This document shows, piece after piece, positions 1 through 64,000 of a stretch of 64,000 nt of DNA. Both the position numbers and the translations under genes were made by a program. The stretch spans positions 1 through 64,000 of the forward strand of contig JAAXGN010000016.1 of NCBI GenBank assembly GCA_012267415.1, given 5' to 3'. Position 1 is the stretch's first letter. Every line of letters starts with the position of its first letter. This DNA comes from Candidatus Poribacteria bacterium. Lineage in GTDB: Bacteria; Poribacteria; WGA-4E; WGA-3G. The notes beneath the pieces were generated by a model, which was not told where the DNA came from, searched no databases, and saw only the letters and a list, made by a program, of their open reading frames with translations.

Positions 1-612
1 TTTTTCTAAAAAATGGTTTTCACGATGTTTTGGATGGTTGAAATCTGATGGGCGTTTCTGTCTTAATATCCCACTGGACAAAAATAAAGGCGGACAGCAA
101 CACGTTGGAGCAGACCTAACGTCGCTCGCAACAAAGGTCGGTTTTCAATACCATTCCACAATTGTTTGGAACGAAGGGAACATATCGCGGCGCACAGCGT
201 GGGGATCATGGTGTAAAGCATCCGCCCCCTATGTAATCGCACCAGTTGAATTAATAGTTGTTCTTTACAAAGAAGCATGGAAGAAAACGAGCGGGAGTGG
301 TGTATCAGATATACATAAAGATGAGTTTATGGAATGGACAAACGGACTGTGGACATTCACAGGAGAGAAAAAAGTCGTGTTGGACATCCAGCCCCTTTTC
401 CTATTGAGTTACCCCGGCGTTGTATAAAATTATTCAGTTATGTCAATGATTTAGTGCTTGACCCGTTTATGGGAAGCGGCACAACTTTATTAGCAGCCTA
501 CCAAAATAACCGTCGTGCTATCGGTATTGAAATAGATGCAGAATACTGTAAGTTAGCAGCAGAAAGGATGCGTCAAATGCATCTATTTGATGAAAGGAAA
601 GCTTCTCTATGA
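1..612 (+). pseudogene. DNA methyltransferase (N6/N4 class), 5'-truncated by window edge and frameshifted
   Basis: This is the C-terminal part of a site-specific DNA methyltransferase. The reading frame is open from the window edge through about position 375 (segment VGFQYHSTIVWNEGN and following, typical of the N6_N4_Mtase family), and then the protein continues in another frame from about position 370 to 612 with the SAM-binding motif DPFMGSGTT (461-487) and a GIEIDAEYC stretch. Joining the two frames across a run of six A residues (about 367-373) restores a normal protein, so one A appears to be missing there. The catalytic SPPY/DPPY motif would lie upstream of the window. The stop overlaps the next gene start (ATGA at 609-612). 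The frameshift is either a real mutation or an assembly error; the family assignment is secure, the subtype and target site are not known. Confidence 0.75.
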
Positions 613-1031
613 AAAGGAAACGCCCTCGTGGAATGATAATAAATCTTATAAAGGAATTTTTTACGTCTCACCCAAACCAAGAATTTGAACACGCGCCTGT
701 TGTAGATTGGGTAACAGAAAAGGTCATTTCACAAGGATATGAAACCCCGCGTGATATTTGGAGAAGTGTTCGATTACTGCATGAACGTGGCATGCTAATT
801 CAAGTGAGAAAAGGTGTTTTCAAATATGACCCTGATTATGAAAAAGAGACTGAATTGCAGGATTTCTCAGAACCCGTAAAACGAGCGATTTTTGAGCGTG
901 ATAACTTTCGGTGCGTTATCTGTGGACTCGGCAAAGATGATGGTGTAGAGATTCATGCTGACCATAAGAAACCTAAATCTAAAGAAGGTGACAATACACT
1001 TGAGAACGGACAAAAAACAAGTATTTGCTAA
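609..1031 (+). CDS. HNH endonuclease, C-terminally truncated (restriction partner of the methylase)
   Basis: This 140-residue protein has a winged-helix-like N-terminal region (residues about 1-75) and an HNH nuclease core: [10 protein letters not shown] with a CxxC zinc pair, then [22 protein letters not shown]. The canonical fold continues with a second metal-binding segment containing a CxxH or HN pair, but here the protein stops nine residues after DNTLE, and none of the other frames continues the motif. The start overlaps the upstream methylase stop by four bases (ATGA), which implies translational coupling and a restriction-modification pair. With the final helix of the HNH absent the enzyme is probably inactive. 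An A-rich run sits just at the break, so a frameshift plus deletion is likely. Function as a restriction nuclease is inferred from family and neighbour. Confidence 0.7.
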
Positions 1032-1075
1032 CGGATAGGTTTCCACATAATTCATAGTTTTAAGGAGATTAATAG

Positions 1076-3070
1076 GTGCGTTATAAAAATCTAACGATTA
1101 AGATAACTTTTGGATGTTTGTCTATTTTGGTATTGGCTGGTTTGTTAATGCTGTCGATCAGCGATGGCATAAGCTGTACAGATGATGATAGGAGGTATCA
1201 GACTCTTAGAAATAGATCCGCTAAATTACGTACTTATCACAAATATTCAGAGGACGCGTATATGGGTTGGTCAGTTTTGGCTAATCTCAATGTTTCTGAG
1301 AACAGAGATGGTTACCCTGTCAGTAGCGCAAGTGTATCCCTCTCCGTGGTAGACGCAGTACTCCTGGGTAAACTCTATGAAACTGACAAAAAGGTAAACA
1401 GAACCAGTAAGTCTTATTATGGGAACGCCACATTAATGGCAGCGGTCTTTCCTTGGAACTTCAAAAATGGTGAACTGGACAACGCTATAGACACGCCAAA
1501 TCCATCAACAACCCTTATCGCTGCATCCAGGAAGCAGATTAAGAATCGCGCTTATGTCACACTCGTGAAAGAGAAAGACGGTAGTGTACATGAAGGGTGG
1601 TTTGATTTTACTACCAATGGGAACATGATGGGGTTGATAAAACTTGAAAGAACAACTGGCTACAAATATATAGACAGGTATAGGGATGAGTGGACTGCAA
1701 CTGTCCATTACACTGAAACCGTAGAAGTTTATGATAGTTTGCTTGGAACTCCGACACAACTTCAAATGAATAAAGACAGAGAAATGGTACGTGTTTACGA
1801 TTCAGGTCAGCGTACTGGAAAAGAGGTATCATTTATAGGCACCAGTATAGAGGGAAAAGCTTTGGCATCAATAAGCGGTTTTGATATAAATGGCTGTGAC
1901 TTTGCAAGTCAACGTGTGGAAAAACAGATACGTTCCCCTAATTACAATAACACACTCACCCTTGTCCATACTAAAAGACATTTGGATGGATCCATTGACG
2001 AAAAACGTCATTCGGGAGAAACTGAAAAGAGTTTACGTAAAAAATATCGCCATTTGCAGGCTAAACCAGAGAAATGGTTTGATAAACTCAAGAAAAAGCC
2101 AACACGCACGTGGGAAGAGTGGATTGATACAAATGCGGAACTTTCTATAAATGCGTTTATTAGCTCCCACTGGAATGATGGCAATCCGTATCCGTGGTTC
2201 TTAGAAGCATATAACACACGTGCAGAAGTGGCAGCTGCAAAAACAGCGCATCGCGAGTTTTACGAGTTGATAGCAAATAGATGGCAAAATAAGGGGAGAC
2301 GTGTTCCCCCAACAGCATCTGGACCAAAAGCAGTCCTCGCTGCTCTTTACAAAACTCAAAAAATAGAAATAGACGAAGGTCCGCAAAAAATAAGAACATA
2401 CGAAGGTCCGCAAACAAGTGAGGCGATCATGGCGGAGTTTGACGATTCGTATACGCTCTTTCCATCTGAGAGGAGAGACCGTATGGATGCTGCGTATCCC
2501 AAAGAAACGTGGATACAGGAGTTCCTAAATCGAGGAGGAAAATTTACGCATTTCGGTGATTATGAAAAGTACCTGGACTCACGCCAAGTCTTCATGCACC
2601 GTTCAAATGACCCATCGGTGTGGTCATCTGGACTATACGGCATTCGTCCCTGCTCTACCCTTGAAGCATATAAAGATGCGTTCATTAAACGTGAAATCTG
2701 GATACAGGAAACATGGAATCGTGTTCTGGAGATACATCCGGACGTAACAGGTATGGCAATAGAAGGTAAAAATTATCTACCATTCAAGGCTGGTCTCACT
2801 TATGTCCGTAGAAATGGCCCGTTTACCACCACTTGGGGAACGATGTTATCTGCTGAGGAGAAGGAAAACCTAATCATGCACAGTATCCATCCGAAAGGGA
2901 TAAAAATCATCTATATTGATAACGATTTCAATATTGTGTCGGAAAAGCCTCTGCCTTGGAATCCGAAGAGTCCTGATGCCAAAGCAGTGACAGAGGAAGT
3001 GCTAAAACAGATGATACCGGAGTTGCGTCCGAAACCAGCAGAAACAACGGATACAGACTCCGAAAATTGA
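1076..3070 (+). CDS. Hypothetical exported or membrane-anchored protein (664 aa)
   Basis: I do not recognise this family. The GTG start is chosen because AAGGAG lies eight bases upstream (about 1062-1067). Residues about 7-27 form a hydrophobic segment (FGCLSILVLAGLLMLSIS), so the protein is exported or anchored by its N-terminus; a Cys at residue 34 does not sit in a convincing lipobox. The rest is hydrophilic and rich in charged and aromatic residues. Two short segments resemble each other (KETWIQEFLNRGGKF and KREIWIQETWNRVLEI, around 500 and 545), and a short duplication (DEGPQKIRTYEGPQ) lies near 445. It stands alone between the decayed restriction unit and the WD40 cluster that runs on the opposite strand. 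Confidence 0.6.
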   Translation: MRYKNLTIKITFGCLSILVLAGLLMLSISDGISCTDDDRRYQTLRNRSAKLRTYHKYSEDAYMGWSVLANLNVSENRDGYPVSSASVSLSVVDAVLLGKLYETDKKVNRTSKSYYGNATLMAAVFPWNFKNGELDNAIDTPNPSTTLIAASRKQIKNRAYVTLVKEKDGSVHEGWFDFTTNGNMMGLIKLERTTGYKYIDRYRDEWTATVHYTETVEVYDSLLGTPTQLQMNKDREMVRVYDSGQRTGKEVSFIGTSIEGKALASISGFDINGCDFASQRVEKQIRSPNYNNTLTLVHTKRHLDGSIDEKRHSGETEKSLRKKYRHLQAKPEKWFDKLKKKPTRTWEEWIDTNAELSINAFISSHWNDGNPYPWFLEAYNTRAEVAAAKTAHREFYELIANRWQNKGRRVPPTASGPKAVLAALYKTQKIEIDEGPQKIRTYEGPQTSEAIMAEFDDSYTLFPSERRDRMDAAYPKETWIQEFLNRGGKFTHFGDYEKYLDSRQVFMHRSNDPSVWSSGLYGIRPCSTLEAYKDAFIKREIWIQETWNRVLEIHPDVTGMAIEGKNYLPFKAGLTYVRRNGPFTTTWGTMLSAEEKENLIMHSIHPKGIKIIYIDNDFNIVSEKPLPWNPKSPDAKAVTEEVLKQMIPELRPKPAETTDTDSEN

Positions 3071-3109
3071 CCCAAAAGTACTACAAGAGGCACAAGTTAA
3101 CAGCATGTG

Positions 3110-4936
3110 CTACAACGCACACAAGCCAACAGAATTTAAACACAACTGTAAATCCCATAGAAGGATGGTACCATCATTTCCACTACTGGCAAGTGTTGTA
3201 CCGTCAGGACTGAAGGTTAATGCTTCAACATCAGCACCATTTCCGTCCAATACGGTTAGCAGTTTTCCGTTTTGACTGTTCCATAATTGGATTTTTCCAT
3301 CGTCACCTCCACTTGCTAATGTGTAACCATCAGGTGATGCTGCTAAAGCACGGACACTTGACGGTCTATTCATTGTTGATATGTGCTCACAAGTATTTGT
3401 ATCCCAGACTCGAATACTCTCGTCATAACCTCCACTAACAAGTGTTCTGCTATTTGGAAAAAAGGCTAACGTGTAGACCTCTCCGGTGTGTCCTTTTAGT
3501 ATATTGAGGGGATGACCTGTTCTTGCATTCCACAACCGGATGGTTCCATCGCTACTTGCACTTGCAAGTATTATGCTATCATCCGCGACATCGATTGCAT
3601 GAATATAACTTGAGTGTCCAGTAGATGATGCTAATTGTTCACCCGTATCAATATCCCAATAGCAGATAGTCTTATCGGCACTTCCTGCAAGAATTGTACT
3701 TTCTGGGACGAATTTAAGTGAAGTAATTGCTTTATTATCCGTAGGAATAACTTTATGTAATGTGTATGAGTTCAGGTCCCAAATACACACCATTTCAAGA
3801 GAGGTGCTCGCGAACATTGTCCCATCTGATGAAAACTCAATCAAGTCAATTTCGTCATCCAGTGAGGCGAAAGGTGTAGACTCAGTATAGGTGTTCAAGT
3901 CCCAAAAGTGGATTGTATTATCACTACTGCTGCTTGCGATTTGGGTTCCGTCTGGTGAATAATCAAGAAAAACAGTCCGTCTTGTGTGTCCCGTAATGAT
4001 TGCTTTTTCAGTGCCACTAAATGTATCCCAAAACCGGATTGTGCCATCATCGCTGCCACTGGCAAGTGTTTTGCTATCAGGTGAGAATTCAATTTCATCA
4101 ACTAAGTCTTTATGTCCAAATAGTGTAAGGTGTTCATTACCAGTGTCAGCATTCCAAATCTTAACAGAATGATCGCCGCAATTTGATGCGATGCGTGTTC
4201 CGTCAGGAAAAAAAACCGATTTGCCACAATCTTTGCTTTCTGTTATTAACGTTGTAATTTTCTTAGAGGTCGCTATGTCCCATAAGTAGAGCATTCCGTC
4301 CTCACTATTGCCAGCAAGAATAGTACCGTTTGGAGAAAAAACCAAATGGTTGATTGCCTCTTCAGTTCCATTAAGCGTGGAAATATGTTGACATTTATTG
4401 ACATCCCAGATTTTGATTGTGTTGTCATAGCCACCAGTTGCGAGCAATCTACAATCTGCTGAAAATGCTATAGACGAGATTGTTGATGAATGTCCGATAA
4501 CACTCGATATTAAAGAACCAGTTTGACTATCCCATAATCGGAGTGCACTATCCCATCCTCCAGAAGCTAATGTTTTACCGTCTGGAGATAGTTCTATACT
4601 ACGGATTTCCTCCGTTGGACCTTTTAAAGGGATATTTCGTATGCCTACTTGTGTATCCCAGAGTGAAACACTGAATGGTGGATCCCAGTTTATCTGATGG
4701 AATCTTTTACCTGTCCAAGAACCATTGAGTTCAGTTGTTCTTGAAGACTGATTTGGAGTCAGAAGTGTTACTTCTTTATAGGTGTATGTATTGTAAATCC
4801 AAATTCCAATCCGGCTGAAAACTGCAAATTGAGATCCGTCAGGTGAGTATTGTAATCTATTGATTCTACCTTTACCGAGTCGGACTTTTGCACCGTGTGG
4901 AAGATTCCATTTTGTGTAGGGTTCTGCATGCTGCAT
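3110..4936 (-). CDS. WD40 repeat protein, 14 blades
   Basis: The 608-residue protein is made almost entirely of WD40 repeats. I count fourteen repeats (SPDG..LASG.DD..I.LWD pattern), which fits two seven-bladed beta-propellers in one chain. It opens with a module shared by its neighbours: PYTKWNLPHGAKVRLGKG followed by SPDGSQFAVFSRIGIWIYN. The ATG at 4936 is preferred over an upstream TTG because AAAGGA lies six bases before it and because the start then matches the paralogue ending at 7167. No signal peptide is visible, so it is likely cytoplasmic. WD40 propellers act as scaffolds for protein-protein contacts; the partner is unknown. It is the last gene of a minus-strand set of related proteins, evidently tandem duplicates. 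Confidence 0.85.
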   Translation of the reverse strand: MQHAEPYTKWNLPHGAKVRLGKGRINRLQYSPDGSQFAVFSRIGIWIYNTYTYKEVTLLTPNQSSRTTELNGSWTGKRFHQINWDPPFSVSLWDTQVGIRNIPLKGPTEEIRSIELSPDGKTLASGGWDSALRLWDSQTGSLISSVIGHSSTISSIAFSADCRLLATGGYDNTIKIWDVNKCQHISTLNGTEEAINHLVFSPNGTILAGNSEDGMLYLWDIATSKKITTLITESKDCGKSVFFPDGTRIASNCGDHSVKIWNADTGNEHLTLFGHKDLVDEIEFSPDSKTLASGSDDGTIRFWDTFSGTEKAIITGHTRRTVFLDYSPDGTQIASSSSDNTIHFWDLNTYTESTPFASLDDEIDLIEFSSDGTMFASTSLEMVCIWDLNSYTLHKVIPTDNKAITSLKFVPESTILAGSADKTICYWDIDTGEQLASSTGHSSYIHAIDVADDSIILASASSDGTIRLWNARTGHPLNILKGHTGEVYTLAFFPNSRTLVSGGYDESIRVWDTNTCEHISTMNRPSSVRALAASPDGYTLASGGDDGKIQLWNSQNGKLLTVLDGNGADVEALTFSPDGTTLASSGNDGTILLWDLQLCLNSVGLCAL

Positions 4937-5001
4937 AAGTAATCCTTTTACCTCCAACTGATCATTGATGACTATACAAAATGATTTTGCATTCCCTTAA
5001 C

Positions 5002-5808
5002 TTAAAAACGTAAATTGTATGGTTCTTTTCTTAAACAAGCATCTACATCCCACACCAAGATAGTGCCATCAAAACTGCCACTTGCCAGCATATTGCCATT
5101 CGGTGAAAAAGCAAGCGATTGCACATCTGAGTTCTGCCCCCAGAAGGTATGGATATTTTCGCCTGTAGCGACATCCCATAACCGAATAGCCATTTTTTGC
5201 ATGCCCTTTTCCCACCAAGTTCCCGATGCGAGATAATTGCCACAAGGTGAAAAAGCAAGAGCAAGGATCCGTTTGCTGTCCTCTGGTTGTGGTATTATGC
5301 GTAATGTTGTTAATTTTTCAGCACACCACAACCGGATTTCGTTGTTCATTCCACCTGCGATCAAATTACCACACGGCGAAAACAGTACTTTTATTGAGCC
5401 GTGGTGTTCATCCATAGGCAGTATTGTGATGTGCTCACCTAACTCTACATCCCAGAGTCTTGCACTATTGTCTACTGAACCAGTCACCAAACGTTTTCCA
5501 TCTGGTGAAAATGCAAGCGAGTAAATATGATCTGTGTGACCGGTGAGCAGTGTTGGATGATCAGGTTGCTGTAAATTCCAGACATAAACTGAACCATCGT
5601 TACCCCCTGCAGCAAGATACTCGCCTGTCGGGGCGAACACTTCATAACGTTCCCACCAGTAGTCTGAAGGTTTTCTGAATTCAGCGATAGGTTTGTCGGG
5701 GTTTTGAACATTCCACACTTTAGTCGTGTCATGAAGAAAGATAGCCAAAGCAGCCAACATTTTACCGTCAGGCAAAACATCAAAAGAACGAATATTTTCA
5801 TCTTTCAT
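5002..5808 (-). CDS. WD40 repeat protein, C-terminal six blades of a split propeller protein
   Basis: This 268-residue protein has six WD40 repeats and ends with LVWDVDACLRKEP, which matches the C-terminal ends of the two full-length paralogues (LWDLQLCLNS and LWNLGICLNG). Its ATG at 5808 overlaps the TGA stop of the preceding gene by one base (TGATG). The first repeat starts immediately, without the N-terminal module found in the other family members. Counted with the eight repeats of the upstream gene, the pair has fourteen blades, exactly the number in each one-gene paralogue. It is therefore best read as the second half of one ancestral protein, made separately by coupled translation or split by a frameshift. 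A longer start at 5844 is possible but runs back into the neighbour's coding sequence. Confidence 0.8.
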   Translation of the reverse strand: MKDENIRSFDVLPDGKMLAALAIFLHDTTKVWNVQNPDKPIAEFRKPSDYWWERYEVFAPTGEYLAAGGNDGSVYVWNLQQPDHPTLLTGHTDHIYSLAFSPDGKRLVTGSVDNSARLWDVELGEHITILPMDEHHGSIKVLFSPCGNLIAGGMNNEIRLWCAEKLTTLRIIPQPEDSKRILALAFSPCGNYLASGTWWEKGMQKMAIRLWDVATGENIHTFWGQNSDVQSLAFSPNGNMLASGSFDGTILVWDVDACLRKEPYNLRF

Positions 5809-7106
5809 CAGTCTTTCGCGAACCTTTTTTCCACGATATCCCATAACACGATACCTTGCCCATGACTACCACTCGCAAGTGTTCGATCATCTACCCACAC
5901 TACCAGCGGATCTGGCACGGAAAAATGAATTCCATGTTCTATTGGAAATGACTTCTGTATGCTATCTGCTTGTATGTTAGCAATTATTTTAGCGATTTGG
6001 AATTGATGTTCTCGCATGTAGCCGAAAATGCTCTCTTTTGCTAATTGAAAATTACTACTCTGAGGCAGTTCCATTACTCTTTGCTGAGAATCCATGTCCC
6101 AAACCTCTACCGTATCATCGGAAGGAAATACAAACCCAAATAACACACCATCCGGGGAGTAAAAGGAATCATAACACTTCTCATACGCCATCTTTTGCTT
6201 GCCGGTTGCCAGTTCCCATACTCGCAGCGTTTCATCACATGAAGCGATGAACTTTCCACACGGTGAAAAAGTGATAGCCTGCACCCAATCGTCATGTTCT
6301 GTAAAGTGGGCAATCCGTTTTCTTGATACCACATCCCACACTGAAACACAGCGGTCAATACGTTTAGCATCACTGGTGGAATGTGATTCATCAGGAGATG
6401 CAATTGCCAGTAAACGACTATCTGTTGAAAAGATAAATTCTCTTCCGGCAAACTTGAGAATTACTTCTCCTGTTTCTGGATTCCATAGGTATGTTTGCTC
6501 GCCTTCTGTGTCAGGATTGAGAATTTGGTCATCAGGTGAATACATTTTAGGATTTTGTACTGTGCCAACAAGGAAGTTACCATCCAGTGAAAACTCAAGT
6601 TGAGAAATATCGTTTGACTTCCATTCGTGTTTCCCACGATCCATCTGCGCGATACACATGCCTTGATCAACATCCAAAACTCTAACAATCCCATTTATGC
6701 CAGCAGTAGTAATGCGCTTACCATTTGATGAAATGGCAATACCACCAAATGCATCTTGTCTTTCCATTTGATAAACGCACTCCCCACTTTGAACATCCAT
6801 CACCTTAAGGATACCATCTGAGTTATAAGTAACAATCCTCCTACCATCATGAGAAAAGTCGAGAGAATTCATAAGTCCGCGTTCAGTTTCCCATAATGAT
6901 ATCGGCAACATTGTGGAGACATCATACCACCATAACCCCATTCCGGTGCCTACGGCAAAATACGAACCATCGGGGGAAAGTGAACGTGCCACTCTACCAA
7001 GTCTTCCTGTTCCAAATCGCACAATTGCGCCTTCTGGTAATGCCCATGTGTTCCCTGTAGGATCACTGGCAATAACATTTATCTTCGCAGGTTTTAGGTT
7101 CTTCAT
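5808..7106 (-). CDS. WD40 repeat protein, N-terminal eight blades of a split propeller protein
   Basis: The 432-residue protein begins with the family's N-terminal module (TWALPEGAIVRFGTGRLGR, then SPDGSYFAVGTGMGLWWYD) and has about eight recognisable, rather divergent WD40 repeats. AAGGAG lies eleven bases before the ATG at 7106. It ends right after a complete repeat (GIVLWDIVEKRFAKD) and the next gene takes up the following repeat with normal spacing. Repeats 4, 5 and 8 contain insertions not present in the paralogues, so the sequence is diverging faster. Likely a cytoplasmic scaffold; no enzymatic domain is visible. Eight blades leave one propeller complete and one blade of the second, which makes independent folding of this half doubtful unless the downstream product completes it. 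Confidence 0.8.
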   Translation of the reverse strand: MKNLKPAKINVIASDPTGNTWALPEGAIVRFGTGRLGRVARSLSPDGSYFAVGTGMGLWWYDVSTMLPISLWETERGLMNSLDFSHDGRRIVTYNSDGILKVMDVQSGECVYQMERQDAFGGIAISSNGKRITTAGINGIVRVLDVDQGMCIAQMDRGKHEWKSNDISQLEFSLDGNFLVGTVQNPKMYSPDDQILNPDTEGEQTYLWNPETGEVILKFAGREFIFSTDSRLLAIASPDESHSTSDAKRIDRCVSVWDVVSRKRIAHFTEHDDWVQAITFSPCGKFIASCDETLRVWELATGKQKMAYEKCYDSFYSPDGVLFGFVFPSDDTVEVWDMDSQQRVMELPQSSNFQLAKESIFGYMREHQFQIAKIIANIQADSIQKSFPIEHGIHFSVPDPLVVWVDDRTLASGSHGQGIVLWDIVEKRFAKD

Positions 7107-7166
7107 ATCAATCTATGCTCCTTGTGGTACAAAAGTGATTATAGACCAAGATAATCCGATATGGTT

Positions 7167-8990
7167 TTAATAAGTGTCAACGCCGTTTAAGCAAATACCT
7201 AAGTTCCAAAGAAGAACGGATCCGTCAGCCCCTCCACTTGCAAATGTTCTTCCATCAGGACTAAATGAAAGAGAATCTATATCTGCCATGTGTCCACCTA
7301 AGACCGCACGCAGTTTTCTTGTGTAAACATCCCATAATCTTATTTTCTCATCTTCTCCTCCAGCAGCAAGGATGCTTCCATCTGGAGAAAATGCCACTGC
7401 ATAGACGTGACTCGGAACTTCCAGAGTTTGTATATACTCACATGAATGTATATCCCAAAACCGTATCGTTTCGTCTGAGCTGCCACTCACAAGAATCCTT
7501 CCATCTGGTGAAAATGCAATCGATTCAACATTTGAGGTATGTCCATTGAGTCTCGTGAGAGGGTGTCCCGTATTCGCATTCCATAAACGCACGGTGTTAT
7601 CCATACTGCTACTTGCCAGTGTTCGTCCATCAGGTGAAATTGCGATATCATCAACCCGTTCAGTATGTCCAGTTAATTGTGCCAATTCTTCTCCTGTATC
7701 AATATCCCACAGACGAATGGTTTTGTCATCACCGCCGCTTGCGATAGTGGTACCGTTTGGAGCGAACGCTAATGCCTGTATCATTCCCTGATGTCCATAC
7801 AGGGTTCTTCGTTGTGTCCCAGAATTCACATCCCAAACAAAAATCCTTTCATCCCTGCTTGCAGTTACCAGTGTAGTATTATCGGATGAAAACACGACTT
7901 GGTCGACACATTGATCATGTCCATCTAAGGGGTCACGTTCAGTTAGGGTATCCAAATTCCATAAGAAGAGTGATTTGGTGTTACTGCCGTGTGCAAAGAT
8001 ACTCCCATCAGGAGAAAATGCTGATGCTGCGACCCATCGGATATGTCCAGTTATTCTGCCCTTTTCAGTGCGACTGTTGATATCCCAAAAACGAATGACA
8101 CCATCTTCACAGTAGCTTGCAAATGTTTTGCCATCAGGAGAAAAGGCAGTTCCCCAGACTGCATCCTGATGTCCTGATAGAACCGCATGTTCGGTTCCCG
8201 AATCCGCATTCCAGATCCGAACTGTATGGTCTTGTACTCCACTTGCGATAAGTGAACCATCATAAGAGAATGCAATGTGACCAATGTGTTTTGGACCGAG
8301 GTCAATAGTTTTCAACAGTTCACCATTTTGGGCATCCCACAGACACAGTTTGCCATCATGACTTCTACTTGCCAGAATGACGCCGTTTGGAGAGAAAGCC
8401 ACTTGCCAGATAATACCTTCATGTCCAGTTAGGGTTGAGAGGTGTCTACGCGCTTGAATATCCCAGAGGCGTATCGTCTTATCCTCACCTCCAGTTGCGA
8501 GGATTTTTCCATCAGGTGAAACTGCTATGCCATCAACATCGCCAGTATGTCCAGTTAGATTAAAGAGTAGACGCGCTGACTGTCTGTCCCAACAACGGAT
8601 AATACTATCCCAGGCAGCAGTGAAAAGCATGGTACCGTCTGGTGTTAGAACGACATCTGATACCTCTTGTAGTTTTTGTTTGATATGAACTTGTCGTTGT
8701 CCCATTTGTGTATCCCAGAGTGATATAGTCTCATCCCAATTATGTGTAACAAGGGTAGTACCGCTCCACGCTGAAGGGAGTGGTGTTGTTCTATCATCTC
8801 CAGCTCTGAGTAGCATAACTTCTTTGCAGGAATTCACATCGTATAACCAGAGTCCTAAAGCACCCGTGACTGCCAACTGGGATCCATCTGGAGAGAACTT
8901 GATACGTCCAACAGCCCCTTTACTGAGTCGTGCGATTGCACCTGGGGGTAGTCCCCACTGTGTATAGGGTTGTGTTTGTTGTCTATGCAT
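7167..8990 (-). CDS. WD40 repeat protein, 14 blades
   Basis: The 607-residue protein carries fourteen WD40 repeats, most with near-consensus SPDG, GH and LWD signatures, after the module PYTQWGLPPGAIARLSKG. The ATG at 8990 is chosen because AGAAGG precedes it at about nine bases and because it aligns with the neighbour's start; an earlier frame-opening start would add a 45-residue extension that lacks family similarity. The repeats are more regular than in the two neighbours, suggesting that this copy is closest to the ancestral form. No signal peptide or catalytic domain is visible. It is the promoter-proximal gene of the three-protein WD40 set and is probably expressed separately, since 60 bases separate it from the next gene. 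Confidence 0.88.
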   Translation of the reverse strand: MHRQQTQPYTQWGLPPGAIARLSKGAVGRIKFSPDGSQLAVTGALGLWLYDVNSCKEVMLLRAGDDRTTPLPSAWSGTTLVTHNWDETISLWDTQMGQRQVHIKQKLQEVSDVVLTPDGTMLFTAAWDSIIRCWDRQSARLLFNLTGHTGDVDGIAVSPDGKILATGGEDKTIRLWDIQARRHLSTLTGHEGIIWQVAFSPNGVILASRSHDGKLCLWDAQNGELLKTIDLGPKHIGHIAFSYDGSLIASGVQDHTVRIWNADSGTEHAVLSGHQDAVWGTAFSPDGKTFASYCEDGVIRFWDINSRTEKGRITGHIRWVAASAFSPDGSIFAHGSNTKSLFLWNLDTLTERDPLDGHDQCVDQVVFSSDNTTLVTASRDERIFVWDVNSGTQRRTLYGHQGMIQALAFAPNGTTIASGGDDKTIRLWDIDTGEELAQLTGHTERVDDIAISPDGRTLASSSMDNTVRLWNANTGHPLTRLNGHTSNVESIAFSPDGRILVSGSSDETIRFWDIHSCEYIQTLEVPSHVYAVAFSPDGSILAAGGEDEKIRLWDVYTRKLRAVLGGHMADIDSLSFSPDGRTFASGGADGSVLLWNLGICLNGVDTY

Positions 8991-9172
8991 ATTTGTTACC
9001 TTCTGATTTGTTAAGTTTGTGTGTGGTTGTTGCTCATTATGCGGACGAGGAGACCTCGCACCTACGTTGTGGCAGATGGAAATCCAATCGCCTGTAAATA
9101 GACATAGGATCGTCATTATTAGCATAAATAGCGTTGGTGATATACCAACTTGCTATAGACTATCAATAAGAT

Positions 9173-9877
9173 TTATTTCGGGGGAGGAAGCACATTCACC
9201 CAATGTCCATCATCTCTATCGTCTTCAATAAATCGCACTTTTGACCACCACGTATTTGCCCCGGTTCTGAAATGTCCACGGTCGAAATTAATGCCGATGT
9301 CAATAGGTTCATCTGTCTGTGGATAGTTTAATAACTCCCACGGTATCTCCATCTCAACTATCCATCCATCATCTACTATGGTTGCTCCGACATTCCACCG
9401 ATTTGGAAGTTCATTACGAGGAATATGTAAAGGTGGATGACTGATAAACTTTATACCATTCGGGTTTGACATAAAGAAGACCCTATCAGTGAATTGATGT
9501 GTATGGGAGGGGTCAATCGTGAATGAAATCCAGTCTTCAGCAAATGGTCGCATCTGATGCATGTCTACATTGGTAACGATCTGATCCGGTTGTGAATCAT
9601 AGCAGTACCATGCCAGATATATCGCTTTATCGGAATACACTAACTGAATGACAGATTGATCTTCTGCAGGTTCATTGTTCATGTTTCTATCAACAAAACC
9701 TGTGTAACGGCGTGCTTTTTTCCATACTTCGTCATCTAATGTGCCATCTATTACAGGAGGTGTCGTGATTTTTTGTCCTTTGATCTCCTTAGGATGCTTT
9801 TGTAGTAACGGTATACAACCTATAAAAAGTATGATGAGTACGTTGAAACATAAGAACAATGCCTTTCTCATTTTCAT
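9173..9877 (-). CDS. CBM9-like (DOMON-type) lipoprotein
   Basis: The 234-residue protein starts with a lipoprotein-like signal (hydrophobic stretch then LFIGC, Cys21), so it is probably anchored to a membrane outside the cytoplasm. The rest matches the carbohydrate-binding family 9-like domain: PPVIDGTLDDEVWKKA at the front, IYLAWYCYD in the middle, DWISFTIDPS and WIVEMEIPW later. Such domains bind sugars or haem-like ligands and often accompany extracellular degradative enzymes. There is no adjacent enzyme on the same strand; the WD40 genes downstream are not obviously related in function. A start two codons further (MRKALF) is equally plausible. Ligand unknown. Confidence 0.75.
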   Translation of the reverse strand: MKMRKALFLCFNVLIILFIGCIPLLQKHPKEIKGQKITTPPVIDGTLDDEVWKKARRYTGFVDRNMNNEPAEDQSVIQLVYSDKAIYLAWYCYDSQPDQIVTNVDMHQMRPFAEDWISFTIDPSHTHQFTDRVFFMSNPNGIKFISHPPLHIPRNELPNRWNVGATIVDDGWIVEMEIPWELLNYPQTDEPIDIGINFDRGHFRTGANTWWSKVRFIEDDRDDGHWVNVLPPPK

Positions 9878-9924
9878 GCTCCTTTTTGTTTTAGAGGAAT
9901 TGATCCTCTGTCGAATATATTCAG

Positions 9925-10050
9925 ATGAAGATTAAAAAATCCTTTGGGTAATTGACGGGCAATGAATTGCCCTACTACAAACGGGCGGGCTCGTAGTAGG
10001 GCAATTCATTGCCCGTCGAAATATTACCCGATTTAAATATTAATCTTCAT
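9925..10050. repeat. MITE-like element, family 1 (ATGAAGATTAA ends)
   Basis: A 126-bp element bounded by perfect 11-bp inverted repeats ATGAAGATTAA and TTAATCTTCAT; the similarity continues inward imperfectly to GGGTAAT and ATTACCC. Inside lies a long palindrome built from the arms ACGGGCAATGAATTGCCC and its complement. The same ends and inner GGTAAT/ATTACC pair occur at 38293-38411 and 59017-59118 with different cores. No coding sequence is present. It lies between the CBM9-like gene and the divergent gene at 10210. Confidence 0.7.
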
Positions 10051-10209
10051 TATATATTCATTAGATATTTTTAATATGCACTACGGGTATTCCTTATCTG
10101 TAGTATAGGAACCTACCAATTATACCATTTAAACACATTTGTGGATGCACTTTTGTGCAAGTTTCAAAAAAATAAAGACTTGCAATAACACGGTTGCATG
10201 TTGTAAACT

Positions 10210-11337
10210 ATGTTGAAACAACATGACTCAATCGTTCATCAACCGAATGCTAAAATGAAATCAGCACTTAAAAGACTCTTCACAGTTTTATTTATCCTTC
10301 TAATTATCGGTTTCTTTTTCTGCATCTATGTGATGCAAGCACCACCCGTTGCGGACCCGGAACAACCGAAATTGCAGGTGCATGTGCGGACAACCGTTCG
10401 CAAAAGACCTACCGTCAATTCAGTCCCGATTGGAACTCCAAGAATTGATCATCTGTATAGTTTAGACCGCACATATCTGAGTAATTTAAACAGCAGTATC
10501 TTATCAGAAGAATTGTTGTTTAATGTTGTTTTAGGTGTTCGCGCAAAATACAACGCAGCACTATTAGATAAAGAAATCTCAACCGGTTTTGATTGGCAGA
10601 AGATGTTCGCGGAGACGGCAGTCGGTATCCGCTTGAATTCCAAAACACCGAAAATTAAAGTTGTTCTGAGTGGACAGAATTGGCTCCTCACAGATAGCAC
10701 TGGGGCAGGATATCCAATTAAGAAGATCGGGGATCAGCTTGAAATTTATATGCCCGATTTACTGGAAGCGTTTGATCTCAACAGAATGATACTCTCAAAT
10801 GATATTGAATTCTCTGTTGTTGAACCCAGAAAAAAGTGGCTAATTACGGACAATACATACCTACAAAGTTATGAAATTCGGAGTGATGCAAAAAAACTTG
10901 ATGTTTATAAACACCCAAAATATCCTATTCAAACACTCCTGTTTGAGGTAGATTCCGATTCACAGTTGCCATTACCTGAGGAAAAGCTTCCCGATGAATT
11001 ATACAAAGGTTTTATAAGTTTGGATATACCGTTATCTCCGAAAGCGAAAGTGATACAGGAAGAAGATAGCGTTAGTTGGAAAATCACCGATGGAACCCAA
11101 AAATATACTATCCGCCATGAAGATAGTCGTTTCAAGGTTTATCTTGACCTTGATAGCGGCTGGCTTCTCTTGAAACTCACTGATAGAATAAATGCATGGG
11201 TACAGAGTGAACGCGGAACGATTCTGATGCCACCCGAACCGACACTCACGTCTCGTCAACAACTCAAGAAAGATATGCTTGCCTTTTTTGCGGAATTAAA
11301 GAATATGGTCGGAATATCTGATCAAAATGACTCCTAA
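10210..11337 (+). CDS. Membrane-anchored hypothetical protein with three internal repeats
   Basis: I do not recognise this 375-residue family. A single transmembrane segment (residues about 24-45, LFTVLFILLIIGFFFCIYVM) anchors it with the bulk on the outer side. The external part holds three copies of a roughly 30-residue motif: NWLLTDSTGAGYPIKKIG, KWLITDNTYLQSYEI and SWKITDGTQKYTIRHED, each followed by a VY or IY strand, which suggests a repeated beta structure. A start at the internal Met of KMKSALKRL (10255) would also be possible and would leave the same membrane segment. It ends four bases before the glycosyltransferase start, so the two genes are probably one operon, linking it to cell-surface polysaccharide work. 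Confidence 0.65.
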   Translation: MLKQHDSIVHQPNAKMKSALKRLFTVLFILLIIGFFFCIYVMQAPPVADPEQPKLQVHVRTTVRKRPTVNSVPIGTPRIDHLYSLDRTYLSNLNSSILSEELLFNVVLGVRAKYNAALLDKEISTGFDWQKMFAETAVGIRLNSKTPKIKVVLSGQNWLLTDSTGAGYPIKKIGDQLEIYMPDLLEAFDLNRMILSNDIEFSVVEPRKKWLITDNTYLQSYEIRSDAKKLDVYKHPKYPIQTLLFEVDSDSQLPLPEEKLPDELYKGFISLDIPLSPKAKVIQEEDSVSWKITDGTQKYTIRHEDSRFKVYLDLDSGWLLLKLTDRINAWVQSERGTILMPPEPTLTSRQQLKKDMLAFFAELKNMVGISDQNDS

Positions 11338-11340
11338 AAC

Positions 11341-12531
11341 ATGAGAATTCTCTTTCTATCTCCTACCTTGCCGTTCCCTCTCACTGATGGTGGTCGTATC
11401 CGTGTTTTTAATCTCCTGAAACAGATTGCTCAAAATAACGATGTAACGCTCCTGGCATTAGAGACCCAACCGACTGATAAGAACAGCATTGCAAATGTTG
11501 AACAACTTGGTGTAAAAGTTCACCTTGTGCAATATGATTCAACACTGCCACCACTATCACCAAAAACGTTCTTTTCTGCCCTATTCAAGAAACAACCTAT
11601 TACTGTCGCACGTTACGATGTTCCCGTATACCAAAGAAAGTTCAAAGAATTGCTGACTACAGAAACTTTTGACATCGTTCACTATGAGATGTTTCATACG
11701 GCACAATTTCACACAGAAACAGACCTACCGAGTGTGCTTTCACTACAGAACGTTGACTCCGCGATTTGGCACCGCTTACAGAGTGAAACCGAGAATATCT
11801 TCTACAAGTGTGCATATTGGAGTCAACAACGTGCATTTCAAAGGTATGAACGGGTGTTAAGTCCTAAGTTTGATGTTGTTACGTGCACTTCTGAAGTTGA
11901 CGCTGCTGTCTTTGAACGTCATTGTGCAGAAGACACCGTGAAAGTAATTCCCAACGGTGTTGATATTACGCATTTCTCTCCAGACCACGCATCTGAAGAT
12001 GCCGCACATCTTATCTACATCGGTAGTATGGATTGGTATCCGAATGAAGATGCTGTCTCATTTTTCGCTGAAGAGATATTACCTCAGATACAGACAGATG
12101 TCCCGGATGTAAAATTTACTATTGTCGGTGGAAATCCATCAGAACAGGTGCAAAGGTTGGCAGATATGGAAGGTGTTGTCGTGACAGGCCGTGTTCCTGA
12201 AATCAAACCTTACTTTGCAGAAGCCACGGTCTTTGTCGTGCCACTACGTATCGGGAGTGGTACACGTCTAAAAATCCTTGAAGCCTTGGCGATGGGTAAA
12301 GCGGTTGTCTCAACCACTGTTGGCGCGGAGGGATTAGCACTACGGGATGGCGAAGAAATTCTCATCGCTGATGAACCTGATACCTTTGCTAATGCAGTAA
12401 CCCGCTTGCTGACAGACCGAGAGCTGCGTCAAAAAATTGGAACGAACGGACGCGTCCGTGTTGAACAAGATTACGATTGGCGCAGTATTGCAGAGAGGCT
12501 TCACAAAGTTTATGAATCTCTGCTATCGTAA
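11341..12531 (+). CDS. Glycosyltransferase, GT4 family
   Basis: The 396-residue protein has the GT-B layout. The N-terminal domain opens with MRILFLSPTLPFPLTDGGRI, a glycine-rich loop typical of GT4 enzymes of the Stp1/exosortase-associated type. The C-terminal domain has VIPNGVDITHF, IGSMDWYPNEDAV and the donor-binding segment GSGTRLKILEALAMGKAVV with the conserved E-x7-E type pair. It transfers a sugar from a nucleotide-sugar donor, with the acceptor unknown, presumably for a surface glycan. It follows the membrane protein gene at a three-base gap and probably shares its transcript. The family call is firm; the substrate cannot be read from sequence. Confidence 0.88.
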   Translation: MRILFLSPTLPFPLTDGGRIRVFNLLKQIAQNNDVTLLALETQPTDKNSIANVEQLGVKVHLVQYDSTLPPLSPKTFFSALFKKQPITVARYDVPVYQRKFKELLTTETFDIVHYEMFHTAQFHTETDLPSVLSLQNVDSAIWHRLQSETENIFYKCAYWSQQRAFQRYERVLSPKFDVVTCTSEVDAAVFERHCAEDTVKVIPNGVDITHFSPDHASEDAAHLIYIGSMDWYPNEDAVSFFAEEILPQIQTDVPDVKFTIVGGNPSEQVQRLADMEGVVVTGRVPEIKPYFAEATVFVVPLRIGSGTRLKILEALAMGKAVVSTTVGAEGLALRDGEEILIADEPDTFANAVTRLLTDRELRQKIGTNGRVRVEQDYDWRSIAERLHKVYESLLS

Positions 12532-12603
12532 TTAAATGCCAATATATCCTAAGTCCTTATTTTTCAGGCAGATCCAAATAGTCGGGAAGGGATACCTCCG
12601 TTT

Positions 12604-12664
12604 GTAGTAGGGCAATTCATTGCCCGTTTCAGCGGGAAGAACGGGCAATGAATTGCCCTACTAC
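12604..12664. repeat. Perfect 25-bp palindrome between convergent genes
   Basis: Two perfect 25-bp arms (12604-12628 and 12640-12664, beginning GTAGTAGGGCAATTC) flank an 11-base loop. The arm sequence is the same as the core of the family 1 element at 9925-10050. It lies between the convergent glycosyltransferase and PhyH genes and could act as a bidirectional transcription stop, although no U-tract follows on either side. Confidence 0.7.
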
Positions 12665-12715
12665 GAACAGAGACACCTCAATTTTAGGTTGGACAGTTCA
12701 CTAGTATATCCTTGT

Positions 12716-13873
12716 TCAGGCAGCCTCTGCTTCCGCTGCAGCTTGCCGTTCCAATTCACCGCGCCATCCGAGCACCATACCAGATTTGATATGTTTGATG
12801 TCAAAACCCGTGTATCTGTCCTCAAGTGTATCACCCAACTTTTGGGTTTCTGACCAGCGGTCCCAGGCAGTTTGCATCCATTCGTGTGGTAAAGCATCGC
12901 GCACAGCGGGGTCAAGTTGCCAGGCATGCCGAACATCCGTTACGGATGGTTCCCCAGTGAATTCACCACCCCATTTTGACCAACCTATTGACAACGTGTT
13001 TCGCTCGCGTTCAGGTACGGTATGTCCTGTATGTATGGTGGCACCGTTACGTATCAGTGCTTCACCTGCTCTTAATCGAATGGCAACTTGTCCCGGTAAA
13101 GGGTCAGAACCGTTCCAACTTGGTGTATGTGGGACACCTTGATCTTTCATCGATTTTGGTAGCAGCACGTCATGTTCATAAGGCGTTCTCCATCTGTCGT
13201 GGCTACCGGGAACGAGTTCATGACATTCCTCGTCAACGAGTGCTAAGAACATACTCACACCGTTCCGTTGTTCGATATTTTTCGCGTTTTTTTCACGAAT
13301 TTCTTTCCAACGTATTCTCTCTACCTCTTCGGAATATGCTTCGGGACCATCTCCGCGCACTTCGCGTTGTGCAAAGTAGCTTTTTCCTGTCCCCCACCAT
13401 GTTACGTCTCTATGCCAACCGAGTTTGTTTTCATGTGTGCGTGGATTTGCCCAGAGCAACATGCCGCTGAATGTTAAATCTTCCGGTTGAAGTCCATGAC
13501 ACCAAGAGGTAACGAAGTCTAAGAACGGTGTTGAACCGTGAAATTCTGCAAAACAGGATTCTCCGAAAGCTGGATGTATAAGTCCGCGAATTGCCCACGG
13601 TTGTTCCTGTCCTGTTCTGTGTACATACCCTTTTGAACAGTCTATGACATCATATTTATTTTCAGGTGCACATGCTTCGGTGACACGTCTACCAGCATCA
13701 CGTAGTATCGGAATCCAGGGGTTATCAACAAAGTCGTTGATAATGACAAAACCGTGTTCTTTCAAATGATCTAAACGTTCTTGTGTAGCACCAGGTGCTG
13801 AGTGTTCGGGATTGAAATCAGCAAAGGCGTTAGCACGATACGTTTCTGTTGCTTGTGATTCATTAACGTCCAT
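12716..13873 (-). CDS. Phytanoyl-CoA dioxygenase (PhyH) family protein
   Basis: The 385-residue protein is an Fe(II)/2-oxoglutarate-dependent oxygenase of the PhyH type. The metal ligands are visible as His154 and Asp156 in WHRDVTWW and a distal His in ATIHTGHTVPERERN (His281 or His284), with Arg291 as the likely 2-oxoglutarate contact. VPGSH at 221-225 is also typical. Such enzymes hydroxylate small molecules or lipids; the substrate is unknown. The C-terminus is alanine- and glutamate-rich. It is transcribed alone, divergently from the LarA-like gene at 14121, with about 250 bases between them that should contain both promoters, though I could not assign them. Confidence 0.88.
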   Translation of the reverse strand: MDVNESQATETYRANAFADFNPEHSAPGATQERLDHLKEHGFVIINDFVDNPWIPILRDAGRRVTEACAPENKYDVIDCSKGYVHRTGQEQPWAIRGLIHPAFGESCFAEFHGSTPFLDFVTSWCHGLQPEDLTFSGMLLWANPRTHENKLGWHRDVTWWGTGKSYFAQREVRGDGPEAYSEEVERIRWKEIREKNAKNIEQRNGVSMFLALVDEECHELVPGSHDRWRTPYEHDVLLPKSMKDQGVPHTPSWNGSDPLPGQVAIRLRAGEALIRNGATIHTGHTVPERERNTLSIGWSKWGGEFTGEPSVTDVRHAWQLDPAVRDALPHEWMQTAWDRWSETQKLGDTLEDRYTGFDIKHIKSGMVLGWRGELERQAAAEAEAA

Positions 13874-14120
13874 TACTATACCTTCCTTTCGGTGTAGTCT
13901 TGATTGTTGTATAACACCGAAGTCAGTTTTTAACGTTTGATTGAAATCAGTCTACACATTATCCGCCACAGTCTCGGAATTATGCCATGAAAAAGTTAAT
14001 TTGTCAAAAATATAGTGGGTTGTTTGGTTTTTGCTTGTATTCCTCCGCCATTTCTGATAAAATTGCCTCTAAAAGATATAGCAAGACAACTCAATACCCA
14101 TATATGAGGATATAACACAG

Positions 14121-15401
14121 ATGGCACTTCCAAAAATGGCACGGGTCAGACAACATTTTGATGCACCTATGCTTCCAGACCTTAGATTTACAATTCGTGA
14201 GGAGTTAGATCGGATTGACGTTGCGTCAATTGTCCGTTCTGGTGAGACGGTAGCGATTACTGCTGGCAGCCGGGGTGTTGCAAATATCGCAACTGCAGTT
14301 AAAGCAACTGTGGATTATCTCAAAGAAATTGGTGCAAAGCCTTTTGTCGTACCAGCCATGGGAAGCCATGGCGGTGCGACAGCGGAAGGACAACGGAACG
14401 TATTAGAACATTACGGTATCACAGAAACCACCGTCGGTGCACCTGTGCAAGCAACAATGGAGGTGGTGGAACTCGGTAAAATTTCGCATGGACGGGATGG
14501 TACTTTGCCCGTTTACATGGATCGTTATGCTGCAGAGGCTGACCATGTCGTTCCCCTCAATCGTATAAAGGCGCATACAGATTTCAACGGTTCCATTGAA
14601 AGCGGTCTTGTAAAGATGATGGTAATTGGATTAGGGAAACAGCAAGGAGCAAACTACTATCACCGAGCGTTCTTTCAATACGGTTTTGAAAATGTTATCA
14701 TGGCAGTTGGACGTTTCATCCTTGATACAGGCAAAATCGCTTTCGGATTAGGCCTCATTGAAAACGCGCATGAACAGACCGCTAAAGCAGTGGCAATGCC
14801 TGCTGCACGTCTCATCCAAACCGAACGACAACTCTTAGTGGAAGCAAAATCACTCATGGGACGATTGCCATTTGAAGAATTAGACCTATTGATCGTGGAT
14901 TTTACTGGGAAAAACATCAGTGGAACAGGTATGGACTCAAATGTTATCGGTAGGATGATGCAGAACTTTGAACCAGAACCAATAAAACCGCAAATCCTAC
15001 GTATTTTTGTCCGCGACCTTACAGAAGAGAGCGACGGGAATGCAACCGGTATCGGTCTTGCGGATTTCACAACGACACGACTCGTTGATAAGATTGACCG
15101 ACATGCAACCTATATGAACGGTATCACTGCCCTCGGTCCTCAGAAATCAAAAATCCCGTTCTACTACGATACTGACAGAGAGGCAATAGAAGTTGCACTT
15201 GAAACCATCGGTCTGACAAAACCGGAAAACGCACGCGTGATACGCATAGAAAGTACGTTGAGATTAACAGAGCTTGATATCTCAGAAGTATTGCTGAAAG
15301 ATGCGCAACTGCATTCAAACCTTGAGGTCCTCGGTGATGTCCAACCTTTCATATTTGATGAAACAGACAACTTACTACCGTTTGCTTCGGAGGGACACTA
15401 A
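14121..15401 (+). CDS. LarA-like (lactate racemase N-terminal domain, DUF2088) protein
   Basis: The 426-residue protein matches the DUF2088 family that includes the nickel-dependent lactate racemase LarA. Recognisable segments are GETVAITAGSRGVANI near residue 40, PFVVPAMGSHGGATAEGQR around 75-93 and NRIKAHTDFNGSIESGLVKM about 145-165. LarA racemises lactate with a nickel-pincer cofactor; homologues of this type are often of unknown substrate. The stop TAA is followed directly by the GTG start of the UbiX gene, so the two are coupled, and the UbiA-family gene follows. No LarB, LarC or LarE genes are in the window, so true lactate racemase activity cannot be concluded. Confidence 0.75.
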   Translation: MALPKMARVRQHFDAPMLPDLRFTIREELDRIDVASIVRSGETVAITAGSRGVANIATAVKATVDYLKEIGAKPFVVPAMGSHGGATAEGQRNVLEHYGITETTVGAPVQATMEVVELGKISHGRDGTLPVYMDRYAAEADHVVPLNRIKAHTDFNGSIESGLVKMMVIGLGKQQGANYYHRAFFQYGFENVIMAVGRFILDTGKIAFGLGLIENAHEQTAKAVAMPAARLIQTERQLLVEAKSLMGRLPFEELDLLIVDFTGKNISGTGMDSNVIGRMMQNFEPEPIKPQILRIFVRDLTEESDGNATGIGLADFTTTRLVDKIDRHATYMNGITALGPQKSKIPFYYDTDREAIEVALETIGLTKPENARVIRIESTLRLTELDISEVLLKDAQLHSNLEVLGDVQPFIFDETDNLLPFASEGH

Positions 15402-15992
15402 GTGAAACGATTGATCGTCGGTATCACAGGTGCAAGTGCAGTTGTTTACGGCGTCCGACTCCTTGAAGTTCTCGCAAAACGAGAAGATATGGAGATCCAT
15501 CTAACCATCTCCTCATCCGGTGCACGCGCTTTGTGGGAGGAACTGAAGATTGAGGTAAACATTAATGATTTTGAATTGCAATCCCTTATCGGTATTGACA
15601 CAAAACAGATCATTTACCACCATGAATCTGACATAGGCGCGTCAATTGCAAGCGGGTCATTCCGTACCGAAGGGATGATTGTTGTGCCGTGTAGTATGGG
15701 GACTGTCGCCGCAATTGCAGCAGGTATTTCACGCAATCTGATCCAACGTGCAGCGGATGTGTGTATCAAAGAACGGCGAAGACTTGTCATTGTCCCGCGT
15801 GAAACCCCGCTCAGTTCAATACATCTGGAAAACATGCTGAAGTTATCACGCGTTGGTGTGTGCGTGTTACCTGCAATGCCAGGTTTTTACCATTTCCCGA
15901 AAACAGTGGACGATCAGATCAACTTCGTTGTGACAAAGATTCTGGATCAGTTCGGCATAGATTCTGGATTGACACAACGGTGGAAAGAATAG
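15402..15992 (+). CDS. ubiX: UbiX-family flavin prenyltransferase
   Basis: The 196-residue protein matches UbiX/Pad1 enzymes, which attach a dimethylallyl group to FMN to make the prenylated flavin cofactor used by UbiD decarboxylases. Typical parts are the N-terminal VGITGASAVVYGVRLLE flavin-binding loop, the VPCSMGTVAAIAAGISRNLIQRAADV segment, and RRLVIVPRETPLSSIHLENM. Length is normal for the family. It starts with GTG directly after the stop of the LarA-like gene and ends six bases before the UbiA-family gene. With UbiA it fits a quinone biosynthesis unit; in organisms using the futalosine route, UbiX and UbiA homologues serve menaquinone synthesis. No UbiD is in the window. Confidence 0.9.
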   Translation: MKRLIVGITGASAVVYGVRLLEVLAKREDMEIHLTISSSGARALWEELKIEVNINDFELQSLIGIDTKQIIYHHESDIGASIASGSFRTEGMIVVPCSMGTVAAIAAGISRNLIQRAADVCIKERRRLVIVPRETPLSSIHLENMLKLSRVGVCVLPAMPGFYHFPKTVDDQINFVVTKILDQFGIDSGLTQRWKE

Positions 15993-15998
15993 TTACGG

Positions 15999-16847
15999 AT
16001 GCGAAAACTCAAAATTATCCTTGAGATGATAAAGTTTGAACACACAGTGTTCGCGCTGCCGTTTGCAATTATGAGTGCGTTTATTGCATCGGATGGTCTG
16101 CCACAACTGGCGAAGTTGGGTTGGATCCTCGTGGCAATGGTTGGTGCACGAAGTTGTGCAATGGCGTTCAATCGACTTGCTGATGCGGATATTGATAGCA
16201 AAAACCCAAGAACTTCAACCCGTGCTATTCCAGCAGGTCTAATCACGAAAGGTTCAGTTTGGGTTTTTACGCTCGTTTCTGCGGGTCTGTTAGTTTTTGC
16301 TGCGTGGCGTTTAAATCCGCTTGCATTTGCGTTATCACCTGTCGCACTTGCCGTCATAATGGGATATTCGTTCACGAAACGGTTCACAGCACTTTCACAT
16401 TTGTGGTTAGGACTTGCGCTCTCTATATCACCTGTCGGTGCGTGGATTGCTATCACTGGTAGATTTGATTGGACACCGATTGTTCTCTGCTGTGTTGTGT
16501 TGTTATGGACAGCCGGGTTTGACATCATATATGCATGCCAAGATGTGAACTTTGACAGAAAACATGGACTTCATTCGATTCCTGCGCGGATAGGTATACG
16601 TTGGGCTCTATGGATATCTTCTGCTTTGCATGTCGTTGCAGTTATCCTTCTTTTTATTATTCCGCTTCTTGCGGAATTAGGACTATTTTATTACATCGGT
16701 GTAGGGATCGTTGTTTTGATATTTATCTATGAGCATGCCATTGTGAAACCGAATGACCTATCACGCGTCAATCTGGCATTTTTCACCCTTAACGGTATGA
16801 TTAGTCTGGTCTTAATGGCACTTTCTATCGCTGATATTCTATTGTAG
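15999..16847 (+). CDS. UbiA-family aromatic prenyltransferase
   Basis: The 282-residue polytopic membrane protein has both aspartate-rich motifs of UbiA prenyltransferases: NRLADADID at 58-66 and DVNFD at 182-186 followed by HSIPARIG. Around eight hydrophobic segments are visible. These enzymes attach an isoprenoid chain to an aromatic acid in quinone synthesis. The place next to UbiX suggests menaquinone synthesis by the futalosine route (MqnP-like) or 4-hydroxybenzoate prenylation; I cannot decide from sequence alone. The TAG stop (16845-16847) is the first three bases of a MITE-like element, so the insertion may have set the C-terminal end. Confidence 0.85.
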   Translation: MRKLKIILEMIKFEHTVFALPFAIMSAFIASDGLPQLAKLGWILVAMVGARSCAMAFNRLADADIDSKNPRTSTRAIPAGLITKGSVWVFTLVSAGLLVFAAWRLNPLAFALSPVALAVIMGYSFTKRFTALSHLWLGLALSISPVGAWIAITGRFDWTPIVLCCVVLLWTAGFDIIYACQDVNFDRKHGLHSIPARIGIRWALWISSALHVVAVILLFIIPLLAELGLFYYIGVGIVVLIFIYEHAIVKPNDLSRVNLAFFTLNGMISLVLMALSIADILL

Positions 16848-16991
16848 TAAACTTATGACTTAATGTTATATTTTGACTTGTAGGAGGGAACTCCGATTCC
16901 CGACTGCCAGTTTTGATAGTCGGGAATCGGCCAGAAATATGTTAACTGGCCTCCTACAAGGACATTGTATTGTTATCTTCAATGTTCACTA
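16845..16991. repeat. MITE-like element, family 2, copy a
   Basis: A 147-bp element with imperfect inverted ends: TAGTAAACTTATGACTTAATG on the left and the complement TAGTGAACATTGAAGATAAC on the right. The core has nested palindromes, including a perfect 13-bp pair CCGATTCCCGACT / AGTCGGGAATCGG and outer GTAGGAG / CTCCTAC arms. Copy b at 20831-20977 has the same length and shares the right half of the core closely. The left end overlaps the UbiA-family stop codon. Confidence 0.65.
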
Positions 16992-17033
16992 TATAAGAAA
17001 TGTCTATATTTTAGTTTTGGAGTAAAGAACTAC

Positions 17034-17855
17034 ATGAAACTATCACTATCTGTCAGGGTTGCAGAAAACGCCTCAAAAAGAGATGCTACCCACACCTTTG
17101 CGCAGCTAACGGAACTCGCAGCGAATCTCGGCTATGAAGCGATGTGCATGCGTGCATCACAAGTCGGTATACATTCACCACTGAAACAAATTACCGCTGC
17201 CCGTAAACAAGTAGATTCGCTGGACCTCAAAATCTCTATGATCACGGGTGATTTTCCTGTTCCGCTCAATAATGATGCAGGACCTGATGGATTACGGAAT
17301 ATAACACCGTATCTTGATCTGACAGAGCTTCTTGGAGCAGACCTTATTCGCATTGCGATGAAGGTTGAAGCGGATATTGTTTGGGCACAACGTGCATCTG
17401 ATGAAGCAGCAGAACGCGGAATCCGCCTTGCACATCAATCACACACACAAAGTCTGTTTGAAACAGTTGAGGGTTCTATTGACGTGTTAAAACGTGTCGG
17501 TAGAAAGAACTTTGGCATCATCTATGAACCGGCTAATCTCGACCTATGTGGACAGGATTACGGGATTGAAACACTCAAAAGGTTTGCCCCCTATCTCTTC
17601 AACGTCTATCTCCAGAACCACATCCGCAGACCAGAGGGAAAGACCCGTCTATTGACATGGATACATGGAGAAGTACCACACGACCCTATTAGACTTCAAG
17701 ATGCGGGTGGGATTGACTTTTCTTTAGTATTTGAAGGATTAGAAGCAATTGGCTATGATGGTTATGTGACGGTACATCAGGCGTTTAGAGAGATCATGGA
17801 ACCTGAAGATGCTGCTGAACAGAGTTACGCGTTTCTAAAACCCTTGTGTGCATGA
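17034..17855 (+). CDS. Sugar phosphate isomerase/epimerase-like TIM-barrel protein
   Basis: The 273-residue protein belongs to the xylose-isomerase-like TIM-barrel (AP endonuclease family 2) superfamily. The start MKLSLSVRVAE is chosen because GGAG lies about twelve bases upstream; a longer frame begins inside the preceding repeat. Metal-binding or strand positions typical of the fold are visible as LAHQSHTQ near 135, IIYEPANLDLCG near 170 and VYLQNHIRR near 195. Members convert sugars, inositols or sugar phosphates. It is followed after 28 bases by a sulfatase gene and probably co-transcribed, suggesting a role in breakdown of sulfated sugars. The substrate is unknown. Confidence 0.8.
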   Translation: MKLSLSVRVAENASKRDATHTFAQLTELAANLGYEAMCMRASQVGIHSPLKQITAARKQVDSLDLKISMITGDFPVPLNNDAGPDGLRNITPYLDLTELLGADLIRIAMKVEADIVWAQRASDEAAERGIRLAHQSHTQSLFETVEGSIDVLKRVGRKNFGIIYEPANLDLCGQDYGIETLKRFAPYLFNVYLQNHIRRPEGKTRLLTWIHGEVPHDPIRLQDAGGIDFSLVFEGLEAIGYDGYVTVHQAFREIMEPEDAAEQSYAFLKPLCA

Positions 17856-17883
17856 ATTTTGATTTTCTAACTTTAGGATTGAA

Positions 17884-19404
17884 ATGTCTATGAACACACA
17901 ACGCCCAAACATACTCATTATCACAACAGACCAGCAACGGACTGATAGCCTCAGTTGTTACGGTTCAACATTTACTGATACACCGCATCTGGACAGACTT
18001 GCGTCAGAAGGTATCTGTCTGGAACGTGCTTATTGCACAAATCCAGTCTGCACACCTGCCCGCGCTTCAATCTTTACTGGCAAGTATGTGAGTCGCCACG
18101 GTGCGTGGAATGTCGGCATGAATGTCCCTGAAGACGAACCGATGATCTCACATCACCTTGCGGGTGTCGGATATCGCACACACTACATCGGCAAAGCACA
18201 TTTTCAACCTTTCGGTGCATCTCCTGAACAGTCAATGGAAACACGTAACAACACGGATAGATACCCCGATTTTCGCGGTCCCTATTACGGATTTGAGACA
18301 GTAGAACTTGCCCTCGGACATGCAACCTACGGTGTTGCAGGTCACTATGGAGAATGGGTAAAATCTCAGATTTCTGAAGAGGAATTCGCCAGTTATAGCA
18401 GAGCAAGACGTTTATCACAGACAGGATTCGGTGGTGGCGCACACGATTGGGACATGCCACTAAAGTACCACAACAGCGTTTGGACTGCTGATCGCACAAT
18501 AGATTTCTTGAAGAACCACGATACTGAACAACCGTTTCTACTGGCAGTCGGTTTTCAAGACCCGCACCATCCCCACTGTGTACCAACCGAATTTGAAGAC
18601 CGTGTTAATCCTGACGAAGTGCTATTACCAGACTATATTGAAGGAGAGTTAGAAGACAAACCCCCGCATTTTATAGCAGCGCGATGTGGTGAACTCAGAA
18701 ATTTGGAAACGCGTGGTAAATTTGCTATGGCTGGACAAGGCGGTGGTGCAGATTTTCGCAAAGTATCAGATGAAGACGCTAAACTCGGGAGAGCCTACTA
18801 TTACAATATGGTGAAGATTATTGATCAGCAGATGGGACGAATTACGGCAGGTCTTGATGAGCAAGGTTTGTGTGAGAACACACTGGTGCTTTTCACGACA
18901 GACCACGGAGAATTATTGGGAGATCACGGACTTTGGATGAAGGGACCCTTCCATTATGAACAACTTGTCTGTGTTCCTACACTCATACGGTATCCTGCAG
19001 CCATCCCTCCCGGACAACGTTCAGAAGCACTATTTAGTCATGTGGATATAGTACCGACTGTCCTCGCAGCTGCCGGATTACCGATTTCTGATGCTATAGA
19101 TGGTGTTGATGCAATGCCGATGCTGTCTGGAGAACAGGCGTCTGTGCGGAATTCACTGTTAATTGAATGTGTAGACGACCCGCAAGGCTTACGTCTCAAA
19201 ACTATTGTGACTGACAATCGGAAGTTGACGTGGTATTGCGGACACCCGTATGGAGAACTCTACGACTTAGAAAGCGACCCTTCTGAACGTATCAATCAGT
19301 GGAATAATCCGGCTTATGCTGCAGATAAAGCAGATTTAATCAGTGCCATCCTTGAGGATATGGAGGTACTGGAGAGACGGGTTGATCGGTTTGCGTATGC
19401 ATAG
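17884..19404 (+). CDS. Type I sulfatase (alkaline phosphatase superfamily)
   Basis: The 506-residue protein has the sulfatase motif CTPAR at residues 56-60, in which Cys56 is converted to formylglycine by a formylglycine-generating enzyme, and the metal site TTDQQRTDSLSCYG at the front. FTTDHGELLGDHGLWMKG (about 335-352) is the second metal-binding region. There is no signal peptide, so it acts in the cytoplasm or is exported by an unseen route. It follows an isomerase-like gene and likely removes sulfate from sugars or glycans. A start six bases later (second ATG) is equally possible. No functional formylglycine-generating enzyme is recognisable in the window; the SUMF1-domain proteins at 30575-34703 lack its cysteine pair. 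Confidence 0.9.
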   Translation: MSMNTQRPNILIITTDQQRTDSLSCYGSTFTDTPHLDRLASEGICLERAYCTNPVCTPARASIFTGKYVSRHGAWNVGMNVPEDEPMISHHLAGVGYRTHYIGKAHFQPFGASPEQSMETRNNTDRYPDFRGPYYGFETVELALGHATYGVAGHYGEWVKSQISEEEFASYSRARRLSQTGFGGGAHDWDMPLKYHNSVWTADRTIDFLKNHDTEQPFLLAVGFQDPHHPHCVPTEFEDRVNPDEVLLPDYIEGELEDKPPHFIAARCGELRNLETRGKFAMAGQGGGADFRKVSDEDAKLGRAYYYNMVKIIDQQMGRITAGLDEQGLCENTLVLFTTDHGELLGDHGLWMKGPFHYEQLVCVPTLIRYPAAIPPGQRSEALFSHVDIVPTVLAAAGLPISDAIDGVDAMPMLSGEQASVRNSLLIECVDDPQGLRLKTIVTDNRKLTWYCGHPYGELYDLESDPSERINQWNNPAYAADKADLISAILEDMEVLERRVDRFAYA

Positions 19405-19460
19405 GAGGAGGTGGTACGCGATTTTGAGGAAGCCATTGAAGAGGTAAGACGTGAACGAAC

Positions 19461-19676
19461 CTATACAGTTAAACAAGAATTAGGTTGAGGGATTTCATCA
19501 CCATACTGTTTCGCGGTTTCTATCCAACAGGAAATAGCATCCCTTCCATTTGCAGCTTCGTCAATTGTATCTCCATCAGAAATGCATCCTGGCAAGTCAG
19601 GAAATTCAATTAGATAACCTCCACCGTCTTCTATTGGTAAAATGCTTATATGCGGTTGATATTCCAGTTCACTCAT
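19461..19676 (-). CDS. hicB: HicB-family antitoxin-like protein
   Basis: The 71-residue protein has the HicB fold signature: HISILPIEDGGGYLIEFPDLPGC followed by SDGDTIDEAANGRDAISCWIETA. HicB proteins bind and neutralise the HicA mRNA-cutting toxin. The ATG at 19676 has GGAGG about nine bases upstream. No DNA-binding C-terminal extension is present. No HicA gene is seen on either side, so this is an orphan antitoxin or a solitary HicB-like regulator. It lies between the sulfatase and a Gfo/Idh/MocA gene on the same strand as the latter. A tiny open frame on the plus strand at 19405-19488 (GTG start, tail TVKQELG) may be leftover from a related module. Confidence 0.8.
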   Translation of the reverse strand: MSELEYQPHISILPIEDGGGYLIEFPDLPGCISDGDTIDEAANGRDAISCWIETAKQYGDEIPQPNSCLTV

Positions 19677-19713
19677 GGTTTTCCTCCATCTACTTCTTGG
19701 AAACCAAGTTATT

Positions 19714-20814
19714 TCAGCCTCGTTGTCGACGAATCCGTGCAGGTGTATCATCACCCCGAATTTCAGATGAAAGGATACGCAGACTCCTATCCTCAATCGG
19801 TAATTCCACCTTGACACAACCCCGGCGATGCGACTCACGCAAGGCAATAGCGACCTCCAATGCCGCACGACCATCTTCACCTGAACATTTCGGTGATCCC
19901 CCGTTCTCAATGGCATTGATGATGTCGTCAAGAATGTCCAAACCCATTCCCTGCATCCGAACAGGATACGGAAATGGACATGTTGCGGGTATACCGCGTC
20001 CTCTCCGACCACCGGGTAGTATACGTATCAACTCAAACTTCTCAGCATTATTGATAGAACGAATCCGTCCACTTGTCCCGATGACATCTACCTCCCACAG
20101 TGCCGCGCCACATGCTGTGCTTCGTAGATACGCACGAACCCCGTTATCAAACACGAGATATCCGTTACCCATCAAGTCATTTTCACCTGCTGCTGCGTCA
20201 TCAGATTGCATCTCACCGAAGACCCATTCAACATTTCCACCCGCCATATACCGTAGAATATCAATCGCGTGGCTGCCGTTATGGGATAGACCACACTGTG
20301 CATAAACTGTTACCTGCAGCACATTACCAATTTCACCTTCATCAATGAGTTTTCTCGCCTCGCTAAAGAAGGGATTCCAACGTCTTGCGCAGTTGATTGC
20401 CATTACAACACTGTTCTCTCGGCAGACATCTACCATTGTATCCGCTTCTTCAAGGCTGAGCGAAATCGGTTTTTCTGCCCAGATACCTTTTACACCTGCC
20501 CGCGCCACATCCTGCACGATTGTCGAACGTACACGTGCTGTCGTGCAAATGCTGACAAGATCGAGGTTTTCCTTCTCCAACATCTCACGATAATCGCTAT
20601 AGATATGTTCTGAGCTAAGTCCCCAACGTTCACCGAAGATTTCTGCTTGTTCGGCATGTAAATCGGCACCTGCAACCAATTCGGTTTTCGACGATGCCAT
20701 ATAACTCGGTGCATGACAGTAAGGGAGAAAGAGGGAACCACCTTGTGTAATTTCATCGTCAAAAGTACTCCCCATACGTCCTAAACCTATTACACCTGCA
20801 CGATAAGTTGACAT
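19714..20814 (-). CDS. Gfo/Idh/MocA-family oxidoreductase
   Basis: The 366-residue protein has an N-terminal Rossmann fold with AGVIGLGRMGS as the dinucleotide-binding loop and the EKP motif in GIWAEKPISLSLEEAD near residue 115, both diagnostic of NAD(P)-dependent sugar or inositol dehydrogenases of this family. The C-terminal domain follows the family pattern. Substrate unknown; the family oxidises sugars, inositols or converts them via keto intermediates. Its stop is 37 bases upstream of the HicB start, so the two may share a transcript. Catabolic neighbours (sulfatase, isomerase) fit a sugar role. Confidence 0.88.
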   Translation of the reverse strand: MSTYRAGVIGLGRMGSTFDDEITQGGSLFLPYCHAPSYMASSKTELVAGADLHAEQAEIFGERWGLSSEHIYSDYREMLEKENLDLVSICTTARVRSTIVQDVARAGVKGIWAEKPISLSLEEADTMVDVCRENSVVMAINCARRWNPFFSEARKLIDEGEIGNVLQVTVYAQCGLSHNGSHAIDILRYMAGGNVEWVFGEMQSDDAAAGENDLMGNGYLVFDNGVRAYLRSTACGAALWEVDVIGTSGRIRSINNAEKFELIRILPGGRRGRGIPATCPFPYPVRMQGMGLDILDDIINAIENGGSPKCSGEDGRAALEVAIALRESHRRGCVKVELPIEDRSLRILSSEIRGDDTPARIRRQRG

Positions 20815-20830
20815 GTTTATCTCCTTCGTA

Positions 20831-20977
20831 TAGTGAACATTGAAAATAATGATACAAAGTTCCTGTAGGAGCGATCTCCGAATCGCGACTTAACGTAGTG
20901 ATAGTCGGGAATCGGCCAGAATCATGTTAACTGACCTCCTACATCGCAAAATGTCCCATTAATTCAAAAGTTTGCTA
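20831..20977. repeat. MITE-like element, family 2, copy b
   Basis: A 147-bp element with ends TAGTGAACATTGAAAATAAT and, inverted, TAGCAAACTTTTGAATTAAT. The core has GTAGGAGCGATCTCCGAATC and a second half nearly identical to copy a (GATAGTCGGGAATCGGCCAG). It sits in the short space between the divergently placed oxidoreductase and NUDIX genes. No coding sequence is present. Confidence 0.65.
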
Positions 20978-20996
20978 TAAATTGCTGTTTCTGCAT

Positions 20997-21641
20997 TTAT
21001 GTATCAAGTAATTTCTCATAGACAAAATCCAGCCACTTGTCTTGTGGCGGTATAAGGTGAGGTTTTGGTTTAAGCGGTGTCCAAAAAGGCATAAAGATGT
21101 AATCTCTATCGCTTTTCAATTGCCATTTATCCGCAGTTTTTTCATCTGTGGATAAATGGAAAAAATGTCGCCTTTTCTGAGCACTTAAGTTTTCAGTCGG
21201 CACCCACCCATCAATGATGTAGTCAATACATTTAGGTTTGAAATGTTCGTCAAACACATATTCAATGTAAGTAACGTGTGTGAAGTTTTTGTGCGTAGCA
21301 CGGTAATCAACAGTCAGTCCTCTTGTGAGTTTTTCCTTGTAAGGAACAGCGTTTAAATCTGGTTCTATATAGACTTTGGTTGTATGTGTGATAATCCGCT
21401 GATGTGCGTCAAGTTCATTCTCCATACAACCGAGATATGCTTCAATCTTTACATGTTGTAGTCCAGTCTCTTCATAGGTTTCCCGGATGGCTGTCGTTTG
21501 AATATCTTCACCTGGCTCCACGCTTCCAGCGGGGATTTGGATACCTGCCGTTGGGTGTTTGAATACAAGTAAAGATTTTACACCATGCCGTTCTTGTGTG
21601 ACAAATGCGGTGACTTTTTCAAAGGAGTTGTTCATTGACAT
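20997..21641 (-). CDS. NUDIX hydrolase
   Basis: A complete Nudix box is visible at residues 39-61 counted from the ATG at 21641: G39 with Glu45, Arg53-Glu54 and Glu57-Glu58 then G60, matching Gx5Ex7REUxEExGU. Such enzymes hydrolyse nucleoside diphosphate derivatives with Mg2+. The 214-residue length and C-terminal region (IDYIIDGWVPTENL, WQLKSDRDYIFMPF) are longer than the minimal Nudix domain and may set substrate choice, which is unknown. An upstream GTG (21680) in frame would add 13 residues; neither start has a clear ribosome-binding site. It is followed by the metallopeptidase gene upstream on the same strand (26-base gap), so co-transcription is likely. Confidence 0.85.
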   Translation of the reverse strand: MSMNNSFEKVTAFVTQERHGVKSLLVFKHPTAGIQIPAGSVEPGEDIQTTAIRETYEETGLQHVKIEAYLGCMENELDAHQRIITHTTKVYIEPDLNAVPYKEKLTRGLTVDYRATHKNFTHVTYIEYVFDEHFKPKCIDYIIDGWVPTENLSAQKRRHFFHLSTDEKTADKWQLKSDRDYIFMPFWTPLKPKPHLIPPQDKWLDFVYEKLLDT

Positions 21642-21706
21642 CTGTGAAGATTCTGTGTGTTTTTCTAATACTACTATCACATGAGTGATTAGTAAGAACT
21701 TCTTTT

Positions 21707-22990
21707 TTAAGGTTTTGTGGTAACAAAAACTCTACCTGTCATTTTCTCAGCCCGAAATACTCCGAGGTTATGTCCTTTCATATCCTTGACTATCCAATAA
21801 TGTCCTACATGAGTAACTTGACATTTATAATAATTCGGGGAAATTCGCAAATAAAACCGTTCATTACCTTGATAATCTACCCAATAGTAAGCTATATCCG
21901 TCTCAGTACGATTCACGAAGATAATTGCAGTTTCAGTGTAATTAGGTTTTGATTTTAGACTTGCAATTTGAATTGGATCTTGTTTCTTTAAGTTTATCCA
22001 CTTACCACTACCATTACTATTTGGAGTTAGTAATTGTTTATCTAAAACCCCAAAATTCGGTAAATTCGCTGGCCATTTAAATGTGGGTGATTCCTTTGGA
22101 TTGAAACCTTTCAGGTGTGGTAGATGTGTACGCTGTTTCACCTGTGTATATCGCCAATCTGTATCACCAAAGACCTCAGTCAGCAATCTCCCAAGTTTTG
22201 GATCATATTTTTTCAATTGTTTTCGCGTTTTGACATGATTGTGTACTCTATCATTTGTCCAATTGGTGTTAAACCAAGATTGTGTCCCTTCAGCCCAATA
22301 TTCCTCTCTGTTTGTAATCGCATAGGTATTTTTCCATAATCCTTCTTTTCTTGCCGAATCAAATGCTTCCTTAAGCCGACCATCAAAACTCGGATCAACA
22401 GTGTTTAATCCGACTAAATGGATTGCATGACTGAACTCGTGTATTAGTATGTTTTCTGACCGATAAGGATCACCTGGATAACTTAGTAGGTTTTCTTCAC
22501 CACAACTCGCGATAGAGTTTGGAAGTCTAGCACCTAAACCGCGTGCTCGCACATCCCAATAAAAATCAGGTTTAAGATCATTGTATTCGGGAATCTGTGT
22601 TGTCATTTCATTATCTGCTATCACTACGAAACGAATGTCATTATGTACAAGTGCCTGCAATATATCCTGACGATGTTCAAGCATTTTCCTAATAAGCCAG
22701 GCTGCTTCCTTCAAAGCATAAGGATTCACATCCCTTGATGCCAAAACAGGCAAACCATCTACATCAATCCATTGCTGGTAAAAAACATCTAAGCGAAGAT
22801 CTGATCTAACTGTAGCTGGAACAGAAGTAGGTTCAGGAACGACGGTTTCATGTTTGTGATCGCGTTGCTGGATAGAAGTTATGCTGACACAACCTGCAAA
22901 CAGACCAACTAAACAGAACATGACCCCTAATTGAATCGTCCAAGCTAAAATGAGGCTACTTTTCTCACTGTTGGTATAAGGTATATTCAT
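21707..22990 (-). CDS. Lipoprotein with HEXXH zinc metallopeptidase domain and VHL-beta-like C-terminal domain
   Basis: The 427-residue protein has a signal with lipobox LFAGC (Cys34), so it is predicted to be an outer-surface or periplasmic lipoprotein. The central region has the zinc motif HEFSH (184-188) in the context SENILIHEFSHAIH and a candidate third ligand in EEYWAEG (229-235), as in gluzincin-type peptidases. Residues about 350-427 resemble the von Hippel-Lindau beta domain: IIFVNRTETDIAYYWVDYQG, then VGHYWIVKD and LGVF. This combination fits an extracellular protease whose tail recognises partner proteins. The peptidase call rests on the motif; the VHL similarity is by pattern and needs a profile search. 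It precedes the NUDIX gene. Confidence 0.7.
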   Translation of the reverse strand: MNIPYTNSEKSSLILAWTIQLGVMFCLVGLFAGCVSITSIQQRDHKHETVVPEPTSVPATVRSDLRLDVFYQQWIDVDGLPVLASRDVNPYALKEAAWLIRKMLEHRQDILQALVHNDIRFVVIADNEMTTQIPEYNDLKPDFYWDVRARGLGARLPNSIASCGEENLLSYPGDPYRSENILIHEFSHAIHLVGLNTVDPSFDGRLKEAFDSARKEGLWKNTYAITNREEYWAEGTQSWFNTNWTNDRVHNHVKTRKQLKKYDPKLGRLLTEVFGDTDWRYTQVKQRTHLPHLKGFNPKESPTFKWPANLPNFGVLDKQLLTPNSNGSGKWINLKKQDPIQIASLKSKPNYTETAIIFVNRTETDIAYYWVDYQGNERFYLRISPNYYKCQVTHVGHYWIVKDMKGHNLGVFRAEKMTGRVFVTTKP

Positions 22991-23140
22991 GATCTGTATC
23001 TCGGATTATCGCGGATGACGCGGATTATCGCGAATTTTTATTTGTTATTTTAAGATGCTTTTCACAGAAGCGGGATATCCACACATCAGTAAAGAGGGAT
23101 GTGTAAGGTTTCTGTATAAATACCAAGGCCCAGAAGGGGG

Positions 23141-23303
23141 TAAGGTGTATAGAAACGTTGAAATTACCAAAATAAGTACCAAAGGGGAAGGCATATCTTG
23201 TTACGAAATTATATACACACGTTCTATAACACCTTTCGCACCGCTGGTGCTTGGTCTTTTGTTGTTTACACGTTCTATACACCTTTCGCACCGCTGGTGC
23301 TTG
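23141..23303. repeat. Repeat region with inverted and tandem copies
   Basis: The 324-base gap between the metallopeptidase start and the GH32 stop holds a small repeat set. A unit ACGTTCTATA(A)CACCTTTCGC followed by the palindrome GCACCGCTGGTGC occurs twice, at 23219-23253 and 23270-23303. An inverted partial copy AAGGTGTATAGAAACGT lies at 23141-23157. This gives an element with ends AAGGTGTATAGAAACGT and ACGTTCTATACACCTT. No coding sequence is evident. Confidence 0.55.
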
Positions 23304-23314
23304 TTGGTAACGTT

Positions 23315-24871
23315 CTAAGCATAAATATCCTTCATCTGCCATGCATCCAACGATACAAGTTGACTCTCTTGACCTTGTGAACGCAATGACACGCCAACAC
23401 TATCTGCTCTGTCAGGATAAACACGCATCGCAACGCATTGCAGTCCGTTAGCAAAAACCTCAACGACACTCTTGTCAACAAATACACGAAGTTTGAGTGT
23501 TTCGTCTCCCATTATAGACAATCCACCCGTTTCGGGTGCCCGTGAACGTACATCTGGCGCAACCGACGAGTATGAGGAATCTATCGTAAGCAGACTCTGA
23601 CGCACATTTTTCTCTGAATTGTGGTTATGAATACCGCGTTCTCTGAAGAATGCAATACGCGTAAACTCCTCCTTATTCGGTGAACGAAGCACATTGAGTT
23701 CAACCATCGGAGCACCTTTCGTATCAACCTCTAACGCAAGCTCCATAGCATTGCCGTTGATGTTCTCTAACACAACTTCTTGATTAGCAGGTAGCGTGGT
23801 AGAATTGATATGTTGATGATCATACCGCAAAGATTCAATATCGCCAGCAGGTTCAACACCGAGTTCATCTCTTGAGAGAAGTGTCAGACGACGTGGTAAG
23901 GTCATTATCTGATTCCACCCCTTCGTAGGTTTTGCTGGATTCATGTTATAGATTACGATGACACCACCTTCACCATCAGGTGTTGCGGAAGGGGCATGGA
24001 CACCTGCAGGGGATGCTGCACCAAAGTTATTCTTCGCGCCGCCTGTTACAATGAACTTGTCGCGTGCCTTATCATAATCACCGAGTAGGTACTGTCCGCC
24101 GCTCATGTGGCTGAAGAATAGGAGGATATGTTTGTCACCGATGGGCCAAAAATAGGGACACGCGCCATCATCACCTACCAAGGTATACTGGTCGTCTTCA
24201 ACGAATGGATGTAAATAAACCCAGTTCGCTAAGTCTGCAGAACGGAGCAGGAAATTCGCACGGACAGGTCTACCACCCGGGCCGTTCGGTAACGTCCCAC
24301 CCGATAACGAATAATACATATCATCTTTTTTCCAGATACACGGATCAAAGACACGATAGACAGGTGTTGTACCATCGGCATGCCTTGATGGGATGACTGC
24401 TTTACCAGAGACCTTTTCCCAATTCAACAGGAGTGGATCGCTTGAGACAGCGACCATGTTCCCGACTACCGTGCCGTGATACATAGCAATCACTCGGTCC
24501 TCTTCTACAAGTGTTGAACCGGAGAAGCAGCACCGTTCGGGGTTAGGATAGATCGCATAAGGTAGGTCGCGCCAGTGAATTAGGTCATCACTCACAGCGT
24601 GTCCCCAGTGTTGCCGTGTATCTTCGGGTGGATATGCTTGGTAGAATAGATGCCATCTCCCCTGCCAGAAACATAAGCCGTTCGGATCGTTTAGCATCGC
24701 TTCCGGGTTGATGTAATGATAAATGGGACGGTGCGGATCACCTTCGTACGTTTTCCGATAGGCGATCAACCGCTGCATCAACGGATTTGTCTTGAGTTGT
24801 TCTTCCTGTTCTTCCAATGTTTCCGCGAAGGTATAGTGCGGCACTTTGGATGTGAAATCTTCGTTAGTCAT
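23315..24871 (-). CDS. Glycoside hydrolase family 32-like protein with altered acid/base site
   Basis: The 518-residue protein has the GH32 five-bladed propeller motif MLNDPNGLCFWQG (nucleophile Asp62 within NDPNG 61-65), WGHAVSDDLIHW, and the stabiliser Asp176 in VFDPCIW, where the usual RDP reads FDP. The ECP motif that carries the acid/base Glu reads GACP (236-239), so the Glu is replaced by Ala237, with two Asp residues just before it. The C-terminal beta-sandwich is present and ends near LRVFVDKSVVEVFANG. No signal peptide is visible. Canonical members hydrolyse sucrose, levan or inulin. Here activity is uncertain; it may use a nearby Asp or bind without cleaving. It stands alone upstream of a repeat region. 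Confidence 0.8.
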   Translation of the reverse strand: MTNEDFTSKVPHYTFAETLEEQEEQLKTNPLMQRLIAYRKTYEGDPHRPIYHYINPEAMLNDPNGLCFWQGRWHLFYQAYPPEDTRQHWGHAVSDDLIHWRDLPYAIYPNPERCCFSGSTLVEEDRVIAMYHGTVVGNMVAVSSDPLLLNWEKVSGKAVIPSRHADGTTPVYRVFDPCIWKKDDMYYSLSGGTLPNGPGGRPVRANFLLRSADLANWVYLHPFVEDDQYTLVGDDGACPYFWPIGDKHILLFFSHMSGGQYLLGDYDKARDKFIVTGGAKNNFGAASPAGVHAPSATPDGEGGVIVIYNMNPAKPTKGWNQIMTLPRRLTLLSRDELGVEPAGDIESLRYDHQHINSTTLPANQEVVLENINGNAMELALEVDTKGAPMVELNVLRSPNKEEFTRIAFFRERGIHNHNSEKNVRQSLLTIDSSYSSVAPDVRSRAPETGGLSIMGDETLKLRVFVDKSVVEVFANGLQCVAMRVYPDRADSVGVSLRSQGQESQLVSLDAWQMKDIYA

Positions 24872-25002
24872 AGTTTCCCCTCTACGTAAAAGTTATTCAT
24901 ACTATGGCTCTTAGCATAGCAAAAAATTTGCTGCTTGTCCAGAAAATTGGATGTTAAAAGCCAATGGATGGGATTATGAAGATTCAGATTTAAAATTAGA
25001 TA

Positions 25003-25069
25003 TTATGCGGGCTGGGAAACCGGTATTATACGGGCTGGGAAACCGGGGTAATATGCGGGCTGGGAAACC
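25003..25069. repeat. Short tandem repeat (three copies)
   Basis: The unit GCGGGCTGGGAAACCGG occurs three times at about 25007, 25031 and 25055 with spacing near 24 bases; the second copy begins ACGGGC. It is followed by CCCAGCCCCTACG, which pairs with the GCTGGG of the unit and gives hairpins. The sequence ATGAAGATT at 24976 resembles the left end of family 1 elements, so the stretch may be a decayed copy. No gene is seen between 24872 and 25136. Confidence 0.55.
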
Positions 25070-25136
25070 CAGCCCCTACGAGCGTTTCTATAGTTTGGAT
25101 TACCTAAATATCTATGAGACGTTCTGCTTTGTATAA

Positions 25137-25994
25137 TCAGATCCAGTTAGCAATGCTTGTCTCGTGCTCCATGTTATATTGTGTTGGTTTAATACTCTCT
25201 TTCGCAACCTTGTAATACTCAGACATTATCTCAATGCCGACAGAATTCCTTAACAACTTTTGCGCGACCTGACATGTTGTTCCAGAACCGGCAAAAGGAT
25301 CAAGCACCCAATCGTTTTCTTTCGTGAACAACTTAATAAACCACTCAGGCAACGTCTTTGGAAAAACGGCACTATGATGACGATTACCCGTTTCCGTTGC
25401 TAAATGCAAAACATTCGTCGGATACGCCATTTTTCTATCAACCCAATTGGAAACATTCTTACCAAAACCGCTCCCGACCTTTGATGTATCACGGTTTTTA
25501 TCGGTCCCGCTGAGATTCTTTAGCCTTTTCTGTGCCCAATCTCCCATCGGTACCATAACGGACTCTTGATACATATTGAATTTCTTGTTCTTGTTGAACT
25601 GCAAACATCTTTCCCATGCATCCCTAAATCGATTTGGCCATTTTCCCGGATAACTGTTCTTCTTGTGCCAGATGAACTCCTCAGTCCACAACCATCCCTG
25701 CTTTTTCATCTCCAATATCAGTTCAATAACATAGGTGTGCCTTTCCCCGTTGACAACTTTCTCCTTTATGTTCAAAACGAATGTCCCAGAAGGTTTTAGA
25801 ACTCTAAAAAACTTTTCAGCACGCGGCATGAACCAATCCACATATTCATTTGGATTTATACCACCGTAAGTCTTCATTCGCCGGTCTGCATAAGGAGGAG
25901 ATGTTACAATCAGGTCAAATGAATCTGCATCATAATCGGAGAGTATCTCTAAACAATCTCCAAGATAAAGGTGCGTGTCAATTGTTGCCATCAA
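25137..25994 (-). CDS. Site-specific DNA methyltransferase, beta class
   Basis: The 285-residue protein has the catalytic motif TSPPY at 31-35 ahead of the SAM-binding motif DPFAGSGTT at 232-240, the order of beta-class enzymes. TSPPY is common in N4-cytosine methylases, DPPY in N6-adenine, so N4-cytosine is more likely but not certain. Motif X is the N-terminal LYLGDCLEIL. A target-recognition region lies between 100 and 225. It recognises a short DNA site and methylates it; no restriction gene is visible next to it, so it may be an orphan methylase with an epigenetic role. It reads on the same strand as GH32 but ends about 265 bases away. Confidence 0.88.
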   Translation of the reverse strand: MMATIDTHLYLGDCLEILSDYDADSFDLIVTSPPYADRRMKTYGGINPNEYVDWFMPRAEKFFRVLKPSGTFVLNIKEKVVNGERHTYVIELILEMKKQGWLWTEEFIWHKKNSYPGKWPNRFRDAWERCLQFNKNKKFNMYQESVMVPMGDWAQKRLKNLSGTDKNRDTSKVGSGFGKNVSNWVDRKMAYPTNVLHLATETGNRHHSAVFPKTLPEWFIKLFTKENDWVLDPFAGSGTTCQVAQKLLRNSVGIEIMSEYYKVAKESIKPTQYNMEHETSIANWI

Positions 25995-26117
25995 GCGATT
26001 CTTCCTTTGTTCATCTTACTGAAAATGCCATAACAAACATTTGCAAGATGTTATCAAAACATCACTGTATGTGATAGGGATATAGTATCACATTTACACC
26101 AGGTATTCAATATCTAA

Positions 26118-26146
26118 TTGACCCTAAATTCAGGATATGATACGAT
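26118..26146 (+). promoter_or_regulatory. Candidate sigma-70 promoter for the mannonate dehydratase gene
   Basis: TTGACC (26118-26123), a 17-base spacer and TACGAT (26141-26146) fit a -35/-10 pair, about 50 bases before the GTG start at 26196. It is only a sequence match; the -10 has one weak position. Confidence 0.4.
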
Positions 26147-26195
26147 TTTAGAAACTAATAGATGAATAGACCCAGTCGTCAAAGGAGAACGAACA

Positions 26196-27191
26196 GTGAA
26201 TACTACAGGAACACAATCAAACGGAAAGGGAAAAATGCATGTTGGTGTTCAAGGAATTGGAACATCTACGAAAGAATTGGAATTCCTCGTCCGACACGGT
26301 GTGACGCACATGGATGCATCTGTCAAAAACACCGAACCCGATACTTTGATACGACATAAAGAGGATGCAGCAGATGCGGGAGTAAGTCTTGAAATGATCC
26401 ATATTGGACTTTCCAGAAACATTACGCTCGCCAATGACCCGCAACGTGACCAAGATATTGACAAAGTGTGCCAAACAATTGAGAATGCTGGAAAGGCTGG
26501 TCTGCGAGGATTGAACTATAACTTTTGCATCCTGAACCATCAGCGAACCGGTAGAACACCCGGTCGTGGTGGGTCTACCTATAGCACTTTTGACCTTTCC
26601 AAATATGACAACGATACACTATCAGATGCAGGACAGGTCAGTCGGGATGAAGCGTTTGACAGGATAGCTTATTTCATTGAACGGGTTATACCTGTTGCAG
26701 AAGAAAGTAAGGTACAGTTAGCGTGCCATCTCAATGACCCACCAGCACCCATCTTGAAAGGTGTTGAACGGTGGAATTATCCCGTTTTTGAGGGACTGAA
26801 ACGATTTATAGAAATATCAGATAGTCCATATCACGGCTTTAATTTCTGCTGTGGTACAGCTTCTGAAGGTTTAGAAGACCCTGGAACGGAGCTCTACGAT
26901 ATTATTCGCTACTTCGGTCAGAAAAAGAGGATATTCAACGTCCATTTTCGGAACATCCGAGGGGGATTGCACAATTTTCAAGAAGTTTGGCCCGATGAAG
27001 GGGATGTGGATATGCACAAAGTCATGCAAACACTACATGATGTGGAATATCCATACATGGTCATGCCAGATCACGCACCTTCACACCCAGATGACACACC
27101 ACCGTCTGGTGTTTCAGGACGCGTACGGCAGGCTTGGGCATTTCAATTTGGATATATCATTGCCCTAATACAAGCTGTGAATTCGGAATAG
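26196..27191 (+). CDS. uxuA: Mannonate dehydratase (UxuA)-like
   Basis: The 331-residue protein matches the mannonate dehydratase fold and its signature pieces: VQLACHLNDPPAP near 183, FNFCCGTASEGLEDPG near 222, HFRNIRGG near 252, DEGDVDMHKVM near 270 and VMPDHAPSHP near 290, which hold the Mn2+ ligands. UxuA converts D-mannonate to 2-keto-3-deoxygluconate in hexuronate breakdown. The GTG start has AAGGAG at about 14 bases upstream. It has a promoter-like sequence about 50 bases ahead and no adjoining hexuronate genes. Length is slightly shorter than E. coli UxuA, so a related sugar acid dehydratase is possible. Confidence 0.82.
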   Translation: MNTTGTQSNGKGKMHVGVQGIGTSTKELEFLVRHGVTHMDASVKNTEPDTLIRHKEDAADAGVSLEMIHIGLSRNITLANDPQRDQDIDKVCQTIENAGKAGLRGLNYNFCILNHQRTGRTPGRGGSTYSTFDLSKYDNDTLSDAGQVSRDEAFDRIAYFIERVIPVAEESKVQLACHLNDPPAPILKGVERWNYPVFEGLKRFIEISDSPYHGFNFCCGTASEGLEDPGTELYDIIRYFGQKKRIFNVHFRNIRGGLHNFQEVWPDEGDVDMHKVMQTLHDVEYPYMVMPDHAPSHPDDTPPSGVSGRVRQAWAFQFGYIIALIQAVNSE

Positions 27192-27247
27192 TCCGCTGTT
27201 CAATCAACTGGAATCTCCTAACACTAATTGTCCACTGCTATGCAACT

Positions 27248-27436
27248 GGGTGTGTAAAGTTTTGGTTATAAACCGCAAAAATACTTTATAGGCGGTGAAT
27301 GCCTTTGGGCGAATGCGCGCATGGCATTCGCCATGATTCATACCGTTGATTTGAACTCCGATTCCCGACAGGTCGCGATTCGGAGATCGCTCCTACCAGT
27401 TCTATCTGCATCTTTCTACAAGAATTTTACACACCC
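27248..27436. repeat. Inverted-repeat element (GGGTGTGTAAA ends)
   Basis: A 189-bp stretch bounded by GGGTGTGTAAAGTTTTGG and, inverted, GGGTGTGTAAAATTCTTG. Inside are the hairpin GGCGAATGC / GCATTCGCC and the pair TCCGATTCCCGAC / GTCGCGATTCGGA, the latter resembling the cores of family 2 elements. It fills most of the 363-base gap between the mannonate dehydratase and the second sulfatase. No coding sequence is seen. Confidence 0.55.
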
Positions 27437-27566
27437 TACACTTTACGTTGATACAGAATGCCAGATGTGATAGTATTAACTGAGGGTTGTGCATAAATAA
27501 TGCAGCTTCATAGGCGGATTGACCACACAACCTATAATCAAGAATATAACATAAATGGAGATAATT

Positions 27567-28859
27567 GTGGCACAAACACCGAACATTGTACTTATTCTCG
27601 CTGACGATCACGGCTATGGCGATATTTCCGCACACAACGGTCCCGCAATACAAACACCAAACATTGATAGAATCGCCTCAGAAGGCACACGATTTACACA
27701 ATTCTACGCCAATTCCTCTGTCTGTTCCCCAAGCCGCGCATCTCTTATGACTGGACGGTACCCTGACAGAGTCGGTGTTCCCGGTGTCATTCGCACCCAT
27801 GCACAGAACAACTGGGGATATTTCCACCAAGATGCTATAACCCTACCTTCAATGCTAAAGCAGAAAGATTATCGCACATCACTCATCGGCAAATGGCATT
27901 TGGGACTTGAGGATGAAAACCATCCCTGCAAACGAGGTTTTGACCACTTTCACGGCTTCCTCGGCGATATGATGGACGACTATTACACACATCTGCGACA
28001 TCAAAATAACTATATGCGACACGGGTTTGAAACGATTGATCCGAGGGGACACGCGACGGACCTCTTCACAGATTGGAGCGTGGATTTTATTCGAACACAT
28101 GCACACACATCTCATCCTTTCTTCCTCTATCTTGCCTACAACGCACCGCATACACCGATTCAACCCCCTGAAGACTGGATTGCACGCGTAATAGAACGAG
28201 AACCGGATATTTCTCCGCAACGTGCGAAATACATTGCACTCGTTGAGCACATGGACCACGGTATAGGACGCGTACTGGATACACTCACAGAAACTGATCA
28301 ACTCTCTAACACGCTCGTGATTTATACATCTGATAACGGCGGTGCAATGCAAGTCGGCGCAAATAACGGTCCACTACGCGGGCAAAAAGGTGAGATGTAC
28401 GAAGGTGGGATACGCGTGCCTACTTGTGCTATGTGGAAAGATCACATCCCCCAAGGACATGTTACGGATCAGGTCGCAATGCTGATGGACATTTACCCGA
28501 CTTTATGCGATATTGCTGATATACCTATCAATCACAAAATTGAGGGACGATCAATTTGGAATACGTTGCAAGGTGAGAAGCAAGATTTTTCCGACCGACT
28601 TATCTATTGGCTTCGTAGAGAAGGAGGACAACAGTGGATCGGAGAATGCCAACACGCTGTCCGTCGTGGCGATATAAAACTATTGCACAACAGACCTTTT
28701 CAACCCTTGGAACTCTATGATCTTTCCAGCGACCCGTTAGAAACAACTGATAATTCACAGACGGACAATAAACGCTATAAGGAGATGAGCCGTTTATTGC
28801 AGGAAGAGATACAACAGGCGGGTAGTGTGCCGTGGCAAAAAGGAAATACAGATGGGTAA
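27567..28859 (+). CDS. Type I sulfatase
   Basis: The 430-residue protein carries CSPSR at residues 53-57 (Cys53 is the formylglycine precursor), preceded by IVLILADDHGYGDIS with the metal-binding Asp pair. IYTSDNGGAMQ near 252 is the second metal region. GTG at 27567 is favoured over the in-frame ATG at 27555 because GGAG sits seven bases ahead; the difference is four residues. No signal peptide is visible. It hydrolyses a sulfate ester, substrate unknown. The Hsp70-like gene begins inside its last eight bases, so they are translated from one message, which is a notable pairing of a sulfatase with a chaperone. Confidence 0.9.
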   Translation: MAQTPNIVLILADDHGYGDISAHNGPAIQTPNIDRIASEGTRFTQFYANSSVCSPSRASLMTGRYPDRVGVPGVIRTHAQNNWGYFHQDAITLPSMLKQKDYRTSLIGKWHLGLEDENHPCKRGFDHFHGFLGDMMDDYYTHLRHQNNYMRHGFETIDPRGHATDLFTDWSVDFIRTHAHTSHPFFLYLAYNAPHTPIQPPEDWIARVIEREPDISPQRAKYIALVEHMDHGIGRVLDTLTETDQLSNTLVIYTSDNGGAMQVGANNGPLRGQKGEMYEGGIRVPTCAMWKDHIPQGHVTDQVAMLMDIYPTLCDIADIPINHKIEGRSIWNTLQGEKQDFSDRLIYWLRREGGQQWIGECQHAVRRGDIKLLHNRPFQPLELYDLSSDPLETTDNSQTDNKRYKEMSRLLQEEIQQAGSVPWQKGNTDG

Positions 28860-30447
28860 AGTTATCGGAATTGATTTTGGTACAACATACTCAGTTGTAG
28901 CGCATGTCAATGAGCACGGTCAACCTGAGATTATCCCCAATTTAGAAAGTGATCGCATCACCCCATCGGTCATTCTGTTTGAGGACAACCTTGTGACTGT
29001 CGGGAAAATTGCCAAGCAGAGTGCAAGGGCGGTCCCTGAACAAATTGTAGAATTTGTCAAACGTGAGATGGGTAAATCTAAAGTAGAGTTCTTTCGCTCA
29101 TTCAATCAAAAGGACTATTCCCCTGAGGAACTGTCCGCCCTTGTCTTGAGGAAACTCAAACAGGATGCTGAAACCTATCTGAATGAAGAGGTTACTGATG
29201 CGGTTATCACTGTTCCTGCTTATTTTCACGATGCTGAACGTGAAGCCACACGGAACGCAGGTAAAATCGCTGGACTGAATGTGCTACAAGTCCTGAATGA
29301 ACCGACTGCAGCAGCACTCGCTTACGGTATAGACCAGTTAGGTAGCAACCAGAATGTGTTCGTTTTTGACCTCGGTGGTGGAACATTTGATGTGACGATA
29401 ATGCGAGTGTCAGATACTGAGATACAGATGCTCGCAACGAACGGGGACCATAGACTCGGTGGTAAAGATTGGGACGATAAAATCATCACACACGTTGCTG
29501 AGTTGTTTGAAATTGAACACGGAGAAAATCCTTTAGAAGACCTACACACATATCAAGACCTGCAATTGGATGCGATCGGCGCAAAAGAATCTTTGTCATT
29601 GCGACAGAGGGCGTTAATCGTTTGCGGATACAATGGAAAGACAACTCGCGTGGAACTGGAGCGTGGGAAATTTGAGGAACTCACAACCGACCTTCTTGAA
29701 AGATGTCGCACTCTATGTGAAGTTGTCCTATCGGAAGCAGAAATGACATGGGAAGACATTGACAAGATACTACTGGTCGGTGGTTCTACGCGTATGCCTA
29801 TGGTGCAAAATATGATCGCTGCAATTAGTGGAAAGGAGATAAATCCCCATGAAGTCAATCCTGATGAGGTAGTGGCGATAGGTGCAGCAATTCAGGGTAC
29901 ACTCCGACAAATATCTGACAGTAGCACCGACACAGAAGATATGCCTGACGCAGTCATTGAACGGTTCATTGGACCAGACGGTGCACCGAAGGTGACCGTC
30001 ACGGATGGGGCAACACACAACCTCGGACTCGTCGTACTGAACGCACTACGCGAGTATATCATACACGTTATGATCCCAAAAATGACACCTGTCCCGTGCG
30101 AAATATCAGATAGATTCCTAACAGTAGACCACAATCAACCATCCGTACTGATTGAGGTCGTGCAAGGACTTGAACAGGACCAACCAAGAGACGAAATTGA
30201 GTTTTTTGAGGAATACAAACTGGGTGAATGTACTTTGGAACTTCCACCCGGTCTGCCGCAAGGTTCTCCAATTGAGGTGAACTATAGCTACAACATAGAC
30301 CAGAATCTTGAGGTGACAGCAAAATCACTCAACGACGATTCGCCTACTGCTGTATACGATATTTTCTCAATCATTGACAGACCGACTCTCAATGAAGAAG
30401 AGGTTGCGCAAGCGCAAACCGATCTACGAGACCTTGTCGTTGAATAG
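28852..30447 (+). CDS. Hsp70 (DnaK)-like chaperone lacking the C-terminal lid
   Basis: The 531-residue protein has a full Hsp70 nucleotide-binding domain: IGIDFGTTYSVVAHV at the front, VPAYFHDAEREATRNAG near 127, LNEPTAAALAYG near 157, FVFDLGGGTFDVTIM near 180 and ILLVGGSTRMPMVQ near 315. About 130 residues of a substrate-binding beta domain follow (from about 390, with ATHNLGLVV), but the alpha-helical lid and the usual C-terminal tail are missing; DnaK is about 100 residues longer. ATG at 28852 overlaps the sulfatase gene end. Three J-like/SUMF1 genes follow downstream. It should bind ATP; its partner is likely the J-like modules next door, which is inference. Confidence 0.9.
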   Translation: MGKVIGIDFGTTYSVVAHVNEHGQPEIIPNLESDRITPSVILFEDNLVTVGKIAKQSARAVPEQIVEFVKREMGKSKVEFFRSFNQKDYSPEELSALVLRKLKQDAETYLNEEVTDAVITVPAYFHDAEREATRNAGKIAGLNVLQVLNEPTAAALAYGIDQLGSNQNVFVFDLGGGTFDVTIMRVSDTEIQMLATNGDHRLGGKDWDDKIITHVAELFEIEHGENPLEDLHTYQDLQLDAIGAKESLSLRQRALIVCGYNGKTTRVELERGKFEELTTDLLERCRTLCEVVLSEAEMTWEDIDKILLVGGSTRMPMVQNMIAAISGKEINPHEVNPDEVVAIGAAIQGTLRQISDSSTDTEDMPDAVIERFIGPDGAPKVTVTDGATHNLGLVVLNALREYIIHVMIPKMTPVPCEISDRFLTVDHNQPSVLIEVVQGLEQDQPRDEIEFFEEYKLGECTLELPPGLPQGSPIEVNYSYNIDQNLEVTAKSLNDDSPTAVYDIFSIIDRPTLNEEEVAQAQTDLRDLVVE

Positions 30448-30483
30448 TGTTTGTTGGATTTATCAATACAATAGGAACAATAC

Positions 30484-30588
30484 ATGTCCAGACGTGAAGA
30501 ATTCATTACATTTATCAATACCCTTAAGGCTGCCTCTCCAACGATTACCGATGAACAAAGAAGCGGACAAACGCATGTCAAAACGTGA
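30484..30588 (+). pseudogene. Truncated remnant of a J-like/SUMF1 family N-terminus
   Basis: An open frame of 34 codons (MSRREEFITFINTL, then AASPTITDEQRSG) reproduces the first 27 residues of the family member that starts next to it (MSKRDDFITIITAF, then AASATISDEQRKG) and then diverges to a stop (tail QTHVKT). It overlaps the start of that gene by 14 bases. It looks like the stump of a fourth tandem copy lost by deletion. It may be translated but is unlikely to function. Confidence 0.6.
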
Positions 30589-31912
30589 CGATTTCATTAC
30601 TATTATCACAGCATTCAGAGCAGCGTCTGCAACAATTTCAGATGAACAACGTAAAGGTCTGCTCCGTCAAGCAGTACACAACTACGGTCTCTCTGTTGAG
30701 GAAGCCACAGAAATCTTACAGTTTTTAGGATTAGTAGTTGGCAGAGAGATAGACTATTTTGATGTGTTAGGTATCTCTGTTGATGATATACACGGCTTAG
30801 ATGAAACCACAATCGTGAGTCGTGTTGAGACAGCACACAAGAAACTTTACCGAGAATCTTTGAACGCTGGCGGTCGACCACGTCCAGATGGTCGAACTGA
30901 AAACGAATGGCGAACACTTCTGAACCAAGCCAGAGATACACTCATAGATGTAGAAAAACGAAACACACATATCGCATCGTTTGAGAAGGATATACCATTT
31001 AACACGGAAACTCTTTCAAGAGAAGTATCAACAACACCAGAACAGATACCTTCACGCCATACTGAATCTGTTTCTGATGAAGAACTCTCTCCCACAGAAC
31101 CAACCACGAACCTCCCTTTAGAAAAGGATGGTATGGTACTCATTCCTGCCGGCAATTTTCAGATGGGTAGTGAAGAGTTTATAGCGTATAACAACGAAGA
31201 TCCGATACATACTGTATATCTTGATGCCTTTTATATTGACAAATACCCGGTGACAAATGAAGAATATAAGGAATTTATTGATGCAAATCCACGATGGCAT
31301 AAACCTCAAAAGTGGTACGAGCGCAGTAGACTAAGTGAAGCTATTCTTAAACAATATCACGATGGAGACTACTTGCACGATTGGAAATGGGAAGACTATC
31401 CACACAGGAAGGTAGATCATCCAGTTACTTGGGTTAGTTGGTATGCAGCCATGGCGTATGCACAATGGAAAGGTAAGCGATTGCCGACTGAAGCTGAATG
31501 GGAGAAAGCTGCCCGTGGCGGATTAGCGGGAAAAAAGTATCCGTGGGGAGATTCTTTAGATATGGAATTTTTTGATAAAGTTCTAAATCTCAATAAGACA
31601 ACACCCGTAGGTTCATATCCAGCAAATGACTACGGATTGTATGATGTCATAGGTAATGTGTTTGAGTGGTGTCTTGATAGGTGGGATCAAGATTTCTATA
31701 AGAATTCACCACAGCAGAATCCTCTTTCAGATGGCAATATTTCCGATTTAATCAACAATTATAAAAACATTAAGGAAACCCGTGTGCTAAGAGGAGGTTC
31801 TTGGCCCAAAAATGAACGGGTTGCAGCGCGTTTTAGCAGTCCGCCTCAGTATACATCCTTCAACATTGGGTTTCGCTGTGTTAAACCTGCCTCAACAAAC
31901 GATGCTGTGTAA
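30575..31912 (+). CDS. J-domain-like plus SUMF1-domain protein, copy 1
   Basis: The 445-residue protein has three parts. Residues about 1-58 are helical (AASATISDEQRKGLLRQ, GLSVEEATEILQ). Residues about 60-136 resemble a J domain: YFDVLGIS, a long helix TIVSRVETAHKKLYRESL, a loop NAGGRPRPDG and a helix LLNQARDTLIDVEKR, but the HPD site reads RES. After a linker the SUMF1 (FGE-sulfatase) fold spans about 187-440, with MVLIPAGNFQMGSE, KRLPTEAEWEKAARGG, YPWGD, GNVFEWC and RVLRGGSW. No Cys is found after RVLRGGSW until GFRCV, so the FGE cysteine pair is absent. It follows the Hsp70 gene. ATG at 30554 is an alternative start. Confidence 0.85.
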   Translation: MSKRDDFITIITAFRAASATISDEQRKGLLRQAVHNYGLSVEEATEILQFLGLVVGREIDYFDVLGISVDDIHGLDETTIVSRVETAHKKLYRESLNAGGRPRPDGRTENEWRTLLNQARDTLIDVEKRNTHIASFEKDIPFNTETLSREVSTTPEQIPSRHTESVSDEELSPTEPTTNLPLEKDGMVLIPAGNFQMGSEEFIAYNNEDPIHTVYLDAFYIDKYPVTNEEYKEFIDANPRWHKPQKWYERSRLSEAILKQYHDGDYLHDWKWEDYPHRKVDHPVTWVSWYAAMAYAQWKGKRLPTEAEWEKAARGGLAGKKYPWGDSLDMEFFDKVLNLNKTTPVGSYPANDYGLYDVIGNVFEWCLDRWDQDFYKNSPQQNPLSDGNISDLINNYKNIKETRVLRGGSWPKNERVAARFSSPPQYTSFNIGFRCVKPASTNDAV

Positions 31913-31921
31913 TATAGAATA

Positions 31922-32041
31922 TAGTATAGTTAATAATTAATGGAGACATTTCACCCCGTACACGATGACGAAGACCAACCAACGTAGGGGCGAGGTCCCC
32001 TCGCCCGTTGTGAAGTGTTACATTAATTCTGAAGTTCACTA
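31922..32041. repeat. MITE-like element, family 2, copy c
   Basis: A 120-bp element with ends TAGTATAGTTAATAATTAATG and, inverted, TAGTGAACTTCAGAATTAATG (21 bases each), and a GC-rich core GTAGGGGCGAGGTCCCCTCG. It nearly matches the element at 37862-37971 in ends and core. It fills the gap between copies 1 and 2 of the J-like/SUMF1 genes. Confidence 0.7.
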
Positions 32042-32063
32042 TAAAATGTAAGTTTGCCTAACC

Positions 32064-33425
32064 ATGAGAAGAAGATTATCGCAACCTCAACACCATGAAT
32101 ATTTTGCCCTCATCAATGCGTTTAAAGCAGTTTCACCAACTATCTCTGAGGAACAACGTAAAGGGCTCCTCCGAAGAGGTATAGAAGAATACGGGATATC
32201 TGTTGATGAAGCTGTTGAAATACTTGACACATCAGGGTTAGTCATCGGAGAACAACTCAATTACTTTGAAATATTGGGTCTGTCAATTTCAGACATTGAA
32301 AATCAGAGCGAGGATGAAATCGCGCATAAGGTCAACGATGCACATAAAGAACGCTATCGCGCATCATTGAATGCGGGAGGCCGTCCTCGTCCTGATGGTA
32401 AAACAGAGGAACAGTGGCGAACACTACTAAACCAAGCACACGAAGTCTTGATTGATCCGAAGAGAAGAGATGAACATATTGCAATTCTTCAATACGAAGT
32501 CGCAGAACAGTATTCAGATGTTGACGAAACACCTTTACAAGAATTATCCGACGATGACAAAACTATTGATGAAATATCAGATGTTGATAGGACATCGCTT
32601 CAGCAAACAACACATCAGACTGTTCCACTTGATATAGATGTACCTCATGACATGGTTTACATCCCTGCTGGTGAATTTCTAATGGGAAGTGATGAAAAGG
32701 AAGCAAAGAAATCTGAAAAACCTGTGCATAGTGTCTACACAGATGCATGCTTTATGGATAAATACTTGGTAACAAATGCACAATTTAAGGATTTCATTGA
32801 TGCAAATCCACAATGGCGTAAACCGCAGCCGTCGAAAGATCATATAGATGAAATATATCATGATGGTGCTTACTTGGAACATTGGCATGAGAACAATTTT
32901 CCAAGAGGAAAAGAAAATCATTCGGTCACAAAAGTGAGTTGGTATGCAGCAACGGCGTATGCACAGTGGGTTGGCAAACGTTTACCGACAGAAGCAGAAT
33001 GGGAGAAAGCTGCACGGGGTGGGTTGGAAGGCATGAAATATCCGTGGGGAGACACAATTGATACGACAAAGGCTAACTACCTATTTCATATCGGTAGTAC
33101 CACCCCAGTTGGTCATTATCCTCCAAATAGATACGGACTATATGACATGTGTGGAAATGTTTGGGAATGGTGTCTTGATGCGTATCAAGCGAGATTCTAT
33201 GTGAAGTCACCATCACATAATCCATTTTCTGATAATATTAGTATGGAAAACGTAATCTATTATTTCAGAGAAATCAATACGCCTCGTGTATTACGTGGTG
33301 GTGCGTGGGGGGTTGATCCTAACGGTGTGAGAGTCGCATCTCGGCTAAAAGGGCAGCCAGAATACACGATTCAGACCTTCGGTTTTCGTTGCGTATTGGA
33401 TATTGATAAGCGTAATATAGACTAG
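32064..33425 (+). CDS. J-domain-like plus SUMF1-domain protein, copy 2
   Basis: The 453-residue protein repeats the architecture of copy 1. The N-terminal helical part ends at DTSGLVIGEQLNYFE; the J-like region is about 67-138 with HKERYRASLNAGGRPRPDG and LNQAHEVLIDPKRRDEHI, RAS taking the HPD position. The SUMF1 domain spans about 197-450 (MVYIPAGEFLMGSD, RLPTEAEWEKAARGG, GNVWEWC, RVLRGGAW). The stretch after RVLRGGAW has no Cys before GFRCV. Its first 150 residues and much of its DNA match copy 3 almost exactly, so duplication was recent. No clear ribosome-binding site precedes the ATG. Function unknown; likely a partner of the Hsp70. Confidence 0.85.
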   Translation: MRRRLSQPQHHEYFALINAFKAVSPTISEEQRKGLLRRGIEEYGISVDEAVEILDTSGLVIGEQLNYFEILGLSISDIENQSEDEIAHKVNDAHKERYRASLNAGGRPRPDGKTEEQWRTLLNQAHEVLIDPKRRDEHIAILQYEVAEQYSDVDETPLQELSDDDKTIDEISDVDRTSLQQTTHQTVPLDIDVPHDMVYIPAGEFLMGSDEKEAKKSEKPVHSVYTDACFMDKYLVTNAQFKDFIDANPQWRKPQPSKDHIDEIYHDGAYLEHWHENNFPRGKENHSVTKVSWYAATAYAQWVGKRLPTEAEWEKAARGGLEGMKYPWGDTIDTTKANYLFHIGSTTPVGHYPPNRYGLYDMCGNVWEWCLDAYQARFYVKSPSHNPFSDNISMENVIYYFREINTPRVLRGGAWGVDPNGVRVASRLKGQPEYTIQTFGFRCVLDIDKRNID

Positions 33426-33437
33426 GATAGAGCTGAT

Positions 33438-34703
33438 ATGAATAAACACGATGCGTATAAAACCCTAATTCTGGAATTTAAAGCAGTATCTCCATCCATC
33501 ACCGAGGCGCAACGCAAAGGACTCCTCCGAAGAGGCATAGAAGAACACGGACTCTCTGTTGAAGAAGCTATTGAAATACTTGACACATCAGGGTTAGTCA
33601 TCGGAGAACAGCTCAATTACTTTGAAGTGTTAGGTCTGTCAATTTCAGACATTGAAAATCAGAGCGAGGATGAAATCGCACATCACGTCAACGATGCACA
33701 CAAAGAACGTTATCGCGCATCATTGAATGCCGGAGGTCGTCCCCGTCCTGATGGTAAAACAGAGGAACAGTGGCGAATACTTCTAAACCAAGCACACGAA
33801 GTCTTGCTTGATCCGAAGAGAAGAGATGAACATATTGCGGTTTTTCAGTATGAAGTCGCAGAACAGTATTCCGATATTGATAGGACATCACTTGAGCAAA
33901 CAACACATCAGGCTGTTTCACATGACATAGATGTGCCTACTGACATGGTTTACATCCCCGCTGGTGAATTTCTAATGGGAAGTGATGAAAAGGAAGCAAA
34001 AAACTCCGAAAAACCTGTGCATAGTGTCTACACAGATGCATGCTTTATGGACAAATACTTGGTAACAAATGCACAATTCAAGGATTTCATTGATGCTAAC
34101 CCAAAGTGGCAAGTTCCGTTGTGGTTAGGAAATTCATTTTTTCCGAAATATCGTGATGGGGACTATTTGAAAGACTGGTATAAAGGCAACTATCCAACGG
34201 GGAAAGCCAACCATCCAGTAAATTGGGTGAGTTGGTATGCTGCAATGGCTTATGCGCAATGGGTGGGTAAACGTCTACCAACAGAGGCGGAATGGGAGAA
34301 AGCTGCGCGCGGTGATATGACAAGACAAAAATATCCCTGGGGTAATACGATTCATGTGAGCAGCGCAAACTACGATACACATGTAGGTGAAACAACACCT
34401 ATAGATACGTATCCGCCAAACAAATACGGTTTATACGATATGGTGGGAAACCTCAGTGAATGGTGTCTTGATGAATGGGATAGCGAATTCCATGAGTCTT
34501 CACAAAACCATAATCCTGTTTCAGGTGGTAGTATCAGTGACATCATAGAAAATCTGAGAAAAACAAGAAATCCACGGGTGATACGGGGTGGTTCATGGTA
34601 TTCATCAGCGCATGAAGCATGCGTTTCATCGCGAGGCAGATCAGCCCCTTGGAAAACAGCCAGTACCACAGGATTTCGCTGTGTGAAACCTATTGAATCT
34701 TAA
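33438..34703 (+). CDS. J-domain-like plus SUMF1-domain protein, copy 3
   Basis: The 421-residue protein has the same three parts as copy 2, with a shorter linker (J-like about 60-135, SUMF1 from about 169). Its N-terminal half is almost identical to copy 2 in DNA and protein; its C-terminal half diverges, including the lectin-like end RVIRGGSWYSSAHEAC. One Cys follows RVIRGGSW here, so only one of the two FGE active-site cysteines could be present. It starts 12 bases after copy 2 ends and is probably co-transcribed. The sequence pattern, conserved front and variable end, suggests a common partner and differing ligands. Confidence 0.85.
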   Translation: MNKHDAYKTLILEFKAVSPSITEAQRKGLLRRGIEEHGLSVEEAIEILDTSGLVIGEQLNYFEVLGLSISDIENQSEDEIAHHVNDAHKERYRASLNAGGRPRPDGKTEEQWRILLNQAHEVLLDPKRRDEHIAVFQYEVAEQYSDIDRTSLEQTTHQAVSHDIDVPTDMVYIPAGEFLMGSDEKEAKNSEKPVHSVYTDACFMDKYLVTNAQFKDFIDANPKWQVPLWLGNSFFPKYRDGDYLKDWYKGNYPTGKANHPVNWVSWYAAMAYAQWVGKRLPTEAEWEKAARGDMTRQKYPWGNTIHVSSANYDTHVGETTPIDTYPPNKYGLYDMVGNLSEWCLDEWDSEFHESSQNHNPVSGGSISDIIENLRKTRNPRVIRGGSWYSSAHEACVSSRGRSAPWKTASTTGFRCVKPIES

Positions 34704-34780
34704 CACTTCATTTTAGATATAATTTTCATAAGTCCAATTTAGAAAGAGAATAATGCATTCTAATCCGCATCAAGTTACAC

Positions 34781-34808
34781 TTGACAAAAGTCAGGAAACA
34801 ACTATAAT
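34781..34808 (+). promoter_or_regulatory. Consensus sigma-70 promoter upstream of the Gfo/Idh/MocA gene
   Basis: TTGACA (34781-34786) and TATAAT (34803-34808) are perfect consensus boxes with a 16-base spacer. They lie about 118 bases before the ATG at 34926. A 62-codon open frame crosses this region but is not supported by codon pattern or homology. Confidence 0.6.
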
Positions 34809-34925
34809 AGAGATAGACTATACCATCTATCAATCCTTAAAATTCAACGACATAGATGGAGAGAACGAAGTCGTTATAGGTTTATGTCTATTGCAAAATT
34901 TTGAACCAGACCAAGGAGCATTACA

Positions 34926-36179
34926 ATGGCAAAACGGATAAAGATCGGGTTGATCGGTTGCGGTATGATATCCGGTTCACATATCAACGGATACCTTGCA
35001 CACCCACAACACGCGGAAATCGTCGCTGTCTGTGATACAGTTGACGAAAACGCCAAGCGGAGAGCGGAACAGGTGCTTGCAGGTGCAGAAACACGTGCCA
35101 ATGAGGCGGCTGCCAACGCAAAGAAAACTGAAAACCCTGAATCCCGTGAAAATTTAAAAGAAAACGCAGCACGATGGACTGAATATAAAGATAACGGTGT
35201 AAAAGTATTCAACGACTTTAACGAGATGATAAAGACGTGTGAATTAGATGCCGTTAGTCTTGCAACGCCACCCTTTGTCCATGAAGCACCAACACTCGCA
35301 GCAGCGAACGCAGGAAAACATGTCTTCTGTGAAAAACCGATGGCACGCACAGCAACCGAAGCAAGAAATATGCGTGAAGCATGCGACAAAGCAGGTGTCA
35401 AACTTGCATACCAGAGCGGCGGAACATGTCTAAATCCAACCAGCTACGCTATACGAGACTACGTCACATCAGGAAAAATCGGTGATGTCCACTACGGCAG
35501 ACTTACCAGTTACCGTCTACGCGGCAGACCTAATGTTGACATGTTCGGTTTCGGCAGATGGTTCCTGAACTCTGCCTACAGTGGCGGTGGTACAATATAC
35601 GACACAGGTGTCTACGACATCAATCGTTCCATCTACCTACTCGGTTCACCCCAACCCGCAACCATTAGTGGTATCGCCTATCGTGGTATGCTACCAGAAT
35701 ACACTGGAGATGAAATCAACGATGTTGAGGAATTCGCATCTGTTTTCGTCCGATTTACAAACGGTATGTCCTTTACGTATGAACACGGGTGGTCAAGCAA
35801 CATGGCAGGACAACCGCAAGGCATCTTCATTTTCGGTTCTAAAGGCTCATTCAGTGGGAATAGGCTCTTCCTTGAGAAAGGAAAATGGGAAACCGATGAT
35901 AAGGGGAACCGTAGACGTTATCAAGGGAATCTTGAAGAAACACCGTTAGAATTGCCCGATAGACATTTCCCCGACAAGTTCCGTGATTTTCTCAACGCAT
36001 GCAACAGCGATGCACAACCTGTTAGCAATGGCGATGTTGGTCAGAAGGTCACTGAGATTATGAGCGGTGCACTGTTGTCAGCAAAACTGGGTCGTGAGAT
36101 TACCGTGGAAGAGCTTTATGAAATTGAAGCACTCCGAACCGAACCAACACCAGGTTGGCCCATACTATCGGGAATATAA
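34926..36179 (+). CDS. Gfo/Idh/MocA-family oxidoreductase
   Basis: The 417-residue protein has the dinucleotide loop IGLIGCGMISGSHINGYL at the front and the EKP motif in HVFCEKPMARTATEA near residue 140. The C-terminal part includes GGTIYDTGVYDINRSIYLLG. Length is normal for the family. Between residues about 50 and 85 it has an alanine- and glutamate-rich insertion (ETRANEAAANAKK and following) not seen in the shorter family member at 19714. It probably oxidises a sugar or polyol with NAD(P). It has its own consensus promoter and starts an isolated transcription unit; the xanthine-dehydrogenase-like operon follows after a repeat-filled gap. Confidence 0.88.
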   Translation: MAKRIKIGLIGCGMISGSHINGYLAHPQHAEIVAVCDTVDENAKRRAEQVLAGAETRANEAAANAKKTENPESRENLKENAARWTEYKDNGVKVFNDFNEMIKTCELDAVSLATPPFVHEAPTLAAANAGKHVFCEKPMARTATEARNMREACDKAGVKLAYQSGGTCLNPTSYAIRDYVTSGKIGDVHYGRLTSYRLRGRPNVDMFGFGRWFLNSAYSGGGTIYDTGVYDINRSIYLLGSPQPATISGIAYRGMLPEYTGDEINDVEEFASVFVRFTNGMSFTYEHGWSSNMAGQPQGIFIFGSKGSFSGNRLFLEKGKWETDDKGNRRRYQGNLEETPLELPDRHFPDKFRDFLNACNSDAQPVSNGDVGQKVTEIMSGALLSAKLGREITVEELYEIEALRTEPTPGWPILSGI

Positions 36180-36195
36180 TTATACACATTCACCG

Positions 36196-36318
36196 TTGGT
36201 AGGTGTGATTTCCTAATCACACCTATATGCGTCAATTTAGCGACACACCAAGACGGTAGGTGCGATTTCCTTATCAATGCAGAATACCAAACGCGTATTC
36301 TGCTATATGCGTCACTTT
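36196..36318. repeat. Palindromic and direct repeats in an intergenic gap
   Basis: The gap between the oxidoreductase and the molybdoenzyme operon has a perfect 11-bp hairpin TAGGTGTGATT / AATCACACCTA (36200-36225), a 9-bp hairpin GCAGAATAC / GTATTCTGC (36279-36303), and a direct repeat of GGTAGGTGYGATTTCCT and ATGCGTCAYTTTAG pieces about 60 bases apart. No gene is present. Confidence 0.55.
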
Positions 36319-36321
36319 AGG

Positions 36322-36350
36322 TTGACAATTACGTTATAATTCAGTATCCT
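36322..36350 (+). promoter_or_regulatory. Candidate promoter of the molybdoenzyme operon
   Basis: TTGACA (36322-36327), 17 bases and TATCCT (36345-36350) form a plausible -35/-10 pair, about 83 bases before the GTG at 36433. The -10 is weak; the assignment is a pattern match only. Confidence 0.35.
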
Positions 36351-36432
36351 ATTATTAAAAGAAAAGCAATCGGACGTTCACGGAACAACAGAACACTTTA
36401 CCGTAGAAAAACTATGATGTGGAGGAACAGAT

Positions 36433-37287
36433 GTGAAGAATTTTGAGTATTTTGAACCGAACACGCTTGCAGAAGCGTCCCGCCTGTTTGCAGAAGAGCA
36501 CGCGCAACTTCTTGCAGGTGGGACAGACCTTATTATCGGCATGAAGGCATATACCGAAACACCGAAATCTGTGATTAGTCTACAGAACATTTCAGGGTTG
36601 ACCGGTATCACCAAAGATTCAGATAATAGTATCACCATCGGTGCAATGACGAAAGTGCGAGAAGTTGAGTTGTCAGAAGATATACTAAAACACCATACAG
36701 CACTGGCAGAAGGTGCAGCCGAAATTGGTTCTATCCAGATCCGAAACCTTGCAACTATCGGTGGCAACATTGCACATGCCTCTCCTGCTGCAGATACAGT
36801 TGCGGGTCTACTCGCTGCAGATGCACAGGTCCACATCTCAGGTGCTGATGGCGAACGAACCGTGCCGATTAACGAACTTTTCACTGGACCAGGACAGACC
36901 GTCTTAACAGCGGGTGAGATTATTACACATTTTCGGCTGCCGAGCCCCGCATCCGGTTCCCACTACATCAAGCATAAAATCCGTGAAGTGATGGACCTTG
37001 CGTTTATAGGTGTAGCATCCGCTGTCAATGTAGACAACGGTAGAATAACAGATGCACGAATTGGGCTTGCCGCCGTTGCACCGACCCCAATCCGCGCCAC
37101 AGAAGCTGAAGAACTACTTAAAGGAAATGAACCTACTGACGAACTTCTGGCACAAGCAGGTGAAGCTGCAGCTGCTGCTACCAGTCCAATATCCGACCTA
37201 CGCTCCTCCGCAGAACACCGAAAAGAGATGGTTGATGTCCTGACAAGGAGAACACTGCAATACGCATTGGACAGAGCAAAAGACTAA
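36433..37287 (+). CDS. Xanthine dehydrogenase/CO dehydrogenase-type FAD-binding subunit
   Basis: The 284-residue protein matches the FAD subunit (CoxM/XdhB) of the molybdenum hydroxylase family. Typical parts are ARLFAEEHAQLLAGGTDLIIGMK at the FAD-binding front and GSIQIRNLATIGGNIAHASPAAD near residue 100, where the RNxATxGGN motif binds FAD. It transfers electrons from the iron-sulfur subunit to an acceptor. The GTG start has GGAGG about ten bases ahead. It begins an operon with the iron-sulfur subunit (68 bases downstream) and, after a gap with two repeats, the molybdopterin subunit. Substrate unknown. Confidence 0.92.
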   Translation: MKNFEYFEPNTLAEASRLFAEEHAQLLAGGTDLIIGMKAYTETPKSVISLQNISGLTGITKDSDNSITIGAMTKVREVELSEDILKHHTALAEGAAEIGSIQIRNLATIGGNIAHASPAADTVAGLLAADAQVHISGADGERTVPINELFTGPGQTVLTAGEIITHFRLPSPASGSHYIKHKIREVMDLAFIGVASAVNVDNGRITDARIGLAAVAPTPIRATEAEELLKGNEPTDELLAQAGEAAAAATSPISDLRSSAEHRKEMVDVLTRRTLQYALDRAKD

Positions 37288-37355
37288 AAAGTATTGATAT
37301 CTATGATGAGGATAACTCTATCCTACTCACTATAAAACAAGGTAAGGAGAAGAAT

Positions 37356-37835
37356 ATGTCAAAACATCCTGTCAGTCTAAAAGTTAACGGAGATGAACAC
37401 GATTTACTTATTGAACCGCGCAAAACCCTACTTGCGGTGCTGCGCGATACAATCGGTTTGACAGGGACCAAAGAAGGATGTAGTACTGGTGATTGTGGTG
37501 CATGCACTGTCATCGTTGATGGCAAAGCGGTCACATCCTGTATGGTTCTCGGCGTTACCGTCTCTGGAAAAGAGATTACCACCATTGAAGGTTTAGCCAG
37601 TGATGGAGAACTTCATCCCATTCAACAAGCATTTATTGATACAGGGGGGTATCAGTGTGGATTCTGTACCCCAGGTTTCATCATAGCATCAAAAGTACTT
37701 GTAGATGAGAACCCGAACCGAACCGAAGAAGAATTCAGACATGCACTCGGAGGAAACATCTGCCGCTGTACCGGCTACACAAAGATTCTTGAAGCAGTGA
37801 TACAAGCTGCAGAAGAAATACGAACTGCCTCATAG
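37356..37835 (+). CDS. Xanthine dehydrogenase/CO dehydrogenase-type [2Fe-2S] subunit
   Basis: The 159-residue protein has all eight cysteines of the CoxS/XdhC family: Cys42, 47, 50 and 62 for the N-terminal plant-type ferredoxin cluster (GCSTGDCGAC) and Cys101, 104, 136 and 138 for the C-terminal helical cluster (QCGFCTPG, CRCTGY). It carries electrons from the molybdenum site to the FAD subunit encoded just upstream. Length is standard. The next operon member should be the molybdopterin subunit, but a family 2 repeat and a zinc-ribbon gene lie in between. Confidence 0.95.
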   Translation: MSKHPVSLKVNGDEHDLLIEPRKTLLAVLRDTIGLTGTKEGCSTGDCGACTVIVDGKAVTSCMVLGVTVSGKEITTIEGLASDGELHPIQQAFIDTGGYQCGFCTPGFIIASKVLVDENPNRTEEEFRHALGGNICRCTGYTKILEAVIQAAEEIRTAS

Positions 37836-37861
37836 AGAAGGCACAGAGTTTTTACTATATA

Positions 37862-37971
37862 TAGTAAAATCAATAATTAATGAGACATTAACGTATTTAC
37901 AAAGATCACCCTCGTAGGGGCGAGGTCTCCTCGCCCGTTGTAAAATGTATCATTAATTCTGAAGTCTACTA
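37862..37971. repeat. MITE-like element, family 2, copy d
   Basis: A 110-bp element with ends TAGTAAAATCAATAATTAATG and, inverted, TAGTAGACTTCAGAATTAATG, and the core GTAGGGGCGAGGTCTCCTCG. It closely matches copy c at 31922-32041. It lies directly after the iron-sulfur subunit gene, between operon members. Confidence 0.7.
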
Positions 37972-37997
37972 AACAATAAGACAATAAGGAGAAAAAC

Positions 37998-38240
37998 ATG
38001 GCAAAAACACATCGTGGAAAAGGTATAAGACATCTATATGTTGACCCAAACGGAACAGTCCATGAAGGCGTTTATAATAACGGACGTGGGACGTGTCCTG
38101 TCTGTAGTCGCACAGGTGTGAAAGTGCTTTATGAACGGGAAATTGATGGAAATACCGTAAAAGTCTGCAAAAGATGTAATACCGCGATAGGACGAGGAAA
38201 AATACAACTCTCACCTGCCAGCACCGAAATAGAAGAATAG
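37998..38240 (+). CDS. Small zinc-ribbon protein
   Basis: The 80-residue protein has two CxxC pairs (CPVC at 33-36 and CKRC at 57-60) spaced like a zinc ribbon, with basic N-terminus (MAKTHRGKGIRHLYV). AAGGAG lies about ten bases upstream of the ATG, so translation is likely. It might bind nucleic acid or act as an accessory factor; no specific function is known. It is placed between the iron-sulfur and molybdopterin subunit genes and is flanked on each side by a different miniature repeat element, so it may have come in as a cassette or been kept while repeats inserted. Confidence 0.75.
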   Translation: MAKTHRGKGIRHLYVDPNGTVHEGVYNNGRGTCPVCSRTGVKVLYEREIDGNTVKVCKRCNTAIGRGKIQLSPASTEIEE

Positions 38241-38292
38241 CAGATACGAAATGTTAACATAACCTAAGTTGCCACCTTGTAGCACAATCTGT

Positions 38293-38411
38293 ATGAAGAA
38301 TTAAATAAATAATCAGGTAATTCTACTCATAAGACTCATCGTAGGAGTAAGGCTTCGTAGGGGCGGGGTTTCCCCGCCCGCGTATTACCCAATTAATAAC
38401 TTAATCTTCAT
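38293..38411. repeat. MITE-like element, family 1
   Basis: A 119-bp element with ends ATGAAGAATTAAATAAAT and TTAATCTTCAT and inner GGTAAT / ATTACC. The core has GTAGGGGCGGGGTTTCCCCG. Outside it, GCACAATCT (38282-38290) and AGATTGTGC (38414-38422) form a further perfect 9-bp inverted pair, so the element may sit inside, or be extended by, another palindrome. A 7-bp hairpin GCAAACT / AGTTTGC follows at about 38433-38449. Confidence 0.7.
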
Positions 38412-38487
38412 TTAGATTGTGCCTGTGAAAACGCAAACTAACAGTTTGCTCTACAAATATTGACTAATAATGTGAAAGGAGAATTAC

Positions 38488-40788
38488 ATGCCAGAATATA
38501 GTGTTGTCGGTCAAAAACTACCGCGCGTTGATGCAGTTGAAAAGGTTACGGGTGCAGCACAATACGGTGCCGATGTCCATCCAGCAGGGATGCTCTACGG
38601 CAAAATCGTCCGAAGCAAACACCCACACGCTAACATCCTTAGCATTGACACAAGCGAAGCAGAAAAACTACCCGGTGTCCGAGCGATAATTACGCAAGAC
38701 GATGTCCCCAGCGGACGTCGAGTCTTTGCAACTAATAAAGTGCTATATTTAGGGGAACCCCTCGCAGCCATCGCTGCGACCGACCCAGATATAGCCGAAG
38801 AAGCTGCTGAACTGATCAAGATTGAATATGAAATCTTACCGAGTGTGCAAGACGTTACGGAATCGATCAAGCCTTCCGCCCCACGTCTACACGGTGATGA
38901 AACAAAGGACGGGCCAAATCGTCGGTCCATCAACGCTAAGATCAAAGAACTATCAAGTGATCAAGAGAATAACAGTGTTGAAATCCGAAAACTTGAGGCA
39001 GAATTAGAGAAACATACTGATGAAATCTATTATAATATCTCCGCAGAGACGCACACCGAAGCAGGAGATGTAGAAAAAGGATTTGAAGAATGTGATGTCG
39101 TCGTTGAAGACACCTACGTAATTCCGCGTGTCCACCAGACCTATATGGAACCGCATGTATCCGTTGCCAGTGCAGACTCCTCTGGTAAGATTACCGTCTG
39201 GGCATCTACGCAAGGGCCGTTCGCTATCCGTTCAGGTATTGCTGGCACACTCGGTATTCCGTTAACACAAATTAATGTCATCGGCACAACGATGGGTGGT
39301 GGTTTTGGTGGCCGCTTTGGCGTGATTATCACACACGTTCCCGCAGTCTTGCTCTCTCAGAAATCTGGACGACCTGTCCGTGTGCAAATGACACGTGAAG
39401 AGGAATTCCTTGATGGTAGACCCGCACCCGGATGTGTTATCAAGCTGAAAACCGGTGCTACAAAAGAAGGACATATCCTTGCCCGACAGGCACTTGCATT
39501 TTGGGATTCCGGTTCTGTATCAGGTGCATCAATAGGCAGCACGATTCGCGTTCGTGGTGTCTACAAGATTCCAAATATCAAAGTAGACGCTTACGGCGTA
39601 CATACGAACAAATCTGGTACTGCAGCCTATAGAGCACCCGGTGCACCACAAGCTATTTTCGCTGGTGAATCGCAACTTGATGAGATCGCTGAACGTATCG
39701 GGATGGACCCAGTAGAATTCCGACTGATGAATATGCGTGAGGAGGGAGACTCGGTCCCCGCAGGTGGAACCGAACCGAAAGTCGGTTACAAAGAAACTTT
39801 GGAAGCAGTCGCTGATGCCGCAGGATGGTGGGAACGCGAAGCAGATGATAACCAAGGTTGGGGTGTCGCTGTAGGTGATTGGACCAACGGTTGTGGTCCG
39901 GGTGGCGTCTATGTCTCTGTCCACGAAGATGGAAGCGTGCGAATCTTTCACGGATCAATGGACATCACGGGAACAGATACAGCCATCACACAAATTATTG
40001 CAGAAATCTTGACCGTCCCATATCAAAACGTAACAATTCGTCGCGGAGACACAGATTCAGCACCGTATTCAACGGGTTCAGGTGGGAGTGTCGTTACATT
40101 CACGATGGGTAACACGGCAAAACTCGCTGCTGAAGATGCGCATAGACGTATCCTTGAACTCGCAGCGGAAAGACTCAATACGGACCAGGATAACCTTGAA
40201 CTCAAAGATGGAGGGGTTCACGTCGTTACAGCAGATCCTCCGAAGTCTATTTCTTTAGGTGAACTTGCAGCATATAGTCTTTCAACTACAGGTGGTCCCA
40301 TTGTCGGGAAAGGTTCTTTTGCACGGCAACCGAGTACACCTGCACTCGCAGCACAGATAGCAAAAGTAGAAGTAGACCCCGACACAGGTAGGACAAGGGT
40401 GTTAAAACTCGTTGCTTCTCAGGATGTCGGATTCGCTATCAATCCGATGGCAGTTGAAGGACAAATTGAAGGTGGGGTAGTGCAAGGATACGCGTGGGCA
40501 ATGATGGAAGAGATGCAATACAACGAAAACGGAAACGTCAATCCAGGATTCGTTGATTACCGTGTCCCGACCTCTGCGGACCTTCCGACAGTGGAATCCG
40601 TTATCGTTGAAGTGCCAGCACCGAATGGTCCCTATGGTGCCAAAGGTGTTGGAGAACCCCCTATCACGCCGACATTGGCAACAATGGCAAACGCTGTCAA
40701 AGATGCTATCGGTATCCGTGTTAGCGAACTACCGATTAAACCTGAAAAGGTCGTTGAAGCCTTGAAAAACAATGGACACCGAACGTAG
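38488..40788 (+). CDS. Xanthine dehydrogenase/CO dehydrogenase-type molybdopterin subunit
   Basis: The 766-residue protein is the large catalytic subunit of a molybdenum hydroxylase. Visible family motifs are GTTMGGGFGGRFG (267-278), TAAYRAPGAPQA near 380, GSGGSVVTFTMGN near 531 and the catalytic Glu region GVGEPPITPT near 720-729. The active-site loop AYRAPGAP is of the xanthine-dehydrogenase type and not the AYRCSFR loop of CO dehydrogenase, so an aromatic or aldehyde substrate is more likely than CO. A charged, coiled-coil-like insertion occupies about residues 143-184, which the family lacks at this point. It ends the operon that begins with the FAD subunit. Confidence 0.93.
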   Translation: MPEYSVVGQKLPRVDAVEKVTGAAQYGADVHPAGMLYGKIVRSKHPHANILSIDTSEAEKLPGVRAIITQDDVPSGRRVFATNKVLYLGEPLAAIAATDPDIAEEAAELIKIEYEILPSVQDVTESIKPSAPRLHGDETKDGPNRRSINAKIKELSSDQENNSVEIRKLEAELEKHTDEIYYNISAETHTEAGDVEKGFEECDVVVEDTYVIPRVHQTYMEPHVSVASADSSGKITVWASTQGPFAIRSGIAGTLGIPLTQINVIGTTMGGGFGGRFGVIITHVPAVLLSQKSGRPVRVQMTREEEFLDGRPAPGCVIKLKTGATKEGHILARQALAFWDSGSVSGASIGSTIRVRGVYKIPNIKVDAYGVHTNKSGTAAYRAPGAPQAIFAGESQLDEIAERIGMDPVEFRLMNMREEGDSVPAGGTEPKVGYKETLEAVADAAGWWEREADDNQGWGVAVGDWTNGCGPGGVYVSVHEDGSVRIFHGSMDITGTDTAITQIIAEILTVPYQNVTIRRGDTDSAPYSTGSGGSVVTFTMGNTAKLAAEDAHRRILELAAERLNTDQDNLELKDGGVHVVTADPPKSISLGELAAYSLSTTGGPIVGKGSFARQPSTPALAAQIAKVEVDPDTGRTRVLKLVASQDVGFAINPMAVEGQIEGGVVQGYAWAMMEEMQYNENGNVNPGFVDYRVPTSADLPTVESVIVEVPAPNGPYGAKGVGEPPITPTLATMANAVKDAIGIRVSELPIKPEKVVEALKNNGHRT

Positions 40789-40804
40789 GTCGTCATACAA
40801 CAGT

Positions 40805-40830
40805 TTTGCGAGGTATTCGTACCTCGCAAA
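40805..40830. terminator. Hairpin after the molybdoenzyme operon
   Basis: TTTGCGAGGTA (40805-40815), a stable TTCG tetraloop, then the exact complement TACCTCGCAAA. It is an 11-bp perfect stem 16 bases after the stop. No U-run follows, so it may be an mRNA 3'-stabilising hairpin or a weak terminator. Confidence 0.5.
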
Positions 40831-40859
40831 CAAGATCACTTTAGTAAAAACGTTAATTG

Positions 40860-41612
40860 ATGAGAGAATACGCTGCGATTAAACCGACCGTCTATGTTGA
40901 AACATCAGTCGTGAGTTATTTAACCTCACGCCCAAGTCGAGATAGTCTCGTGTTTTCCCGGCAAGAAGCAACTCGGCAGTTGTGGAATGAATATTTTAAT
41001 GATTTTGAGTTCATTATTTCAGATATAGTAGCCACCGAAATTGCACAAGGTGATGAAAAAGAAGTGCAACTTCGACTTCAAGCGATTGCAGATTTTAGAA
41101 TATTGGATAAATCACCGGCAGCAGACAATCTTACACAACTCTTAATAGATTCAGGAGCAGTTCCACAGAATTCACGATCAGATGCCCAACATATTTCTAT
41201 TGCAACGGTTTATAATCTTGACTATCTGATTTCATGGAACTTTAAACACATTGTCAATGAAACAAAGCGAGAGTATATTAACCGAGTTTGTCGTAACGCA
41301 GGTTATTCACCTACAAACCTTTGTACACCTACAAATCTTATTGAGGAGATCAGAATGAAAGAGAAACCTGAACCCCAAACCGATCCTGTCCTTGAAGAAA
41401 TCTATCGCATGAAAGCAGAATTCAATGCACAATTCAACTCGCTGGAAGAACTCAATGCTTATCTGAAAGAAGTCAATGCACGGGAGAAAGCACGCGGCAG
41501 GAAATATATCCCCGCGCCACCGCTGCCCCCTGACTTTGAAGAAAGAATAGAAAAAGCTTATAAAGAACTCGGAATCGAAAGGAAACCTGAAAATAAAGTT
41601 TCCGATGAGTAG
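40860..41612 (+). CDS. PIN-domain (VapC-like) protein with C-terminal antitoxin-like extension
   Basis: The 250-residue protein starts with a PIN nuclease domain: VYVETSVVSYLTSRPSRD at the front (Glu14), ISDIVATEIAQGD (Glu60) and SRSDAQHISIATVYNLDYLISWN (Asp108, Asp121) give the usual acidic cluster of RNA-cleaving VapC toxins. Residues from about 166 to 250 are a different module, starting MKEKPEPQTDPVLEEIYRMK, like small proteins normally encoded as a separate gene next to such toxins. The internal ATG at 41355 has AGGAG at six bases, so the tail could also be made on its own. ATG at 40860 is preferred over TTG at 40857. No strong ribosome-binding site is seen for the full protein. Confidence 0.8.
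   Translation: MREYAAIKPTVYVETSVVSYLTSRPSRDSLVFSRQEATRQLWNEYFNDFEFIISDIVATEIAQGDEKEVQLRLQAIADFRILDKSPAADNLTQLLIDSGAVPQNSRSDAQHISIATVYNLDYLISWNFKHIVNETKREYINRVCRNAGYSPTNLCTPTNLIEEIRMKEKPEPQTDPVLEEIYRMKAEFNAQFNSLEELNAYLKEVNAREKARGRKYIPAPPLPPDFEERIEKAYKELGIERKPENKVSDE
41355..41612 (+). other. Possible in-frame internal gene encoding the antitoxin-like tail
   Basis: An ATG at 41355 lies in frame within the PIN gene and is preceded by GAGGAG at about seven bases, a better ribosome-binding site than that of the full-length start. It would give an 85-residue product (MKEKPEPQTDPVLEEIYRMK and on) with a helical stretch FNAQFNSLEELNAYLKEVNA. This resembles the solitary small partner proteins found next to PIN toxins. 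Whether it is made separately is inference. Confidence 0.45.
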
Positions 41613-41675
41613 TTCTGAATATATTCTTACACACAATATCTCTTACATTGACCCTATTAGGAAAACAAAGAACTT

Positions 41676-42392
41676 ATGTTTGGTGAAATAAGAAACGAAC
41701 ACGGTGAACGGCTTGATTATACATATCACAAAGGCGACAATGAGAGAATCGTCGTGATTGGACATGGCGTCACAGGAAATAAAGATAGACCTGCACTCAT
41801 CGCTTTAGCAGAAGGACTTGCTGATGCTGGAATCTCCGCGCTACGTTTTTCATTCTCCGGTAACGGTGAATCGGAAGGCGCGTTTACAGACTCCACTATC
41901 ACAAAAGAGGTGGCAGACCTCGGTAGCATCCTCAATGTTCTCAACGACTATAAAGTCTGCTACGTTGGACATAGTATGGGGGGTGCAGTCGGCGTGCTTC
42001 GTGCTGCTACCGATGAACGCATTCAAGTCCTCGTCTCTTTAGCAGGGATGGTACATACAAAAGAATTTGCTAAACGAGAATTTGGTGATGTTACACCCGA
42101 TGAAGGTTCTATGTGGGATGAACCCGATTGTCCACTCTCAAAAGCCTATATGGATGACATGGCAACGATTGACAGTGTCGCAAAACAAGCAAGTAAATTC
42201 GCTGTTCCGTGGTTATTAGTTCACGGCACAGAAGACGATATCGTTCCGCTTCAGGATAGCATTGATATCCTCAATTATGCAAATGAACCGACAAAACTCC
42301 TTGAACTTCCGGGGGTAGACCACGTTTTTTTTGGTGATTCATCCGCTATTATGGTAGAAAAAGTTGTCGCGTGGATTAGTCAAAAGCTATAA
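41676..42392 (+). CDS. Alpha/beta hydrolase
   Basis: The 238-residue protein has the alpha/beta-hydrolase fold with oxyanion motif IGHGVTGNKDRP near 28, the nucleophile elbow GHSMGG (98-103, Ser100), the acid in GTEDDIVPLQ near 199-208 and the catalytic His in GVDHVFFG near 222. It is likely a serine esterase or lipase-like enzyme of unknown substrate in the cytoplasm; no signal peptide is visible. Its stop is followed after 13 bases by the first of three tiny membrane-protein genes. Confidence 0.85.
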   Translation: MFGEIRNEHGERLDYTYHKGDNERIVVIGHGVTGNKDRPALIALAEGLADAGISALRFSFSGNGESEGAFTDSTITKEVADLGSILNVLNDYKVCYVGHSMGGAVGVLRAATDERIQVLVSLAGMVHTKEFAKREFGDVTPDEGSMWDEPDCPLSKAYMDDMATIDSVAKQASKFAVPWLLVHGTEDDIVPLQDSIDILNYANEPTKLLELPGVDHVFFGDSSAIMVEKVVAWISQKL

Positions 42393-42405
42393 GGCAAAAG
42401 TCAGT

Positions 42406-42633
42406 ATGGCACGTATTGATAAACTCAAAGAAGAAATTGGTTGGTTAAAGATTATATTCGCAATCTCGATTGCTACGGATATTTCTCTGATCGCTTGGTT
42501 GATTCAGAGTTACGGAAAAGTAAGATTGCTTCTTTCTATACTTGGATCACTCGTAGCATTCCTGATTGTATTCGCAATTGTTTGGATAAATAAAATTGCA
42601 TATAGAAAAATTGATGAATTGGAGGATTTGTGA
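42406..42633 (+). CDS. Small two-segment membrane protein
   Basis: A 75-residue protein with a short charged N-terminus (MARIDKLKEEIGWLK), two hydrophobic segments (LKIIFAISIATDISLIAWL and LLLSILGSLVAFLIVFAIVW) and a charged tail ending KIDELEDL. I do not recognise a family with known function, but the two-helix layout with acidic-basic ends is typical of small membrane effectors or partners of larger membrane complexes. AAGG lies upstream. Its TGA overlaps the next start by one base (TGATG), so it is coupled to the two micro-ORFs that follow. Confidence 0.6.
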   Translation: MARIDKLKEEIGWLKIIFAISIATDISLIAWLIQSYGKVRLLLSILGSLVAFLIVFAIVWINKIAYRKIDELEDL

Positions 42634-42731
42634 TGGAATGGATGGAATGGGTTATCATCGGTACATTTGTAGCGTTTTTCGTAGGGTTTGGTATAGTCAT
42701 AGGCACTGCAATAAAGCACGCAAAAAAGTAA
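42633..42731 (+). CDS. Very small single-pass membrane protein (32 aa)
   Basis: The product is MEWMEWVIIGTFVAFF, then VGFGIVIGTAIKHAKK: a Trp-rich start, one transmembrane helix and a basic end. GGAGG lies about seven bases before the ATG. The next gene gives a clear paralogue (same GIVxGTAI.HA.K ending), which supports translation of both. It overlaps the preceding stop by one base. Function unknown; a hydrophobic micro-protein could act as a toxin, assembly subunit or regulator. Confidence 0.55.
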   Translation: MEWMEWVIIGTFVAFFVGFGIVIGTAIKHAKK

Positions 42732-42749
42732 CATACTTGAGGAATTGTA

Positions 42750-42851
42750 ATGGATTGGAGAGAAATACTCGTCGTCGTAGTACTAATAGCATTTTTTATC
42801 ACCCTCGGTATAGTCGCAGGCACTGCTATCAGACACGCTAATAAAGACTAA
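42750..42851 (+). CDS. Very small single-pass membrane protein (33 aa), paralogue of the preceding one
   Basis: The product is MDWREILVVVVLIAFF, then ITLGIVAGTAIRHANKD. It shares size, Trp near the start, hydrophobic core and the GIV.GTAI.HA.K end with the gene at 42633. GAGG precedes the ATG by about nine bases. The two are a tandem duplication. The TIM-barrel gene follows after 15 bases. Function unknown. Confidence 0.55.
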   Translation: MDWREILVVVVLIAFFITLGIVAGTAIRHANKD

Positions 42852-42866
42852 TTTGGAGAATATATT

Positions 42867-43691
42867 ATGTCAACACCCCACCTTTCAGTATCAACTTGGA
42901 GTTTGCATCGGCAACTCGGTAAACCCGGATTTACAGGTCCAGCACACGACATGCAAATCCCTACTGAAACACATAACAAGGGTCCCATTCCACTCTTAGA
43001 CTTACCCAAACACATAGCCGAATTTGGTATCAATACTACGGAGTTGTGCCATTTTCATCTTCCATCAGTTGAGCAAACTTACCTATTAGAATTACGTGCT
43101 GCCTTCCAAGATGCCGACGTTGAACTATTCTCTTTGCTAATAGATGAAGGTGATATTACGCACCCCTCTCATGCAGAACGTGACATTGCTTGGATAGAAA
43201 AATGGATTGACATCGCTGGAGAACTCGGTGCAAAGTGTGCACGCGTGATCGGTGGCAAAGCAGAACCGACCCAGGAAACATTAGCACAAAGTCAACAAGT
43301 ATTATCTAAACTCACAGAACGTGCTGATACAGCAGGTATCCGCTTGATGACTGAAAACTGGTTCTCTATATTTTCTACACCAGAAAATGTGATGACTATT
43401 TTAGACCAATTAGAAGGAAAAGTTGGACTCTGTTTAGATTTTGGTAACTGGCGGGGTGAAGCAAAATATACGAACCTTGCTGCAATCGCTCCTTTAGCGG
43501 AATCATGTCATACGAAAGCACATTTCACAGCACCGCGCGAAATAGACAAAGAAGATTATATCCAATGCCTTGAACTCACAAAGAATGCCGGTTTCGCGGG
43601 ACCACACACTCTCATCTACGACGGACCTGGTGATGATGAATGGGAAGGTCTGGCAATTGAACGCGAGGTAGTGAACCCTTACCTTAACTAA
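42867..43691 (+). CDS. Sugar phosphate isomerase/epimerase-like TIM-barrel protein
   Basis: The 274-residue protein is a xylose-isomerase-like TIM barrel of the same superfamily as the gene at 17034. Typical positions are MTENWFSIF near 156 (Glu), VGLCLDFGNW near 186 (Asp), CHTKAHF near 210 (His) and IYDGPGDDEWEG near 249, which fit metal-binding isomerases. It probably isomerises or epimerises a sugar or polyol derivative. GGAG precedes the ATG by about nine bases. It follows the micro-ORFs and may be co-transcribed with them by chance of position. Confidence 0.8.
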   Translation: MSTPHLSVSTWSLHRQLGKPGFTGPAHDMQIPTETHNKGPIPLLDLPKHIAEFGINTTELCHFHLPSVEQTYLLELRAAFQDADVELFSLLIDEGDITHPSHAERDIAWIEKWIDIAGELGAKCARVIGGKAEPTQETLAQSQQVLSKLTERADTAGIRLMTENWFSIFSTPENVMTILDQLEGKVGLCLDFGNWRGEAKYTNLAAIAPLAESCHTKAHFTAPREIDKEDYIQCLELTKNAGFAGPHTLIYDGPGDDEWEGLAIEREVVNPYLN

Positions 43692-43732
43692 ATTGGTGGA
43701 TTTATTAATGGATTTAGAGAGGTTAAAACCGG

Positions 43733-44515
43733 ATGATGAACAAATTTATCCCAATCATGACAGACCGCATTGTGCGTGAGTTTGACCCGCTACAGGTTAT
43801 CCTCTTCGGATCACAAGCACGAGAAGACACCGATCAACATAGTGACATAGATCTACTCGTTGTTTTTGCTGAACTATCGGATAAGCGGAAAATGGCAATA
43901 GATATTATGAACGCTTTGTCCGACTTGCCCGTGGCGAAAGATATTATTGTTTCAACACCTGAAGAGCTTGAACGCAGCCGCACGCGGATCGGATCGGTAC
44001 TACGTTATGCCCAACAGGAAGGAAGAATCCTTTGGAAGAGTTGGAACGCACCACCATCCGAATCATCTCAATTAAATGGACTGAATGAAAAGAAAGCAAA
44101 CACAGATATACATACGACTGATCGACTTGAAGATACCACCCGATGGCTACGATATGCGGAGGAAGATTTGATAACCGCTAAAACACTTTTAGAACTTCCG
44201 CACGTGCCAGCTCGCCAATCGTGTTGGTTAGCACAACAAGCAGCAGAAAAAGCATTAAAAGCAGCATTAATCTTCTTACAGATTGATTTTCGCAGAACAC
44301 ATGACTTGGATGAACTGCTGAACATGTTTCCTCAGAGTTGGCAACTCAAAAAAACGCACCCGAACCTATCAAATCTAACCAAATGGATAGTTGAAGCCCG
44401 TTATCCGGAGCAAATACAAGATGCTACCGAAGCAGAAGCAATTGAGGCTATTAAGCAAGCGCGCGCAATCTGGACATCTGTATCAACTGCTCTGGCAGAA
44501 CACGGTTTTCGTTAG
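43733..44515 (+). CDS. Nucleotidyltransferase (MNT)-HEPN fusion protein
   Basis: The 260-residue protein joins two halves of a toxin-antitoxin pair. Residues about 1-100 are a minimal nucleotidyltransferase with VILFGSQAREDTDQHSDIDLL (GS at 26-27, Asp38 and Asp40). Residues about 130-260 are a HEPN domain with WLRYAEEDLITAKTLL, AQQAAEKALKAALIF and RRTHDLDELL (His190). In separated systems the MNT enzyme adenylylates the HEPN RNase to silence it; in this single chain the two are fixed together. Fusions of this order are known. The target RNA is unknown. The first two codons are both ATG; either could be the start. Confidence 0.85.
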   Translation: MMNKFIPIMTDRIVREFDPLQVILFGSQAREDTDQHSDIDLLVVFAELSDKRKMAIDIMNALSDLPVAKDIIVSTPEELERSRTRIGSVLRYAQQEGRILWKSWNAPPSESSQLNGLNEKKANTDIHTTDRLEDTTRWLRYAEEDLITAKTLLELPHVPARQSCWLAQQAAEKALKAALIFLQIDFRRTHDLDELLNMFPQSWQLKKTHPNLSNLTKWIVEARYPEQIQDATEAEAIEAIKQARAIWTSVSTALAEHGFR

Positions 44516-44524
44516 GAAAAAAAC

Positions 44525-45367
44525 ATGTTCTCACTAACAAAAACACAACACAGTCTAACAATCAACTGGAATGACCAACAGGTCTTAGGATACCATTTTC
44601 CTGAAGACGGCAACCGTCCCTTTTGCCATCCACTGAACCTACCCGGTGCCCCTCCTCTCACCATGAACGAACCCGGAGATCACGTCCATCATCAAGGTCT
44701 ATGGGTCGCGTGGAAAATGGTAAACGATGTTAATTTCTGGGAACAACCCGCACAAGGTGCTGACCCTACAGGTTTCGGTAAAATCGTTCACCAACGAATT
44801 ATATCGCTAAACACGACCACCGACAGTGCAAGCATAACAACAGAAAACGCATGGATTGATTGGAAAGGTATAACCCATCTAACTGAACATCGCAAAATAA
44901 CGGTTCACTCTCCATCTGACAATACCATGCAAATTTCTGTAGGATTGACACTTCGTGCGACAGAACGTGATGTAGTACTTGATCTCCGCCGCGGTGACCC
45001 TGGCGGGATGGGTAGATACTACAGCGGCATGGCAATACGATTTGACAATATCATCACACCCGGCAAACTCTTAGATGCTGATGGACGCACCGAACCGATG
45101 GACATCTTCGGTAAACAGAGTAAATGGTGCAGTTTCACATCACAACATCCCGCTGACAATGAAATCTACGGCGTCGCCATCATAGACCACCCCGACAATC
45201 CCCGTCATCCGACACCCTGGTGGGTCCGCAACCGGGAAAACTACTGCCTCATCCATCCCTCACCTGTTTATAATGAACCGTTCAATCTTGCTCCTGATGA
45301 GACTTTGACGTTGCGTTATCGCGTTGTTCTTTATCGTGGACAACCTGATGCTGCGTTTTTTGAGTGA
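44525..45367 (+). CDS. PmoA-like (DUF6807) family protein
   Basis: The 280-residue protein resembles the DUF6807/PmoA family with the signature EPGDHVHHQGLWVAWKMVND near residue 43-63, and later HPTPWWVRNRENYCLIHP near 224-240 and NEPFNLAPDETLTLRYRVVLYRG at the end. The family is often next to carbohydrate-degrading enzymes in PVC-like bacteria; a beta-sandwich enzymatic or binding role is assumed but not established. No signal peptide. It begins ten bases after the MNT-HEPN stop. Family recognition is moderate. Confidence 0.75.
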   Translation: MFSLTKTQHSLTINWNDQQVLGYHFPEDGNRPFCHPLNLPGAPPLTMNEPGDHVHHQGLWVAWKMVNDVNFWEQPAQGADPTGFGKIVHQRIISLNTTTDSASITTENAWIDWKGITHLTEHRKITVHSPSDNTMQISVGLTLRATERDVVLDLRRGDPGGMGRYYSGMAIRFDNIITPGKLLDADGRTEPMDIFGKQSKWCSFTSQHPADNEIYGVAIIDHPDNPRHPTPWWVRNRENYCLIHPSPVYNEPFNLAPDETLTLRYRVVLYRGQPDAAFFE

Positions 45368-45437
45368 TTTTTGACTCTCAAACAATTTGATGAAATTATG
45401 TCTAACAGTGAAGTTACTACTATATACGGAGGCAAAA

Positions 45438-45794
45438 ATGAAAGTTGATTTTCAAGAGAAATTTGAAGAAATTTTGAGAGAAGAATCAAAAGGTTTTGAT
45501 ATAGATTGGTCGTTAGTAGAAATTAAGAGCATATGCTATCAGTCTACTCTACTGACAGACCTTCCTATGACTCTTGATAAATACACGGTTAGAATGAGAG
45601 TGGTAGAAACTGAAATTTCTGATTTGGACAATATAGATGATTGGTTCAGAGATCATAAGTTCATCTACGGCATGATGTCAAAAAATGTTAGGACTGACTT
45701 GGAAAAGACTGATATGATGACTCTTGATCTCGGAACTATTGAATCTATAGCTCTGAAAACCCGTGAAGCATTCAGGAATTTTCATAAACAGTAA
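45438..45794 (+). CDS. Hypothetical protein (118 aa)
   Basis: I do not recognise this family. GGAGG lies eight bases before the ATG at 45438. The chain is acidic (KFEEILREESKGFDIDW, DNIDDWFRDHK), with no membrane segment or Cys cluster. It lies between the PmoA-like gene and a DUF2971 gene, on the same strand. The front of a longer frame opening at 45387 has no support. Confidence 0.55.
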   Translation: MKVDFQEKFEEILREESKGFDIDWSLVEIKSICYQSTLLTDLPMTLDKYTVRMRVVETEISDLDNIDDWFRDHKFIYGMMSKNVRTDLEKTDMMTLDLGTIESIALKTREAFRNFHKQ

Positions 45795-45854
45795 ATTATC
45801 AGGTCTGATCGGAGTTTAAACCGGCAAGATTTTGCAAGTTGAAAGAAGAATTTT

Positions 45855-46562
45855 ATGTCTAAAGAGCTAAAAGGTATTGGACAACCTAAAGATAAAGATA
45901 CCGTGTGGCGATATATGAGTTTTGAAAAGTTTGCCAATATTTTAGCAACAGAATCTCTATTTTTTTCAAGAGCTGATAAATACGATGACAAGTTTGAAGG
46001 ATTCGTCCCTGAATCAATAATAGTGTCTTACGAATCTGCGGATATCCGTATTGATCCAAATAGTTTTCGTCCATACGTCATGTGTAACTGTTGGCATCAC
46101 GGCGACAAGGAATCTATGGCAATGTGGGACAAATATCATCTACGCGATAGTGGTATAGCAATCAAAACAAAGATGGTGAACTTGAAGAATAGTTTGCCGG
46201 ATAAACCCAAGGTATTTATCGGTAAAATAGATTACATTGAGGATTACAATCAAATTGAGATACCTAAAAATCCATCATTAGCGAGTCTGGTGTATTCCCC
46301 TTATTTCTACAAAAGAAAACCTTTTGAATACGAACAGGAAGTCCGGGTAATTATTGATGTTGAACCATTTTTACATGATGATCCTTATGAATACGGCAAA
46401 CCTATTAAAATCGATGTTAAAACGCTAATCGATAAAGATAACGAAGTAATTGTATCACCGCACGCTGACAAATGGATTGCAGATACACTTAAATTGATAG
46501 TTGAGCGGCATGGATTTCAATTTAGCGTCAACCGATCAAAACTTTTAGATCCGCCAGCTTGA
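45855..46562 (+). CDS. DUF2971 family protein
   Basis: The 235-residue protein has the DUF2971 pattern: VWRYMSFEKFANILATESLFFSRADKYDDKFEG at the front, CNCWHHGDKESMAMWDKYH in the middle and YKRKPFEYEQEVRVI near 155-170. The biochemical role is unknown; members are often found close to defence or restriction genes. Here the large methylase-nuclease follows 131 bases later, which agrees with that pattern. No membrane or signal segment is visible. Confidence 0.8.
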   Translation: MSKELKGIGQPKDKDTVWRYMSFEKFANILATESLFFSRADKYDDKFEGFVPESIIVSYESADIRIDPNSFRPYVMCNCWHHGDKESMAMWDKYHLRDSGIAIKTKMVNLKNSLPDKPKVFIGKIDYIEDYNQIEIPKNPSLASLVYSPYFYKRKPFEYEQEVRVIIDVEPFLHDDPYEYGKPIKIDVKTLIDKDNEVIVSPHADKWIADTLKLIVERHGFQFSVNRSKLLDPPA

Positions 46563-46693
46563 AGTGGTGTAGTCGTGTCCGTGTGAATTATGGGAGTAAA
46601 ACTTGAAAGCAATCAATGTAGACGATACACATAGTCGCTTTGGGATAGGGGTTGTTGCGTAAGACCCATTTCAAAAAATTGTTCTAAAAAGTT

Positions 46694-49600
46694 ATGGCAA
46701 ACAGCGAAAACACAATTACCAGTGCATTTGTAAACGTCCTACGCAACATGCGGGATGCATGGAGTGTCGACGAACAAATCACTAAACCATTCCTCCATGT
46801 TTCACAAAAACCTGATGTGATTGTCACCGAAACAGGTAGAAACCCAATCGTCATTGAAGTAAAGATCGACGGAAAAACACCTAATCTCTCAGGTATGGCA
46901 CAGGCAGCAGCACATTTTGGAATGATGCTTGATCCCAACATTTTCTCAGGTATTACCTACGATACCGTAGAGAATGTCCTACGAGTCCGCATGCCTGCGC
47001 GTTTCAAAACGATGCCACAAGGAAACATTGACGCAGAAATGCGGACTGCTGAAGATATTGCTTACATGCTTATCAACAGCCCAAAACCTGAAAACGAACC
47101 TGAACCCGATTTAGTCCCATTCACATATCAAACCGAAGATACAGAACAGGATAACGCAGCAGAACCTGAACGTTTTCCAAAAGAAGGTTGGTTAAAAGGT
47201 AGTGTAGCCGACATGGCAACTGCTATTCGTGTCGGATCAACGCCTATCTCCAAAATCAACGCTGCCGCTGACCTGTTAGAAGCGCGGATAGAGATTGCCG
47301 CAAAGCAGCTTGAGACAGCAATTGCAGAACGCCCCAGCATCGGTCAGGAAATTGAAGGGATTCTTTTCCAAAAATCTGGTGAGCAGACCTCACGCATGGC
47401 AATGCTAATCATTACCAACGCCTTTGTGTTTCAGAGCGCACTTGCCGGTAAACCCGAAATGAAAGATGTCTTATCTCTCAAACAAATGTTGTCCAACAAC
47501 GCGAGACGTCTCCGCTATGATCAAGTCCTTGCAGGATGGAACGTTATTCTCAACGTAAACTATCGTCCGATTTTCTATGTTGCGAAACGACTCATTCAAG
47601 CAATTGCAACAGACGACGAACTGATTGATAGAGTATTAGCAATTCTCTGTAGGGCAGCGAGGGAACTGGTTGACCAACGACTCACACAGGTACACGAACT
47701 TGCTGGCACCGTTTTTCAACGGCTTATTGTTGACAGAAAGTATATAAAAGCAAACTACACACGCCTTGAATCCGTTTCCCTATTATCTGCGTTAGTCTTG
47801 CCGAAAACCCAAGAAAATCTAAGCGAATTAAAGGTCGCAGATTTTGCATGCGGGACAGGTTCACTTCTCAACGGGGTATACCAACGTATCCTTGAACTCC
47901 ATGAACAAGCTGGTGGCAATGGCAGCTCCATTCACACAAAAATGATAGAAAACAACCTTGTTGGATGCGACGTTATGCCGAATGCAAGCCATCTTACCGC
48001 CTCTCTCCTTACAAGCACCTATCCTGACCAAAAAGTAGGAACGACACGAATTCATACAATGCCTTATGGCAAACAAAAAGATGGGAGATATGCACTTGGT
48101 TCGTTAGATCTGTTTGATATCCCTGATCAATTGCTTCCCTTGCCAATGATGGGTAAAGAAGCTAAACAAGTCGGTGGTGAGGATGACACGACAGTGGATA
48201 CAGAATATGAATTTCAACATAATGAATTTGATATTGTTGTCCTAAATCCTCCGTTTACCAGACCAGACTCCGATGCAAGCAGTGGTACACCTAAAGCCGT
48301 ATTCAGAGGATCTGACAGAAAAAAAGAGGAAGAACAGAACATGCGGCAAGCGCGGAAACGAAAAAAGTGGCGAGTCGGTAACGGAAATGCAGGACTCGCC
48401 TCCGATTTTGTTGACCTTGCAGACAAAATGCTAAAAGAAAATAGAAAAGCCAGAATGGGTTTCATTTTACCTGTTACTTGTCTTATGTCGCCACATTGGC
48501 AAAAGGTGAGGAATATGTGGACAACCGAATACCATGACATAGTTGTACTTACAATCACGAATGCCAAAGCTGGAGATTGCTCGTTCTCCGCAGATACGAG
48601 CATGGCTGAATGCATGGTAGTTGCTACCAAAGGTAAAAAAGAGCACAATACTGGACGCGGAACCTTTATATCCCTTTCTCACAGACCTCAGAGTGTATTG
48701 GAAGCAATTGAGATAGCCAATATCATAAACAAGTTTGAAAACTTGCGGAGATTAGAAGATGAACCGAGCGGTGGTGAAACCCTAAAGATTGGAGATGAGA
48801 TAATTGGACATGCACTCAACTGTCCACTACCGACAGACAAAATATGGGATGCTGTCCGGATTAAAGAAATGGCGTTAACCCAATCCGCATACCGTTTAGC
48901 AAACGGTGAGATGTGGCTGCCAACACAGGCAGACCCTTTAAAAATCCAAATGTGTAGTGTAGGAAATATTGCAGGAGTGAGCGCACATCAACGGGATATC
49001 CATGAAAAAGGGGAACGCGGAGCGTTTGACGTGGAAAAAAGTTACTCTAACACCGATTTATATCCGGGCTTGTGGCACCAGAATGCACCGGCACAAAGGG
49101 CAATGGTCGTTGAACCCGACTGCCATGCAATTCCTCGTCCCAATCGTCACGAAAAGGCACAGACGATCCTCAGGAATAGCGGACGTGTACACTTTAATGT
49201 TGGTATGGTTTTCAGTGCTAATTCCCTTGGCGTTCTCTTTACTGAAAAATCTGCACTTGGGATAAGTTCATTACCCAACGTTGTATTTGACAAACTGATT
49301 TTCGATTATGTTTGGACTCTCTGGGGCAATTCAACTTTAGGACTTCTGCTACACTGGGCACATAGCGGAAAGCAACAGCCGGGTAGAGGTAGAGGATCAA
49401 GAACCTCATTGCTTCAAATGCCAACGTTGGATGTACGGTGTTTGTCAGATAAAGCGTTAGAAAATGCAGAACGTATCTTTCATGACTTGAAACATAAGCG
49501 CATGTTACCTTTTAATGAATTAGACCATGACCCTGTGCGTCATGAACTTGATCGTCGTTTACTGAATGAAGTGTTAGACATCACGAGTGAAGATGCACAC

Positions 49601-49708
49601 AATGCTGTCCATCGCCTCCGCGAATTGTTGTGTGCCGAACCGAGTATCCACGGTGGGAAAAAATCTCGGTGTAATCTTGAAAAGGAATGGGGAAAATTAA
49701 ATCAATAA
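46694..49708 (+). CDS. Single-chain restriction-methylase (type IIG-like N6-adenine methylase with PD-(D/E)XK-like N-terminus)
   Basis: The 1004-residue protein has an N-terminal nuclease-like region with KPDVIVTETGRNPIVIEVKID (Pro40-Asp41, Glu55-Val-Lys57, a PD-E-x-K arrangement), a helical linker, the SAM motif ADFACGTG (382-389) and the catalytic NPPF (518-521) of N6-adenine methylases, then a long C-terminal specificity region. This order fits type IIG or related defence enzymes that cut and modify DNA in one chain. No separate specificity or helicase gene is adjacent. The start has no strong ribosome-binding site. The PD-(D/E)XK claim rests on pattern only. Confidence 0.8.
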   Translation: MANSENTITSAFVNVLRNMRDAWSVDEQITKPFLHVSQKPDVIVTETGRNPIVIEVKIDGKTPNLSGMAQAAAHFGMMLDPNIFSGITYDTVENVLRVRMPARFKTMPQGNIDAEMRTAEDIAYMLINSPKPENEPEPDLVPFTYQTEDTEQDNAAEPERFPKEGWLKGSVADMATAIRVGSTPISKINAAADLLEARIEIAAKQLETAIAERPSIGQEIEGILFQKSGEQTSRMAMLIITNAFVFQSALAGKPEMKDVLSLKQMLSNNARRLRYDQVLAGWNVILNVNYRPIFYVAKRLIQAIATDDELIDRVLAILCRAARELVDQRLTQVHELAGTVFQRLIVDRKYIKANYTRLESVSLLSALVLPKTQENLSELKVADFACGTGSLLNGVYQRILELHEQAGGNGSSIHTKMIENNLVGCDVMPNASHLTASLLTSTYPDQKVGTTRIHTMPYGKQKDGRYALGSLDLFDIPDQLLPLPMMGKEAKQVGGEDDTTVDTEYEFQHNEFDIVVLNPPFTRPDSDASSGTPKAVFRGSDRKKEEEQNMRQARKRKKWRVGNGNAGLASDFVDLADKMLKENRKARMGFILPVTCLMSPHWQKVRNMWTTEYHDIVVLTITNAKAGDCSFSADTSMAECMVVATKGKKEHNTGRGTFISLSHRPQSVLEAIEIANIINKFENLRRLEDEPSGGETLKIGDEIIGHALNCPLPTDKIWDAVRIKEMALTQSAYRLANGEMWLPTQADPLKIQMCSVGNIAGVSAHQRDIHEKGERGAFDVEKSYSNTDLYPGLWHQNAPAQRAMVVEPDCHAIPRPNRHEKAQTILRNSGRVHFNVGMVFSANSLGVLFTEKSALGISSLPNVVFDKLIFDYVWTLWGNSTLGLLLHWAHSGKQQPGRGRGSRTSLLQMPTLDVRCLSDKALENAERIFHDLKHKRMLPFNELDHDPVRHELDRRLLNEVLDITSEDAHNAVHRLRELLCAEPSIHGGKKSRCNLEKEWGKLNQ

Positions 49709-49847
49709 GATATTCCTCCAACGTTTACATTCCAAGGAATTTCATAGTATCGGGTTTCGCAAGCTCTACCCTATAAATCAACGCTATGAATGCCTTAGGG
49801 CATTCAGTGGGTGTAAACTAAAGGAATCTTCAAATGCAGAAAGCCTC

Positions 49848-50015
49848 TTTAGTCCCGTAGGGACGGAATGTTTATAGAAAAGCGTTGACTCCCCTCCTTT
49901 AGTCCCGTAGGGACGACATGTTTATGTTATTGCCTTATTTTCACATATCGTCCCTACGGGACTAAAGAACGGGTGTTCAAACATGAACTATAAACATAGC
50001 GTCCCTACGGGACTG
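49848..50015. repeat. Cluster of four TTTAGTCCCGTAGGGACG repeats, two direct and two inverted
   Basis: TTTAGTCCCGTAGGGACG with a following (G/A)(A/C)ATGTTTAT occurs at 49848-49875 and 49898-49925, exactly 50 bases apart, and in inverted form at about 49945-49967 and 49990-50015. Each copy holds the palindrome GTCCCGTAGGGAC-like core. Together they make a large inverted-repeat arrangement. A 7-bp hairpin GAATGCC / GGCATTC precedes at 49788-49805. They fill the gap after the methylase. Not a CRISPR array. Confidence 0.7.
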
Positions 50016-50185
50016 AGGACACTAATTGATTGGATTTATTTTCTTAAATTGACAATTATGGTGACAAAATATTTACACACCCTTAAGGAACAAAACGCTT
50101 GCACCAGAAGGGATTTTATGTTAATATCTGATAACAAAGCAACCGTAAATCTCAATCATATACAGTCTTCAATAGGAGGTACATT

Positions 50186-52030
50186 GTGCAAAACCTAACT
50201 TCAACCCTTGAAGAAACTGGTATCGGTTCCATCACTGTTGACCCAATACCACCACCAGAAATAGATGAAACCCAACTTATCTACCACCAACTCTGTCCGG
50301 CAGAGGATTTTGAGGAACTGGAAGGCAAACCCTTTCACGTCAACGGGACACACCTCGCTGTTTTTAAAAACAACGGCAGTTACTACGCTGTTGACAATCG
50401 GTGTCCACACATGGGATACCCGATGTCTAAAGGAAGTATCCGTGATGGCGTGCTAATCTGTCATTGGCACCACTGGGAATTCGACCTGAAATCCGGTGCA
50501 TGCTTCTTAGCATCCGGTGATGACCTAAAAGCATTTCCTGTTGAAGTGCGAGATGATGGGTATCTTTACGTCGGATTAGCAAAAGGTGAACGTGAGGCAG
50601 CAAAAAAACGTGTCATTGCAAATGGTAAACGTGCTCTTGAACGCGGACTCAAAGACCGCAGCACGTTCTTCATCGCTAAAGCCGTCACCGCACTGCGTGA
50701 CGCAGGTGCACCGCCAGCGGAGATTATCCATCAGGGACTACATTACGGCGCACACAAAAGCAGTGACGGATGGTCGTCAGGTGTAGCAATACTTACACTT
50801 GCAGCAAACCTCTGGGACGATATCGATCCAGATGACCATAACCTGTTTCTCGTACACGGATTAAGTCAAATCAGTCGCAGAACCTCCGGCAGCGCAAGAC
50901 CCTACCGCGCACCCTTCCCACGTGTTAAAGAGGATCATGACCTTGAAACACTAAAAAGATGGTTCCGTTATTTCGTCAATAAACGACATCGCGGCGCAGC
51001 CGAACGTATCCTGCTAACACTAAATGACCGAGATTACGATAAATCTGTCATCGCAGACTTCATCTACACCGCAGCAACAGACTTTTACTTCACCGGAGAT
51101 GGACACGCACTCGATTTCGCGAACAAGATGTTTGAAGCATTGGAATATGTCAACTGGGAAGGATCACACGAGATTTTAAGACCTATCGTCGTTGACCTTG
51201 TCAGCAGAACACGACATGAGGAAACATCACGATGGGCAGATTCTGTCCCTGTTCTACGACCTATCCTACGGAGAATAGATAGTATCTGGGAGGACAATCA
51301 AGCCAACAGTGCCGAGATTGATATATCAGAATTTACGCAACTCCTACTCGCTGATGAGTTTGAACCTACAGTAGAGATAGTTGAAGAACAACTTCGCAAA
51401 GGCGTCAACCCAACCGACATCTGTCGTGCCATGACGTATGCCTCCGCGATCCGCACTGCCCGGTTCCATCTGAAAAACGAAGGGGACTGGCACGATGTCG
51501 CGAACATCTACTCGTATTCACATGCATTGTATAAAGCGTTTCAATATTCACCGAGTGCTAACCTATTACGGGGTATATTTCACGGTGTCGTTTACTTGGC
51601 ATATCTGAGGTGGTTGAACATGCCCGCCGCACGTATTCCAAAACCGGGGCAACGGATACCTGATGAAACCTACACATCTGTTGATAAAATGTTAGAACGG
51701 CTACAGGAATTTGCTGACTTCCAGAAAGTCTACGAAGCAGAGATTCTCGTCAATCAGTATCTTGAAGAAGGACATGACGTTGACGCACTAAAGCGGACAC
51801 TGGCACATATCCTACTACGTGAAGACGCAGAACTCCACATGTTCCAGGTACTTGAAGTCGCCTTTCGGCATTACGACCTGTCAGATGACTTTGAAGAAAA
51901 ACGGATGCATCTATTGGCAGCAACACGTTATATCACTGCCCAAAAGTTGATGAAGAACATCTTATGGTCAACTGAGAACGCTGAACGTCTGGCACGAGGT
52001 GAGTTGCTGAGTGAACGCGACGATGATTGA
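50186..52030 (+). CDS. Rieske [2Fe-2S] domain protein with long helical C-terminal domain
   Basis: The 614-residue protein has a Rieske domain at about 35-130 with CPHMG (Cys73, His75) and CHWHHWEFD (Cys92, His95), the two ligand pairs of a [2Fe-2S] cluster. The remaining about 480 residues are helix-rich and of no family I recognise. The GTG start has GGAGG close upstream. Rieske domains pass electrons or form part of oxygenases, but no catalytic iron site of a ring hydroxylase is evident. The sulfite-oxidase-like gene begins 20 bases before its stop, so the two are coupled and probably exchange electrons. Confidence 0.85.
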   Translation: MQNLTSTLEETGIGSITVDPIPPPEIDETQLIYHQLCPAEDFEELEGKPFHVNGTHLAVFKNNGSYYAVDNRCPHMGYPMSKGSIRDGVLICHWHHWEFDLKSGACFLASGDDLKAFPVEVRDDGYLYVGLAKGEREAAKKRVIANGKRALERGLKDRSTFFIAKAVTALRDAGAPPAEIIHQGLHYGAHKSSDGWSSGVAILTLAANLWDDIDPDDHNLFLVHGLSQISRRTSGSARPYRAPFPRVKEDHDLETLKRWFRYFVNKRHRGAAERILLTLNDRDYDKSVIADFIYTAATDFYFTGDGHALDFANKMFEALEYVNWEGSHEILRPIVVDLVSRTRHEETSRWADSVPVLRPILRRIDSIWEDNQANSAEIDISEFTQLLLADEFEPTVEIVEEQLRKGVNPTDICRAMTYASAIRTARFHLKNEGDWHDVANIYSYSHALYKAFQYSPSANLLRGIFHGVVYLAYLRWLNMPAARIPKPGQRIPDETYTSVDKMLERLQEFADFQKVYEAEILVNQYLEEGHDVDALKRTLAHILLREDAELHMFQVLEVAFRHYDLSDDFEEKRMHLLAATRYITAQKLMKNILWSTENAERLARGELLSERDDD

Positions 52031-53264
52031 AACGCCAACAAACTCAAGACGAGACTTTCTTACCAAAGCAGGTAAAGTTGCATTACTCGCGAGTCTCGGC
52101 TTATTTGGAGCTGGTTGTGAAGCGGTCAACCGAGGTCTATTGGGTAGAGGTTTAGTCCCCGTTGTTTTGGAAGATTTGAAGGCAGCAGGTTTGCCGAAGA
52201 CGGATATGCTTGTCCATTCGGATAATCCTTTCAACGGGGAGTTCCCTCCGCATCTTCTTGATGACAACGTTACGCCAACATCACGACACTTTGTTAGAAA
52301 TAACAACGGTATCCCAGAACGCGCAATAAAGGAAGATTTGAGTGGATGGCAATTGACAGTAGACGGTGAAGTGCATAAAGAACTTGCACTAACGATGGAT
52401 GACCTGCTTCAGTTCCCGCAGGTTACGATGAATGTGGTGCTGGAATGCGCTGGAAACGGAAGAAGTCTATTCGTGCCAGAAGTGGATGGGACTCCCTGGC
52501 GACGGGGGGCCGTTGCTTGTAGCGAATGGACAGGTGTTCGTCTGCGCGATGTCCTACAAGCAGCAGGCGTAAAACCGACTGCTGTCTATACAGGGAACTA
52601 TGGAGACGATATTCCTGCTGATGGTAGCGAGCAATTTTCACGAGGAATTCCGATTGAGAAGGCAATGGATGAACACACACTCATCGCATTGAAAATGAAC
52701 GGAGACGTCTTACCTGCAGCACACGGATTTCCCGCAAGGTTAATCGTTCCCGGGTGGATTGGGAGTTCCATGCAGAAATGGCTCAACCGTATCTGGGTGA
52801 GAGATAAAGTCCACGACTCAGAGAAAATGAGCGGATATGCCTACCGTATACCTGCATATCAAGTAGAACCGGGACATAAACCACCCGTTGAAGATATGCG
52901 TATTGCCACTTCATTACGGGTAAAATTCCTCATCACACGACCCGAACCGCATTCGGATTTCAGTGCTGATAACACCATAAAAGCCCGAGGACACGCGTGG
53001 GCAGGGGAAAACCGGATCCGTAAAGTCCAGGTCTCAACAGATTTTGGTATCAATTGGATAGAAACAGAGTTGACCCCACCATCAAATAGGTATGCTTGGT
53101 ATCACTGGAAAACCGATATAACACTTGCGAACAAAGGCTATTATGAGATATGGGCACGCGCATATTCTGATATAGGGAATGCACAGCCTTTCATCCAACC
53201 GTGGAACCCCAAAGGATACCTTGGAAATGTCATTCATAGAGTACCCACTTCAATAACCGCATAA
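52011..53264 (+). CDS. Sulfite oxidase-like molybdenum cofactor protein, Tat-exported
   Basis: The 417-residue protein has a twin-arginine signal (SRRDFLTKAGKVALLASLG, Arg13-Arg14) ending at a Cys, so a Tat-exported lipoprotein is possible. VVLECAGNGR contains Cys146, the Moco thiolate ligand of sulfite oxidases, and the domain continues with GVRLRDVLQAAGV, HGFPARLIVPGW and a C-terminal dimerisation domain (VQVSTDFGINWIETEL). It would oxidise sulfite or a similar donor outside the cytoplasm. GTG at 52011 or ATG at 52023 may start it. It overlaps the Rieske-protein gene, a pairing that suggests one electron path. Confidence 0.88.
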   Translation: MNATMIETPTNSRRDFLTKAGKVALLASLGLFGAGCEAVNRGLLGRGLVPVVLEDLKAAGLPKTDMLVHSDNPFNGEFPPHLLDDNVTPTSRHFVRNNNGIPERAIKEDLSGWQLTVDGEVHKELALTMDDLLQFPQVTMNVVLECAGNGRSLFVPEVDGTPWRRGAVACSEWTGVRLRDVLQAAGVKPTAVYTGNYGDDIPADGSEQFSRGIPIEKAMDEHTLIALKMNGDVLPAAHGFPARLIVPGWIGSSMQKWLNRIWVRDKVHDSEKMSGYAYRIPAYQVEPGHKPPVEDMRIATSLRVKFLITRPEPHSDFSADNTIKARGHAWAGENRIRKVQVSTDFGINWIETELTPPSNRYAWYHWKTDITLANKGYYEIWARAYSDIGNAQPFIQPWNPKGYLGNVIHRVPTSITA

Positions 53265-53280
53265 AAAGAGAGGAATTACA

Positions 53281-53763
53281 ATGAAACTCGGTGTCATGTC
53301 AGATAGTCACGACAACATCCCAAACGTCAAACGTGCAGTAGAGCTTTTTAATCGGATCGGTGTGGATCTCGTTGTCCATGCAGGAGATTTCATATCTCCA
53401 TTTGCTATTGACCCGTTAGCCGATTTAAACTGCCGCGTCGTTGGTGTTTTTGGAAACAATGATGGTGAACGCGTTGTGCTTGCGAAAAAGTTTGAAGCGA
53501 TCGGTGAGGTGCATCCCAATCTCGCCAGTGTAACACTTAGCGACAAGAGCATCGCAGTCATGCACTATCCTGAGCTTGCTATACCCATCGCCAAGAGTGG
53601 CGATTATGACATTGTCGTCTACGGCCACACCCATAAGATAGATATCAATACGGACAATTCGCTCCTGCTAAATCCAGGTGAAACTGGAGGATGGACAACT
53701 GGAAAAGCCACAGTCGCTGTTGTTGATCTGGAAGTCCAGGACGCAAAGATATATGAACTTTGA
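53281..53763 (+). CDS. YfcE/MJ0936-type metallophosphoesterase
   Basis: The 160-residue protein has the calcineurin-like phosphoesterase motifs in the right order: GVMSDSHDN (Asp8, His10), VVHAGDF (Asp36), GVFGNNDGE (Asn60) and VVYGHTHKID. Length fits the YfcE/MJ0936 family of Mn-dependent phosphodiesterases. The natural substrate is unknown. GAGG precedes the ATG. The RDD gene starts at its stop, so both may share a message. Confidence 0.9.
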   Translation: MKLGVMSDSHDNIPNVKRAVELFNRIGVDLVVHAGDFISPFAIDPLADLNCRVVGVFGNNDGERVVLAKKFEAIGEVHPNLASVTLSDKSIAVMHYPELAIPIAKSGDYDIVVYGHTHKIDINTDNSLLLNPGETGGWTTGKATVAVVDLEVQDAKIYEL

Positions 53764-53786
53764 CAAGACTCGTATCAATAAAAATC

Positions 53787-54578
53787 ATGAATGATCATTT
53801 ATCCGTAGAAACACCAGAACAGATCAACCTGAATTTCCAGAAAGCAGGAATCGGATCCCGTTTTTATGCTGCCTTGATAGACACAAGTTTACTCTTATTG
53901 ATTGTTTTCATTGGAAGATATTTCAATGAGAAACTCATATTTGAATTGCAAGGTGTTTTTGGGAATTGGCTTGCTGCGATTGGTGGCATCGTTGTCTTTG
54001 CACTTTTTTGGGGTTACTATATGGCGTTTGAGATCATTACAAATGGTCAATCACCCGGAAAACGGTTACTCGGATTAAGGGTGATGAAAGTCGGTGGGTA
54101 TCCCATCAGTTTCGCAGATTCCGCCATCCGCAACTTAGTCAGAATCGTTGATTTTCTACCATTCTGTTATTGTATAGGGATGACCACTATGCTGATAAAT
54201 GGCAACTGGCAACGATTAGGTGACTTGGCGGCAGGCACACTTGTGGTAAAAACATCAAGAAAAAAAATCACACTCACTGATGCTGGCACAAAAGAAGTCG
54301 TACCAGATATCAACATTTCCCCCCAAGAATTTCTCTATGTTGAATGGATACAACCTGATCTCATCACGGATACGGAGTTAAGTATGATACGGGAGTATCT
54401 TTCACGTCGTTCTGCACTTTCAGTCACACGAAAGATTGAGCTGGCAGAGACGATCGGTAGTCCCATCGTTGAAAAGATGGGAGGCGACAGTTCTATCCTA
54501 TACGACAAATTCTTAGAGGAAGTTTACGCACTAAAAACATCAGAAATAACTCGTTCTGTTAGTGAGAAAAGCATGTAG
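53787..54578 (+). CDS. RDD family membrane protein
   Basis: The 263-residue protein has the RDD domain: GIGSRFYAALIDTSLLLLIVF for the first segment, NGQSPGKRLLGLRVMKVGG in the loop, and a C-terminal membrane segment, with a soluble tail to the end (ILYDKFLEEVYALKTSE). The ATG at 53787 is chosen; a frame opening at 53760 would overlap the phosphoesterase. The RDD domain may act in transport or in membrane stress; function is not set. Two further membrane-protein genes follow on the same strand. Confidence 0.8.
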   Translation: MNDHLSVETPEQINLNFQKAGIGSRFYAALIDTSLLLLIVFIGRYFNEKLIFELQGVFGNWLAAIGGIVVFALFWGYYMAFEIITNGQSPGKRLLGLRVMKVGGYPISFADSAIRNLVRIVDFLPFCYCIGMTTMLINGNWQRLGDLAAGTLVVKTSRKKITLTDAGTKEVVPDINISPQEFLYVEWIQPDLITDTELSMIREYLSRRSALSVTRKIELAETIGSPIVEKMGGDSSILYDKFLEEVYALKTSEITRSVSEKSM

Positions 54579-54607
54579 TATGATTATCAGATTTTCGGTA
54601 GAGCATT

Positions 54608-55568
54608 ATGGAGATGAACGCGTCATCAGAAACCAAACAGTACCTTCCTATACCACGTCAGATGGGGTTTGGTGAATTTCTTGATACGACATTCAGTCTA
54701 TATAGATCACATTTCCTACCTTTGCTTGTTATCGCCTCTGTATATTTTCTTTCTATAGTGATTGGGGGATCAGTCAGTTTTCTTAGGATTCCGTTAAGTC
54801 GGGGAAATTGGTTAACATTGTGGCTTCCAGTGCTGTTTGTTATCTTTAGTATATCTGTTGTTGTCGTAAGCGGACTGTTTTTTGCCACTTCCCAAGCTTA
54901 TGTCCAGGGAAAAATAAGAGCAGATACCTCACTAAAACGTGGTCTACATCGTTTCTTTCCATGTTTTTTCGGTATATTGATTTATGGTTTACTGACGACT
55001 ATAATATCTTCTGCCATTACACTTCCTATGGGTATGATTTTCAGTATCCCGGGAGTAGATTTTATGGGTGGTGTAATGGTATTTATACTTGGGCTGCTTT
55101 CCATATTGATTTTCTTATATGTATCAATTTATTTCTTTAGTCATTGGAGTTTCATGACCGCTGCGGTTCTCATAGAGGGAAAATCAATGCGGGAAGGGAT
55201 GCGTCGCAGAAGGGGAATTGGCAAGACAGGAATCAGCACAAACTCTCTGGAAAACGATAGCGATCCTTCTGATATATTTGGCTATCGGTTTTATTTTGCG
55301 TTGTTCTTTAGGGTTATTGCTTAGTTTGATAGGCATAATTAATTTAGAAGAGTGGTCAAATAGTGTCAACACACTGTTTTTTCCACAATTTCCAATTTTT
55401 CGGGATTCATTTGATCTTTCAAACGTAGTTTTGTATCTGACGCATGTAAGCGTTGATACCATTACGATGCCGATCTGGATTATTGGTGTGACGCTTATAT
55501 ATTTCAATCAGCGTATACGTAAAGAAGGTTTTGATATTGAGATGATGACACTTCGTCAAGAGGTATAG
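54608..55568 (+). pseudogene. Polytopic membrane protein, frameshifted
   Basis: Two frames together make one membrane protein. The first (from 54608) runs through the segment MTAAVLIEGKSMREGMRRR, then reads out of frame to a stop at 55324; the second frame from about 55212 continues with ELARQESAQTLWKTIAILLIYLAIG and membrane segments up to 55568. Removing one base in the GGGG run at about 55212-55215 restores a continuous protein of about 320 residues. It looks like either a recent mutation or a sequencing error. The protein is hydrophobic with about six membrane segments and has the same size class as the gene just downstream. Confidence 0.75.
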
Positions 55569-55573
55569 AAATA

Positions 55574-56575
55574 ATGAATTCATTAGCAAATAGAAGCATC
55601 GTCGGGGTGACAGAATTTTTTAGCAGGATCCTAAGGTTCTATTTGAACCATTTCGGATTGTTTTGGAAAGTGATGATACCGCTAATCCTTCTGTGCTTTC
55701 TCATTGATGTCGCGGCAATTCTCTACCATTATAACTTTATTGCCGCACCTTTTTGGACTCTCGATACATCGGGTGGTTTTTCTGTGACACATAATCTTAC
55801 ACCAGAAGAAAATACGGTGAAAATGTCAATGCAATATTCGTCCTTCATTGCATTTTTCCTCTGGTTTGCTATGTGTCCTCTCGTTCTCACAGTTTACAGA
55901 CTACGTCGTGGTGTGGATGTTTCATTACAAGATGTCTGGAAACATACCTTGCAAAGATCCTTATCAATTATTGGGATGTCTTTGCTATTAGTTGTGTTGT
56001 TCCTTTTTCTTATTTTTCTGACTTTACTGATTTCTCAGTTCGTAACATTCTCAGTTAAATTTCCACTCCTACCTTTTCTGACCACACTTGTAACTTTAGG
56101 TGTCATCGTTTACTTTGCTGTGAGATGGAGTCTGCTAAACCAATGCATAATCATTGAAAATCTATCGGTAATTCGGGCATACCGTAGAAGTTTTGAACTT
56201 GTCAAAGGTAGAATGGTTATTTTCTTTGTAAGGTATCTTCTACTTCTGTGGGGTTCTTGTGTAATTATTGGTTTGGTCTTTGCTCTAACGTTCTTGATGC
56301 TTTCTACTATAGCACCTGAACTAAAACCGATACAAGAAAAGTTGTTGTCTACAGAAATCTATAATATCTTGGTAGGGATAGATGGTGCATGGCAGCATAA
56401 TGATTTCTTAATAGAAATTGGGAATATAGAAGCGACTTTATCAACAGTGCCTGCTTTTTGGGTCATTATGGTCATACTGATACAAAAAATAATCCTCTAT
56501 GCGGTTTTCACACCTATGTGGGCAATCTTGACAACACAACTATATATGGAACAGACTGAAGGTTTGGCTGTGTGA
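55574..56575 (+). CDS. Polytopic membrane protein
   Basis: The 333-residue protein has about six hydrophobic segments, among them FLLLVVLFLFLIFLTLL-like stretches near 145 and a C-terminal one near 305. It resembles the membrane domain seen in glycerophosphodiester phosphodiesterase-type or DUF7847 proteins in layout (RRSFELVKGRMVIFFVRYL near 210), but I do not assign a function. It starts six bases after the previous frame ends, so the three membrane-protein genes 53787-56575 form one unit. The adjacent membrane protein carries a related RR.E.. segment (MREGMRRR), and the two are probably paralogues. Confidence 0.65.
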   Translation: MNSLANRSIVGVTEFFSRILRFYLNHFGLFWKVMIPLILLCFLIDVAAILYHYNFIAAPFWTLDTSGGFSVTHNLTPEENTVKMSMQYSSFIAFFLWFAMCPLVLTVYRLRRGVDVSLQDVWKHTLQRSLSIIGMSLLLVVLFLFLIFLTLLISQFVTFSVKFPLLPFLTTLVTLGVIVYFAVRWSLLNQCIIIENLSVIRAYRRSFELVKGRMVIFFVRYLLLLWGSCVIIGLVFALTFLMLSTIAPELKPIQEKLLSTEIYNILVGIDGAWQHNDFLIEIGNIEATLSTVPAFWVIMVILIQKIILYAVFTPMWAILTTQLYMEQTEGLAV

Positions 56576-56625
56576 GTAGATACGTTTTTTTCTTATAGTA
56601 AATGTCGATTTCTTTTTTTCAATTA

Positions 56626-57783
56626 TTATACATTGTACTTTACCATTTCAGAGTTGATATTCTGTAGTGCATCTTGGATTTCTAAGGTTACTTCTGCATC
56701 ATTTTCCAATTGTAAATGCGTTTCCAGCACTTGTTCGGCTTGCTTTCCGCCAATTTTACCTAATGCCCAGGCTGCATGACCGCGAATTAGGGGTTCGTCA
56801 TCTACTAAGGCTTTTTTGAGTGCTGGCACGGCAGCACGTGATCCCCAATTTCCTATGGCAACGATGACGTTTCGTAAGAACCCTCTCCGCTTTGCACGTT
56901 TGATAGGACTCCCTCTATACTTTTCACTAAACTCAGCTTGTGTCATGTTGACAAGTGACAGTAATTCAGGTGCAAGGTTGCCATCTCGCGGTAGAAATGC
57001 CGGTTCATCTGTTGACACTGCCTTGCTGTTCCACGGACATACCTCTTGGCAGATATCGCAACCGAAAATCAGATTATCCATTTTAGAGCGGAGTTCCTTC
57101 GGTATGCTGTCCTTCAGTTCAATTGTCAGATATGAGATACATAGCCTGGAATCTAGCACATTCGGTTCAATGAACGCGTCTGTTGGACACGCCTCAAGAC
57201 ACTTGGTGCATGTACCACAACTGCCACGTAAGGTCTCCGTCTCAGGTTCTAAATCTATACTGACAAGGATTTCAGCGAGAAAATACCATGACCCTGAACG
57301 CCAGTTAATCAGATTGGTATTCTTCCCGATCCACCCAAGTTTGGCTTTTTGCGCATATTCCCTTTCTAAGACCGGACCCGAATCAACAAAGACACGACTT
57401 TTCAGGTGGGTTTCCCCAGCGGTTTTGATGAAATCAACAAGGTCTAAAAGACGTTCACGGATAACATCGTGGTAATCATCCCCCCAAGCATACCGTGAAA
57501 TCTGCCCCCGGCTTGGATCCTCGGCGAGTGCTTCTGGTGTATCAATCGTGTAATAGTTCATCGCAAGGCTTATGATAGATTTAGCCTCTTGTAGGAGTTT
57601 ACGCGTGTCTTCTTTAAGAGGTAGGTGTCTTTCAAGGTATCCCATTTTACCGGCATATCCATTTTCAATCCATTCCCGGTAACGTTCTATAGTTTGACTC
57701 TGTTCGGCTGGTGTAATACCGACAAGTTCAAATCCGAGTTCGTGTGCACGCTTCTGAATTTGTTGGGATAGTGTGTTTTCCAT
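56626..57783 (-). CDS. queG: Epoxyqueuosine reductase QueG
   Basis: The 385-residue protein matches QueG, which reduces epoxyqueuosine to queuosine in tRNA with cobalamin and two [4Fe-4S] clusters. Cluster ligands are visible as CGTCTKCLEACP (Cys189, 192, 195 and 199) and CDICQEVCPWN (Cys242, 245, 249). The catalytic Asp is in VDSGPVLERE (Asp134). A HEAT-like repeat region lies at the end (about 305-375, KKALVDDEPLIRGHAAWALGKIG). It acts in the cytoplasm on tRNA. It lies just upstream of the PheA gene on the same strand in reading order after it, with 75 bases between. Confidence 0.95.
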   Translation of the reverse strand: MENTLSQQIQKRAHELGFELVGITPAEQSQTIERYREWIENGYAGKMGYLERHLPLKEDTRKLLQEAKSIISLAMNYYTIDTPEALAEDPSRGQISRYAWGDDYHDVIRERLLDLVDFIKTAGETHLKSRVFVDSGPVLEREYAQKAKLGWIGKNTNLINWRSGSWYFLAEILVSIDLEPETETLRGSCGTCTKCLEACPTDAFIEPNVLDSRLCISYLTIELKDSIPKELRSKMDNLIFGCDICQEVCPWNSKAVSTDEPAFLPRDGNLAPELLSLVNMTQAEFSEKYRGSPIKRAKRRGFLRNVIVAIGNWGSRAAVPALKKALVDDEPLIRGHAAWALGKIGGKQAEQVLETHLQLENDAEVTLEIQDALQNINSEMVKYNV

Positions 57784-57858
57784 GGTTCTCTATTTGGAGT
57801 TATTGGGAATTGTTCAATAGAGAAGTTCAATCAATAATGGGGCGATCAGATTTATATG

Positions 57859-58926
57859 TTACTTTACACCACGTGGGTATGAACCGAGGATTTTCACATT
57901 ACGACACATATCATCAAGGGATTCAAGTGCAAGACGCATATTCTCATCGTCAATATGTCCATCAATATCAGCGAAAAAGATGTATTCCCACGGTTTGGTC
58001 CGTGAGGGGAGCGATTCTATGTAGCTCAAGTTTAATTGATGTTTGTCCAATATTTCCAAGATTTCATACAATGCACCGATTTTGTCTTTGATTGCAAAGA
58101 AGATAGATGTACAATCGTTCCCGCTTTTGCCAACCCTTTGGTTTCCAATGACAAAAAATCGGGTTGTGTTATCTGGTTCATCCATTATGGAATCTGCTAT
58201 GATTGGTACCTCATAGATTTCACTTGCCAGGCTACTGGCAATAGCAGCTGAATTGGGTTCATCTGCTGCGCGTTGTGCAGCATCAGACGTACTGACAACT
58301 TCAATCTGCTCCACTGATTTCAAGAATTTATTCAACCATATTCTACATTGGGCAAAAGGTTGCCTGTGTGAGTAGACGCGTTCAATCTTAGAGAGTGGAT
58401 ACTTTGAGATGAGATTATGTCTGATGGGTTGATATATTTCCGCGCATATATTCAGACGTGTGTGTAAGAAACGTTCCAAAACATCCCTGACAGTGCCGTA
58501 AACAGAATTTTCGATGGCGACCACACCAAAATCAGTACGTTCTGTTTCAACTTCTGTAAAGATATCAGTCTGCGGTATGATGGGAATCATTTCTGCCTTA
58601 GGTCCGAAAAAGGATCTACTTGCCGTGTGTCCGAAACTCCCCGGTGGACCGAGAAAAGCGATTCGGTTTTTTGGTATTTGCGCGTTTCGTGATGCTGAAA
58701 AGATTTCCGCCCAGATTTTCTCTATAGCGTCTTCAGGATATATACCGAAATTCTCTTTTTTTATACGCGTTATGATTTCGTACTCACGATGCGGCACATG
58801 GATTTCCGATCCCATATCTGCTTTTAAGCTACCTACTTGCTTCGAGAGCTCGGCACGTTCTTGCAGTAGTTTTAGAATTTTGTCATCAATATGATTTATT
58901 TGATCGCGTAATTTTTTTAGTTTCAA
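57859..58926 (-). CDS. pheA: Bifunctional chorismate mutase/prephenate dehydratase
   Basis: The 355-residue protein has a chorismate mutase domain at about 1-90 (LRDQINHIDDKILKLLQERA), a prephenate dehydratase domain from about 97 (IAFLGPPGSFGHTASRSFFG, with NTTRFFVIG near 250) and a C-terminal ACT domain (GALYEILEILDKHQLNLSYIESLPSR) for feedback control by phenylalanine. It makes phenylpyruvate from chorismate in aromatic amino acid synthesis. Length and order of domains are normal. It precedes queG in the direction of reading and may share its transcript, although function differs. Confidence 0.95.
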   Translation of the reverse strand: MKLKKLRDQINHIDDKILKLLQERAELSKQVGSLKADMGSEIHVPHREYEIITRIKKENFGIYPEDAIEKIWAEIFSASRNAQIPKNRIAFLGPPGSFGHTASRSFFGPKAEMIPIIPQTDIFTEVETERTDFGVVAIENSVYGTVRDVLERFLHTRLNICAEIYQPIRHNLISKYPLSKIERVYSHRQPFAQCRIWLNKFLKSVEQIEVVSTSDAAQRAADEPNSAAIASSLASEIYEVPIIADSIMDEPDNTTRFFVIGNQRVGKSGNDCTSIFFAIKDKIGALYEILEILDKHQLNLSYIESLPSRTKPWEYIFFADIDGHIDDENMRLALESLDDMCRNVKILGSYPRGVK

Positions 58927-59016
58927 AGAGTGATCTCCGACGAAATGTTCAAAGCAATTCGCGCATCATGTTGCTTCTAATGGCACGATGATTTAAAGAT
59001 TTAATTCATATCTATA

Positions 59017-59118
59017 ATGAAGATTAAATAAATACTCAGGTAATCCAATCCACCAAAAGGATCGTAGGGGCTGGGTTCCCTAGACCGCATATTACCCGAT
59101 TTAAATCTTAATCTTCAT
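59017..59118. repeat. MITE-like element, family 1
   Basis: A 102-bp element with ends ATGAAGATTAAATAAAT and TTAATCTTCAT (perfect 11-bp) and inner GGTAAT / ATTACC. The core is GTAGGGGCTGGGTTCCCTAG. It lies in the 268-base gap between the PheA gene start and the giant protein's stop, with no gene there. Confidence 0.7.
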
Positions 59119-59194
59119 ACATATATTGTAGCACATCTTCCAATTTGAGAAAAACAAAAACAAAGGATACAGCACTAATGTTCCAATGACTGAA

Positions 59195-62100
59195 TTATTG
59201 TTGCACTACCGATCCCGTATCTGGACGTCGGAATTGTAGGTCCTTATAGGGTTTACCGTGTTCATCTGTGATACGCAGGTAGAATCCCCAACCACCTGAC
59301 TCTTCACATACTTTGACAAGTAGACTGTTTGTGCCTTGCTTGAGAGTCACAGGAAAAACATATCGATCAATTTCTGTCGGATGTGAAGTTCGTCTTGCGT
59401 ATACCTTTGCACCATTAAGCCAGACTTTTCCCTGATCATCACTATCGAATCGGAATTGGACTTTACGCGCATCTGGTGAAACGATAGTTGTGAAAGCATA
59501 AGCTGTCTCCCAATCGCGCCCTTCTCCCATATTGATAAAACCATCCAACTTGTCATCTGGTAGATTCTTCCAACTGATCTTCTTATTATCCGCATCATAC
59601 TTTTTGTTCATGTCTACTTGTGTGATGTCTTCTTGAATATATGCAGTATCGTGACCTATTCCGCGGATATTGTCAAAAGGACCGAGGTATAACCATGCAT
59701 CTTCAGTGATGAAACCGGTATTTTGAATATACGTTCTTGCCTTATCCTGCATGTCATTTTTTACGCAGTAATCCGCCAGCAGTAGACTAAGATTGAGTTG
59801 AACGATTAAGTTATCAGGTATAACATTTACGAGTTCGTTTAGCATTTCAACGTAAGTCTCTTTATCTTCTATTTTTTCGCCGTAATTAAAAATCCATGAG
59901 AAGAATTTGCGTTGAAAAGACCCGGATTTCAAGATATTTAACCCTCTTTTGAATTCTTCAAGTGCTATGTCATTTTGTCCATCTGCAAGATAGGCATATC
60001 CTAATGTTAGTATATTCGTATAATTACTATTGTGTTGGACAGCACGTTTTGCAACTTCTATTGCTTCTATTGGAAAAATTTCTTTTTTTATCAGTTCTTC
60101 GGCAAAATCTTGATAACCGGAGCCTTGCTGGTTTAACTGTCGTCTTCGGAGTTCAATCCACTGCGTATAAGCGTGATCAGACTTTTCAGTATCTCCGACA
60201 CTTCGGTATACATCTCCTAACAGTTGATATAGCATTACACTGTTTTTCTGTCTCTGCTTAAGTTGTTCAAGGATTGCAATTCCCTTGTCTTGATCCTTCC
60301 TATTTTCGTAAAATGACCAGATGGCTTGAATCGCGTCATCGTGATTACGTTGTGTGAGTGGCGCATCCAGAGCTCGGAGATATACCTCCTCTGCCTTTGA
60401 TGATTGACCACTTCTGTCATAAGTTTCTGCCAATAAGTCGTATAGTTCATAAGAAGTAGGATCAAGCTTAACTGCTTTTTCATAAGCAGCAGATGCTTTC
60501 GTAAGTTGTGCACTCTTGGCACTCTCGAAAATAGGACGTGAATAAGACGTAAATTTGGCGTTTCCGATTATTTTACCATGATTTTTATGGGATGTAGCGT
60601 CAAGTACCATGTCATCCGTAGCATCATTGAATTTCCAATAAGCGACTAACCCTTGTTCATCTCCCTTCAATTCTGTATTCATATCAGAACGGATCTGATT
60701 TCCTCTACGTGCAATATTCCAGATTCGCACATCATCAATGAGTCCAACGAAGGGTGATTGTGTAGGTCTTTCTATTTCATGTGTCCATCCAATGCGTAAA
60801 GGTAAATGACTTTCATAGAAATTCTGTTGTCCACTCAAGGTATTGTTCCCCAATTCAATCCCATTGACATAGAGTTTGATAGTATTCCGTGTCGCATCAA
60901 TAACACCAGCAATGTGATACCATTGGTTTAGTTGAATGGTACCAGCATCTGTATAGAATTGCCTTTGGCTGCGACCACTTGGAGCAGAAGCGATCTGTAT
61001 TTTTCCTTGCTCTTGAAGTAAAAAGGCATAACTTCGGTTGCTCAAATTTGATTTTCGCTCGTCTCCTTTAAATATTATCGGTGCATATCTATTCGGAAAT
61101 GCAGTGGGTTTCATCCAGAAGGAAATTGTTGCCTGTCGTGTGATTCTTCTCAATGAGTCACTATTTTCTACTTCTACATAATTTGCATTACCATCAAGTT
61201 GCAAGGCGGTGTTTTCATATACTTGTCCAGTTAGGCTTCGCTGTAACCTCTCCTTTTTATAGAGATCACCCAGTTTCTTTTGCCATCTGACATCATTAGG
61301 TTGGAGTTGACTCAACTTTTCGTAATGTGTAATTGATTCTTCAGGCTTATCTGCCTTTTCGTAAGTTTGTGCAAGTGTCAAACGAACTTCTGGGTCATCA
61401 GGATATTCCTGAACCTGTTTCAGCAGTTTCGGTATCTGTTTATCGTAAAGTTTACCCAACTTTGATGCGCTTTCAATCGCTCTCCTTGCTTCGTCTCTAC
61501 GCCAACCACTTCCTGGGAGATTTACGAGTTGCTGATAAGCATATACTGCTTCCTCATATCGTTTTGCAGCGAGGTAACTCTTTGCCAGCAGTTCATAGGT
61601 AGATTCATCGGGTGAACTTGTACTTTCACCGATTGCAGCATAAACAAGTTTTATAGCCGAGTCGTACAATCTTCCGTTATAGCAGATATCCCCGAGCTCT
61701 CTAAGGAAAAACGCACTGCTTTTTCTATAACTAACAGAGAGAGCACTTTCACCTTGGCGTAACATCTGTTCAGCTAAATCGGATTGTCCATCTCTATTAT
61801 ATGCTGCAGCAGTCCAGTAATAGCTTTTGACGTTATCAGGTTGTAACGTGATGATTGCTTGATACATCTCAGCTGTTTTTTTATGGTCATTCGCTTTTTT
61901 GTAAGCGTCTGCAAGCATTTCCATACTATTTATATTTTTCGGATCGTTCTCAAGTTTTGTCTTATAGATAGTTATTAGAACATCAAGTTTGCTTGCACTA
62001 TTATAGGCATTAATTAATCTATCGCGTGCTCTTTGTTCAGCATTGTATACTCCCATTGAGAATGCAAGCAGGTCATGCATTTCAATGGCAGCCTTATCAT

Positions 62101-64000
62101 TCCCAATTTTTGGATACATATCAAGCAAGTATTCATAGATGTTTTCCCGTTCAAAACTATCGGTAGTCATCTCAAGAGCTTTTTCATAAGTAGTGCTTGC
62201 TTCGGTAAGTTTTCCATCTTCTCTTAACTGATCCGCACGTGCCCTTTGTTGTGCGTACGTAAGTACGTTGTCCTTTTCCACCTTTTGTTCAGTGTCTTCA
62301 CTGTTTTTCTCACTTTCAGTAAGCTTTAATAACTCTTCTTCAATATCCTGTCGCTCCCATTCTGATCCCGTGTACCGGATTGCTTCTTGGTATGCCATCT
62401 TAGCAGCATCCACATCCTCTTTACGCAGATAGAGTGTAGCCATTTCTTGGTAGAGTTCGGCATTGCCAGGGTTAATTTCAACTGCTTTTTTGTATGCAGT
62501 GATAGCATCATCGGTCCGATCCGCATCGGCATAGAGTTTTGCAATACGGATGTAATTGACACTGTTGTCGGCATCACGGTCGATGTAGTGTTGTGCTATT
62601 TCGATTGCTTTGTTAATATTACCTGCTTTCTGATAGGTACGGACAAGTCCATCTTGAAACTTTGAGTTTCCCGGATCTTCAGCAAGGAGTGATTCCCATG
62701 TTGCAACAGCATTATCGTATCGGTTTTGGGTCGTATATATTGAAGCAAGTTGTGCCCGAGATTCGAAGTCTTCTGGCATGATTTCTTGGAGATGTGTGTA
62801 GAAGGTTATTGCTTTTTTTCTATCTCCGCGTCGCGCGAAATCTTTCGCCAAAGTTCGCAACGTGCCGATGTCCATCGCTTGTATTTTATCCTTCAGTTGG
62901 GTTGAATTGTTGAAATCAGTGCGACGTCTTTTGATTGCTACCACTTGTTCTTCTGCTTGCCTGCGATAGTATGATTGAACAGACAGGTCGTTAACGATTT
63001 GGTTAAAAATCGGTTCAGCCTCATCCCACATTTGGTTCTGCATATAAATCGAACCCAAATCCATCAGGTCATCAAAATCGTTCCTATATTGCAACTTGAG
63101 TCTGCCCATTTTACGATATGCCTCTTGTGCTTTCTCTGTTTCCCCCTTTAGTCCGTATATCATGCCGAGTCTATTGTATACCGTCCAAGCCCAATATCCT
63201 TGTTGGTTTGGCACAATGTTTTCAAGAATCTGCAATTCTCGTTCTCGCATCCCTGCAAGTCGATAAGCATCCGCCAAACGTGTAAGGGCACCACTATTTA
63301 AAGTATTGAACGTGTCCGCATCAAGAAGTTGCATGGTGAGTTTATCTGCACCTTCCCAGTCATTCGCTGCAATTTTCATTGTAGCAATGAGATATCGTAA
63401 GTTATTATCCGATGGCTTTGCTGCGAGTTTTGTTTCATATTCCTTGATGAATTCCGCCAATCCACCGTATAATTTATAGTAACGTATCAATATTGATAGT
63501 GTCGTTTCTTGCCAATACAATGTTTCCTCGGTTTTCAGTAAATTCCTGAGTATCTGAATTGCTTTCTCATATTCACCTATATCGGTATATGCACCAGCCA
63601 TGTTTCGAATATAGTATGTGTCACTCGGTTGTGCTTCAATCAACTTTTCATATATTTCTATAGCAGCTTTATGATTGTTTGTATCCCTAAGTTCAGTGGC
63701 TACATCTCGTGCTAATTCGTTATTATAATCACGTCCAATGGATGGCGTTATCATATCTTTGGATAGAGAGACGAGTTCGTCAACTCTCTTTGCCCTAAAA
63801 AAGGTTTCAATTACATCCCACGTATCGTACCCAAGTATACTTGGATTGTCTTGGAGCAGTTTCGTATATTGCGGAATAGCATCCTCATATTTTCCACTTC
63901 GGTACAACAAACTTGCGTAACGTTTGCGCGTATCAGTGTCTTTAGGTCGTAAAGTGAGTGCAGTCTTGAATGCTGCTGATGCCTTTTCAATCTGTTCTGT
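59195..64000 (-). CDS. Giant TPR protein with LamG and sugar-binding-like domains (5' end outside window)
   Basis: The reading frame stays open to the window edge (residues TEQIEKASAAFKTALTLRP before the first in-frame candidate start at 63910), so about 1600 residues are visible and the N-terminus is missing. Most of it is a series of TPR repeats of about 34 residues. A LamG-like beta jelly roll is inserted at about 60540-61225 (ALQLDGNANYVEVENS, ATISFWMKPTAFPN, WYHIAGVIDATRNTIKLYVNG, IDDVRIWN), and TPRs resume after it. The last about 130 residues form a PA14/galactose-binding-like domain (VQFRFDSDDQGKVWLNG, LLVKVCEESGGWGFYLRI). It is likely extracellular or periplasmic, binding glycans or acting in assembly. 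Confidence 0.85.
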   Translation of the reverse strand, partial: TEQIEKASAAFKTALTLRPKDTDTRKRYASLLYRSGKYEDAIPQYTKLLQDNPSILGYDTWDVIETFFRAKRVDELVSLSKDMITPSIGRDYNNELARDVATELRDTNNHKAAIEIYEKLIEAQPSDTYYIRNMAGAYTDIGEYEKAIQILRNLLKTEETLYWQETTLSILIRYYKLYGGLAEFIKEYETKLAAKPSDNNLRYLIATMKIAANDWEGADKLTMQLLDADTFNTLNSGALTRLADAYRLAGMRERELQILENIVPNQQGYWAWTVYNRLGMIYGLKGETEKAQEAYRKMGRLKLQYRNDFDDLMDLGSIYMQNQMWDEAEPIFNQIVNDLSVQSYYRRQAEEQVVAIKRRRTDFNNSTQLKDKIQAMDIGTLRTLAKDFARRGDRKKAITFYTHLQEIMPEDFESRAQLASIYTTQNRYDNAVATWESLLAEDPGNSKFQDGLVRTYQKAGNINKAIEIAQHYIDRDADNSVNYIRIAKLYADADRTDDAITAYKKAVEINPGNAELYQEMATLYLRKEDVDAAKMAYQEAIRYTGSEWERQDIEEELLKLTESEKNSEDTEQKVEKDNVLTYAQQRARADQLREDGKLTEASTTYEKALEMTTDSFERENIYEYLLDMYPKIGNDKAAIEMHDLLAFSMGVYNAEQRARDRLINAYNSASKLDVLITIYKTKLENDPKNINSMEMLADAYKKANDHKKTAEMYQAIITLQPDNVKSYYWTAAAYNRDGQSDLAEQMLRQGESALSVSYRKSSAFFLRELGDICYNGRLYDSAIKLVYAAIGESTSSPDESTYELLAKSYLAAKRYEEAVYAYQQLVNLPGSGWRRDEARRAIESASKLGKLYDKQIPKLLKQVQEYPDDPEVRLTLAQTYEKADKPEESITHYEKLSQLQPNDVRWQKKLGDLYKKERLQRSLTGQVYENTALQLDGNANYVEVENSDSLRRITRQATISFWMKPTAFPNRYAPIIFKGDERKSNLSNRSYAFLLQEQGKIQIASAPSGRSQRQFYTDAGTIQLNQWYHIAGVIDATRNTIKLYVNGIELGNNTLSGQQNFYESHLPLRIGWTHEIERPTQSPFVGLIDDVRIWNIARRGNQIRSDMNTELKGDEQGLVAYWKFNDATDDMVLDATSHKNHGKIIGNAKFTSYSRPIFESAKSAQLTKASAAYEKAVKLDPTSYELYDLLAETYDRSGQSSKAEEVYLRALDAPLTQRNHDDAIQAIWSFYENRKDQDKGIAILEQLKQRQKNSVMLYQLLGDVYRSVGDTEKSDHAYTQWIELRRRQLNQQGSGYQDFAEELIKKEIFPIEAIEVAKRAVQHNSNYTNILTLGYAYLADGQNDIALEEFKRGLNILKSGSFQRKFFSWIFNYGEKIEDKETYVEMLNELVNVIPDNLIVQLNLSLLLADYCVKNDMQDKARTYIQNTGFITEDAWLYLGPFDNIRGIGHDTAYIQEDITQVDMNKKYDADNKKISWKNLPDDKLDGFINMGEGRDWETAYAFTTIVSPDARKVQFRFDSDDQGKVWLNGAKVYARRTSHPTEIDRYVFPVTLKQGTNSLLVKVCEESGGWGFYLRITDEHGKPYKDLQFRRPDTGSVVQQ

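Follow-up and report, generated by a model that had tools for sequence, protein, structure and literature searches.

Organization of the locus

In a genome of Candidatus Poribacteria, the gene for an Hsp70 that lacks a lid is followed by genes in which a J-domain-like region is fused to a SUMF1 domain, an arrangement that raises the question of whether this chaperone works with J-like partners of its own. The window, by which we mean the whole analysed stretch of 64,000 nucleotides (contig JAAXGN010000016.1, C143 in our numbering), contains the Hsp70 gene and its downstream J-like/SUMF1 genes at the positions predicted in the initial annotation. The three tandem fusions listed there are three full copies, to which we add the remnant of a fourth; this remnant starts at the family N-terminus (alignment A1), and the family sequence ends after 26 codons. 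The features are as follows.

27555..28859, + strand: sulfatase, a neighbour outside the system (PF00884, 220 bits)
28839..28859, + strand: scar, the end of the sulfatase reading frame (KGNTDG-stop), overlapping the hsp70 start by 8 nt (comparison of tails and upstream DNA)
28852..30447, + strand: dedicated lidless Hsp70, 531 aa, NBD and SBD-β (PF00012, 410 bits)
30482..30559, + strand: J-like/SUMF1 fragment left from a fourth copy, 26 codons from the start of its helical domain (direct reading)
30575..31912, + strand: J-like/SUMF1 copy 1 (PF03781, 222 bits; J-like match by family HMM), with a helical domain, a J-like region (about 30749-31000) and a SUMF1 domain (31124-31885)
32064..33425, + strand: J-like/SUMF1 copy 2 (PF03781, 215 bits; family HMM), with a helical domain (about 32064-32255), a J-like region (about 32256-32510) and a SUMF1 domain (32646-33395)
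33438..34703, + strand: J-like/SUMF1 copy 3 (PF03781, 204 bits), with a helical domain (about 33438-33611), a J-like region (about 33612-33866) and a SUMF1 domain (33939-34688)
33729..33761, + strand: copy 3, loop between helices II and III (AGGRPRPDGKT), in the place of the HPD loop (AlphaFold2 secondary structure; column counts)

A predicted J fold without HPD

Standard searches pass over the J-like region. PF00226 gave no match to it in Pfam at E ≤ 10 and hence stays below its gathering score, NCBIfam returned HscB alone (E 0.1, in one copy), none of the PDB sequence matches was significant alone (best E 0.25), and Foldseek found no match to the model with E ≤ 0.001. Compared as a profile with 34 canonical J domains, as the initial annotation had suggested, the J-like family reached a probability of 92 and a score of 36.7 in hhalign, well above the controls: 200 column shuffles averaged 10.2 (sd 2.7, maximum 22.3), none of them reaching 36.7, while reversed columns scored 9.6 and the N-terminal helical domain 11.4. 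The domain is also predicted to have the four helices of a J fold. Judged by profile and model, the region is a real J-fold match that Pfam misses.

The absence of HPD, already noticed in a first reading of the locus, proved general: of the J-like domains that cover helices II-III, none of the 83 in a first set of loci and none of the 115 in a second, partly overlapping set contains the motif (five and eight partial rows, respectively, were set aside in the recount). The same reading had put R(E/A)S where HPD should be, and this assignment fell, the AlphaFold2 model placing R(A/E)S inside an extended helix II (77-97). According to model and alignment, the II-III loop (98-108) carries A-G-(G/A)-x-x-R-x-D-G instead. 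The core of this loop, [RK]-x-D-G, is present in 80 of 83 domains, with all three exceptions in a single genome, G063. All 77 copies in alignment A2 have G99, R103, D105 and G106, a figure that leans upward because the A2 loci were found through a DG-containing pattern, so that 80 of 83 is the unbiased count. In alignment A1, which was chosen without regard to the loop motif, conservation reaches 90% or more at S95, L96, G99, R103, D105, G106 and W112.

The dedicated Hsp70 lacks both the lid and R167

The PF00012 match to the Hsp70 (best stretch 4-352, plus a second stretch) covers an actin-like NBD that keeps the catalytic motifs DLGGGTFD and NEPTAAA. Its C-terminal part aligns with the SBD-β of DnaK and, as first annotated, the protein stops at residue 531, before the SBD-α lid, whereas the DnaK of the same genome has 639 aa; the 120 homologs among the matches listed are 492-547 aa long. 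The linker reads KVTVTD in place of the hydrophobic DILLLD.

To our knowledge, the universal and invariant trigger of Hsp70 is taken to be the pair formed by HPD in the J domain and R167 in the chaperone. The aspartate of HPD acts on DnaK R167, and DnaK R167H suppresses DnaJ D35N (available part of PMC7289447); DnaJ D35N compensates DnaK R167A (available part of PMC13012618). When the window's Hsp70 is aligned with the DnaK of its own genome and with relatives, Q146 (29287-29289) occupies the R167 position. Among the 34 Hsp70 genes linked to J-like genes this position is Q in 32 and H in 2 (the G031 gene, split into two frames, was read piecewise), and among the 120 homologs listed, of 7989 matched, it is Q in 118 and H in 2. 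Arginine is found there in the DnaK of the same genome, in the housekeeping DnaKs of relatives (20/20, all with the DILLLD linker) and in all four distinct vWA-Hsp70s. The equivalents of D393 and D481 (in our own numbering), which belong to the R167 network, are kept in the dedicated Hsp70, and we count this against the explanation that we favour below.

Conservation among relatives

Dedicated Hsp70 and J-like genes co-occur in 28 of 29 genomes, as against 0 of 55. All 34 dedicated Hsp70 genes are followed on their own strand by a J-like gene (at a distance of up to 1.1 kb in 33 cases and of 1.8 kb in one), so the neighbourhood seen in the window is kept in other genomes. In the 29th genome, G063, a divergent Hsp70 fused to a helical domain and GrpE lies beside the J-like genes; it has K, rather than Q or H, at the R167 position, and its J-like domains are without R-x-D-G. 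This genome speaks against our favoured explanation, as do nine contigs, among them C123 of the window's own genome, that have J-like genes and no match to a dedicated Hsp70. The system is patchily distributed within genera g1 and g3, its J-like/SUMF1 arrays reach about nine copies, and its type II loci contain a vWA-Hsp70 and membrane-like segments.

Many relatives also carry a GrpE-like gene immediately upstream; the five that were scanned score 31-49 bits with PF01025, above the cut-off of 25.8. The gene is present in 17 of the 28 best loci and missing from the other 11, including that of the window, a further point against the explanation favoured here. The last residues of the sulfatase, KGNTDG, match the end of the relatives' GrpE-like gene; the 8-nt overlap of sulfatase and hsp70 is a deletion scar, and the GrpE-like gene has been lost from the window's locus. 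The genome has one housekeeping GrpE.

Because HPD and the arginine that it targets on Hsp70 have been lost jointly, it is likely, as far as comparison of the genes can tell, that the Hsp70 and the J-like proteins form a functional pair. The J-domain match, the conserved neighbourhood and this joint loss together support the proposal in the initial annotation of a chaperone with dedicated J-like partners.

The SUMF1 domain

All three copies have an FGE fold by sequence (PF03781, 204-222 bits), and the domain matches 6muj (E 4.5e-36) and 2y3c, Treponema denticola variable protein 1 (E 2.5e-11). FGE carries two active-site cysteines after RGGS. When copy 2 is aligned to solved FGEs, both fall on non-cysteine positions, and no cysteine is conserved at these positions in 44 family members. 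The copies have a variable loop before GFRC and a recombined, modular structure; loop variability is 2.41 bits in the arrays versus 0.56 bits in single-copy orthologs that join an HPD-bearing J domain to SUMF1. We saw no sign of positive selection: wherever pairwise dN/dS could be computed for a stretch, it was below 1, which we count against the explanation favoured below. RVT_1 matches to reverse transcriptase lie on five other contigs and none on the window's contig.

Relation to known systems

Like canonical DnaK-DnaJ-GrpE, the Poribacteria system encodes together an Hsp70 NBD and SBD-β, a J fold and, in many relatives, a GrpE-like factor; unlike it, the system is without HPD, R167 and lid, has an altered linker, and has a J-like domain that is joined to SUMF1 and occurs in several tandem copies. 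It shares the FGE-type fold, by sequence, with FGE/SUMF1 and the DGR variable protein TvpA, and differs from them in lacking the catalytic cysteines and a reverse transcriptase match on the contig. The same genome also contains a precedent for the arrays, a canonical J-SUMF1 fusion of 336 aa (L036:8010-9017, G000:C28), which likewise has no cysteine in the RGGSW-GFRC loop; unlike the array proteins, it has an intact HPD (KYHPDKNP; PF00226, 91 bits), conserved loops and no helical domain.

Loci with HSP70, GrpE and a DnaJ fusion have been described in other phyla (Kaur et al. 2020, PMC7159879). In the available part of that paper, a GAP1-N2 GTPase conflict theme comprises HSP70, GrpE, sometimes a second HSP70, and FNIII-DnaJ, and FGS (SUMF1) domains are variable binders in sister conflict systems. 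The relatives' loci resemble this theme, as far as it is set out there, in joining HSP70 and GrpE to a J-like, though not true J, domain fused to a variable binder, and differ in that the variable domain is SUMF1 rather than FNIII. A term search of the paper's main text found no mention of Poribacteria, and its available part does not mention loss of HPD or R167. In view of the loci described earlier, the first description of this one as a new kind of system has to be tempered.

Proposed mechanism and alternatives

We hypothesize, and consider moderately probable, that the lidless Hsp70 is dedicated to the J-fold/SUMF1 array, whose proteins serve as private adaptors docking SUMF1-bound targets. 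In this scheme SUMF1 would capture a target, which the J-fold domain would then dock on the dedicated Hsp70 and on no other; both the binding of Hsp70 to the J-like domain and that of SUMF1 to a ligand are steps that we infer. With substitutes in both halves of the trigger, this pair would neither respond to nor disturb the housekeeping DnaK-DnaJ. A substitute contact, most likely between R-x-D-G of the II-III loop and the Q/H interface of the Hsp70, may trigger ATP hydrolysis. Holding clients only briefly, the lidless Hsp70 would not be a refolding machine and would serve as an assembly factor or an ATP-timed switch. The several SUMF1 copies, modular and with a variable loop, could supply different target specificities. 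The exchange factor would be the GrpE-like protein where present and, in this genome, presumably the housekeeping GrpE. More tentatively, the HPD-R167 switch may have been replaced on both sides in concert, with the SUMF1 array driving a private Hsp70-powered recognition system, immune-like or symbiosis-related, that has its own J-like and GrpE components and is apparently membrane-anchored at some loci.

The laboratory suppressor pair DnaK R167H and DnaJ D35N shows that both halves of the trigger can be changed together (available part of PMC7289447). Here the change seems to have happened in nature, across whole lineages, and it would offer a natural test of the trigger's purpose and of how an Hsp70 network splits into non-interfering machines. 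If true, the system would also be an orthogonal chaperone of natural origin, with recognition heads that can be exchanged.

A sensing or conflict system of the type of Kaur et al. 2020, in which the variable SUMF1 domain recognises an invader or a foreign molecule and the Hsp70/GrpE/J-like module sets how readily a response complex assembles, seems to us rather unlikely. Its attraction lies in the ingredients shared with the HSP70, GrpE, second HSP70 and FNIII-DnaJ theme and in the variable FGS binders, both as given in the available part of PMC7159879, together with the patchiness in g1 and g3, the long arrays, the variable loop, and the vWA-Hsp70 and membrane-like segments of type II loci. 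However, no effector domain, GAP1 or GTPase was recognised among the genes scanned (for GAP1/DO-GTPase, eight proteins of the window and ten of relatives or of the same genome), PADLOC matches nothing but the Hsp70 domain, and that weakly (E 0.0008), and the window's contig has no reverse transcriptase match.

Loss of HPD and R167 fits equally well an Hsp70 that no longer uses J stimulation, both absences then following from relaxed selection. The J-fold domain would in that case be a structural or dimerisation module, and the linkage would exist because the Hsp70 folds or assembles working SUMF1 proteins. The PDB and VIA rows do include J-type chains that are parts of large assemblies, for example mL77 in the trypanosome mitoribosome, and some arrays have no dedicated Hsp70 on their contig. 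Nonetheless, we judge this unlikely: the loop is not decaying, given the near-constant R-x-D-G and the conserved A1 residues, the R167 position has not drifted freely but holds Q or H in all 34 linked genes, and adjacency of Hsp70 and J-like genes holds in all 34.

The sulfatase immediately upstream of the Hsp70 bears a CSPSR site, and most of the relatives' loci compared also have a sulfatase a short way upstream; even so, it is very improbable that the cassette serves sulfatases, with SUMF1 as a (pseudo-)formylglycine-generating factor and the Hsp70 keeping sulfatases unfolded, a reading largely refuted by the missing FGE cysteines, by the deletion scar that accounts for the overlap and by the sulfatase's independence of the cassette. 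A functional tie to the sulfatase finds no support, its ortholog being kept in 6 of the 8 system-less genomes examined. In G028 the whole cassette is missing as one unit between the sulfatase and a gene that Pfam assigns to GH95, while the sister genome G027 has it.

Organization of the locus

An Hsp70 gene, a sulfatase gene and three J-like/SUMF1 fusion genes (each encoding a helical domain, a predicted J-fold domain without HPD and a SUMF1 domain) lie in the window, part of a Candidatus Poribacteria genome, as follows:

27555-28859, +, sulfatase gene, overlapping the Hsp70 gene by 8 nt
28852-30447, +, Hsp70 gene, directly after the sulfatase gene
30482-30559, remnant (26 codons) of a fourth J-like/SUMF1 copy
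30575-31912, +, SUMF1 fusion copy 1
32064-33425, +, SUMF1 fusion copy 2
33438-34703, +, SUMF1 fusion copy 3
34781-34808, perfect TTGACA-16-TATAAT site beyond copy 3

The Hsp70 (PF00012, 410 bits) has intact nucleotide-binding domain (NBD) motifs and an SBD-beta but no lid, in agreement, like the gene coordinates, with the initial annotation of a lidless Hsp70 followed by three SUMF1 fusions. The site beyond copy 3 suggests a separate promoter for the genes that follow; TTGACA/TATAAT-type sites are not in excess in the region (13, versus 17.8 in shuffles). The spacer between copies 1 and 2 contains a short inverted repeat rich in G+C (GTAGGGGCGAGGTCCCCTCGCCC, 31980-32012) that resembles a dispersed repeat.

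Linkage of the Hsp70 and J-like genes

The J-like domain occurs in 29 of the 84 genomes of the phylum, every one from a single family. A single contig holds as many as 10 matches, or about nine copies, since two of these G035 matches resemble pieces of one. A dedicated Hsp70 (E ≤ 1e-40) was found in 28 of these 29 genomes and in none of the other 55 (Fisher p = 1.9e-21, kinship ignored). In the exception, G063, an Hsp70-helical-GrpE fusion adjoins the J-like genes; one of the 55, G046, carries a vWA-Hsp70, a GrpE-like gene and a dedicated Hsp70 truncated by the contig end. The expectation that relatives would conserve the neighbourhood was borne out, all 34 dedicated Hsp70 genes having a same-strand J-like gene downstream. 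Nine contigs with J-like genes gave no dedicated Hsp70 match; among them are that of G063 and contig C123 of the window's own genome, where a J-like pair lies beside an SRP54-type GTPase gene. In a pattern scan of genome contigs all 30 loci were from Poribacteria, for a single R-x-D-G-loop pattern that would miss compact forms elsewhere.

Joint loss of HPD and R167

According to published work, DnaK R167 is the residue displaced by the HPD aspartate, the inactive DnaJ D35N is suppressed by DnaK R167H (PMC7289447) and DnaK R167A is compensated by D35N (PMC13012618). The Poribacterial cassettes combine absence of HPD with Q or H at the R167 position. Alignment with the DnaK of the same genome places Q146 of the window Hsp70 there, and its linker is KVTVTD versus DILLLD. 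Among the 120 homologs listed, 118 have Q and 2 have H at this position; for the 34 Hsp70s linked to J-like genes the counts are 32 Q and 2 H. The truncated G046 protein, a 35th, has Q and the G063 fusion K; by contrast, all 20 housekeeping DnaKs examined from relatives carry R, together with DILLLD. The dedicated Hsp70 gene of G031 occupies two frames in this assembly.

This double loss is what a private, re-wired Hsp70/J-like pair would look like. It would equally fit an Hsp70 free of J control; however, both the J-like loop and the Q/H at the R167 position are conserved, which counts against that explanation. For the re-wired pair, we propose that the J-like adaptors would dock on the dedicated Hsp70, that a substitute trigger may replace HPD/R167, and that the Hsp70 would be insulated from DnaK. 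There is good support, at the level of genetic unit and of structural prediction, for a dedicated Hsp70 that has J-like adaptors of its own tipped with SUMF1. Among published designs the HSP70/GrpE/DnaJ-FNIII theme of Kaur et al. 2020 (PMC7159879) comes closest, and because of it the cassette, first presented as a possible new kind of system, is better regarded as a new variant than as wholly new.

GrpE-like gene and sulfatase

A GrpE-like gene (PF01025, 31-49 bits in five proteins scanned) immediately precedes the Hsp70 in 17 of the 28 best loci; these 17 include 12 of the 15 best loci of the window's genus, counted by locus. It is missing from this position in the window, G031 and G041, whose sulfatases end in KGNTDG; in relatives the sulfatases end a few residues sooner, and the C-terminus of the GrpE-like proteins is KGGNTDG or similar. 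Given this resemblance, we infer that a deletion fused the two genes.

The sulfatase is a neighbour of the cassette: six of eight cassette-less genomes examined retain its ortholog (79-89% identity). In one of these without the cassette, G028, a GH95 gene (Pfam) directly follows the sulfatase, and in its sister G027 the GH95 gene lies beyond the cassette. An ankyrin gene separates sulfatase and GH95 gene in G052 and G073, and stands ahead of the cassette in G081.

SUMF1 domain

The SUMF1 fold is FGE-like (6muj, E = 4.5e-36) and also matches the DGR variable protein 2y3c (E = 2.5e-11); neither FGE cysteine is present in the alignment of copy 2 to solved FGEs, and none is conserved there among 44 family members. 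Variation is restricted to loops. In the RGGSW-GFRC loop the 39 array proteins compared (19 of 58 fell out) have a mean entropy of 2.41 bits, versus 0.56 in 10 single-copy HPD-J/SUMF1 orthologs; outside the loop the values are 1.55 versus 0.58. Overall divergence is greater among the array proteins (median identity 0.52 versus 0.74), so the loop/rest ratio, 1.55 versus 0.97, gives a fairer comparison. Between copies 2 and 3, dS is about 0.33 in the first half, where the two are alike, versus 1.93 in the final 197 codons, where they have diverged, the mark of an old recombination within SUMF1.

Related loci

Eight relatives (G041, G043, G047, G053, G054, G055, G063, G071), and in part G046, have a second locus type, in which the dedicated Hsp70 is accompanied by GrpE, as a GrpE-like gene or a fusion, and in some relatives also by a vWA-Hsp70. 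Six of them encode a J-like protein of about 1000 aa with hydrophobic segments ahead of SUMF1. In G063 a J-like domain is joined, by reading, to a long ankyrin-repeat array in place of SUMF1 (L115:6942-9086), and the Hsp70-GrpE fusion is a single polypeptide, Hsp70 NBD, helical domain and GrpE (L115:4328-6310; PF00012 355 bits, PF01025 38 bits). Hsp70s that keep R167 share loci with the R167-less dedicated Hsp70 (L114:1500-3584, L106, L107, L110, L116); the one scanned, from L114, carries a vWA domain at its C-terminus (PF00092, 99 bits), and R is kept in four of four distinct vWA-carrying Hsp70s.

Further proteins were noted in the window's own genome. One of them, of 336 aa (L036:8010-9017, contig C28), combines SUMF1 with a J domain of the canonical HPD type (PF00226, 91 bits); nine relatives within the genus have counterparts. 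On contig C146 (L041:6154-11838), a divergent 855-aa Hsp70 with, by reading, E at the R167 position precedes two proteins that carry NPFHILGAT close to their start and have an (H/N)PR(D/N)R-like end; hhalign gives 78% to the J-like family and 8% to canonical J, and the pair is possibly a second HPD-less J-like family. On contig C38 (L025:11259-12398), a SUMF1 domain preceded, by reading, by a start that resembles a signal peptide and by a TonB-C-like stretch represents a further use of SUMF1 in this genome.
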